The notes beneath the pieces were generated by a model. That model saw only the letters and a list, made by a program, of their open reading frames with translations, made no database searches and had not been told where the DNA came from. From IMG/VR virus record IMGVR_UViG_3300029258_002488, positions 1 through 31,683 of that record: DNA of 31,683 nucleotides; one strand, given 5' to 3'. How positions within the stretch are numbered: position 1 is the first letter of the stretch; each line of letters opens with the position of its first letter. This document shows positions 1-31,683 of the stretch, piece by piece. The stretch comes from a virus. Made by a program: the position numbers and the translations under genes.

Positions 1-144
1 ATTATAGTTTTGCTCCTATATTAAATTTTATGTATAATATTTAAAAAACTATTTAAAGATAATTTTGTATATCATTTTGATACAAATGTTGGATAAGGAA
101 GGAAAACCAGCAAGAATTATCTTTAGACCTACTATTTCTTTAGA
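1..144. repeat. Terminal direct repeat, left copy
   Basis: These 144 bases are identical, in the same orientation, to the last 144 bases of the window. This is the usual signature of a circular molecule cut open by assembly, giving a circle of about 31,539 bp. A linear genome with direct terminal repeats is the alternative. The repeat carries the promoter and first codons of the ribbon-helix-helix gene. Confidence 0.95.
41..85 (+). promoter_or_regulatory. Promoter with operator-like palindrome for the RHH gene
   Basis: A TATA-like element (CTATTTAAAG, 49-58) lies about 30 nt before the ATG at 86, so the transcript is probably leaderless or nearly so. Between them the arms TTGTAT (65-70) and ATACAA (80-85) form an inverted repeat that abuts the start codon. 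Since the first gene encodes a ribbon-helix-helix protein, this could be its autoregulatory operator (inference). Confidence 0.55.
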
Positions 145-322
145 CAAAGAGTTAGACAAACTAATGGAGATGGGAAGAGCAAGCACTAAAGCTGGTCTAT
201 TGATTGATTTATTATGGACAGGTATTAAAGCAAAAAGAGAGGAAATGTATGGTAACAATGGAGAAGGCATGCAAAGTAGTAATGAATCATCTGAAAAGGG
301 AATACCAAAGAAAAGGATGTAA
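86..322 (+). CDS. Ribbon-helix-helix (CopG/Arc-like) regulator
   Basis: The 78-residue product starts with a short basic segment and a probable beta strand (ARIIFRPTISLD, residues about 9-20). A helix (KELDKLMEMG), a turn and a second helix (STKAGLLIDLLWTGIKA) follow, matching the layout of the small ribbon-helix-helix DNA-binding fold. The C-terminal 25 residues are polar and probably disordered. The ATG at 86 is preferred over an in-frame ATG at 65, because 65 lies inside the operator-like palindrome and too close to the TATA box. The gene overlaps the next one by 74 nt. The likely role is repression of early or lysogeny genes, perhaps including its own promoter. The fold call is from pattern only. 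Confidence 0.6.
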   Translation: MLDKEGKPARIIFRPTISLDKELDKLMEMGRASTKAGLLIDLLWTGIKAKREEMYGNNGEGMQSSNESSEKGIPKKRM

Positions 323-476
323 TTTCTACTTTACTGCAAAAAAATTGAACATTGAAAAGTTTAGTAACCATCTGAAAGGTAATGCTTTAGGTTTATTAAA
401 TAAATCAAAAAAAATTGAAAAGTACAGTAAGCATAAATCCCCAATGTTGTATAGGACTAACTTTTCAAAAAGATAG
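249..476 (+). CDS. Small winged-helix-like DNA-binding protein
   Basis: The product is a 75-residue basic protein. It starts at the ATG at 249 behind AAGAGAGGAA, inside the end of the RHH gene in another frame. The core reads like the short archaeal winged-helix domain in which a FYFTAKKL segment begins the first helix pair (residues about 25-35), followed by an HLKGNALGLL recognition helix and a wing ending in SPMLYRTNF. The 74-nt overlap with the RHH gene implies translational coupling and joint control. A regulatory role is inferred from fold and position; no close family is recognised. Confidence 0.55.
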   Translation: MVTMEKACKVVMNHLKREYQRKGCNFYFTAKKLNIEKFSNHLKGNALGLLNKSKKIEKYSKHKSPMLYRTNFSKR

Positions 477-620
477 ACAGGGAGAAATGATATGTTCAAA
501 TCTAAAAATGAGACCTGTAGCAAAATAGATATTATTGCAAAAGAGTTAGGTCTATCTATTGCATATGTCCCTGTCAGGGAATGGAAAAAAAGGTTAAAAA
601 GAAAAAAGGAGAAAAATAAA

Positions 621-2264
621 ATGAGAAAAATAAATAAAATATTTATGACAGCAATTCTTTTATTGGTCTTGTTAGTCAGTCAAGCAAGTGCAACAGTGAC
701 AGTAGATGAAACATATAAAATTCCAGTTAAAACTACAGGTGTTACCACTGGTGTTTCTATTGGAGATTATCTTATCAATGAAACAGATTATCTTATAGAA
801 TTTGGACAGAATTATAATATAGATGTTGAAAATGTCACAGATACACATGTCAGAACTGCAAGACTTACAGATACACGTTTTATTACTATTTGGCATAGCA
901 TAAATGACAATATATCTGGTGTGGTTGGAAATGTTGACCCTAACACTAAAGAAATAGTTTTTGGAGATGTTGTAACTCTTATGGATTATGGTAATTATCC
1001 TTTTATTGATATTACAGCTTATAACGAATCATGGGCTATTTTTAATTTTGAATGGAATATAGTACCTGAATATCATTTAAAATTTGCTATTTTATATGTT
1101 ACAGATGATGATACTTTGAATATGGGTACTCATTGGTTGTGGAAAGCATCTGGTGGGCTTTTACATTATCGTTTTGCAGAAGATTGTATTGCAGTTACTA
1201 ATACTACAAATAAAGATAATGTGCATCTCTTTCAGTTTGTTTTTAAACTTGCAATATTTTCAAGTGTTAATTTTAACATGAGAACTCAAGTGATGTTTTT
1301 TGATGACAATAAAGATTTTACTAAGGTTGTTTCTGCAACTCCAACTATTGAAAATAGTTATGTTACTATTCCTAGTAGGTTGATATGTTTAGATGAATCT
1401 TTTTCTGGTTGGAATCTTGCAGTATTTTATGTTACAAATGAAGTTGGTTATATGAAAACATTTTATCAAGATTCAGATGGGTCAAATCCAACTCAATATA
1501 CCAGAGTACATGTTGCAGATAACATTGAACAGAATGAAACAGAATGGGGGATGTTCAATGATACAAAATGTTTGTTGTATTATCAAAACAAATCTACTAA
1601 CCAATTAAATTATAGAGTTGGAACTTTAGATACTAAGGTTTTTGAATTGGAGGATGAATATTCTTTGCCATCTACAGGACAAAATAATATTTCTTTAACT
1701 ATCCTTCAGGAAGATAAAGCAATACTTGGATATGGTATTAATGGAAGTAATGCACAATGTCATTATGTATGGAGAAATCCTGATGATTTATTATTTACGA
1801 CAAATGCTCAATCTATCAATACAACCAATGCGTATGATTTGCAGTTTATTAAAATGACAGATACCTCTTTCATTAGTGGTTGTTCAAAAGGAACTGACCC
1901 TTTTTATCCATATATCAGATTTGCAAACATAACTAAATATCTTTATGTGGATTTCTTTTCAAATACTTCTGGTACTTGGCAAAAGTATGCAAATATGAAA
2001 GTATATGAAAATGGAACTATCTATGCAACTAATTCTAATATGACTGTTGCAGATACTATGTACTATTGGAATGCTTCTGTATGGAATCCAGCTTTCGATT
2101 ATGACACAGATGTCTCTTTCTTTTTAGGGATTGCTGGAGATTCTGGTTCTAGTGGACAATTTATCATAGTATCAAATCAGATGGTCATGCCTATGGTTCT
2201 AGGTTGCATGGTTTTCTTACCTTTCGTTGCATTGAAAAGAAAAAAAGACAAGAAAAATAGTTAA
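621..2264 (+). CDS. Secreted beta-rich surface protein with C-terminal membrane anchor
   Basis: The 547-residue product has a Sec-type signal peptide (MRKINKIF then AILLLVLLVSQASA). The long ectodomain contains spaced motifs such as LTDTRFITIWHS, FNDTKCLLYYQN and MTDTSFISGCS, which resemble the repeated outer strands of a beta-propeller. One C-terminal membrane helix (about residues 515-535) is followed by KRKKDKKNS, so the bulk faces outward. Several N-x-S/T sequons suggest glycosylation. The ATG at 621 is chosen because AAGGAG lies 9 nt upstream and the signal peptide begins there. The reading frame is open back to an ATG at 492, which would add 43 charged residues. It lies directly before the prepilin peptidase. 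It may be a receptor-binding or superinfection-related envelope protein; function is unproven. Confidence 0.7.
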   Translation: MRKINKIFMTAILLLVLLVSQASATVTVDETYKIPVKTTGVTTGVSIGDYLINETDYLIEFGQNYNIDVENVTDTHVRTARLTDTRFITIWHSINDNISGVVGNVDPNTKEIVFGDVVTLMDYGNYPFIDITAYNESWAIFNFEWNIVPEYHLKFAILYVTDDDTLNMGTHWLWKASGGLLHYRFAEDCIAVTNTTNKDNVHLFQFVFKLAIFSSVNFNMRTQVMFFDDNKDFTKVVSATPTIENSYVTIPSRLICLDESFSGWNLAVFYVTNEVGYMKTFYQDSDGSNPTQYTRVHVADNIEQNETEWGMFNDTKCLLYYQNKSTNQLNYRVGTLDTKVFELEDEYSLPSTGQNNISLTILQEDKAILGYGINGSNAQCHYVWRNPDDLLFTTNAQSINTTNAYDLQFIKMTDTSFISGCSKGTDPFYPYIRFANITKYLYVDFFSNTSGTWQKYANMKVYENGTIYATNSNMTVADTMYYWNASVWNPAFDYDTDVSFFLGIAGDSGSSGQFIIVSNQMVMPMVLGCMVFLPFVALKRKKDKKNS

Positions 2265-2271
2265 GGAGAAC

Positions 2272-2727
2272 ATGTTTGAGCTGGTATTTTTAGCTATTAC
2301 TTGTTTTATACTCTTCATAGCTAGTAAGCATGACTACAAGACAAAAACTGTAGAACTTTACACTCCTTTTCTACTTTTGTTATGTAGTATCTTATACATG
2401 ATTTATTCAGGAAATAACATCATGGATACTATAGGAGTAGTTATCCTTACAGCTTTTATCTTTGCTCTCCCTTCTCTTTTTACTTTTGGTCTAGGAGATT
2501 TCCTCATATTCTTTAGTCTAGCATTCTTTATTGACACCACAGAAGCATTTTATCTCTTTCTAGGCATCTTTCTTGTTATGTGGGTAGTCTGGACTATCTA
2601 CATATTCAATAAGAACAGAGTCTCTAAAAAACAGTTCTGGAAGGTAGAATACCCTCTTGTGCCAGCTATTACTATCTCTTTTTATGTCTGGATTGTTTAT
2701 AATTTATTATTTTTAAAAATGGCATAA
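2272..2727 (+). CDS. A24-type prepilin/preflagellin peptidase (FlaK/PibD-like)
   Basis: The 151-residue product is an integral membrane protein with about five or six hydrophobic segments. It carries both catalytic aspartates expected for GxGD aspartyl proteases of family A24: Asp21 in KHDYKTKTVE after the first helix, and Asp76 in the GLGD motif (73-76), followed by a hydrophobic segment. Archaeal members cleave class III signal peptides of archaellins and pilins on the cytoplasmic side of the membrane. It is shorter than typical FlaK. It starts behind AAGGAGAAC, 7 nt after the surface protein gene. Its end overlaps the convergent glycosyltransferase gene by 56 nt. A plausible substrate in this genome is the coat protein candidate at 18602 (inference). 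Confidence 0.8.
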   Translation: MFELVFLAITCFILFIASKHDYKTKTVELYTPFLLLLCSILYMIYSGNNIMDTIGVVILTAFIFALPSLFTFGLGDFLIFFSLAFFIDTTEAFYLFLGIFLVMWVVWTIYIFNKNRVSKKQFWKVEYPLVPAITISFYVWIVYNLLFLKMA

Positions 2728-3757
2728 TCCCAAATGCTATGTAAACTGGTAACAGGTAGGTCAAGTATCTCCAGTGAAATATTGTATTCCTGTATGTCAT
2801 TCCAAGTACAAAAAAGAAAATCAAAAAGTTAAACATCAGTACAATGTAGAAATGATATAATTTCAGATTGAATATATCCATAAATATATCTTTTTTCATA
2901 TGATAAAAATACATGATAACCAAGAATCCAAGTACGAAGATAACAAAACAATTTGTTATTGCAATAGAAACACCATCAGAAAAAATTGAAGATATTTTTT
3001 CAGGAATCAAAGATACAGGAATGTTTAATGGTGTCTCTGTTGTGAAAGAATCTCCATATCCACCTATTGCACCTTCTATGCTCAGACCATGTAGTAATAT
3101 ATTTCTCAGAGTCCATAGGGAGAACAATAAAGATGAAAGTGTGAAAAAAAAGATTGTTGTTATCAATCTTGAATGCTTATGTCTCAAGTATATCCATACA
3201 AGTATCATTGGAGATAAAAAAAAGAAAACATATTTTGTAAATATCAGTAGACCAAAAAAAAAGGAGCTGGATTTCAATTTACTGTCAATGTTGTAAAAGA
3301 AATAAATAAAACAAGTAAATAATAATGTTGCAAGAGCTATTGGAAAACCAATGTTTTTAGGAGTGAAACCAAGATTGAATAGAACAAGAAAATAGCTAAT
3401 GCCAACACTGTTATGAAAGGACAACCATTTATCCAATAGGAAAAATAAGGGAATGAATGTAAGAGTGATAAAAATATTATCAAGGAAGAGAAGATATGTA
3501 AAGCATTCTTTAGTCTCATAACCTAATGGCACAGTAGGAGCAACTATGATGGGATACAAAGGAGGGTATTGATATTGTCTACCAGTTTCGATACTATCAA
3601 CTCGTAAGAACCATTTACTTATCTCTTGGTAATGGTCAAAATCATAAAGATGTCTATCTTCAACAATTTCAAGGTAATGGGGAGTAAGAGAAGTTTTAAT
3701 CAGGTAGATACTCAAAAGGCATAGAATAATAATAATTATTTTTCTCTCTCTGTTCAT
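2672..3757 (-). CDS. GT-C fold membrane glycosyltransferase (PMT/ArnT-like)
   Basis: The 361-residue product is very hydrophobic, with about nine to ten predicted membrane helices. After the first helix comes a luminal loop with acidic residues (YDFDHYQE, Asp39 and Asp41), followed by QYPPLYPIIVAP. This is the arrangement seen in lipid-phosphate-sugar-dependent GT-C transferases of the PMT/ArnT type. LRNILLHG near residue 215 also fits. Such enzymes transfer sugars from dolichyl-phosphate carriers to proteins or lipids on the outer face. It is the last gene of a minus-strand operon with the integrase, one nucleotide after the preceding gene. It could glycosylate the sequon-rich viral surface proteins or alter the host surface. 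Substrate and sugar cannot be read from sequence. Confidence 0.7.
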   Translation of the reverse strand: MNRERKIIIIILCLLSIYLIKTSLTPHYLEIVEDRHLYDFDHYQEISKWFLRVDSIETGRQYQYPPLYPIIVAPTVPLGYETKECFTYLLFLDNIFITLTFIPLFFLLDKWLSFHNSVGISYFLVLFNLGFTPKNIGFPIALATLLFTCFIYFFYNIDSKLKSSSFFFGLLIFTKYVFFFLSPMILVWIYLRHKHSRLITTIFFFTLSSLLFSLWTLRNILLHGLSIEGAIGGYGDSFTTETPLNIPVSLIPEKISSIFSDGVSIAITNCFVIFVLGFLVIMYFYHMKKDIFMDIFNLKLYHFYIVLMFNFLIFFFVLGMTYRNTIFHWRYLTYLLPVYIAFGIMPFLKIINYKQSRHKKR

Positions 3758-3758
3758 A

Positions 3759-4190
3759 TCAAATCACTCTGAGAGATGCTAGGTAAATGAAATTAGTCAA
3801 TCCACCTAATATATGCATCCAACTTCCAATGAATAAATACATGAGAAAATACCTAGATGAACAGATGTAAAAACCATATTTCTTTTTTTGTTTTATTGAA
3901 AAATAATAAACAAATAATATTGGAAGTATAAAAAACAACAGAGAAATAAAATAATAGATTTCATCTCCAGCAAATGTTCGTTTAATGATATAAGAAAATT
4001 CATATTTGAAAAAATGTTCAGGTGTCAGATGAAAAGTAACATATGTAAATAACAGGTCAAAAAGTGTTGAAATAAAGTATATGACAACCATCAGCTTGAA
4101 TACAATCATAAAATCATATGGTAATGGTTTTCTCAATTTGACCTCTAGCTTATTCTCCCACTTCTTATACTTTTCAAAGTAGAAGGTCAT
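3759..4190 (-). CDS. Polytopic membrane protein of unknown function
   Basis: The 143-residue product has a charged N-terminus (FEKYKKWENKLEVKLRKP) and about four hydrophobic segments, near residues 28-52, 78-97, 110-124 and 126-140. No family is recognised with confidence. It overlaps the integrase gene by 4 nt (ATGA) and is followed after 1 nt by the glycosyltransferase, so the three are co-translated. Its pairing with a GT-C enzyme suggests a role in glycolipid handling or surface modification (inference). Confidence 0.6.
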   Translation of the reverse strand: MTFYFEKYKKWENKLEVKLRKPLPYDFMIVFKLMVVIYFISTLFDLLFTYVTFHLTPEHFFKYEFSYIIKRTFAGDEIYYFISLLFFILPILFVYYFSIKQKKKYGFYICSSRYFLMYLFIGSWMHILGGLTNFIYLASLRVI

Positions 4191-4750
4191 GCATCCACCT
4201 CTACCTCATACTCTACCTTTCTTGCATGAAGATAAGGTCTGACACTTCTCCTATTTCTAGCACCTTTGAATTTCATTAAAGTATCAACAGTAGCTCCCTT
4301 TTCAGCTAGGAGAGTTAGTCTACTGTGTCTGAAGTTGTAGGGACATATTCCTATACCTAAAACTGTCCATCCAAGTCTTTTGATAATATTAAAACCTGTT
4401 CTATTTGAAAACTGAAATATCAAACTATCATCCTTCAGTCTGCTTAAATGTCTCTCAATAGTTTTAACATATCTCTCTGTTGATAATATTTTCAAAACAA
4501 GAGTTCTTTTTTCTACAATAAAACCACCTGTTTTTTTTATCTTCTTTGTTTTAATATGAAACTTAATCTTATCTTGTTCTATTGTAATATCTTTCTTTGT
4601 CATTTCAATCAGCTCTTGAGGTCTAGCACCAGTCAACCACAACATAGTTATCCATGTCTGGTCTGTAACAGTCCTACAGTGATTGTAAAGAGCTTTAAAT
4701 TCATCAGCATCTATTATGTGTTCAACATTACTATCTGTATAGTTAGGCAT
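4187..4750 (-). CDS. int: Tyrosine recombinase (integrase), catalytic domain only
   Basis: The 187-residue product has the tyrosine recombinase signature: Arg43 in LTGARPQELIEM, a Lys in the beta-hairpin around residues 68-70, Tyr138-x-x-Arg141-His142 in CPYNFRHSRLTLLAEKG, and the nucleophile Tyr173 in VRPYLHAR. The usual first His of box II is Tyr, a substitution known in archaeal integrases. No N-terminal arm-binding domain is present, so it is about half the length of classical phage integrases. It catalyses site-specific integration or excision, or multimer resolution of the circle. It is transcribed divergently from the ATPase operon and begins a three-gene operon. No attachment site can be assigned without the host sequence. 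Confidence 0.85.
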   Translation of the reverse strand: MPNYTDSNVEHIIDADEFKALYNHCRTVTDQTWITMLWLTGARPQELIEMTKKDITIEQDKIKFHIKTKKIKKTGGFIVEKRTLVLKILSTERYVKTIERHLSRLKDDSLIFQFSNRTGFNIIKRLGWTVLGIGICPYNFRHSRLTLLAEKGATVDTLMKFKGARNRRSVRPYLHARKVEYEVEVDA

Positions 4751-4969
4751 ACACTTTTTCCCCAGAAGATTTTACAATTAACCTGAATAATGTCTAACAC
4801 ATATAATGTTTTTCCAATTCTTGTCCTCTCTTTAGAAACTACCAACAGGAGGGAAACAGAAGATTATAATACAGTATTTATTGAGATAAAAAAGTAGTTA
4901 AACAATATATTCATATCACTATCTAAGTCTCTCTCATTATAAGAGATTCGATATTGAGGTGGTGAGGAT
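4751..4969. promoter_or_regulatory. Divergent promoter region between integrase and ATPase operons
   Basis: This 219-bp gap has no convincing gene. On the minus strand CATTATATGTG (4808-4798) could be the integrase TATA box. On the plus strand TTAAACAATATATTCAT (4898-4914) could serve the rightward operon. An isolated AACAGGAGGGAAAC (about 4845-4858) looks like a ribosome site but precedes no ATG. An attachment site could lie here or within the integrase gene; neither is demonstrable. Confidence 0.4.
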
Positions 4970-5008
4970 ATTAAAGTAGAAACTAAAGAACAAGTAGTAA
5001 CTCCTTTT

Positions 5009-5458
5009 ATGTCACCTACTGAGACAATAAAGCAAAGGTCAGTAGGTCTTATGTTTTCTAATATAGACCACAATGCTATGTCACAGGATAATAAAGACAA
5101 GTATGCTTTCTGTACTAAGACCAAAGCTCTGTCAATTCTTTTGGAAAGATATACTCCTAGAACAGCTAAAGAAGAGGTCAAGAAATGGTATAAACAATTA
5201 GATGAAGAGATTAAAAAAGTAAAGGAGGGAGACAAAACAAGCAGAGACAAAGACCTGATTGAACTGAATTTAAGATACAAATATGCTTTAGAAGTTGATG
5301 AACATAATATGAGAATACTTATGAACAGTCCTATTGTAGAGCTGGAAGCAGAGGGAGAGCTGGATGCAACTGACCTAGACCTTATTCATACAGTCAGAGG
5401 TGGTGTCTCAATAGGAGGTAAAAGAATAGATGATGGAAGGATTATCTTTAAACGATAA
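5009..5458 (+). CDS. Charged helical protein upstream of the ATPase
   Basis: This is a 149-residue soluble protein with a long charged, probably helical middle section (KEEVKKWYKQLDEEIKKV then NLRYKYALEVDEHNM). Its acidic tail ends in GGVSIGGKRIDDG, which overlaps the ATPase start by 29 nt. The ATG at 5009 has no good ribosome site (CTCCTTTT precedes it). The frame stays open upstream to a TGA at 4955, and GAGGTGGT (4956-4963) lies 6 nt before an in-frame ATT at 4970. The true start may therefore be a non-ATG codon giving 13 more residues. Coupling to the ATPase suggests a partner or adaptor role. No family is recognised. Confidence 0.65.
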   Translation: MSPTETIKQRSVGLMFSNIDHNAMSQDNKDKYAFCTKTKALSILLERYTPRTAKEEVKKWYKQLDEEIKKVKEGDKTSRDKDLIELNLRYKYALEVDEHNMRILMNSPIVELEAEGELDATDLDLIHTVRGGVSIGGKRIDDGRIIFKR

Positions 5459-6419
5459 TTTGGATTATTTTGGAGATGTTGATGGCAAGACATTAGCAAG
5501 TCTTTATTTTAGACATATCTTCAAAAGGATACATACCTTCAAATTTAATTATCTAGGAATGGTTACAGGAAAGCATAGAGTAGGAAAAAGTCTTACAGCT
5601 TTAACAATGAGTCATGTACTAGATAAAACCTTTGAGGAGAATATCAGGAAGAGAGTTGTATATTTTCCAAATGATTTTATGACAGCTCTACAAGATATTA
5701 AAAAGAAAAACATCATAGGAGGAGCTATTGTTTGGGATGAAGCTGGAGTAGGTATGCCAGCTAGAGAATGGTACAACACAGCAAATAAATCAATTTCATA
5801 TGTTTTACAGGTCTTTGGTAGATACAGACCTATTGTCTATTTTGTTACTCAGGATGTGTCTTATATTGATTCTCAAGCTAGAAAATTATTTCATGGATTT
5901 TATGAAATGAATAGGATGGGAAATAATTGTGCTATTTCTAGACCTTTTGATGTCAAGTACAATAAAAGAACTGGGAAAGTCTATTATGTTTACAGCAGAT
6001 TCAATATGAGAAATGAGGATGCTCATGGAATTAAATTAATTCTAAAAAAAATTAATATTGCTAGACCACCTAAAGAATTAGAAAAAGTATATGAAGAGCA
6101 TTCTAAAATTTTCAAAGATAAAATAGTAGAGCAAATGAGAGAAAGAGCTGGTAAAAATGAAGATGATAAAGAGATTGATGCTAATAGAATGACTCAACAG
6201 GAAATAGTAGAAGATTTGATTAAGAATAAAGAAAATAAACAATTTCTGTCCAAAAGAAGCACAGAAGATAATATCATTTTTGAAGTCAATGCTATCAGAT
6301 ATAATTACAATATTCCAGATGGATTAGCAAGGTTTATTAAAAGAAGAGCTGAGATGGAAGCTAATAAGATTCCTGAAGATGAACAGATACTTGATAAAGT
6401 CCCAGAAGAGGACAATTAA
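5430..6419 (+). CDS. P-loop ATPase, HerA/FtsK- or Zot-like (assembly/packaging)
   Basis: The 329-residue product has Walker A GKHRVGKS (47-54), Walker B AIVWDEAG (99-106) and a sensor-like strand ending YFVTQD (about 137-142). The spacing of about 50 residues and the VWDEAG-VLQVFGRYR arrangement resemble the compact ATPases of archaeal viruses and plasmids, and of filamentous phage Zot proteins. It has no membrane segment. The C-terminal third is charged and helical. Likely roles are DNA packaging, virion morphogenesis or DNA translocation (inference). AGGAGGT lies 10 nt before the ATG at 5430, inside the preceding gene. It is the only clear large ATPase in the genome. Confidence 0.75.
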   Translation: MMEGLSLNDNLDYFGDVDGKTLASLYFRHIFKRIHTFKFNYLGMVTGKHRVGKSLTALTMSHVLDKTFEENIRKRVVYFPNDFMTALQDIKKKNIIGGAIVWDEAGVGMPAREWYNTANKSISYVLQVFGRYRPIVYFVTQDVSYIDSQARKLFHGFYEMNRMGNNCAISRPFDVKYNKRTGKVYYVYSRFNMRNEDAHGIKLILKKINIARPPKELEKVYEEHSKIFKDKIVEQMRERAGKNEDDKEIDANRMTQQEIVEDLIKNKENKQFLSKRSTEDNIIFEVNAIRYNYNIPDGLARFIKRRAEMEANKIPEDEQILDKVPEEDN

Positions 6420-6427
6420 TTATTTAA

Positions 6428-6470
6428 ACCAATAATATATTTAGATTAAATAATAAAGGTAAGGTGACAT
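6428..6470 (+). promoter_or_regulatory. Promoter and ribosome site for the small-gene operon
   Basis: AATAATATATTTAGA (6431-6445) is a good TATA box in a 51-nt gap. AAGGTGAC (about 6460-6467) matches the 16S tail just before the ATG at 6471. This suggests a separate start for the 6.5-8.8 kb operon. Confidence 0.5.
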
Positions 6471-7196
6471 ATGACAGAAACAATATCTGAAATAAAGGAA
6501 TATTTAAAAAAGCAGAAAAACAAATGGGATTACATCTTTCATTTTTCTGAAGAGATTGATGCCATAACTGACCCAGACATTATTTTGCAGATTGCAAATA
6601 TAGTCAAGATTAAACACCAAGAGCTTTTGAAAAAGAACAATAAGAATAAGACTCTTATTCATCCAGCTAAACAACCAGCAGAACAACCAACAATGGATGT
6701 TTTCAGAGCTAAGAATCAACCAGAATCTAATTTACATAAAAATGATGAAACACTAATGTTCAATGCAAAACAATGTTATAAGTGCAAAGAATGGAAATCA
6801 AAAGAATTATTTTATACATGCAAAACAAACAAAGATGGATTACAAGCATATTGTAAAGACTGTCAGAAAAAAATTACAAAAGAAAACAAAAAAAACAATG
6901 TTAAGAAAGCTAGAAAATTAATTAATAAAAAAATAGTTTTCAATAAAAAAGAAAGCAAAGGAGTATTCATTCCTACTTATCAAGCAGTAATTCATATAGA
7001 AGAGATAGATAAGGTACTAGAAGCAATAAAAAAAGATTATTCAGCAGTATCATATTCAGGGACACACAATGATTTTATTTGTTCTGAAACTGGTATTATG
7101 AAATGGAGAGTCAATGCTGTTTTATTTTATCTTAGAGGACTAGGTAGAATCAATAAGGATTTCAGCTCAGGAAAATTGAGATATGTTGTGGTATAA
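6471..7196 (+). CDS. Zinc-ribbon protein with C-terminal winged-helix-like domain
   Basis: The 241-residue product has three parts. The N-terminal helical part (1-55) is followed by a Gln/Pro/Asn-rich linker. The middle zinc finger (about 103-131) has CYKCKEWKSKELFYTC and YCKDCQ, a pattern widely found beside phage HNH nucleases and in small phage zinc proteins. The C-terminal domain (about 160-241) contains a segment resembling a winged helix (ETGIMKWRVNAVLFYLRGLGRI). No nuclease His-Asn-His residues are visible. It probably binds nucleic acid and may regulate the operon it heads. The next gene starts directly after its stop. Confidence 0.6.
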   Translation: MTETISEIKEYLKKQKNKWDYIFHFSEEIDAITDPDIILQIANIVKIKHQELLKKNNKNKTLIHPAKQPAEQPTMDVFRAKNQPESNLHKNDETLMFNAKQCYKCKEWKSKELFYTCKTNKDGLQAYCKDCQKKITKENKKNNVKKARKLINKKIVFNKKESKGVFIPTYQAVIHIEEIDKVLEAIKKDYSAVSYSGTHNDFICSETGIMKWRVNAVLFYLRGLGRINKDFSSGKLRYVVV

Positions 7197-7388
7197 ATGG
7201 AAGCAGAAACAATATTACTTTTTGTTGTGCTGTTGATTGCTGTTATAGTGCAAATTGCATTTTGGATATGGGGAATAATCAGCATTGAAAATGCAATCAG
7301 AGATGATTTAAAGAGATACCATAGTGAGTTGACACTTGAACAAATAGAGAAAGCATTATCATTTATAAGAGAAATAAAAAAGAGGTAA
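7197..7388 (+). CDS. Small single-pass membrane protein
   Basis: The 63-residue product has an N-terminal membrane helix (about 5-29, ILLFVVLLIAVIVQIAFWIW) and a charged cytoplasmic helix. The ATG follows the preceding TAA with no gap, so translation is probably coupled. Function is unknown. Confidence 0.6.
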   Translation: MEAETILLFVVLLIAVIVQIAFWIWGIISIENAIRDDLKRYHSELTLEQIEKALSFIREIKKR

Positions 7389-7392
7389 TAAT

Positions 7393-7647
7393 ATGGAAAC
7401 AAAATTTAAGAATGGAGATAAAGTAAAAGACACAATAACAGGATTTGAAGGGACAATTGTATGTGTCGCAGTATATCTAAATGGGTGCATCAGATATTCG
7501 ATACAACCAAAAATAGACAAAGCTGGACTGTATCAAGAATCAGAAACTATAGATGAAGAGCAATTAGAACTGATTAAAGAAAAGAAACCAAAGAAAACAA
7601 AACCATCAGGGGGAGACAGACCACCATTACCAAAATATAAGTTGTAG
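7393..7647 (+). CDS. SH3-like small phage-type protein
   Basis: The 84-residue product has the layout of a small protein common in bacteriophages and prophages. GDKVKDTITGFEGTI opens a small beta-barrel, YLNGCIRYSIQPK follows, then an acidic DEEQLELI strand and a Pro/Gly-rich basic tail (PSGGDRPPLPKYKL). The family has no established function that I know of. Its SH3-like barrel suggests binding of protein or nucleic acid. The start lies behind AAGAGGTAATA. Its presence in an archaeal virus points to exchange across domains. Family recognition is from memory of the motif, not a search. Confidence 0.7.
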   Translation: METKFKNGDKVKDTITGFEGTIVCVAVYLNGCIRYSIQPKIDKAGLYQESETIDEEQLELIKEKKPKKTKPSGGDRPPLPKYKL

Positions 7648-7655
7648 GAATCATC

Positions 7656-7958
7656 ATGGGAAAACCTAGAGACACTAAATATTATTGCAATAAATGTAAA
7701 AAACATTTTCCTGTGAGAGGGATAGTTGTTAAACAGTTGGAAACTTTTAATAAAAAAGCATTCTGTCCTAGATGTAATTCTGATGAACATACTAGCAGAT
7801 ACAATGAAGTTAAAGGTCAATCAAACAGACAAAGCACTTTAAACGACCCACCAACCAACTCCCAGTTAAACTACATCAGCTCTTTAGGTGGTACTCAGAG
7901 ACCTAAGACTAAAGCTGAAGCTGGAGCTATGATAACAAAATTAAAAAAACTAAAATGA
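7656..7958 (+). CDS. Zinc ribbon fused to DUF3072-like helical motif
   Basis: The 100-residue product has an N-terminal zinc ribbon (CNKC at about 11-14 and CPRC at about 37-40). After a polar linker comes PPTNSQLNYISSLGG, then TKAEAGAMITKLKKLK. The last part matches the short motif, often annotated near DUF3072, found at the end of many phage and bacterial proteins (P-T-x-x-Q-x-x-Y-I-x-x-L-G-G). Probable nucleic-acid binding; exact role unknown. The 24 nt across its stop and the next start are repeated exactly at the following junction. Confidence 0.65.
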   Translation: MGKPRDTKYYCNKCKKHFPVRGIVVKQLETFNKKAFCPRCNSDEHTSRYNEVKGQSNRQSTLNDPPTNSQLNYISSLGGTQRPKTKAEAGAMITKLKKLK

Positions 7959-7970
7959 GGTAATTAAATG
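7947..7970 (+). repeat. Junction repeat, copy 1
   Basis: A 24-bp segment spans the last codons and TGA of the zinc-ribbon gene, its GAGGTAA ribosome site and the next ATG. The identical 24 bp occurs at 8235-8258. Both upstream proteins therefore end in Lys-Leu-Lys. Confidence 0.9.
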
Positions 7971-8246
7971 TCTATTAAAATAGAATTATATATTTCAGAA
8001 AAAAATTTTATTAACACCATACTAAGCAACATTGAATATGCAACAGAATGTAAAGCAACAATAGATAAAGAAATCAAGAAAAAAATAATTAAAAAGGTTG
8101 AGGAAAACAAAGAGACAAATGAAATGATAATGAAATATGTAAATGATAAAGAATATATTAAACAACAAATAAATGAAATACTATACCATGACGTCATATA
8201 TTCATTAGACTTGTTGAGACAAGAAGCTAGAGATAAACTAAAATGA
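7968..8246 (+). CDS. Charged helical protein, unknown
   Basis: The 92-residue product is rich in Lys, Glu and Ile and probably all-helical, with no cysteine pairs or membrane segment. GAGGTAA sits 5 nt before the ATG. It lies between two copies of the 24-bp junction repeat, so it may have been inserted as a unit. No family is recognised. Confidence 0.55.
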   Translation: MSIKIELYISEKNFINTILSNIEYATECKATIDKEIKKKIIKKVEENKETNEMIMKYVNDKEYIKQQINEILYHDVIYSLDLLRQEARDKLK

Positions 8247-8258
8247 GGTAATTAAATG
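8235..8258 (+). repeat. Junction repeat, copy 2
   Basis: This is an exact copy of 7947-7970 and again joins a gene end, TGA, ribosome site and ATG. It flanks the 92-residue gene on its other side. Confidence 0.9.
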
Positions 8259-8405
8259 AGTTATTGTGAAAAGTGTTTTAGGGTAATGTCAATTATAACT
8301 CAACAAGTATATGATGATAACAATGAACAGATAGATTGGAAATTAATAGGAGAATATTGTAATAATTGTAAAAGTTTTAGAGAGGTAAAAAATGATGAAA
8401 GATGA
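8256..8405 (+). CDS. Mini zinc-ribbon protein (49 aa)
   Basis: The product has CEKC (residues 4-7) and CNNC (35-38) about 28 residues apart, a simple zinc ribbon with a beta-rich middle. It starts within the 24-bp junction repeat behind GAGGTAA. Its end overlaps the next gene by 14 nt. Likely nucleic-acid or protein binding; function unknown. Confidence 0.6.
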   Translation: MSYCEKCFRVMSIITQQVYDDNNEQIDWKLIGEYCNNCKSFREVKNDER

Positions 8406-8775
8406 ATGGGTATCAACTACTGACCACTGGGAAGTTAAACCTAGAGACCCAGAGAAAGAAGCTGAAGAGAAAAAGAAAGCAAAGGGAACTCAATTAGATG
8501 CAATTAATTTACATCTTACTGTGAACTTATTTACACATAAAAAACAACTCAGAGGAACTAACATAACAACCCAGTCATTACATTTTTTACCAAATGATAG
8601 AACAGAAGAGAAATACAAACTCTGGATACATGTTGATAATATAAATCTTAATGAGTACATCCAGAAAAAAGAGCATCTTAGTGAAATTTCAATTTGGTTT
8701 AGTGATAAGGATGTAGTTAGACTACAGGAATTTTTAAATAAAAACATTAGGGAAAAACAAAAAAAATTTAAGTAA
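8392..8775 (+). CDS. Soluble protein of unknown function (127 aa)
   Basis: A charged N-terminal region (RDPEKEAEEKKKAKGT) leads into a mixed alpha/beta domain (residues about 35-120). Alternating hydrophobic strands such as YKLWIHVDNI and SEISIWFSDKDVV are visible. AGAGGT precedes the ATG at 8392. It is the last gene of the 6.5-8.8 kb operon, followed by a pyrimidine and T tract. No family is recognised. Confidence 0.55.
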   Translation: MMKDEWVSTTDHWEVKPRDPEKEAEEKKKAKGTQLDAINLHLTVNLFTHKKQLRGTNITTQSLHFLPNDRTEEKYKLWIHVDNINLNEYIQKKEHLSEISIWFSDKDVVRLQEFLNKNIREKQKKFK

Positions 8776-8787
8776 TACTTTCAGTGA

Positions 8788-8807
8788 CCTCTCCCCTCTT
8801 CTTTTTT
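8788..8807 (+). terminator. Pyrimidine/T-tract terminator
   Basis: The last 20 nt before the next TATA box are all C or T and end in six T residues, 12 nt after the stop of the preceding gene. Archaeal RNA polymerase can stop at such T-rich tracts without a hairpin. Confidence 0.5.
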
Positions 8808-8833
8808 ATACTTTGTAACATTATAAACTTCTG
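8803..8833 (+). promoter_or_regulatory. TATA box for a leaderless small gene
   Basis: TTTATACTT is centred about 26 nt before the ATG at 8834 and no ribosome site is present, so the transcript probably begins at or very near the start codon. Confidence 0.5.
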
Positions 8834-8980
8834 ATGAAATTGGAAAAGATAAAGGAGCTAAAAATATCCTATTCTGAGAAAGAAGTAAACAACTATCTAA
8901 AAAGAGGATTTGTTGTCATTAAAATCTTATCTTGTAAAAACAATGAAGAGATAAAACCCTGTATCATCATGTCGAAATAG
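8834..8980 (+). CDS. Small protein, 48 aa, own promoter and terminator
   Basis: The product is 48 residues, with an N-terminal helix (EKIKELKISYSEKEVNNYL) and two short strands (GFVVIKILSC and IKPCIIMSK). It reads like a compact structured domain rather than random sequence. The gene has a TATA box at the leaderless distance, and a hairpin terminator begins on its last stop-codon base. That isolated, complete transcription unit is the main support. It may be an early or immunity-type regulator (inference). Confidence 0.5.
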   Translation: MKLEKIKELKISYSEKEVNNYLKRGFVVIKILSCKNNEEIKPCIIMSK

Positions 8981-9019
8981 GGGTGTGATATTTTCTCACA
9001 CTCCTTAGTCTTTTTTTTA
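8980..9019 (+). terminator. Hairpin plus T8 terminator
   Basis: GGGGTGTGA (8980-8988) pairs with TCACACTCC (8996-9004) in a 9-bp stem with one G-T pair and a 7-nt loop, followed by eight T residues (9011-9018). It closes the 48-residue gene. Confidence 0.75.
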
Positions 9020-9123
9020 AAAAACAACAAATACAACAATATTTAAGCATAAAATGTTACTGCTACTGGCGAAATAGATTGGATATGAAACACTGAGTAC
9101 CATAAAACACAATAATATGTTAC

Positions 9124-9158
9124 AAACATATATATTGCTAGAAGTCCATAAGATATGT
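9124..9158 (+). promoter_or_regulatory. TATA box for the 9.2 kb gene
   Basis: CATATATATT (9127-9136) is centred about 28 nt before the ATG at 9159. The stretch from 9020 to 9126 has only tiny open frames, and a further TATA-like AATATTTAAG near 9040. Confidence 0.5.
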
Positions 9159-9389
9159 ATGATAGCAAAAGCAGACCTAAAGAATAAATATGTTACTTAT
9201 ATTGATAAACAAGGGAAGTTCAGAACTGAAAGAGTAATTAAAGTATATCCTAGTCATGTAACAGTTCGACATACTATCAGAATAAAGACACTTTGGAAGT
9301 TTCCTAGAACTAGAATACATAAAGACAAGGTACTAGGTAGGCAATTCAGAAAGAAAGGTCTGGAAGATATTAAATGGGATACAAAGTAA
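9159..9389 (+). CDS. Small basic beta-rich protein
   Basis: The 76-residue product is very basic, with alternating strands (KYVTYIDKQGKFRTERVIKVY then HVTVRHTIRIKTLW) that suggest an SH3-like or OB-like barrel. This is a common design for small archaeal nucleic-acid-binding proteins. The frame extends upstream to an ATG at 9117, but the TATA box lies inside that extension, so a leaderless start at 9159 is preferred. A terminator hairpin follows. No family is recognised. Confidence 0.5.
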   Translation: MIAKADLKNKYVTYIDKQGKFRTERVIKVYPSHVTVRHTIRIKTLWKFPRTRIHKDKVLGRQFRKKGLEDIKWDTK

Positions 9390-9439
9390 TAAATATACAT
9401 AATTATATATTCTTTTTGCTAATATGTTATCATACCTGT

Positions 9440-9485
9440 AGAAGGTAGAGGGTCTTACCATCTCTCTCCCTCTGCTTTCTTTTTA
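9440..9485 (+). terminator. Long-stem terminator
   Basis: The segment 9441-9452 pairs with 9468-9479 in a 12-bp stem with two wobble pairs. The loop is 15 nt, mostly pyrimidine, and a T tract (9480-9484) follows. It ends the unit at 9159. Confidence 0.65.
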
Positions 9486-9502
9486 GTATTTTTAAATTCT
9501 TA

Positions 9503-9560
9503 GGTTATTTATAATAAGAAGCTATTTAAGAATATTAATCATAATCATAATCATAGTGAT
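9503..9560 (+). promoter_or_regulatory. Promoter of the structural operon, with hexamer repeat
   Basis: TTATTTATAATAAGAA (about 9505-9520) contains the TTTATAATA element also found at 18487, 22921 and 30417. A second TATA-like TATTTAAG follows at 9523. Three tandem copies of ATCATA (9538-9555) lie between these and the ATG at 9564, possibly an operator. Confidence 0.55.
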
Positions 9561-9563
9561 ACC

Positions 9564-9683
9564 ATGAATAAAAAAACATACAAGAAAAAATGTAAGAGAT
9601 GTGGATACAACTGGAAAGCAAGAAAGAAAAAACCAAAAGAATGTCCAGAATGCAAAAGCAGAAATTGGAACAAAAAAAAGTGA
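9564..9683 (+). CDS. Mini zinc-ribbon protein (39 aa)
   Basis: The product is a lysine-rich 39-residue zinc ribbon with CKRC (residues 10-13) and CPEC (27-30), the spacing typical of rubredoxin-like archaeal ribbons. It is the first gene behind the structural promoter and ends 27 nt before the 1188-residue gene. Likely nucleic-acid binding. Confidence 0.6.
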   Translation: MNKKTYKKKCKRCGYNWKARKKKPKECPECKSRNWNKKK

Positions 9684-9710
9684 TAACATGAATATTTATG
9701 AGGTAAGATA

Positions 9711-12700
9711 ATGACAAATGTAACCTATGGAAGTTTGTTTACTGATATTGAGACCAAATATAAATCAATACAAGAACAGAGAGGTATATTGAGTCAAAGG
9801 AGAAAAGCTGGTGAGAAATCAATAGAGCATCTTAGAAGGGTGCATCCTAGAACCACACCTAGATTCTGGTATGACAGATTAGCAAGGATAAAAGGAATCA
9901 AGTCTGAGTTTGGTACTTTATCTAGTATGGCAAAAAAGATAGATGTTTCTGAAGCTGAATTAAAAAAACAGGAGAAACTTCTAAAGGAAAAACAATCTGC
10001 TGGTTGGAAGATAAGAAAGAAAGATGAAGGTTATCAGTTCTATAAACCAGCTCCTAAAGTATCATCTAGTGGTGGAAGTGCTGGAGGAGGTTTTTCTGTT
10101 AGAGTAAAATGGAGAACTAAATCAGGAGAGGTAAAAAGTTTTCAAGGAAACATTAAAGGTAATTGGGCTAGTCAGATTTCTCAGAGAGGAGGTACTGTTC
10201 TTTCTGTTGAATCACTGGGTAGAGGTAGGAATGTAAAAAAATATGTCCCTGAAGCTAAAGAGACTGTTGGTGGAGGTTTATTGCTTTATGAATATAAACC
10301 TGAAGAGGTAAAGACTAATGCAATATCTGATGTTAAAGATGTAGATGTCCAAGAAATAGATATTGTAACAGGTAGACCTATGCCAATGCTTGATACATCA
10401 GGAGGTAAAGGAGTACAAGTTGGAGAACTGGTTAATCAACCAACAACAAAATCAATACAAGTACAACCAAGAGGAGATGCTTCAGCAATACCAGAGTTTG
10501 GCACTAAAAAAACAGGAGATGTATGGATTACCCCTGAGAAAAGTACAACTTGGAAATGGGGAGACCCTTCTCCTTATCTTACAGAACATGGTTATGACCC
10601 AAAGGATTTTGATTTCACTACAGAGATACAAAAAACAACAGGAAAAATTGGACAGACTGAAACTGCTATAACAAATGTTGAAAAGAGTTTGCCAATAATT
10701 ACAAAGAATATTGAATCTATAGAAACAATGTTAGCAGACATTAAAGTATCAGACCAGAAGGAATGGAAGTTTCAGGGAGTTGCTAACGTATTTGATAAGG
10801 AGGGAGCTACAGCTTATCTTCAGGAGAAGTTAAAAGAACAAAAGACAACTCTTCAATCTTATCAGAAAGCATTACCTGAAATGGAATCTAGTCTTACTCA
10901 AATGAAAGAAGCAAAGACAACATTGATTGATTACAAAGGAAAAGGATATACTCTTGATGTAAAAGAAGGTGCATATGAATTTGGTCTACCTTCAGCAGTT
11001 GATGTTCATAAATATGTTTATGCTGGTAAAATTGGATATAAAGAACCTGAGCTGTGGGAGAAAGCTGGTGCTTTGGTATTTCCACCTATAGGTCTAGCTA
11101 TGAGTACCAAACAAGTATTAGCTGGTAAAGATGCTCATGCAACTCAGCTTTCTATGGGAAGTCTTATTCAGTCTCCTCTAGGAATAGGTGCTGTTGCATC
11201 TGGTGTTGCAAGTGCAATTACTGGAGATGAAGGATATACTAAGAGAAGTCAAGAAAAAATTGCTGAGTTCAGTCTAGGTCTGAAATCATCTCTTAAAAAA
11301 GGAGGTCTTGCTTACACTGGTAAAGTAATATCTTCTGGTGCTGTTGTTAGTGGTGTGATATTGCCAACTGTTACATTAGGAACTGGTTATGTTTTGACTG
11401 GAGTAGGAGCTGGTGCATCTGGAGTAACTGGAGCTACAGCTACAACATTAGGGAAGTTTGGAGCTACAACATTAGGGAAAGTTTCTGTATTAGGAGCTAA
11501 AGGAGGTCTTGTATCACTTGGAAGTGTTGGAGTTGTAACAACTGGTGCAACTCTTCTTAGAACTGGAGTAGAATCTCCTTATGATTTACCTTCTGCTATT
11601 GCTGAGACTGGTTTCACTGTTGGTCTTGCTTATGGTTCTTTTAAAGCTGGAGGTAAACTATTCAAAAGTAGATTACCTAAGATAAAAACAGTAGATGTAA
11701 AAGCTACAGATTTAAAAGTCATACAAGAAGCACCAGAGGGAGGAGTCACCAAGTTTGAACTTTATGGAAAATATGATGTTGGAGGAGTCAAAGCAGATGT
11801 AATGTTCAAAGGAGCTGGTTACAAAGTAGGAAAAGATTTGCATGTAACTGCTGGTAGAGGGTCAATGAGTTATACAAGTAAAGGAAGCATATTCAAAAGA
11901 CTTACAGGAATAGGAAAAGAAAAATCATTTTATAAAATATTAGATGCAGATACAACAGCAAAATTAGTAGTAAAAACTCCAAAAGAAAATATTTATTTTT
12001 CTAAAGGTACTTCTCAATTACTTTCTGGTAAAAAAGGATACTATGCATATGGAGTCCACGAACCAGTAGGGGGAAAAGGATTTACAAATGTATTAAAACA
12101 ACCTTTTGGAGAAAAAGGGACTACTAATATTTTTAAAGAGATGTTTACAGGAAAAGTATATCCTAAAGAACATGGAATTAAACTAGACCTTTTCAAATAT
12201 GGAGGGAAATATTCAGGAATGTTTCAAAAAGGAACTGTAAAATTATCAGGTAGGATTTTCAGGTTTACAAAAATAAGTAAAGATGGTGGTGCAAAACCAG
12301 TATCAATCAAAGGATTAGATGCTGGAAAAGGAGGTTCGTTGACAACTCAAGAATATGCTGTTGATGTAACAGGAGACTATGGTATAACAGCAAAAGTAAT
12401 TGGTCAGGTAGTTGCCAAATCTATGACAAAAGATATTGTTACAGCACCACCAACTGGTGTTTCTGCTGGTGGATTAGGTGGTCTTGTAGTTAAACAAAAA
12501 CAACCTATAATAAAAGATACAGGAAAAATACAATTAACAACTTCTAAAACTGAACTATCATCATCTTTAAGGACAAAACCTGTATCTATTGTAGCTCAGG
12601 AATCAAAGACAAAAACAGATACAAGACTCAAATCTATTTTATCTTTGTCTGTTGCTAAAGCTGAAAAGTCAGTATTAGGAACTAGAGAAATGACAATACA

Positions 12701-13277
12701 AGGAACTGGATTGAAGCAGATAGATAGATTTGATACTTTAACAACTCCAGCAATAGACACAGCTCAAGCTCAAATTCAAAAGCAGAAACTATCTTTAGCA
12801 CAAAAATCTAAGATGGCATATGAAACAGCTCAAGAATCAATATTTGATACAACTCCATTGAGTGATATAGAACCTATTACACCATTAACACCTATTCCTA
12901 TTCTTTGGGACAGTAAAGAGGTTAAACCAAAAAAGAAAGCAAAGGTAGGGAGACCTAGAAAGAGACCATACAAGCTAGGTAAGAAGAGGATTGCTTTAAA
13001 GACTGTTCTAGCTGACCCCTTCAGTGTCCAGACATCTCAGATAAAATATGGTAAAGCTACAACTCCAAAGGTCACTAAGAAGATATGGGAGGAGTTTCAG
13101 AGGACAGGGAAAGTTAAGACTGTTGAAATGAGACAAGCTGAAAAGAAAGCAAAAAAAGATAAGATAAATTTTGATTACAGTTCTAAAGGTGGTGCAACTA
13201 AAGGAGATAAGGTTACTTTCGATTTCAATTTTATAAACAAAAAGAAAAAAAAGAAAAAGAAAGGAGGAAAAAAATGA
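9711..13277 (+). CDS. Large internal/tape-like structural protein with AT-hook and lysine tail
   Basis: The 1188-residue product starts behind GAGGTAAGATA. Parts in order: an N-terminal coiled coil (about 10-110); Gly/Ser linkers; a second coiled coil (about 310-410); an Ala/Gly/Val-rich hydrophobic stretch (about 525-645) able to enter or cross membranes; a beta-rich middle; and a basic C-terminus. The C-terminus contains VGRPRKRP (about 1079-1086), whose GRP core matches the AT-hook, and ends in a run of lysines. It has no signal peptide. The layout (coiled coil, central hydrophobic part, DNA-binding tail) resembles minor virion proteins that contact both membrane and genome. It is the largest soluble-side protein of the structural block. 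Family not recognised; role inferred. Confidence 0.65.
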   Translation: MTNVTYGSLFTDIETKYKSIQEQRGILSQRRKAGEKSIEHLRRVHPRTTPRFWYDRLARIKGIKSEFGTLSSMAKKIDVSEAELKKQEKLLKEKQSAGWKIRKKDEGYQFYKPAPKVSSSGGSAGGGFSVRVKWRTKSGEVKSFQGNIKGNWASQISQRGGTVLSVESLGRGRNVKKYVPEAKETVGGGLLLYEYKPEEVKTNAISDVKDVDVQEIDIVTGRPMPMLDTSGGKGVQVGELVNQPTTKSIQVQPRGDASAIPEFGTKKTGDVWITPEKSTTWKWGDPSPYLTEHGYDPKDFDFTTEIQKTTGKIGQTETAITNVEKSLPIITKNIESIETMLADIKVSDQKEWKFQGVANVFDKEGATAYLQEKLKEQKTTLQSYQKALPEMESSLTQMKEAKTTLIDYKGKGYTLDVKEGAYEFGLPSAVDVHKYVYAGKIGYKEPELWEKAGALVFPPIGLAMSTKQVLAGKDAHATQLSMGSLIQSPLGIGAVASGVASAITGDEGYTKRSQEKIAEFSLGLKSSLKKGGLAYTGKVISSGAVVSGVILPTVTLGTGYVLTGVGAGASGVTGATATTLGKFGATTLGKVSVLGAKGGLVSLGSVGVVTTGATLLRTGVESPYDLPSAIAETGFTVGLAYGSFKAGGKLFKSRLPKIKTVDVKATDLKVIQEAPEGGVTKFELYGKYDVGGVKADVMFKGAGYKVGKDLHVTAGRGSMSYTSKGSIFKRLTGIGKEKSFYKILDADTTAKLVVKTPKENIYFSKGTSQLLSGKKGYYAYGVHEPVGGKGFTNVLKQPFGEKGTTNIFKEMFTGKVYPKEHGIKLDLFKYGGKYSGMFQKGTVKLSGRIFRFTKISKDGGAKPVSIKGLDAGKGGSLTTQEYAVDVTGDYGITAKVIGQVVAKSMTKDIVTAPPTGVSAGGLGGLVVKQKQPIIKDTGKIQLTTSKTELSSSLRTKPVSIVAQESKTKTDTRLKSILSLSVAKAEKSVLGTREMTIQGTGLKQIDRFDTLTTPAIDTAQAQIQKQKLSLAQKSKMAYETAQESIFDTTPLSDIEPITPLTPIPILWDSKEVKPKKKAKVGRPRKRPYKLGKKRIALKTVLADPFSVQTSQIKYGKATTPKVTKKIWEEFQRTGKVKTVEMRQAEKKAKKDKINFDYSSKGGATKGDKVTFDFNFINKKKKKKKKGGKK

Positions 13278-13534
13278 GGATGTTAAGAAAAATTTGGCTA
13301 AAGCTAAAGAAGATACAACTCAAAGGACAATACACTCTCCATGCCATGCTTATGACATTTATGAGCATTATTGCATATTCTCAGCTCTATCCAATGCTCA
13401 AAGAGATACTTGATGAAGTCATACCCCAAATGGATGATTCTGTAGGGACTCTGGTTGCTTTGTCACCATTATTCATATTCCTATTCATTCTCTATGGTGC
13501 ATTATGGTATGTGTCACCACACAGAGAACAATAA
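13274..13534 (+). CDS. Small two-helix membrane protein
   Basis: The 86-residue product has a basic N-terminus (RKIWLKLKKIQLKGQ) followed by two hydrophobic segments (about 22-42 and 60-80). It overlaps the 1188-residue gene by 4 nt (ATGA), behind AAAGGAGGAAAAA. Position between the two giant structural genes suggests a virion membrane component. Function unknown. Confidence 0.6.
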   Translation: MRMLRKIWLKLKKIQLKGQYTLHAMLMTFMSIIAYSQLYPMLKEILDEVIPQMDDSVGTLVALSPLFIFLFILYGALWYVSPHREQ

Positions 13535-13546
13535 GAGGAGATTTAG

Positions 13547-16500
13547 ATGAAAAAACATATGCTAGTAATAATGCTATTGTTACTCAATTCAATAATCGTA
13601 TTCATGCCAGTACAAGGAGTAGATGAAGTATATGATGGCGATACTGTTTACATTGATAATGAAAATGCATACTTGAGTGCAAATCCCCATACAATAAAAA
13701 AAGATGAATGGGTGACTTTTACAGTCAGAAGCAAAGGATATGAAGGGGATATTGATGCAGTATGGCTTTTTAATACTACATATTGTAGACCAACAGCTCC
13801 AGTATACTATAAAGTTGGTGAAGGAGATTGGAATCTTTTAGAAAAGGAATTTGAGATTAAAACAATAGATTTTGAAAACATGACAACAGCATATGCTTTG
13901 GAAGATGTCACCATAGTAAAAGATGTCAATTATTCTTTAAAATGTTTTGTGACTATGACAGAAGGAACTACTGGAAAATATTGGTATGGTGTTAAACCCA
14001 GTGATATGACATGGGAGCATGGATATTATATTGACCCTTTCTGGGGAGATTACGTTGATTTTACAACTTTCACAGAAGTTGATTCTGCTGGTAACAGACT
14101 TTCAGTAACTTCAAATAGAGCTACATTTACACATCTAAAAAGAAGTGAGAATGTTTATCTCTATAAGGATTATGGAGAAGGATATTGGGGTATTTCTTGG
14201 AATCTTAATTTTACATTTAAAGTGACAAGTACAACAGCAGAAGGATTAGGTTATATTGTTGCCATGACAGACCATGTTGGAGTTAAAAATGATTTTATAG
14301 GTGGTACATCAGTTTATCTCTATTGTACTGATGGAGGAAGCACATTAAGAATTGGACTTCAATCAAGAAATTCAAGTACAGACTATTACTACAATCATGC
14401 ACATGATGGAACAAAAGTATATTATGCAGATATGCAAAGACAAGGTAATAATTTATATTTATATCTTTATAATGATTCAGAAAGAACAGACCTTCTTGAT
14501 TCATTGTCTACAACAACTGATAATACATTGGGTTTTAGAAATTTATATGGAGTAGCAGGGTCAGATGATTATGGAGGAGAAAATGATTATTATATAACAG
14601 GGTATGTTGATTTTTTAGGTATTCTTAATAATGTTGCTCCAAATATTACAGGTGAACAACCAGTGAATGGAAGTTTGTATACTCCTATATTTCCAACTAT
14701 GAATGTTACAGTAAGTGATTATAATAAAGATACTATGGATGCTCACTGGTTAAGTAATTCAAGTGGGAGTTGGGTAGAATTTGGAAAGAATTTAAGCATT
14801 AGTGGTGCAACTCCAAGTAATATAAGTCAGACAAATTCTAATTTTTCAGTTGTTGATGAAATATATTGGTGGAGTGTAAATGTGACTGATTCTTTTAACT
14901 GGACAAATAACACTTTTCATTTTAGAACAATAGATAATGTTGTAGTCAAAGTTAATGAATCCAATGATATAGAAACGACAAGTGCTAACCATACAGGATA
15001 CATAGACACAGGTGGTAATGGAATGTACGATTATGGTTTCTGGGTTGGAACGACAAATCCTGTTACAAAAGATAATTTTCATCATAATATAACAAAAGGA
15101 GAAGTTGATGCACAAGGAAATAGGACTTTTAGAATCTTTGATTATAATTTGACAGAGGGGACTCATTACTATGTTACAGCATGGGTTAAAAATGCAACAT
15201 CATTCACAAATAGTTTAGAGCAAATTGATTTCTGGACTAAATGTAACGAACCAACTGATTTTACTTCAACTCTTGATACTTGTACTGTTACTTTGACATG
15301 GACAAAAGGAACTGGTGCTGATAAGACAACAATAATTAGGAAAAATAATTCATATCCAGAAAACATTGAAGATGGGACACTTATTTATAATGATACAGCT
15401 ACATCTTTTGAAGATACAACAGGGAGAGGAAATTATCAATTTTATAGAGCATGGAGTTGGTCAGGAGATAAGCATTCAGATAATAATTCCAGTACAAATA
15501 TAGAATTTAAACCATGTCCACCAACAAACATTAATTCAGCAATTCAACAGAATTTTTCATTGAGGGTAACATGGACTAAAGGAAGTGGTGCAAATACAAC
15601 ATTAGTGAGGAGAAAACTTAACAGTTATCCAACATCTATTACTGATGGAGATGAATTATATAATGACACTGGACAGATTGTAAGTGTGCCATATTCTGAG
15701 GGAAGTTATTTTTATTCAATGTGGAGCTATGCAAATGGGTCATATAGTGTCCAACAGAATTTTTCAATAGGTGGTATGGTCACTAATTGTTTTGATGAAG
15801 TAACAAATGAAAGTCTGGAGTTTGATATTGAAATATTCAATCAAAATGGGACACAGACATATGAAAGCAGAAATAATACAAATCCACATGTACTGAATGT
15901 ATCCCAGTTACCTTTAGGAGACAAGATAAGACTTGTTTTTAGTGCTTCTCAGAACTATTCAGATAAAAGTGAAAACTTTGAGGGTTATTCAGCAATAGAA
16001 AATGAAACTATCACATATGTTGTGTTGGAGACAAATCCTAATGAAAAATCAACAACTAATGTTTCAACATGGGATGGTGCAACTCCTTATTATCCACCTT
16101 TCACACTTGAAGGGGATGTTATTACAATACTCCCTGATGCATCTCCAGTATTTGATAAGATAATAGTAACATATGAACATGATGAATATGAGAAAAGGAT
16201 ATACTACAGAGATGTAGAACTGGGGAGCTACTATGGTATGAATGCTTATTTACCACCTGATGAAGGAAGTAGTCTTTATCAGATGAATGTCATTGATGAA
16301 TTTAATCAACCAATTCAAAATGTTCACATTGAATTTAAAAGTTACATTGGAGAAGAGTTTAGAGAGATTTCATCTTTATACACAACAGCTCAGGGGACAA
16401 CAGAAATATATTTATTAGATGGAGAACAGTATAAAATTATCTTATCTAAAGATGGGTATCAGACTGAGATTGCAGATATTATTACAGATGTTGAGATTAA

Positions 16501-17146
16501 GACCCATACTTTCAAGTTGTTATTTGAAGGTTCTATTCCACCTGTTAATTATTCTGTATTTAAAAATATTACTTGGAGCATAGAACCTATTGTATATCAA
16601 CACACAGATTCTATTAATCTATTTTTTAACATTTCAAGTAGTGATAACCTTATTGAATGGTTTTCTGCAAGTGTCTACTATTATAATTCAACTCTTGATT
16701 CTGAAAATGTAACAGTAGGTTGGCAACTCTTATATAGTGATAATAAATCAACTAGCTCTGGAGGACAAATAACTTACACAACAGAAAATGTGTCAGGTAG
16801 ATATGCCTTTGTATGTGCATTTAAAAAAGTAGGATACCCAATATATATATTTGGAACTGAAGATGGATGCAGAGAGTTTTGGATTTATCAAAATGTAATT
16901 GAAAGAGTTGAGGATTTTCCTGATGAAGCATGGTTGATAATCACAATTATTCTCATGTTGGTTGTAATGGGATTCTTAGCTAAGTTTGGAGCTGGTGCTA
17001 TGATAGGAGTAGGTGGAATCATTGTTATGGGAATCATGTTTTCTTTAAAACCAGATATGATAATTGGAGGTATTTCTGCTTGGTGGATTCTGCTTTCAAC
17101 TTCAATTATTTATGTGGTGTTAATCTATTTAATGAGGGGGAGATAA
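13547..17146 (+). CDS. Large membrane-anchored glycoprotein, spike/adhesin candidate
   Basis: The 1199-residue product has a signal peptide (LVIMLLLLNSIIVFMPVQG). A LamG/concanavalin-like beta-sandwich follows at about 170-360. An Ig-like domain at about 361-480 starts APNITGEQPVNGSLYTP. Two tandem fibronectin-III-like repeats (about 565-652 and 653-740) share VTxTWTKGxGA and DGxxLYNDT. Carboxypeptidase-regulatory-like modules (for example VIDEFNQPIQNVHIEFK) come next, then three C-terminal membrane helices (about 1128-1195). More than forty N-x-S/T sequons are visible. These modules are typical of archaeal surface proteins, especially in Euryarchaeota. The likely role is virion attachment to host glycans or S-layer. 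RBS AAGAGGAG. Confidence 0.75.
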   Translation: MKKHMLVIMLLLLNSIIVFMPVQGVDEVYDGDTVYIDNENAYLSANPHTIKKDEWVTFTVRSKGYEGDIDAVWLFNTTYCRPTAPVYYKVGEGDWNLLEKEFEIKTIDFENMTTAYALEDVTIVKDVNYSLKCFVTMTEGTTGKYWYGVKPSDMTWEHGYYIDPFWGDYVDFTTFTEVDSAGNRLSVTSNRATFTHLKRSENVYLYKDYGEGYWGISWNLNFTFKVTSTTAEGLGYIVAMTDHVGVKNDFIGGTSVYLYCTDGGSTLRIGLQSRNSSTDYYYNHAHDGTKVYYADMQRQGNNLYLYLYNDSERTDLLDSLSTTTDNTLGFRNLYGVAGSDDYGGENDYYITGYVDFLGILNNVAPNITGEQPVNGSLYTPIFPTMNVTVSDYNKDTMDAHWLSNSSGSWVEFGKNLSISGATPSNISQTNSNFSVVDEIYWWSVNVTDSFNWTNNTFHFRTIDNVVVKVNESNDIETTSANHTGYIDTGGNGMYDYGFWVGTTNPVTKDNFHHNITKGEVDAQGNRTFRIFDYNLTEGTHYYVTAWVKNATSFTNSLEQIDFWTKCNEPTDFTSTLDTCTVTLTWTKGTGADKTTIIRKNNSYPENIEDGTLIYNDTATSFEDTTGRGNYQFYRAWSWSGDKHSDNNSSTNIEFKPCPPTNINSAIQQNFSLRVTWTKGSGANTTLVRRKLNSYPTSITDGDELYNDTGQIVSVPYSEGSYFYSMWSYANGSYSVQQNFSIGGMVTNCFDEVTNESLEFDIEIFNQNGTQTYESRNNTNPHVLNVSQLPLGDKIRLVFSASQNYSDKSENFEGYSAIENETITYVVLETNPNEKSTTNVSTWDGATPYYPPFTLEGDVITILPDASPVFDKIIVTYEHDEYEKRIYYRDVELGSYYGMNAYLPPDEGSSLYQMNVIDEFNQPIQNVHIEFKSYIGEEFREISSLYTTAQGTTEIYLLDGEQYKIILSKDGYQTEIADIITDVEIKTHTFKLLFEGSIPPVNYSVFKNITWSIEPIVYQHTDSINLFFNISSSDNLIEWFSASVYYYNSTLDSENVTVGWQLLYSDNKSTSSGGQITYTTENVSGRYAFVCAFKKVGYPIYIFGTEDGCREFWIYQNVIERVEDFPDEAWLIITIILMLVVMGFLAKFGAGAMIGVGGIIVMGIMFSLKPDMIIGGISAWWILLSTSIIYVVLIYLMRGR

Positions 17147-17616
17147 TGAAACTGAAAGGTAGTGTAACAGTATTTGCTTTAATTCTATTAGGGTTGATAA
17201 TAGGAATGTATCTTTTTGGATTTGTAAGTCCAATAGTGCAATATGTATCAACTGAAGTATTGGGTGAAAATGAGGATGTTGAAGCTCTTGAAGATGTAGA
17301 ACCTTATTCTGCTGGAGATTTATTAGAAGATATTAGACAAAGTGTTTTTTCTGATATAGGTCTTGCATTTATGGGGTTGTCTTTAGCTGGAGCTATAATA
17401 ACTGGTTTTGCTGGTGCTGGTTACATTGGTCAAAGCATATTATCTATTGCGATTCCTGTTTTCATTCTAAATATGGTTGCTAACATAATGTTCTTTCCTG
17501 TAATGACTACAACTGAAGCTGAGGGATTACCTTTTGAAGTAAATATATTACTTGTCATTGTATTTAACACACTGTTGATTTTGACTACAATTAGTTTTGT
17601 CATGGGGAGGGACTAA
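17146..17616 (+). CDS. Four-helix membrane protein
   Basis: The 156-residue product has about four membrane helices (near 8-30, 72-95, 98-118 and 131-152) and an acidic loop (GENEDVEALEDVEPYSAGD) after the first. The ATG at 17146 shares a base with the spike stop (TAATG) behind GAGGGGGAGA; an in-frame upstream start at 17080 would lie inside the spike gene and is rejected. Probable virion membrane or assembly protein. Confidence 0.65.
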   Translation: MKLKGSVTVFALILLGLIIGMYLFGFVSPIVQYVSTEVLGENEDVEALEDVEPYSAGDLLEDIRQSVFSDIGLAFMGLSLAGAIITGFAGAGYIGQSILSIAIPVFILNMVANIMFFPVMTTTEAEGLPFEVNILLVIVFNTLLILTTISFVMGRD

Positions 17617-17913
17617 ATGCTGGAAAACATACTATCAGGGATTGTTCTTGCTGTAAACTGGTCTAGTATCACTCAACCTTTCGTAGACATGGGTACTGAC
17701 CTTATTGGACAACCAGCATTGATAGGATTAATCATATTACTTTTCTTTATGATGTTTGCTCTAGTCCTGTATATTCCTTTTGAAGGTGTTGTTGTTATTA
17801 TGATACCTACTTTATCTCTGGTATTTGTATTCATTCCACCTTTGAAGATAGTTGTAGCTGTCATGGTTGGTCTTATGATAGGAATGGCATTGATTAAATG
17901 GGTCAGGAGGTAA
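17617..17913 (+). CDS. Three-helix membrane protein
   Basis: The 98-residue product is almost wholly hydrophobic, with three helices (about 33-53, 57-76 and 77-93) and a KWVRR end. Its ATG follows the previous TAA directly, with GGGGAGGG upstream. Size and topology fit a holin-like or minor virion membrane protein; neither can be proved. Confidence 0.6.
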   Translation: MLENILSGIVLAVNWSSITQPFVDMGTDLIGQPALIGLIILLFFMMFALVLYIPFEGVVVIMIPTLSLVFVFIPPLKIVVAVMVGLMIGMALIKWVRR

Positions 17914-17914
17914 C

Positions 17915-18151
17915 ATGAAAGTAAAAAATTGGGATACTGTCATAAAACGAATGAGGAAAAAATACCCATTTCCTAAAGCAATAGTCACATATGAAGGAAA
18001 AAGAGAGTTTGGTCTGATTAAAATAACAAAAAAAGGGACACCACCAATAATGTGTCAGAGCAAGAAAAAAATAATTCAGGGAATCTATGACCCAATAAAC
18101 GACAGATGGGAGTTTTTTGAGAAAGTATCTGGAAAAAAAATTAAAATATAA
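17915..18151 (+). CDS. Small basic protein, unknown (78 aa)
   Basis: The soluble product has many lysines and alternating strands (AIVTYEGKREFGLIKITKKG, then GIYDPINDRWEFFEKV), suggesting a compact beta fold. It starts 1 nt after the preceding stop behind GTCAGGAGGTAAC, a strong ribosome site. It lies in the structural operon. No family is recognised. Confidence 0.55.
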   Translation: MKVKNWDTVIKRMRKKYPFPKAIVTYEGKREFGLIKITKKGTPPIMCQSKKKIIQGIYDPINDRWEFFEKVSGKKIKI

Positions 18152-18166
18152 ATGAGGAGGTAAATC

Positions 18167-18484
18167 ATGGGAGAGGAGGAGAGTCCTTTACCTATTCATA
18201 AAAAGATAAATGAGTTATTGGAGAAGAGAACTTCAAAGAAACTAACAGTAAGTGAGTTTTTTGCATTGGTTGAAAACATAAGAATCAATGGAGATAATTT
18301 AGAAAGAATCAGAGCTGAGTTATATGATGCTTGTTTGTTGGATTCTCAAGTAACTAGAATCTGCAAATCTCTCATGTATACTAGATACACTAGAGCTGAA
18401 TCAAGAGAACTTTTAAAACAGTTAATTGATATGGGTCTTGTATCAAGAAAAAACTACATGATAATAATAAAAAAGAAATCTTAA
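18167..18484 (+). CDS. Helical protein with winged-helix-like end (105 aa)
   Basis: Mostly helical, with a C-terminal part (ESRELLKQLIDMGLVSRKNYMIIIKKK) that looks like the last helix and wing of a winged-helix domain. GAGGAGGTAAATC precedes the ATG. It is the last gene before the coat protein promoter, so it could regulate the late genes (inference). Confidence 0.5.
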   Translation: MGEEESPLPIHKKINELLEKRTSKKLTVSEFFALVENIRINGDNLERIRAELYDACLLDSQVTRICKSLMYTRYTRAESRELLKQLIDMGLVSRKNYMIIIKKKS

Positions 18485-18526
18485 GGTATTTATAATAAGA
18501 CAGCAATTTCTACTTTTATAGAATCT
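18484..18526 (+). promoter_or_regulatory. Coat protein promoter
   Basis: AAGG followed by TATTTATAATAAGA (18487-18500) gives a BRE/TATA-like element shared with 9505, 22921 and 30417. The predicted start, near 18518, leaves a leader of about 80 nt before the ribosome site of the coat gene. Confidence 0.6.
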
Positions 18527-18601
18527 ATGCATAGTCATGTGTCTTTGGCTTTTTCACATGAAAAAAAAAGAAAAAGTAGCAGAAGAGGAGGTAGAAAATC
18601 A

Positions 18602-18817
18602 ATGTTTAGTAAACAAGGATTTAGAGGAGCTGTTAACCCTGTGGACTTTGTTATATCCATTGTGGTTGTAGTTATTGTTATTTCAGCAGTTGCTATCCCA
18701 ACCATACAAGATGTCTTAGATTCATCTAACATTACTGGTATACCAAACACTGTGTTATCAGTTATACCAACTTTCTTAGGATTGCTTGCTCTCATTATGA
18801 TTGCACGTGGTTTCTAG
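18602..18817 (+). CDS. Candidate major coat protein, spindle-virus-like, with pilin-like N-terminus
   Basis: The 71-residue product has two hydrophobic helices (about 13-35 and 51-69) joined by a short polar segment (QDVLDSSNITGIPNTVLSVI). Size, two-helix hairpin and the NxTG...LxxxIP linker resemble VP1/VP3-type coat proteins of spindle-shaped viruses. The N-terminus, MFSKQGFRGAVNPVDFVIS, also resembles archaeal pilin precursors (basic residue, small residue, then SPVIG-like hydrophobic start), giving a possible cleavage after Gly9. GAGGAGGT lies 9 nt before the ATG at 18602. An in-frame ATG at 18527 would add a basic 25-residue leader. Own promoter and terminator imply high expression. Coat assignment is inference. 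Confidence 0.6.
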   Translation: MFSKQGFRGAVNPVDFVISIVVVVIVISAVAIPTIQDVLDSSNITGIPNTVLSVIPTFLGLLALIMIARGF

Positions 18818-18850
18818 GTCTGTAGGTAGAACACAGAGCTAATATACCAT

Positions 18851-18880
18851 CATCTTTTCTTTTTTTTAAAATTATATATA
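18851..18880 (+). terminator. T-tract terminator followed by TATA box
   Basis: CATCTTTTCTTTTTTTT (about 18851-18867) ends the coat transcript 35 nt after its stop. The AATTATATATA immediately after (18870-18880) is a TATA box about 25 nt before the region of the next start. Confidence 0.6.
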
Positions 18881-18910
18881 CTGGGAATCAGATTACATGT
18901 GAGGGAAAAA

Positions 18911-19231
18911 ATGAATGAAATACTCTTGCTGGTATGGTTAATCATATGGGTAATTCTACTTGTAATGTCAACTATTGATAAAAGAGGAGTTGTCTTTGGA
19001 TTTATTGCTGGTGTCTGGATTCTTTTTTTAGGAATTTATGTGATACTAGATGGGATTCAAATACAATCTGGAATGACTGTAACAGGAGAAGTGGCAAATC
19101 AGATTATTACATATCAGTATAATACTGTTGCACCACCATTTAGTAGTTATTCAACCATGTGGGGATTGCCATTTATTCTAATTGGATTCTATCTTTGTTG
19201 GCTAAGTGCAACAGCTAAAAAGAAAAATTAA
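18911..19231 (+). CDS. Three-helix membrane protein (106 aa)
   Basis: Membrane helices lie at about 3-19, 28-47 and 82-102, separated by a polar extracellular-type loop (GIQIQSGMTVTGEVANQII). The ATG at 18911 follows GTGAGGGA; a leaderless GTG at 18899 in frame is the alternative. It has its own promoter, right after the coat gene. Likely virion or host-membrane protein. No family is recognised. Confidence 0.6.
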   Translation: MNEILLLVWLIIWVILLVMSTIDKRGVVFGFIAGVWILFLGIYVILDGIQIQSGMTVTGEVANQIITYQYNTVAPPFSSYSTMWGLPFILIGFYLCWLSATAKKKN

Positions 19232-19235
19232 ACAA

Positions 19236-19269
19236 ACTTATAAATATATATTTTCTAATTACTTTTAGT
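19236..19269 (+). promoter_or_regulatory. TATA box for a leaderless gene
   Basis: TTATAAATATATA (19238-19250) is centred about 26 nt before the ATG at 19270, which lacks a ribosome site; a leaderless mRNA is expected. Confidence 0.6.
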
Positions 19270-19815
19270 ATGGTTGAGGAAAAAGAGGAGAATGCAAAAG
19301 ATGAATTAAAGACAATTTTTGATGAAGTAAATGATAGATATAAAAATATAAAAAGTACAGGTTTCAGCACTTACACTCAAGACCAGCAAGTTTTATCTCA
19401 ACTTCCACATGACCAATTTGGACATGCATATACTCTTATCAACAATCGTAGTAGAAAAATGGAGAAGGAAGGTTTCGATATAATTGCAGACCCTCAGATA
19501 CTTCTAGGTAATATTAAAGATGAAAAGTCATTGAAGTTTTATCAAATGGATGTTATGTTGTTAACTAATCTTTTAGCATGTGCATTGAATGACCCAGTTA
19601 TGAAGGTTGTATTTGACCCTCTATGGACAGTTTTTAAACAAGAGATAAGAAGCACTTGTAACATTGATGGTGTTGAAAGGTCTTATCAAGCATTTCATGT
19701 GCCAATGGGTCAAGCTAGTAGGAAAGGTTTTGGATTATTTAATAAAAAGAAAAAACAAAAAGAACCTATTGATTATGTAATTCCATCAGAGGATGATGAA
19801 GGAATTTATGGATAA
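19270..19815 (+). CDS. Soluble protein of unknown function (181 aa)
   Basis: The product is mainly helical. The charged N-terminus is followed by a conserved-looking core (residues about 45-150, containing QLPHDQFGHAYTLI, DVMLLTNLLACALND and AFHVPMGQASRKGFGLF), then a lysine-rich linker and an acidic end (PSEDDEGIYG). It has no signal peptide or membrane helix. It heads a new transcription unit with a leaderless start and runs into the 338-residue membrane protein gene. Possibly a cytoplasmic assembly factor (inference). Confidence 0.6.
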   Translation: MVEEKEENAKDELKTIFDEVNDRYKNIKSTGFSTYTQDQQVLSQLPHDQFGHAYTLINNRSRKMEKEGFDIIADPQILLGNIKDEKSLKFYQMDVMLLTNLLACALNDPVMKVVFDPLWTVFKQEIRSTCNIDGVERSYQAFHVPMGQASRKGFGLFNKKKKQKEPIDYVIPSEDDEGIYG

Positions 19816-19831
19816 CTGAGGAGATGAAAAT

Positions 19832-20848
19832 ATGGTAAATCCTTTTTCAAAAAGAGAAGTGGATAAAAAGAAAAAAGAATTGGAAGCTAAAGATGTTGAA
19901 TTTGTTGTTGATACATTGTTTAAAGATGATGAACCAGTAAAACAACAACCTAAAGAAATAAAGTATGAACCAGTAAAGCAACAACCTAAAGAAATAAAGT
20001 ATGAACCAGTAAAGCAACAACCTAAAGAAATAAAGTATGAACCAGTAAAGCAACAACCAGTAAAAACAGATAAAAAAAAGATACAGTCAGTCAAAGTAAT
20101 AAAAGAGACAAAAAAAATTGACTGGGACAAAGCTATCATGTGGTTGTCTGTACTGGGAATTGTTGGTATCATATTTTTATATCAGATGGTAGGAGATTTC
20201 AGTTCAGGTCTTGCTTTATTGTTATGGTTATTTGGTATGATGTGTTTCTTACCTCTAGGATTGATACTAGGATGGTTCTTTCTTGACCCTTACATGAGAT
20301 GTAAGATAATGAGAAAAACAAGACATAAGAACTATGGTATCATCTATTTTGTTCATAAGGGAGGAAAGAGGATAACTACAAGAATTAAGAATCTTGATGA
20401 TGATGTCATTATCCATGAAACTAAGTTGTGGTTGATTGATAAAAAAGGAGTATATTATTTGGATGTTAATGGCAATAAAATATTAAATGCAGAAATAGAT
20501 GATGCAAGCATAGTCACTCTTCCAAGTAATGTGCCAGCTTTGTTTTTAGACCCTGAGACCATGATTCCTTTGAGATTCCATGAAGAGAAGTCTAAGACAA
20601 ATCCTCAACAAGCTGGAGCTTTGCTGTTAGGTTACATTAACAATCAGATAACTAAGAACCTATTTTTCAAAAAGCAAATGACCATGTTCTATATTATTTT
20701 GATTTGTATCACTGGGATTACTTTTGCTCTTTCAATGCAAACATATATGGATTTTGCTGAATTGAAAGAAACCACAATACCAATGCTGGAGAACAAATTA
20801 AATTATATAGCATCCATGTTGGAAAGCATAAAATTAACACCACCATAG
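19832..20848 (+). CDS. Membrane protein with 12-residue repeats (338 aa)
   Basis: The N-terminal charged part contains three perfect copies of a 12-residue unit, EPVKQQPKEIKY, and a partial fourth (residues 34-76). A hydrophobic hairpin follows (about 103-122 and 128-155), then a soluble alpha/beta domain (about 165-280) and a further helix (about 288-308) with a coiled-coil end. The repeat region is proline- and lysine-rich and probably an extended spacer. GAGGAGATGAAAAT lies before the ATG. The soluble domain on a membrane anchor suggests a virion-assembly or host-membrane scaffold. No family is recognised. Confidence 0.65.
   Translation: MVNPFSKREVDKKKKELEAKDVEFVVDTLFKDDEPVKQQPKEIKYEPVKQQPKEIKYEPVKQQPKEIKYEPVKQQPVKTDKKKIQSVKVIKETKKIDWDKAIMWLSVLGIVGIIFLYQMVGDFSSGLALLLWLFGMMCFLPLGLILGWFFLDPYMRCKIMRKTRHKNYGIIYFVHKGGKRITTRIKNLDDDVIIHETKLWLIDKKGVYYLDVNGNKILNAEIDDASIVTLPSNVPALFLDPETMIPLRFHEEKSKTNPQQAGALLLGYINNQITKNLFFKKQMTMFYIILICITGITFALSMQTYMDFAELKETTIPMLENKLNYIASMLESIKLTPP
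19931..20058 (+). repeat. 36-bp tandem repeat, about 3.5 copies
   Basis: Units run 19931-19966, 19967-20002 and 20003-20038, with 20 nt of a fourth. They are almost identical at DNA level (one A/G difference in the first unit), so the expansion is recent. Each encodes 12 residues of the 338-residue protein. Confidence 0.95.
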
Positions 20849-20859
20849 GAGGAAATTTT

Positions 20860-21126
20860 ATGAGAGGAAAAAAGAAAAAACAAAGAGAGGAGATGTGTTT
20901 AACTGAGCTGGATAAACAAATCAAGACCAGAAAATACATGTTTTTGTTAGTGTATTGCATAACATTAGTCTTAGGTTATCTAGGATTTGTACTCACTTAT
21001 GATGTCAGTCAGATATTAGCTGGTTATTTCATTGTGTTAATCTTTGGAATGTTCACTATAATATCACACGTTGATTATCTATATACTAGACTACTAAAAT
21101 ATTTGAAATATCATCTTGAGGACTAA
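20860..21126 (+). CDS. Two-helix membrane protein (88 aa)
   Basis: A basic N-terminus (RGKKKKQREE) precedes two hydrophobic helices (about 26-46 and 53-72) and a basic end. AGGAGGAAATTTT precedes the ATG and the next gene begins directly after the stop. Function unknown; part of the 19.3-22.9 kb operon. Confidence 0.6.
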   Translation: MRGKKKKQREEMCLTELDKQIKTRKYMFLLVYCITLVLGYLGFVLTYDVSQILAGYFIVLIFGMFTIISHVDYLYTRLLKYLKYHLED

Positions 21127-21483
21127 ATGGAGCAAGAATACTATAATGAAACAGAACAAGCATCAGAATCTTCATACAGGGATTATCTTTTAGATAGATT
21201 CAAGTTGATGTCTGATATAGCTATCACTGTCAGAAAATCATATATTAAAAATCAAGAGAACAGAGACAGTCATGTAAGCATGATTTCTATTGCATGTGAG
21301 CTATGGAATCAAATCAGTCCTAAGATAGATGGGACACCATTGGAGTCTCAGTTTAAAAACTGGATTCCTTTCGTATTAGAACCAAGATTGTTTTTTGAAC
21401 AAGATTATGAGAACATGGTATGGTTATTTATCTATCATATCAGAATGGGTTTTGAACATCTTGGCATAACAAAAATTGAATAA
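21127..21483 (+). CDS. Soluble helical protein (118 aa)
   Basis: The product has an acidic N-terminus (EQEYYNETEQASESS) and a helical body with aromatic-rich segments (FKNWIPFVLEPRLFF, MVWLFIYHIRMGF). There is no gap after the previous TAA, so translation is probably coupled. Function unknown. Confidence 0.55.
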   Translation: MEQEYYNETEQASESSYRDYLLDRFKLMSDIAITVRKSYIKNQENRDSHVSMISIACELWNQISPKIDGTPLESQFKNWIPFVLEPRLFFEQDYENMVWLFIYHIRMGFEHLGITKIE

Positions 21484-21499
21484 AATGGAGGAAATAATA

Positions 21500-21721
21500 A
21501 TGGAAAAAAAAGCAAAAAAGCAAAAATACAAAGTAGAAGAGATAATTGAATGCCCTAAATGTGCAACTAGGATAAAAGTCAAAGTATGGGATGAAACACT
21601 GACCCCTAGTGTGCCAGCAGAAAAAGAGCAACATGTTTCTGTTGAAAAAGATACTCAGACAACACTACCAAAGGAAGGGGAAGATGAAACCCCTTCCATA
21701 TTGCCTAAAAAGGGGAAGTAG
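21500..21721 (+). CDS. Small protein with single CxxC knuckle (73 aa)
   Basis: ECPKCATRIKVKVWDE (about residues 17-32) holds one CxxC pair; the rest is lysine-, glutamate- and proline-rich and probably disordered. GGAGGAAATAATA places the start at 21500 rather than the in-frame ATG at 21485, which lies within the ribosome site. A single CxxC could bind zinc as a dimer. Function unknown. Confidence 0.55.
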   Translation: MEKKAKKQKYKVEEIIECPKCATRIKVKVWDETLTPSVPAEKEQHVSVEKDTQTTLPKEGEDETPSILPKKGK

Positions 21722-21722
21722 T

Positions 21723-22091
21723 ATGCATCTTGAAATAGAGGAGATTGAAGATTTTTTTAAGATGTTTGATGGAAAGGAAACTGACACTCCTATTTTTGTT
21801 GGTCAGATGAATTATGCAACCAAAGAAACAATGTCTGTTGATGTCGTAATATCTACTAGATATGTTGATGATGGAGAAGTTACTATCATTTCATTTAAAG
21901 ATAGTTGTGGGGTTGCAGAGCTTCCTAACAAGATATATGACAGACCTGAGACCAAACACATATTTGATGCTCAAGAAAAAGAGCTAGCAAGTCTTGACAC
22001 TAAAGCTGAAGCTATGAAAATTGCCATGATTGACATGTTCAAAAAGAAAGGATATGTCGTTTACAGGGGGATTTGGATAAATGAAGGTTAA
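21723..22091 (+). CDS. Soluble alpha/beta protein (122 aa)
   Basis: The product has alternating strands (FVGQMNYATKETMSVDVVIS, GEVTIISFKDSCGVAEL) and a helical C-terminus (TKAEAMKIAMIDMFKKKGY). AAGGGGAAGT precedes the ATG at 21723, 1 nt after the previous stop; the frame is open further upstream but inside the preceding gene. It overlaps the next gene by 11 nt. No family is recognised. Confidence 0.55.
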   Translation: MHLEIEEIEDFFKMFDGKETDTPIFVGQMNYATKETMSVDVVISTRYVDDGEVTIISFKDSCGVAELPNKIYDRPETKHIFDAQEKELASLDTKAEAMKIAMIDMFKKKGYVVYRGIWINEG

Positions 22092-22560
22092 ATACACTCT
22101 CAACAAAATGGATTCTTTTCTCCATGAGATGTTGAAAGCTGACATTAACAAGTATCGTTTTGAGCTTATTTTGTCTGCTAAAAAGGTTTTGACCAGACTG
22201 GAGAAAGATGGGTATCTCACCAAAGCTGTTGACAGAGCTGGTAGTATCAAGATGCATAAAGATGCTATGGAATTTAAAGCTAGGGAGATAATTAATGATA
22301 TTGACAACATCATTAACTTTGAAACTGAAAAGATAGATGATACCACTTATTCATTAACTATCTTTATCAACCCTGACTATTTCTTGAATGCTGATACAAT
22401 TAAAAACTCAGTACCTAAGTTTATGATGAAGAGACTGAAGATTGTTACCAGACAGAGCATGATTGATGATTTTGAGTCTGCTATACATGAGAGCTATACT
22501 TTAGATTATTCTGGTGAAATCATTGAAAATGATGGTGACAGCTTAACAGTTAGACAATGA
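22081..22560 (+). CDS. Soluble protein of unknown function (159 aa)
   Basis: The product is helical at the N-terminus (about 10-95) and then beta-rich (TYSLTIFINPDYFL; LDYSGEIIENDGDSLTVR). There are no cysteine pairs or membrane helices. It overlaps both neighbours (11 nt and 4 nt), so the three are translated together. Possibly a virion or chaperone component (inference). Confidence 0.55.
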   Translation: MKVKYTLNKMDSFLHEMLKADINKYRFELILSAKKVLTRLEKDGYLTKAVDRAGSIKMHKDAMEFKAREIINDIDNIINFETEKIDDTTYSLTIFINPDYFLNADTIKNSVPKFMMKRLKIVTRQSMIDDFESAIHESYTLDYSGEIIENDGDSLTVRQ

Positions 22561-22904
22561 GACAAGCTAAAACTGACAAGTATGTCTGCATCTCCATGCT
22601 TGTCATTTTTCTTTATACTTTTTTTGTCATTGGTGCAAGCTATGTTTATTGCGAAGATAAACCATACTGGGGTTATAATTGTAGAGAAGATGAAATAATA
22701 GCTCTGGAATGGTCTTTAGCTACTATTTTGTCTCCTTTTGTTTTTTTTATCTTCTTTTGTTTTATGATATTTCCAAGAGAATTAGAACCTGTTAATCGTA
22801 GGTGGGTCAAGTACCATATTAAAAAAAGTTTCAAATGGACTAGATGGAAGCTAAGAGATGGATTGAAAGAATATAAGGAGTGGAAAGCTTCTCTACTTGA
22901 CTAA
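22557..22904 (+). CDS. Two-helix membrane protein (115 aa)
   Basis: Helices at about 10-30 and 52-75 enclose a loop with two cysteines (YVYCEDKPYWGYNCRED) that could form a disulfide outside the cell. The C-terminus is basic and amphipathic. ATGA overlap with the preceding gene. Last gene of its operon, 13 nt before the next promoter. Confidence 0.6.
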   Translation: MRQAKTDKYVCISMLVIFLYTFFVIGASYVYCEDKPYWGYNCREDEIIALEWSLATILSPFVFFIFFCFMIFPRELEPVNRRWVKYHIKKSFKWTRWKLRDGLKEYKEWKASLLD

Positions 22905-22915
22905 TAGGCAATCTT

Positions 22916-22935
22916 AGGGTTTTTATAATAGGACT
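22916..22935 (+). promoter_or_regulatory. Promoter of the 23-25.6 kb operon
   Basis: GGTTTTTATAATAGGA (22918-22933) carries the TTTATAATA element shared with the coat and structural promoters. The predicted start near 22950 gives a short leader that includes the TGGAGG ribosome site before the ATG at 22978. Confidence 0.6.
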
Positions 22936-22977
22936 GTGATTTCAAATAGTGATATTTATGAACTGGAGGATTTAAAT

Positions 22978-23163
22978 ATGAAAAATAAAAAAAGACGAAA
23001 ACTTTTAGTTGCATTGTATAAATCTGGTATTGAAGGAAAAGGAAAAGCACATTATAAAATTGTCACATCTGTTTTGACTCCTAAACAATGGACAAGAAGA
23101 TTTTATAGCAGTTCTTACCATTTCAATACAGAATATGCAGTAAAAGTAAAATATGCAGACTAA
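22978..23163 (+). CDS. Small basic protein (61 aa)
   Basis: Very basic at the N-terminus (KNKKRRKLLVALYKSG), followed by a segment rich in aromatic and basic residues (PKQWTRRFYSSSYHFNTEY). The ATG at 22978 is set by TGGAGG 8 nt upstream; the longer frame would need a GTG at 22936. Probably binds nucleic acid. No family is recognised. Confidence 0.5.
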   Translation: MKNKKRRKLLVALYKSGIEGKGKAHYKIVTSVLTPKQWTRRFYSSSYHFNTEYAVKVKYAD

Positions 23164-23213
23164 ACAATAAATATATAAACTGACAAAATAATAATAAATG
23201 GAGGAAAATAAAT

Positions 23214-23504
23214 ATGCCAAGTTATAGTAAAGTAGGTAGTCACAAAACTACTGTAAAAGCTGATATGAACAGAGGAAGTCTCAGGGTAACTTATCACAGC
23301 ACAGATGTTGTCGTTGTCACTCCTAAAACTATACGATTGAATAATGGTGGATGGAAAACATTGACCACTAAAACTAGAATGAATCAAGCAAGTAGGCAAT
23401 ATGGTCTAGGATTCAATGTTTATCAGAGAAATTACAACTGGTTTGTTGATTACAAAGGTAAAACTTATCCATTCAAAGGTAGAACATTAATACTCAGGAG
23501 GTAA
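23214..23504 (+). CDS. Conserved phage-type small protein (96 aa)
   Basis: The product shows the pattern of a small protein found in many tailed-phage genomes: LRVTYHSTDVV, then IRLNNGGWKTLTTKTRMNQ, then GLGFNVYQRNYNWFVDYKG. It is beta-rich and basic, with no known catalytic residues. The family has no function that I can name. ATGGAGGAAAATAAAT provides the ribosome site. With the next gene, which is also phage-type, it forms a pair that seems to have moved together. Recognition is from motif memory, not a search. Confidence 0.65.
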   Translation: MPSYSKVGSHKTTVKADMNRGSLRVTYHSTDVVVVTPKTIRLNNGGWKTLTTKTRMNQASRQYGLGFNVYQRNYNWFVDYKGKTYPFKGRTLILRR

Positions 23505-23506
23505 AC

Positions 23507-23767
23507 ATGCCAAGACATATAACATTAAATCAAGCTAAGAAGCTGAGGTCAGGACAGACTCTTTATCATTTAAAACAAAAAAATTCTGATGGTACTGCTC
23601 AGAGATGGAGAGTCAATGGTAAGGTAAAGACATGGAAGAGAGACCCAAACAGAGTACAAGTACCAATTAAACATGGACTGTATAACTATGATTATTTGAC
23701 AGAACATGAACTTAATCTTGTCTCACTGACAGAACCAAAAAGAGCTAAAAAGAAAGTGAGAGTTTAG
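23507..23767 (+). CDS. Conserved phage-type small protein (86 aa)
   Basis: LNQAKKLRSGQTLYHLKQKN begins a small beta domain. Next come DGTAQRWRVNGKVKTWKRDP and PIKHGLYNYDYLTEHELNLV, an arrangement I associate with small phage and prophage proteins of unknown function. The C-terminus is basic. It starts 2 nt after the previous stop behind CAGGAGGTAAAC. A large hairpin follows it. Confidence 0.65.
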   Translation: MPRHITLNQAKKLRSGQTLYHLKQKNSDGTAQRWRVNGKVKTWKRDPNRVQVPIKHGLYNYDYLTEHELNLVSLTEPKRAKKKVRV

Positions 23768-23787
23768 ATTTACCATATCACATCTCC

Positions 23788-23854
23788 ATAATATGAGAGG
23801 ATATCCATCCTTCTCTCTCCTCACCACCTTTCACCTTCCATCCTCTCATATTAT
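23788..23854. other. Perfect 15-bp inverted repeat with G-free 37-nt loop
   Basis: ATAATATGAGAGGAT (23788-23802) and its exact reverse complement (23840-23854) flank 37 nt of C, T and A only. There is no T tract directly after it, and the downstream ribosome site follows at 23865, so a simple terminator is not a good fit. In RNA it would be a stable stem with an open pyrimidine-rich loop; in DNA it could be a cruciform or a binding site. Confidence 0.8.
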
Positions 23855-23877
23855 AAAATAAATTGGAGGAAAAAATA

Positions 23878-24558
23878 ATGTTTAGAAAAAAAAGAACCCA
23901 TACTCATTTTGAAAGAGATAATGCTGGAGCTGTTGTTGATACTCGTAGATACAATGTAGTTGGTGGAACTAAAAAAGAACCTATCCCTGAGCTAGAACCT
24001 ATGGATGAACTTGAAGCTGATACTGATGTTAAAGCTATGGTAAAGGAATACAAACAATCAGCTAGAGAACAGGACATGATGGAGCTTGAAGCTGAAAGGT
24101 CTATGCTTGTCAAAAAAAGAGAAATGAAGCTGGAAGATTTGAAGCATAAGAAAGAAAAGAAAGAGCTGAAATCTGACATTAGAAAGATGAAGTATGCTCC
24201 TCTCTACAAAACTGGTAGTGGTCTTATGAAGATGGGAAAAGCTGTCAGAGAAAGAGATTCAGGTTTTGTTGGTGGAGGTCAAGATAAAGTTTCTTTAGAT
24301 GAAGGTGCTGTTGGAAAGAATGGTAATGAAAAAAGCGATTTCTTTTCCTTTGGTTCTAAAGGAAACATTGACTGGGGAGGTAGTAAAAAAACTGAGCTGA
24401 GTATGTCTACTGGTAAAGGCAAAGGTGCTATTGATTTTGGAGCTAAGTCTGGGGGGAAGATTGATTTCAATCTAGGTATGGGTCAAAAGTCAGCTCCTAA
24501 GAAAAAGAGAAAGAAAAAAACCAAGAAAAAGACAACTAAGAGGAGAAAAAAAACATGA
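23878..24558 (+). CDS. Highly basic protein with lysine-rich tail (226 aa)
   Basis: An N-terminal polar part is followed by a charged coiled coil (about 50-110, with EQDMMELEAERSMLVKKREM and KHKKEKKELKSDIRK). A Gly/Ser/Lys low-complexity region has repeated phrases such as IDFGAK and IDFNLG, and the tail ends in alternating Lys, Arg and Thr. Tail composition resembles that of the 1188-residue structural protein, suggesting that both touch DNA. TTGGAGG sets the ATG at 23878. It could be a genome-condensing virion protein (inference). Confidence 0.6.
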   Translation: MFRKKRTHTHFERDNAGAVVDTRRYNVVGGTKKEPIPELEPMDELEADTDVKAMVKEYKQSAREQDMMELEAERSMLVKKREMKLEDLKHKKEKKELKSDIRKMKYAPLYKTGSGLMKMGKAVRERDSGFVGGGQDKVSLDEGAVGKNGNEKSDFFSFGSKGNIDWGGSKKTELSMSTGKGKGAIDFGAKSGGKIDFNLGMGQKSAPKKKRKKKTKKKTTKRRKKT

Positions 24559-24776
24559 TATGGAAATATCATAAAAAACATAAATATTGGTATAAAAATT
24601 CACCAAAGAGTCAAGATGCATTATATCTATTATCACCAAGTCAGAATTTTAAAGAGAAGTGGTTGGTGAAAAGTACAAGATACACCAAAAAATCCCCATC
24701 AGGAAAGGGAACTTACCATGAATTTAATACAAAAAAACAAGCTCTTAATTATATAAAAAAGAGAACAAAATTATAG
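24555..24776 (+). CDS. Small basic protein (73 aa)
   Basis: The product is rich in Lys and Tyr (IWKYHKKHKYWYKNSPK) and ends in a helix (TKKQALNYIKKRTKL). ATGA overlap with the preceding gene. Probably nucleic-acid binding; no family recognised. Confidence 0.5.
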   Translation: MIWKYHKKHKYWYKNSPKSQDALYLLSPSQNFKEKWLVKSTRYTKKSPSGKGTYHEFNTKKQALNYIKKRTKL

Positions 24777-24791
24777 GAGGAAAAAGTAATG
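24775..24791 (+). repeat. Start-site repeat, copy 1 of 3
   Basis: The 17 bp AGGAGGAAAAAGTAATG, ribosome site plus start codon, recurs exactly at 24972-24988 and 25227-25243, before three consecutive genes. Confidence 0.9.
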
Positions 24792-24986
24792 ACAAGATAT
24801 ACTAAAATATTCAATCATAAAGAGTTTTTATTGGTTGGTAATTTTGCTACAAAAACATTAGCAAGAGCTGAAGCAAAAAGATTGAGAAAAGCTGGTCATA
24901 GTTCAAGAGTTACTCAAACAAAATTTGGTGGACTGACAAACAATTTTGTATGGGTTGATTATCATAGAAAGAGGAGGAAAAAGTAA
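24789..24986 (+). CDS. Small basic protein (65 aa)
   Basis: The product has strands and a basic helix (LARAEAKRLRKAGHSSRV), then WVDYHRKRRKK. The layout resembles small phage-type proteins that read a field and append a residue-rich helix, but no family is certain. Starts on copy 1 of the 17-bp start-site repeat; its stop shares one base with the next ATG. Confidence 0.5.
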   Translation: MTRYTKIFNHKEFLLVGNFATKTLARAEAKRLRKAGHSSRVTQTKFGGLTNNFVWVDYHRKRRKK

Positions 24987-24988
24987 TG
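24972..24988 (+). repeat. Start-site repeat, copy 2 of 3
   Basis: Identical to 24775-24791; here it encodes the last residues of the preceding protein and supplies the ribosome site and ATG of the next. Confidence 0.9.
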
Positions 24989-25228
24989 AAAAAGCACAGG
25001 AAGTATGGAAGGAAAAACCTCACAAGAGCTGAAGTTACAAAACTTAAACCAAGACTGAGGAAAGCAGTAGGGGACAGACCAGCTCTATTTGAAGCATGTT
25101 GGAAAGATGTTTTAATGTTTGCAAGACAAGGAGATATTGTAGACTACATGCATCTGAAGGACTTGTATAATTCTATTGCATCTCAAAAGGTAAACAACTC
25201 AAGAAGTAAATTTTATATGTATGGATAG
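24986..25228 (+). CDS. Small helical basic protein (80 aa)
   Basis: A basic N-terminus (KKHRKYGRKNLTRAEVTKLK) is followed by helices (PALFEACWKDVLMFARQGD, VDYMHLKDLYNSIAS). It begins on copy 2 of the start-site repeat, overlapping the previous stop by 1 nt. Function unknown. Confidence 0.5.
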   Translation: MKKHRKYGRKNLTRAEVTKLKPRLRKAVGDRPALFEACWKDVLMFARQGDIVDYMHLKDLYNSIASQKVNNSRSKFYMYG

Positions 25229-25243
25229 GAGGAAAAAGTAATG
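25227..25243 (+). repeat. Start-site repeat, copy 3 of 3
   Basis: Identical to 24775-24791 and 24972-24988; overlaps the stop of the 80-residue gene and starts the 36-residue gene. Confidence 0.9.
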
Positions 25244-25351
25244 AAACTGACATGGAAAGAAAAGAGTCATATTTCAAAACTTTTTGCTAAATACAGAGCT
25301 GACCCTGACCTGTATGTAGCTGTAGTCAGGTATATTGAAAGGAGGAAATAA
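25241..25351 (+). CDS. Very small helical protein (36 aa)
   Basis: The 36-residue product (KLTWKEKSHISKLFAKYRA, then DPDLYVAVVRYIERRK) is helical and basic. It is supported by the strong shared ribosome site, and its last codons hold the AGGAGG of the next gene. Too short for family assignment. Confidence 0.5.
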   Translation: MKLTWKEKSHISKLFAKYRADPDLYVAVVRYIERRK

Positions 25352-25353
25352 CA

Positions 25354-25623
25354 ATGCCAAAAAGAAAGACCAAGAAAAAATATTATGTCACCATGACTGA
25401 CAAGTTTATGTCTGGATGGGGAAAAGCTAGAGGTAAAATTAATAAATTTGTTGTTGTCTGTGATACCATTGACCAAGCTGAAAGGATTGTTAAGAATGCT
25501 GGATACAGGTCTGAGATGAAATACATAAATTGGTCAAGTAGTAAACCTTATTATGACCCTAGAAAGTATCTTGTGTCTTGGAGAACTTATAAACAGCTAG
25601 GTAAAATCTGGAAAAGACCATAA
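25354..25623 (+). CDS. Conserved phage-type small protein (89 aa)
   Basis: KKYYVTMTDKFMSGWGKARG, then NKFVVVCDTIDQAERIVKNA, RSEMKYINWSSSKPYYDP and LVSWRTY match a pattern I know from small proteins of many gut and environmental phages, function unknown. It is a mixed alpha/beta domain with basic ends. AAAGGAGGAAATAACA is the ribosome site. T tracts follow directly. It closes the phage-type operon begun at 22978. Confidence 0.65.
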   Translation: MPKRKTKKKYYVTMTDKFMSGWGKARGKINKFVVVCDTIDQAERIVKNAGYRSEMKYINWSSSKPYYDPRKYLVSWRTYKQLGKIWKRP

Positions 25624-25627
25624 AACA

Positions 25628-25658
25628 CTTTTCTTTTTTTAATAATACATCTTTTTTT
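25628..25658 (+). terminator. Double T-tract terminator
   Basis: CTTTTCTTTTTTT (25628-25640) and CTTTTTTT (25651-25658) lie just after the stop of the 23-25.6 kb operon. Confidence 0.6.
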
Positions 25659-25682
25659 AACTATATGACATTTTTACAAGAA

Positions 25683-25740
25683 AAGTATATATACTATGGA
25701 GTCCATATTAGTTACTTAGTAAGCAGGTATGTGATATATA
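25683..25740 (+). promoter_or_regulatory. Promoter of the DUF932 operon
   Basis: AGTATATATACT (25684-25695) is a perfect palindrome and a strong TATA box. The predicted start near 25717 leaves a short leader with AGGTATGTGA before the ATG at 25741. Confidence 0.55.
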
Positions 25741-26823
25741 ATGTATGAGAAAACAAACGATATGGATAAGCTAGTATTACTAGCTAAGAAGCTGAAACAA
25801 CAAAAAGACACTAAGAAGGATTACATCATTCCTTCTGAGCAGATACAATCTGAATATGATGTAGGAGAGAAAAAAATAAAGCTCTCTATTCCTGTCCCTA
25901 ATGAATATGGTAGGAAATCTTTTGAACTTACTCCTTACTGTCATAAACAAGTCAGTACAAAGACTGGTATTCCTAGCAAGTTCTATGAGAGACTCAGAGA
26001 GAACCATCCTGAGCTGTTGGTCAAGAATATCAATGAGCTAATCAGAGAGAAGGATAAGAGACTTGTAAGGATTCTTGATGGTAGAGCTAGAGCATTATTA
26101 TCTGATAGATACAGAATTATAGACAACTATGATGTCATGTTCAATGCTATGGACAGATTTGATGTCTTGAACAAAGAAAAAGATATGCAGATATATATCA
26201 AGAGAGCTGATTTGACTGAAACTAAGCTCTATATTAAAGCAATATCTGGTAAGCTCAAAGATGAAATCTTCCCAAACAAAGGCAAAGTAGGAGAAGCTGT
26301 TGAAGGTGGTATCATCATTACCAACAGTGAGGTTGGAGCTGGTGCATACAAGGTCATGCCTTTTATGAATGTTTTATCATGTTCTAATGGAATGATTAGT
26401 GAAAAGACTTTTAGCAGAGTACATCTAGGAAAAGCTAGAGGTACTGGTATGATTGACTGGTCTGATTTGACATTACAGCTAGAAGATGAAGCACTCTGGA
26501 GCAAAATAAGAGATATGGTTAACCAAACATTTAGTGTTGAGATATTCAGGAAATGGGTAGAACAAATCAATCAAGTAGCTTCTACAGTCATTGAGAACCC
26601 TATTGTAGCTGTCAACAATGTTGTCAAAGAGTATGAGCTTCCTAAAGAAAGGAATGAGCTTCTCTTAAAACAATTTGCACAGGAAGGATTCACTCAGTTT
26701 GGTCTTGCTCAAGCAGTAACTAGAATAGCTCAGGAAGAGAAGAGTTACGACAAACAGATTGAAATGGAAAAAGTTGGTGCTAAGATACTTGAAAAGAAAA
26801 TTGTGGAGCTAGAAAGCTCCTAA
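25741..26823 (+). CDS. DUF932-family protein (360 aa)
   Basis: The product matches the DUF932 pattern of plasmid and phage proteins. KSFELTPYCHKQVSTKTGIP and SKFYERLRENHPELLVKNIN are followed by RILDGRARALLSDRYRIIDN, a beta-rich centre (KLYIKAISGKL, GGIIITNSEVGAGAYKV) and VLSCSNGMI. The C-terminus is helical. The family is widespread on mobile elements and its biochemistry is not settled as far as I know. It heads the early-type operon that runs to 30.3 kb and is by far its largest protein. Codon use is like the rest of the genome. A role in replication, recombination or host takeover is plausible. Confidence 0.8.
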   Translation: MYEKTNDMDKLVLLAKKLKQQKDTKKDYIIPSEQIQSEYDVGEKKIKLSIPVPNEYGRKSFELTPYCHKQVSTKTGIPSKFYERLRENHPELLVKNINELIREKDKRLVRILDGRARALLSDRYRIIDNYDVMFNAMDRFDVLNKEKDMQIYIKRADLTETKLYIKAISGKLKDEIFPNKGKVGEAVEGGIIITNSEVGAGAYKVMPFMNVLSCSNGMISEKTFSRVHLGKARGTGMIDWSDLTLQLEDEALWSKIRDMVNQTFSVEIFRKWVEQINQVASTVIENPIVAVNNVVKEYELPKERNELLLKQFAQEGFTQFGLAQAVTRIAQEEKSYDKQIEMEKVGAKILEKKIVELESS

Positions 26824-26847
26824 TCCTTTTTTTATGGAGATGATAAA

Positions 26848-27030
26848 ATGAGATATGTATTATCAGAAGGGTCTTTCTGTGAATATGGGTCTATAGATGA
26901 ATTGATTAGAGTTTTAAGAATAAAGATTTCAGCAGAAAGAAAAAAATATGAAAAAGAATTTCCAAAGAATCATAAAGATTTAATTGCTGATGTAAAAATA
27001 ACATTTTATGAAGGTGCTAAAAATGATTAG
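26848..27030 (+). CDS. Small helical protein (60 aa)
   Basis: The product has a helix (IDELIRVLRIKISAERKKYEKE) and a short strand (DVKITFYEG). ATGGAGATGATAAA supplies the ribosome site. It overlaps the next gene by 8 nt. Function unknown. Confidence 0.5.
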   Translation: MRYVLSEGSFCEYGSIDELIRVLRIKISAERKKYEKEFPKNHKDLIADVKITFYEGAKND

Positions 27031-27121
27031 TGAAAACGAAATAAAATTTAGGAACTATTTGAAAAAGTATCATCCAGAGAAATATGACGAACTTATTTTT
27101 AAAGAATCAATGGAGAATTAA
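27023..27121 (+). CDS. Very small helical protein (32 aa)
   Basis: The 32-residue product (ENEIKFRNYLKKYHPEKYDE then LIFKESMEN) looks like a short two-helix peptide. AAGGTGCTAAAA, inside the preceding gene, gives a ribosome site. Its own end carries the ATGGAG for the next gene. Tentative. Confidence 0.45.
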   Translation: MISENEIKFRNYLKKYHPEKYDELIFKESMEN

Positions 27122-27123
27122 AC

Positions 27124-27276
27124 ATGAAAATAATAGGCATCAGAAACAAGTCAGTTGCAGACAGACCTACTTTCTTTTTCAGTGTGGAATCAACAGACCT
27201 GAATGAGCTTAAAGAAGCTAGAGACAAGGTAAGAGACCTTCTAGGAGTTGAGTATGACCCTAAGTGGCATGATTAA
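27124..27276 (+). CDS. Small alpha/beta protein (50 aa)
   Basis: A strand (MKIIGIRNKSVADRPTFFFS) is followed by a helix (NELKEARDKVRDLLG) and YDPKWHD. The layout looks like a real folded domain. Ends overlapping the next gene by 23 nt. Function unknown. Confidence 0.5.
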   Translation: MKIIGIRNKSVADRPTFFFSVESTDLNELKEARDKVRDLLGVEYDPKWHD

Positions 27277-27472
27277 AGAAAGACTGTCAGGATTGATTTT
27301 AATAGCCATATCAATAATATCATTTATAAAGATACAATTAGACAGTCCAAGTTATATGCATCAGTCCTGTTGCACAGTTGAAGTAAATTTAGTTGATATA
27401 TTGTTACCTCTCTTGACAGTAGTATGTTTTTTCTGTGGAACTATGTTATTAATAAATAAGGAGCTGTTTTAA
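27254..27472 (+). CDS. Small two-helix membrane protein (72 aa)
   Basis: Membrane helices at about 12-28 and 48-66, with two adjacent cysteines in the loop (MHQSCCTVEV). AGGAG (27243-27247) sets the ATG at 27254. TAATG links it to the next gene. Function unknown. Confidence 0.5.
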   Translation: MTLSGMIKERLSGLILIAISIISFIKIQLDSPSYMHQSCCTVEVNLVDILLPLLTVVCFFCGTMLLINKELF

Positions 27473-27654
27473 TGAAAAAAGAAGTAATTGAGATGATTGA
27501 TAAAGCTATTAATTTACACATGAGAGCTATCATTAACTATGAAAAAATGAGAATGGTTGCAACTAGGAGTACAGCTTTCATGGACACCAGACAAAAAAAG
27601 GAGCATAAAAAAGAACTATTAGATATAATGAATAAGATAAAGGAGTTGAAATAA
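27472..27654 (+). CDS. Small helical protein (60 aa)
   Basis: All-helical and basic (EVIEMIDKAINLHMRAIINY; KKEHKKELLDIMNKIKELK), probably a coiled-coil dimer. Starts on the last base of the preceding stop behind AAGGAGCTG. Function unknown. Confidence 0.5.
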   Translation: MKKEVIEMIDKAINLHMRAIINYEKMRMVATRSTAFMDTRQKKEHKKELLDIMNKIKELK

Positions 27655-27655
27655 A

Positions 27656-27769
27656 ATGGTAAGAACAATAAATGTAAGTTTTGATGAAAAAGAATTTAAG
27701 AAGCTGTTGAAAGCAAAAGGCAATAAATCATGGCATGACCTAATACTTGAAGCAATACAAGATGATTAA
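27656..27769 (+). CDS. Mini ribbon-helix-helix protein (37 aa)
   Basis: RTINVSFDEKEFKKLLKAKG followed by KSWHDLILEAI is the compact strand-helix-turn-helix pattern of archaeal RHH domains with almost nothing added. AAGGAGTTG lies upstream, inside the preceding gene. It would act as a dimeric DNA binder, second RHH of this genome. Confidence 0.6.
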   Translation: MVRTINVSFDEKEFKKLLKAKGNKSWHDLILEAIQDD

Positions 27770-27910
27770 ATGTCTGATAGAATAAGAAACTGCTATCTCT
27801 GTGGAAAAAAATGTTATGGAAGAGTTTGCAGAACTTGTTACACTTCAGGTACTAAAGGAAACAATGCAAACAAGCAGAGAAAAAGGAAATTAAATAAACA
27901 AAATAAGTAG
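27770..27910 (+). CDS. Mini zinc-finger protein (46 aa)
   Basis: CYLCGKKCYGRVCRTCY (residues 8-24) holds four or five cysteines in two CxxC pairs, followed by a basic lysine/arginine tail (NKQRKRKLNKQNK). The ATG follows the preceding stop directly. Probable DNA or RNA binding. Confidence 0.55.
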   Translation: MSDRIRNCYLCGKKCYGRVCRTCYTSGTKGNNANKQRKRKLNKQNK

Positions 27911-27919
27911 GTGATAAAA

Positions 27920-28027
27920 ATGGAAGATGAATTTGGAAGGTTGATATGTAACAAATGTAAGAGAGTTCTTGAATATTGTGGTGGAGATTGTTATGCTTGT
28001 CCTGTTCATGGATGGGAGTGGATGTAA
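27920..28027 (+). CDS. Mini zinc-ribbon protein (35 aa)
   Basis: The product has CNKC (10-13), C20 and CYAC-type cysteines (24-27), with a histidine at 30, so one zinc site is likely. TAGGTGAT matches the anti-Shine-Dalgarno well. Sixty bp of this gene (27924-27983) recur exactly within the chimeric gene at 28995. Its stop overlaps the next ATG by one base. Confidence 0.55.
   Translation: MEDEFGRLICNKCKRVLEYCGGDCYACPVHGWEWM
27924..27983 (+). repeat. 60-bp exact duplication, copy 1
   Basis: This segment encodes the N-terminal half of the mini zinc ribbon and is identical to 29065-29124 in the same orientation and reading frame. Absence of any difference implies a recent copy or gene conversion. 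Confidence 0.95.
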
Positions 28028-28353
28028 TGCATAAAATAAAATTCAGTCATTGGTACTATAAGCTAAAGGTATTCAATGACACTGAAGGAATCAAAAAAGC
28101 AAAGCTGTTGGAAGCAATTAAGATACATTACAATGATTTAAACCCAGAGCTAATCAAATACGACACAACTTATGGAAATGGTGCTTATCCATTACCTAAG
28201 ACAGACTTGATTCTGTTGATATTTGAGACAGTAGGAAATGTAGAAATATTTACAACAATTAGAAGATATACCCCTAACAAATGGGTATACTATAAAAAAG
28301 CTGAGGGAGAAATCTTTGAAGTGGTCATAGATGAACAAAATAGAACAGATTAA
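28027..28353 (+). CDS. Soluble protein of unknown function (108 aa)
   Basis: The product opens with a basic aromatic segment (HKIKFSHWYYKLKVFNDTEG), then a helix, then strands (DLILLIFETVGNVEIFTTIR and KWVYYKKAEGEIFEVVI). The ATG at 28027 overlaps the preceding stop (TAATG); the open frame to 27976 lies inside the zinc-ribbon gene. No family is recognised. Confidence 0.55.
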   Translation: MHKIKFSHWYYKLKVFNDTEGIKKAKLLEAIKIHYNDLNPELIKYDTTYGNGAYPLPKTDLILLIFETVGNVEIFTTIRRYTPNKWVYYKKAEGEIFEVVIDEQNRTD

Positions 28354-28441
28354 AGCATTGGAAAAAGACATAAATAATCTCATGTGGATTGTTGATATTA
28401 AAAGTCAGAAATTAGAGAAGCTGTTGGAAGATGAAAACTAA
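28331..28441 (+). CDS. Very small coiled-coil protein (36 aa)
   Basis: Heptad-like helix (KIEQIKALEKDINNLMWIVD, KSQKLEKLLEDEN) beginning inside the end of the preceding gene. Ribosome site is weak (GAAGTGGTC). It overlaps the next small frame by 11 nt. Tentative. Confidence 0.4.
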   Translation: MNKIEQIKALEKDINNLMWIVDIKSQKLEKLLEDEN

Positions 28442-28520
28442 GCAGACCACATGGGAAAATTGGTACTGGCATGATTATAATGAAAAAAAAGAGATGAAAT
28501 ATTATTATGTAGAGTTGTGA
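28431..28520 (+). CDS. Very small Trp/Tyr-rich open frame (29 aa)
   Basis: The 29-residue frame is rich in Trp and Tyr (TTWENWYWHDYNEKKEMKYY). It overlaps the preceding coiled-coil gene and ends just before the ribosome site of the next gene. Aromatic content is unusual, but the evidence for translation is thin. Confidence 0.3.
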   Translation: MKTKQTTWENWYWHDYNEKKEMKYYYVEL

Positions 28521-28524
28521 TATA

Positions 28525-28992
28525 ATGAAAACAAAAAAAATGTTTGAGGAAGCACTAAGGCAATTATTAACATTTTATGACAATTACAGATTTGTTATGA
28601 AAATGACTGAACAAGAATCAAAAGATAAGACAATGGAAGTCTATTATGATTTCTATGAATGGCTAAATGAAGGGGGTAAAGAGCAAGCTGAGAGCAAAAA
28701 GACCCTAGTTGCCAATAAAGATGTTGCTAGTATTCCTGTGGAGAATACTGTTACGAAAAAAGAACCTGAAAAGAAATCGAACTATAAAGGAAAAAGAAGC
28801 AAATTTGAAATGTGGTTTAAAGAGCTGGAGATAGGAACTAAATTTACTATAGAAGATTTCTTTAAAGACAATCCAAAATTTAAACCAGACATCAGAGGAA
28901 AAGAAAGATTAACAAAATACATATCAAAACTGATAAGTGAAAGAAAACTATTACAGCATTCATCTGAAAGATTTGAGAAGATAGGTGGTTGA
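28525..28992 (+). CDS. Two-domain protein with C-terminal winged-helix-like region (155 aa)
   Basis: A helical N-terminal domain (about 1-55) is joined by a disordered lysine/proline linker to a C-terminal domain (about 92-155). The latter contains KFEMWFKELEIGTKFTIEDF and ERLTKYISKLISERKLLQHS, resembling a winged helix. GTTGTGATATA precedes the ATG. Probably a DNA-binding regulator. Confidence 0.55.
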   Translation: MKTKKMFEEALRQLLTFYDNYRFVMKMTEQESKDKTMEVYYDFYEWLNEGGKEQAESKKTLVANKDVASIPVENTVTKKEPEKKSNYKGKRSKFEMWFKELEIGTKFTIEDFFKDNPKFKPDIRGKERLTKYISKLISERKLLQHSSERFEKIGG

Positions 28993-28994
28993 AA

Positions 28995-29159
28995 ATGAAA
29001 ATATTATATCTTGGAGACCATGATGCATCAGGACTTGATATGATTAGAGATGTTACTGACAGACAAGATGAATTTGGAAGGTTGATATGTAACAAATGTA
29101 AGAGAGTTCTTGAATATTGTGGTGTTGAATGGCGTTGTCCTGAACACTTGGAGGGATAA
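28995..29159 (+). CDS. Chimeric ORF: Toprim-like fragment joined to zinc ribbon
   Basis: Residues 1-24 (MKILYLGDHDASGLDMIRDV, then TDRQ) match the start of Toprim-like domains of the topoisomerase VI A/Spo11 type, with the acidic DHD-SGLD motif. Residues 25-54 are a zinc ribbon (CNKC, C42, CPEH), whose first 20 residues come from the 60-bp duplication. A real Toprim domain needs over 100 residues, so this is a truncated gene fused to a copied ribbon. It starts 2 nt after the preceding stop and ends in GGGATAA, a junction used by several following genes. It may now act only as a zinc protein, or be a decaying gene. Confidence 0.55.
   Translation: MKILYLGDHDASGLDMIRDVTDRQDEFGRLICNKCKRVLEYCGVEWRCPEHLEG
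29065..29124 (+). repeat. 60-bp exact duplication, copy 2
   Basis: Identical to 27924-27983. Here it is the 5' half of the zinc-ribbon part in the chimeric gene, and its left edge coincides with the point where Toprim similarity stops. Confidence 0.95.
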
Positions 29160-29160
29160 G

Positions 29161-29232
29161 ATGGTGCAATTTCATGGTGATTATATTTGGGTTTATGAAC
29201 ATACAAAATCAAGAACAAATGAGAAGATGTAA
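29161..29232 (+). CDS. Tiny open frame (23 aa), doubtful
   Basis: Begins 1 nt after the chimeric gene behind GAGGGATAAG and encodes MVQFHGDYIWVYEHTKSRTN plus a short end. An overlapping frame (29195-29263, 22 aa) ends with the GAGGGATAA that serves the next gene. At most one is likely to be real; both may be remnants. Confidence 0.25.
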   Translation: MVQFHGDYIWVYEHTKSRTNEKM

Positions 29233-29269
29233 AGAGAAAATAAGAGAAATACAAGAGGGATAAGATAAC

Positions 29270-29464
29270 ATGAGTTGGATTGATTTAAAAGCAAAAATAA
29301 AATGGTTACATCAAACAAAGAATTACAAAAATGTTAATTTTCATAAGTTTAAACTTTGGGATGCTACAAATCAATGTTGGTATACTTATTGGTATCTTGA
29401 TAAAATTGATATTGAAAGACTTACAAAACCAAGTAAATTGGAAAAACGATTGTATAATTTATGA
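29270..29464 (+). CDS. Small Trp/Lys-rich protein (64 aa)
   Basis: The product (KAKIKWLHQTKNYKNVNFHK, CWYTYWYLDKIDIERLTKPS) is basic and aromatic, mixed alpha/beta. GAGGGATAAGATAAC precedes the ATG. Function unknown. Confidence 0.5.
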   Translation: MSWIDLKAKIKWLHQTKNYKNVNFHKFKLWDATNQCWYTYWYLDKIDIERLTKPSKLEKRLYNL

Positions 29465-29477
29465 GGGATAGAAAGAC

Positions 29478-29678
29478 ATGGTAAAAGATATTGATAAGGA
29501 AGTATTGAAATATTTAAAAAGAAAAACTGAAGGTGCTATTCTTCAGAATATGATTGATGATTTACATTATCATAGGTTCACTATTCAAAAAGCATTGTAT
29601 CGTTTGATGCTAAAAGATTTGATTATTGAAAGAATTTACAGTCAAAATGTAAAAGTATATTGGTTCAAGAAGGGATAA
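29478..29678 (+). CDS. Small winged-helix protein (66 aa)
   Basis: The whole product is one winged-helix domain: helix 1 (DIDKEVLKYLKRK), helix 2 (AILQNMIDDLHY), recognition helix (TIQKALYRLMLKDLI), then a wing (IYSQNVKVYWFKKG). GAGGGATAG lies upstream. Likely a transcription regulator. Its end is the GGGATAA junction for the next frame. Confidence 0.65.
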   Translation: MVKDIDKEVLKYLKRKTEGAILQNMIDDLHYHRFTIQKALYRLMLKDLIIERIYSQNVKVYWFKKG

Positions 29679-29684
29679 CTTAAC

Positions 29685-29762
29685 ATGGTAAAAGTTGATT
29701 ACATATCTATGAAAAAAAGAAAGGGGGTGAAAAAAGAAAATGCCTTACAAAGTATATTTTAG
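29685..29762 (+). CDS. Tiny open frame (25 aa), possible leader peptide
   Basis: Starts behind GAAGGGATAACTTAAC and overlaps the next gene by 23 nt. Its body contains the strong GGGGGTGA ribosome site of that gene, so translating it could control access to the site. No domain is visible. Confidence 0.3.
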   Translation: MVKVDYISMKKRKGVKKENALQSIF

Positions 29763-29937
29763 AAAAAAGGGAAACAAAAAATGGCAAACAAACAAGTCAT
29801 TATATTTATCTAAAGAAAAAGCAAGACGAGGACTTAAAGCGTTACGTGAAAAGAAAACACATAATACAAGAATTGGATATGTTTCTCCAGAGTTTAAAAA
29901 CACAAAGAAAGGATATGGACATTATTATCTAAGGTAG
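29740..29937 (+). CDS. Small basic protein (65 aa)
   Basis: YKVYFRKKGNKKWQTNKSLY then SKEKARRGLKALREKKTHNT and a beta end; very basic. AAAGGGGGTGAAAAAAG is one of the strongest ribosome sites in the window. It contains CGA and CGT arginine codons that are rare elsewhere in this genome. Probably nucleic-acid binding. Confidence 0.55.
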   Translation: MPYKVYFRKKGNKKWQTNKSLYLSKEKARRGLKALREKKTHNTRIGYVSPEFKNTKKGYGHYYLR

Positions 29938-29945
29938 TTGAATAT

Positions 29946-30071
29946 ATGAACCCTTGCGATTATGTGATTTGCGATGTCACAAACTATATATTAGTGTTAT
30001 TACCCTTTTGTGGTATTATGATGTTAATAGTGTATTGGGATAATATTAAAAGATTCTTTAAGAAGGGATAA
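29946..30071 (+). CDS. Very small membrane protein (41 aa)
   Basis: A single hydrophobic helix (about 14-31, YILVLLPFCGIMMLIVYW) with a short extracellular-type N-terminus holding two cysteines and a basic end (KRFFKKG). No strong ribosome site upstream. Its end AAGGGATAA serves the next gene. Confidence 0.45.
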   Translation: MNPCDYVICDVTNYILVLLPFCGIMMLIVYWDNIKRFFKKG

Positions 30072-30074
30072 AAT

Positions 30075-30206
30075 ATGATGTTTTGTCCGATATGTGGTAA
30101 ATTTCCAGTAGTGAAATCAACAGGTTTTTGTTATCATCATCATAATAGATATATTAAAGATGTCAGGAGATTTAAGAAAGATTGGATTGTACAACAGAAG
30201 GGATAA
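30075..30206 (+). CDS. Mini zinc-finger protein (43 aa)
   Basis: CPIC (residues 4-7) and CYHHH (19-23) suggest one zinc site, followed by a basic helix (NRYIKDVRRFKKDWIVQQKG). The ribosome site AAGGGATAA is the end of the preceding gene, and the same pattern at its own end serves the next. Confidence 0.5.
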   Translation: MMFCPICGKFPVVKSTGFCYHHHNRYIKDVRRFKKDWIVQQKG

Positions 30207-30208
30207 GA

Positions 30209-30331
30209 ATGAATGATAAAGAGTACATGGCTTATGAGATTTGGAAGGCAATTCATTATACGCATCCACAGAAGTTGGAATCTGAGTTTGGTTTTACAAG
30301 TAAGACTAAATTCAAAATTATAGAGAAATAA
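30209..30331 (+). CDS. Very small helical protein (40 aa)
   Basis: The product (NDKEYMAYEIWKAIHYTHPQ, then KLESEFGFTSKTKFKIIEK) reads like a short helical domain. AAGGGATAAGA precedes the ATG. It is the last gene before the AT-rich gap. Confidence 0.45.
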   Translation: MNDKEYMAYEIWKAIHYTHPQKLESEFGFTSKTKFKIIEK

Positions 30332-30549
30332 AACAACATGATAATAAACTCTGAGGTCAAGAATTAATATTTAACTTTTACTGTAATTTTTATAGAAATC
30401 TATGTTTTTCATGCATTTATAATAAAACTACATTTTTGAAAAAACAATAAACATTAAAAGCTATTTTTCCATTCTCTTTTTTTACCCAGAAATTATTAGA
30501 GTGTTAATCTTTGTCGTTGACATAGAGGTTGACATAGAGGTGGTTGAGG
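30332..30549. other. AT-rich intergenic region, candidate replication origin
   Basis: No gene is visible in these 218 bp. The stretch is extremely AT-rich, with ATTTATAATAAAAC (about 30415-30428) matching the shared promoter element. A pyrimidine tract (CCATTCTCTTTTTTTACCC, about 30469-30487) follows, then two tandem 12-bp repeats just before the HTH gene. AT-richness, direct repeats and an adjacent HTH protein together fit an origin; this is inference. Confidence 0.4.
30516..30539 (+). repeat. Tandem 12-bp direct repeat upstream of the HTH gene
   Basis: GTTGACATAGAG occurs twice in a row, 30516-30527 and 30528-30539, ending 10 nt before the ATG. The first copy is preceded by TGTC, giving the palindrome TGTC-GT-TGACA... 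The reverse complement of its core, GTCAAC, recurs at several points in the coding region. Confidence 0.85.
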
Positions 30550-31479
30550 ATGAACAATAAAGAGAGGATTTATAGACTTTTATGTGCAAAAAAACATGCA
30601 TCAGGAATAGCTAGAGAATTAAAGCTAAGTAGACAATTTATATCTGTTATAGCAAATCAATTAAAGCAAGAGGGATACATACTTTGCAGTAATGAAAAAG
30701 GCAATCCAAAGTTCTATGAAAAGACCAAAAAAACCCCCACTCCTGTTGTGTCAACCAACTTTTCTCCTGTTGTGTCAACTACTTCCAGACCCACACTGAA
30801 CATGATTGAAATTCAAAAGTCAACTTTCTCCTATAACGTCAATTTGGAAATTGACAAAATTGAGAGAAAATGGGATAGGGACTGGAGCTTTAGGAGTGGA
30901 GTCAAGTGTTTTCAGTATAGTCACCCAATGGAAAATTTAGGGACTGTAATTTACAGACAAATCAAGTCTGAAAAGGTAAATAAAATAATTGTTATTTTGC
31001 CTAGAATCAATATTCCTGAGTCTGAAATTGAGGGGATTGAGGACATTTTAAATGATTATGCATATAAGTGTGGTGTCTGGTTTCAAAAAAAGTTTAAAAT
31101 GAGACTGGGACTTCCTGAGATAGTTCAGAAACCTCATATTGCTGTCCCTGTAAGAGAACCTGAAATTATACAATCAGTACAAGATGGATTTACTTACACT
31201 GTAGGAGACATGATGCTTGATAAGAGTCCACCTAAGCTGAGACCTGAGATTGAATCTACTGACCATAGGGATATTGTCAATTATCTTAATATTATTGAAA
31301 AGAGCAAGGATATTTCAGAAATGGTCAATATTAATTCAAAGAATATTGTAGAGTTGTATGGAATTTGTAAAGGTCTTGCAACTAATCAAGGGACTATCAT
31401 TGAGACTCAGAAAGAATTTGCATCTGCTTTAGGTATAAATAAATCTATTAAAGAAGATGAAAAAATTGATGTTACATGA
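30550..31479 (+). CDS. HTH protein, candidate replication initiator or master regulator (309 aa)
   Basis: Residues about 1-55 form a helix-turn-helix/winged helix (ERIYRLLCAKKHASGIAREL, LSRQFISVIANQLKQEGYI). A Thr/Pro/Ser linker has a repeated PVVST. An alpha/beta domain (about 90-190) contains KWDRDWSFRSGVKCFQYSHP and KIIVILPRINIPESEIEGIE. A third, helical part follows (about 230-300). No polymerase, helicase or HUH nuclease motif is visible. AGAGGTGG (30536-30543) sets the ATG at 30550; TTG at 30544 is an in-frame alternative. Position beside the repeats, and alone in its unit, suggests a replication initiator or a lysogeny regulator. Confidence 0.6.
   Translation: MNNKERIYRLLCAKKHASGIARELKLSRQFISVIANQLKQEGYILCSNEKGNPKFYEKTKKTPTPVVSTNFSPVVSTTSRPTLNMIEIQKSTFSYNVNLEIDKIERKWDRDWSFRSGVKCFQYSHPMENLGTVIYRQIKSEKVNKIIVILPRINIPESEIEGIEDILNDYAYKCGVWFQKKFKMRLGLPEIVQKPHIAVPVREPEIIQSVQDGFTYTVGDMMLDKSPPKLRPEIESTDHRDIVNYLNIIEKSKDISEMVNINSKNIVELYGICKGLATNQGTIIETQKEFASALGINKSIKEDEKIDVT
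30740..30779 (+). repeat. 16-bp repeat with internal palindrome inside the HTH gene
   Basis: CTCCTGTTGTGTCAAC occurs at 30740-30755 and 30764-30779, 24 nt apart from start to start. Each holds GTTG-TGT-CAAC, an inverted repeat. They code for the PVVST repeats of the linker, so they could be coding repeats, binding sites, or both. Confidence 0.85.
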
Positions 31480-31504
31480 GCAGAAGAGGAAAATAAAGCT
31501 CTTT

Positions 31505-31530
31505 GAAGGAGGTTTCCTCTTCCCCTCTTA
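31505..31530 (+). terminator. Short hairpin and pyrimidine tract after the HTH gene
   Basis: AGGAGG (31507-31512) pairs with CCTCTT (31516-31521), with one wobble and a TTT loop, followed by CCCCTCTTA. It lies 27 nt after the HTH stop and before the promoter region repeated at the window start. Confidence 0.5.
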
Positions 31531-31539
31531 CTGTATTAA

Positions 31540-31683
31540 ATTATAGTTTTGCTCCTATATTAAATTTTATGTATAATATTTAAAAAACTATTTAAAGATA
31601 ATTTTGTATATCATTTTGATACAAATGTTGGATAAGGAAGGAAAACCAGCAAGAATTATCTTTAGACCTACTATTTCTTTAGA
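31540..31683. repeat. Terminal direct repeat, right copy
   Basis: Identical to positions 1-144. It includes a truncated second copy of the ribbon-helix-helix gene start (31625-31683), which is not a separate gene but the same locus seen twice. Confidence 0.95.

Follow-up and report, generated by a model that had tools for sequence, protein, structure and literature searches.

The open reading frame (ORF) at positions 28995..29159 (+ strand) of the window, which is the whole 31,683-base virus record IMGVR_UViG_3300029258_002488, starts with ATG and encodes 54 amino acids, MKILYLGDHDASGLDMIRDVTDRQDEFGRLICNKCKRVLEYCGVEWRCPEHLEG. It is most likely a true, recent, patchwork gene made by short-homology joining. 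The origin that we favor, with moderate confidence, is a recent microhomology chimera of a Toprim piece and the zinc ribbon of a second small gene (gene A), formed within a hypervariable small-gene region. Some 70-80 bp from the middle of a phage or archaeal-virus Toprim gene of the topoisomerase VI A/Spo11 type would have become linked to a duplicate of gene A, which starts at 27920. Short-homology illegitimate recombination would have placed the crossover at an in-frame (D)EFG-coding stretch of both genes, roughly GATGAATTTGG. When the whole fusion was sought in viral contigs and phages, no relative was found to carry the same joined ORF, and among 371 genomes from the phylum to which the archaeal MAG with the closest Toprim gene belongs, that MAG alone was matched, with a full gene.

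The two ends of the window are identical over 144 bp (1-144 = 31540-31683), so the record probably represents an entire genome, either circular or with terminal repeats. The close relative IMGVR_UViG_3300023256_000001 (G001) and the more distant relative IMGVR_UViG_3300030616_000009 (G002) were used for comparison. The ATPase of G001 is 96% identical to that of the window; the flanking DNA and genes are about 20-25% different. The ATPase of the window virus is Zot-like, and a profile search detected distant homologues (L126-L130) in five of 371 small genomes from the same archaeal phylum, which hints at an archaeal host range. An ATPase pattern scan across genome contigs, aimed at the host, gave no match.

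The Toprim piece, the 60-bp repeat and their overlap

The Toprim-derived piece spans 29001..29078 (+ strand), residues I3-G28, and corresponds to a strand, the GDxD loop and a helix of the topoisomerase VI A/Spo11 Toprim domain. Residues 2-29 of the ORF align with positions 172-199 of the 303-position profile phrog_6247 ('DNA topoisomerase') with a library-corrected E of 1.7e-6. A tblastn search of the ORF against phages returned 63 records with identities of up to about 71%, and the matches listed are confined to the first 30 residues, a few weak ones aside. A degenerate DNA pattern, in which Pro or Ala was allowed at the DPSG site, identified 21 viral stretches, and a second pattern identified two genome contigs. 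The relatives found in this way are mostly full-length proteins of roughly 240-370 amino acids, with a few clipped by contig ends. A comparison set of 23 Toprim relatives (full-length, some cut by contig ends) was read codon by codon.

The closest full-length gene lies on the archaeal MAG contig JAUXAD010000008.1 (L124/L125) and is 85% identical over residues 3-28. The best donor at the DNA level is this archaeal MAG gene, with 66 of 87 nt matching; no Toprim donor with identical DNA was found, and we therefore infer the parental Toprim sequence at the joint. A DNA-level search of 27890-29260 against phages and plasmids gave short chance-type matches only. The match of PF21180 to L124 has an E of 0.0029, below the PF21180 cut-off. 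An AlphaFold model of another full-length relative (L104) has a pLDDT of 85 and matches topoisomerase VI A (9o0g_A) with a Z of 9.8 and an rmsd of 3.0 over 142 aligned residues. Further matches of the model are JetD and the C. glutamicum nuclease 8b7f (Z of 9.3) and Spo11 (Z of 7.7). The Toprim family fold is confirmed in the predicted structure of this relative. The single-sequence model of the chimeric ORF (pLDDT 77; five models spanning 51-77) was rejected as uninformative.

The second component is a direct repeat of 60 bp. Copy A (27924..27983, + strand) comprises codons 2-21 of gene A, and copy B (29065..29124, + strand) lies within the chimeric ORF. The copies are identical at 60 of 60 positions; the identity extends 0 bases further leftward, and a mismatch appears straight after base 60. 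The longest exact repeats in 20 first-order Markov surrogates of the window are only 15-19 bp, and the 60-bp repeat is thus far beyond chance. A third copy was sought in the window and not found. Gene A (27920..28027, + strand) encodes 35 amino acids, MEDEFGRLICNKCKRVLEYCGGDCYACPVHGWEWM, and starts with M-E-D-E-F-G. The predicted zinc knuckles are CNKC ... CPEH in copy B and CNKC ... CYAC/CPVH in gene A.

The tail of copy B (29125..29159, + strand) is unlike that of copy A. Beyond the repeat the two tails share C-P-x-H only, and homology outside this motif was not significant in shuffle tests (277/5000 for DNA; 8365/20000 for protein). Since the tails diverge after the repeat, B is no simple copy of A, and a second crossover or a conversion end is required. 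Curated zinc-ribbon families (Pfam/NCBIfam) gave sub-threshold matches only, with E values of 0.067-0.27. Zinc-ribbon homologues were sought in phages, G001 and G002, and with degenerate patterns in viral contigs, and none were found.

The Toprim and repeat segments overlap by 14 nt at 29065..29078 (+ strand), AAGATGAATTTGGA, a probable short-homology crossover. The corresponding sequence of L124 is GAAGAATTTGGA, in which the codons GAA GAA TTT GGA match EEFG, and Toprim relatives often carry ...DRLEEFG... at this site. The EFG codons of the Toprim genes and the DEFG start of gene A thus provide an in-frame stretch common to both parents, and the crossover would fall within 29065-29078. At the DNA level the candidate parent on the gene A side is exact over 60 bp, and the Toprim side matches at the 66 of 87 nt given above. 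Similarity to both parents that overlaps at the joint looks like the signature of a short-homology crossover.

The original prediction, that the ORF begins with a topoisomerase VI A/Spo11-type Toprim segment and contains an exact copy of 27924-27983, is borne out on both points by the phrog_6247 match together with the fold of the full-length relative and by the 60/60 identity. It had also limited the Toprim similarity to the first 24 residues, ending exactly where the repeat begins. The placement at the start of the ORF stands; the boundary does not. Relative to the 23 homologues, the similarity begins at I3 (29001) and ends with G28 (29078), 14 nt into the repeat, and R29 onward is unmatched. 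Termination at the repeat border was rejected because E26, F27 and G28 (29070-29078), which lie inside the repeat, match 16/23, 18/23 and 12/23 relatives, respectively. Extension of the match upstream (28971-29000) was also rejected: none of the 23 relatives shows homology before I3, and the DNA is that of the upstream gene.

The piece comprises one strand (L104 residues 170-176), the GDxD loop and one helix (L104 residues 184-196). The metal-binding loop GDxDPSG reads GDHDASG, with both Asp residues retained and Pro replaced by Ala. Pro occupies the DPSG site in 23/23 relatives, found with patterns that permit either residue, and the substitution suggests relaxed constraint on the sequence. 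The first Toprim strand normally bears the catalytic Glu, in a region (VEK[DE]AL) that is invariant in alignments A3 and A4 and reads VEKDAL at residue 123 of L104. This region was sought in the chimeric ORF and in the rest of the genome and is absent. The fragment begins near profile position 172 of 303, and nothing upstream matches the N-terminal winged-helix/Tyr (5Y-CAP) domain. With neither the catalytic Glu nor the N-terminal domain that bears the Tyr present in the genome, the ORF cannot be a Toprim enzyme, and the piece is catalytically dead. With CNKC and CPEH kept, the sole plausible activity is that predicted for a zinc ribbon; any activity of the product would be exerted through the ribbon, to which the Toprim strand and helix would form an odd leader.

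Left joint, synteny and age

The conserved gene upstream (28525..28992, + strand) encodes 155 amino acids and is 63% identical to its G001 counterpart over residues 48-154. Its last codons contain the ribosome-binding motif of the chimeric ORF, agGTGg. A second joint lies here: DNA homology to G001 is last seen at 28987, and the Toprim match sets in at 29001. The AGGTG is kept before the next start codon in both genomes (aggtggttgaaaATG in the window and aggtgaataATG in G001), and the chimeric ORF thus has a plausible ribosome-binding site. Joining just past this motif would have supplied a plausible start, so that the ORF may be translatable. With the frame open and the motif present, it is possible that the virus builds new small genes from modules.

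The chimeric ORF heads a block of small genes (28988..30540, + strand; end approximate), in place of which G001 has about 290 unrelated bases. The block of gene A and a 108-aa gene (27886..28324, + strand) is absent at the syntenic place of G001. Both copies of the repeat were sought at the syntenic places of G001, and neither is present. Judged from these alignments, the locus is a hypervariable, fast-turnover small-gene region that is unlike even between close relatives.

Several other features of the genomes were recorded. The 108-aa gene beside gene A (window 28027-28353) has a 37-42% identical homologue elsewhere in G001 (L003 6467-6778). Two neighboring homologous blocks (window 23861-24796 vs L007 7784-8961) appear in swapped order in G001, a sign of local shuffling. 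In the same small-gene region, G001 carries a 213-aa gene (L007 12982-13623) in which a zinc ribbon precedes a putative endonuclease of the homing type; it matches phrog_5046 ('HNH endonuclease') with an E of 2e-8, and its sequence reads more LAGLIDADG-like. A short ribbon-helix-helix-like ORF occupies the corresponding place in the window. An exact 24-bp repeat of the window (7947-7970 and 8235-8258) runs from the end of one gene across a ribosome-binding site to the start of the next (AAACTAAAATGAGGTAATTAAATG) and is possibly another duplicated gene-start cassette. A tandem 36-bp repeat with the 12-residue unit EPVKQQPKEIKY is located at 19929-20058 in a 338-aa ORF.

The 0 differences over 60 bp give a 95% upper bound on divergence of about 4.9%, against about 20-25% between the window and G001. 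The repeat is therefore younger than the split of the window from G001, or conversion keeps the copies alike. The description of the joint as a fresh recombination scar agrees with the identity of the copies, the divergence of the flanks and the lack of either copy in G001.

Alternative origins

The original prediction had offered, as a second possibility, that a former Toprim gene was lost at this position, and this is not supported. No Toprim match was found in G001, and no further Toprim piece was found in the window genome. The Toprim gene of G002 is full-length (295 amino acids), adjoins the ATPase rather than occupying the place of the chimeric ORF, and belongs to a different sub-type (46% over 26 residues). 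A related but more elaborate account, which we regard as unlikely, is that a full Toprim gene was acquired together with its own zinc-ribbon gene, that a deletion occurred via the EFG stretch, and that the ribbon was later converted to the 60 bp of gene A. The arrangement has parallels: the Toprim gene of G002 is directly followed by a 63-aa CxxC gene, and a small CxxC gene lies just downstream in 15/107 surveyed Toprim loci vs about 2% of small ORFs generally, figures that are indicative only, since redundant loci are included and the background ORFs are unfiltered. A viral Toprim protein (L103, 6246-7265) carries a zinc-ribbon-like C-terminal tail (CVNC...CGNEC); by its sequence it is a naturally occurring fusion of Toprim and ribbon, different in kind from the chimeric ORF. 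The tail of copy B also retains a C-P-x-H of its own. However, gene conversion is an extra event, the Toprim gene has lost its N-terminal half as well, which requires two deletions or a truncated acquisition, and neither G001 nor G002 has a syntenic full Toprim gene.

The copying may instead have run in the reverse direction, with fusion B formed first and gene A copied from it, so that the MEDEFG start of gene A would be a Toprim scar. This would explain a Toprim-like DEFG at the start of a zinc-ribbon gene with no coincidence. G001 lacks gene A, and a search of 2.9 million viral contigs yielded no other ribbon that starts with DE[FY]GRL.C..C, although this is a narrow pattern. Illegitimate crossovers fall at short homology, however, and transfer from A to B needs no coincidence either. 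We consider the reverse order quite improbable and retain, tentatively, the copying of gene A into the chimeric ORF. A broader scenario, in which the lineage repeatedly copies a ribbon cassette behind captured gene starts and the ORF records one moment of de novo gene birth within a virus of archaeal type, is held to be very doubtful.

Misassembly, or a mixture of strains in the metagenome, has little probability. Repeats are typical sites of assembly error, but a normal read exceeds 60 bp, two direct copies leave a single linear path that uses all flanks, both genes are open across the repeat, and the 144-bp identical ends are such as a finished circular or terminally repeated genome would show. 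A functional fusion kept for its Toprim strand and helix, which might serve in binding or as a decoy, is hardly credible: the motif (GDHD.SGLDMIRD) has largely survived in an open frame, but the piece cannot bind metal in the Toprim manner with the catalytic Glu and the remaining fold missing, the invariant Pro is altered, no relative shares the fusion, and a recent origin accounts equally well for the conservation.

Comparison with known systems

The short-homology chimera is a case of small scale and good resolution: its sequence reveals the two joints, the likely crossover site with its letters, and a maximum age. It illustrates the origin of small viral ORFs whose partial homology ('topoisomerase') misleads, and the chimeric ORF should not be annotated as a topoisomerase.

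The phage topoisomerase VI A/Spo11-type Toprim proteins of phrog_6247 (about 300 amino acids) are homologous to residues 3-28 of the ORF and share the GDxD..G.DM.RD signature. The ORF, in contrast, covers about 9% of the protein, lacks the catalytic Glu, the N-terminal winged-helix/Tyr domain and the C-terminal part, and has Ala at the invariant Pro. Small viral zinc ribbons and the zinc-finger micro-proteins of the HVO_0758 type (PF23137, NF041912) are likewise short CxxC...CPxH proteins, although the matches to these families fall below threshold, in the E range reported above.

In the domain mosaicism of phage proteins (Smug et al. 2023, PMC10684548), a recently shuffled fragment is likewise common to otherwise unrelated proteins. 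Here, however, the Toprim piece is sub-domain-sized and non-functional, resides in a 54-aa ORF, and is found in a virus with kinship to archaeal elements. Homology-facilitated illegitimate recombination (PMC3240628), which pairs homology at one end with an illegitimate join at the other, would yield a structure of this kind, although for the ORF the mechanism is deduced from the joint only. No new system is involved, and the chimeric ORF exemplifies phage mosaicism of the known type (PMC10684548) together with illegitimate joining (PMC3240628).
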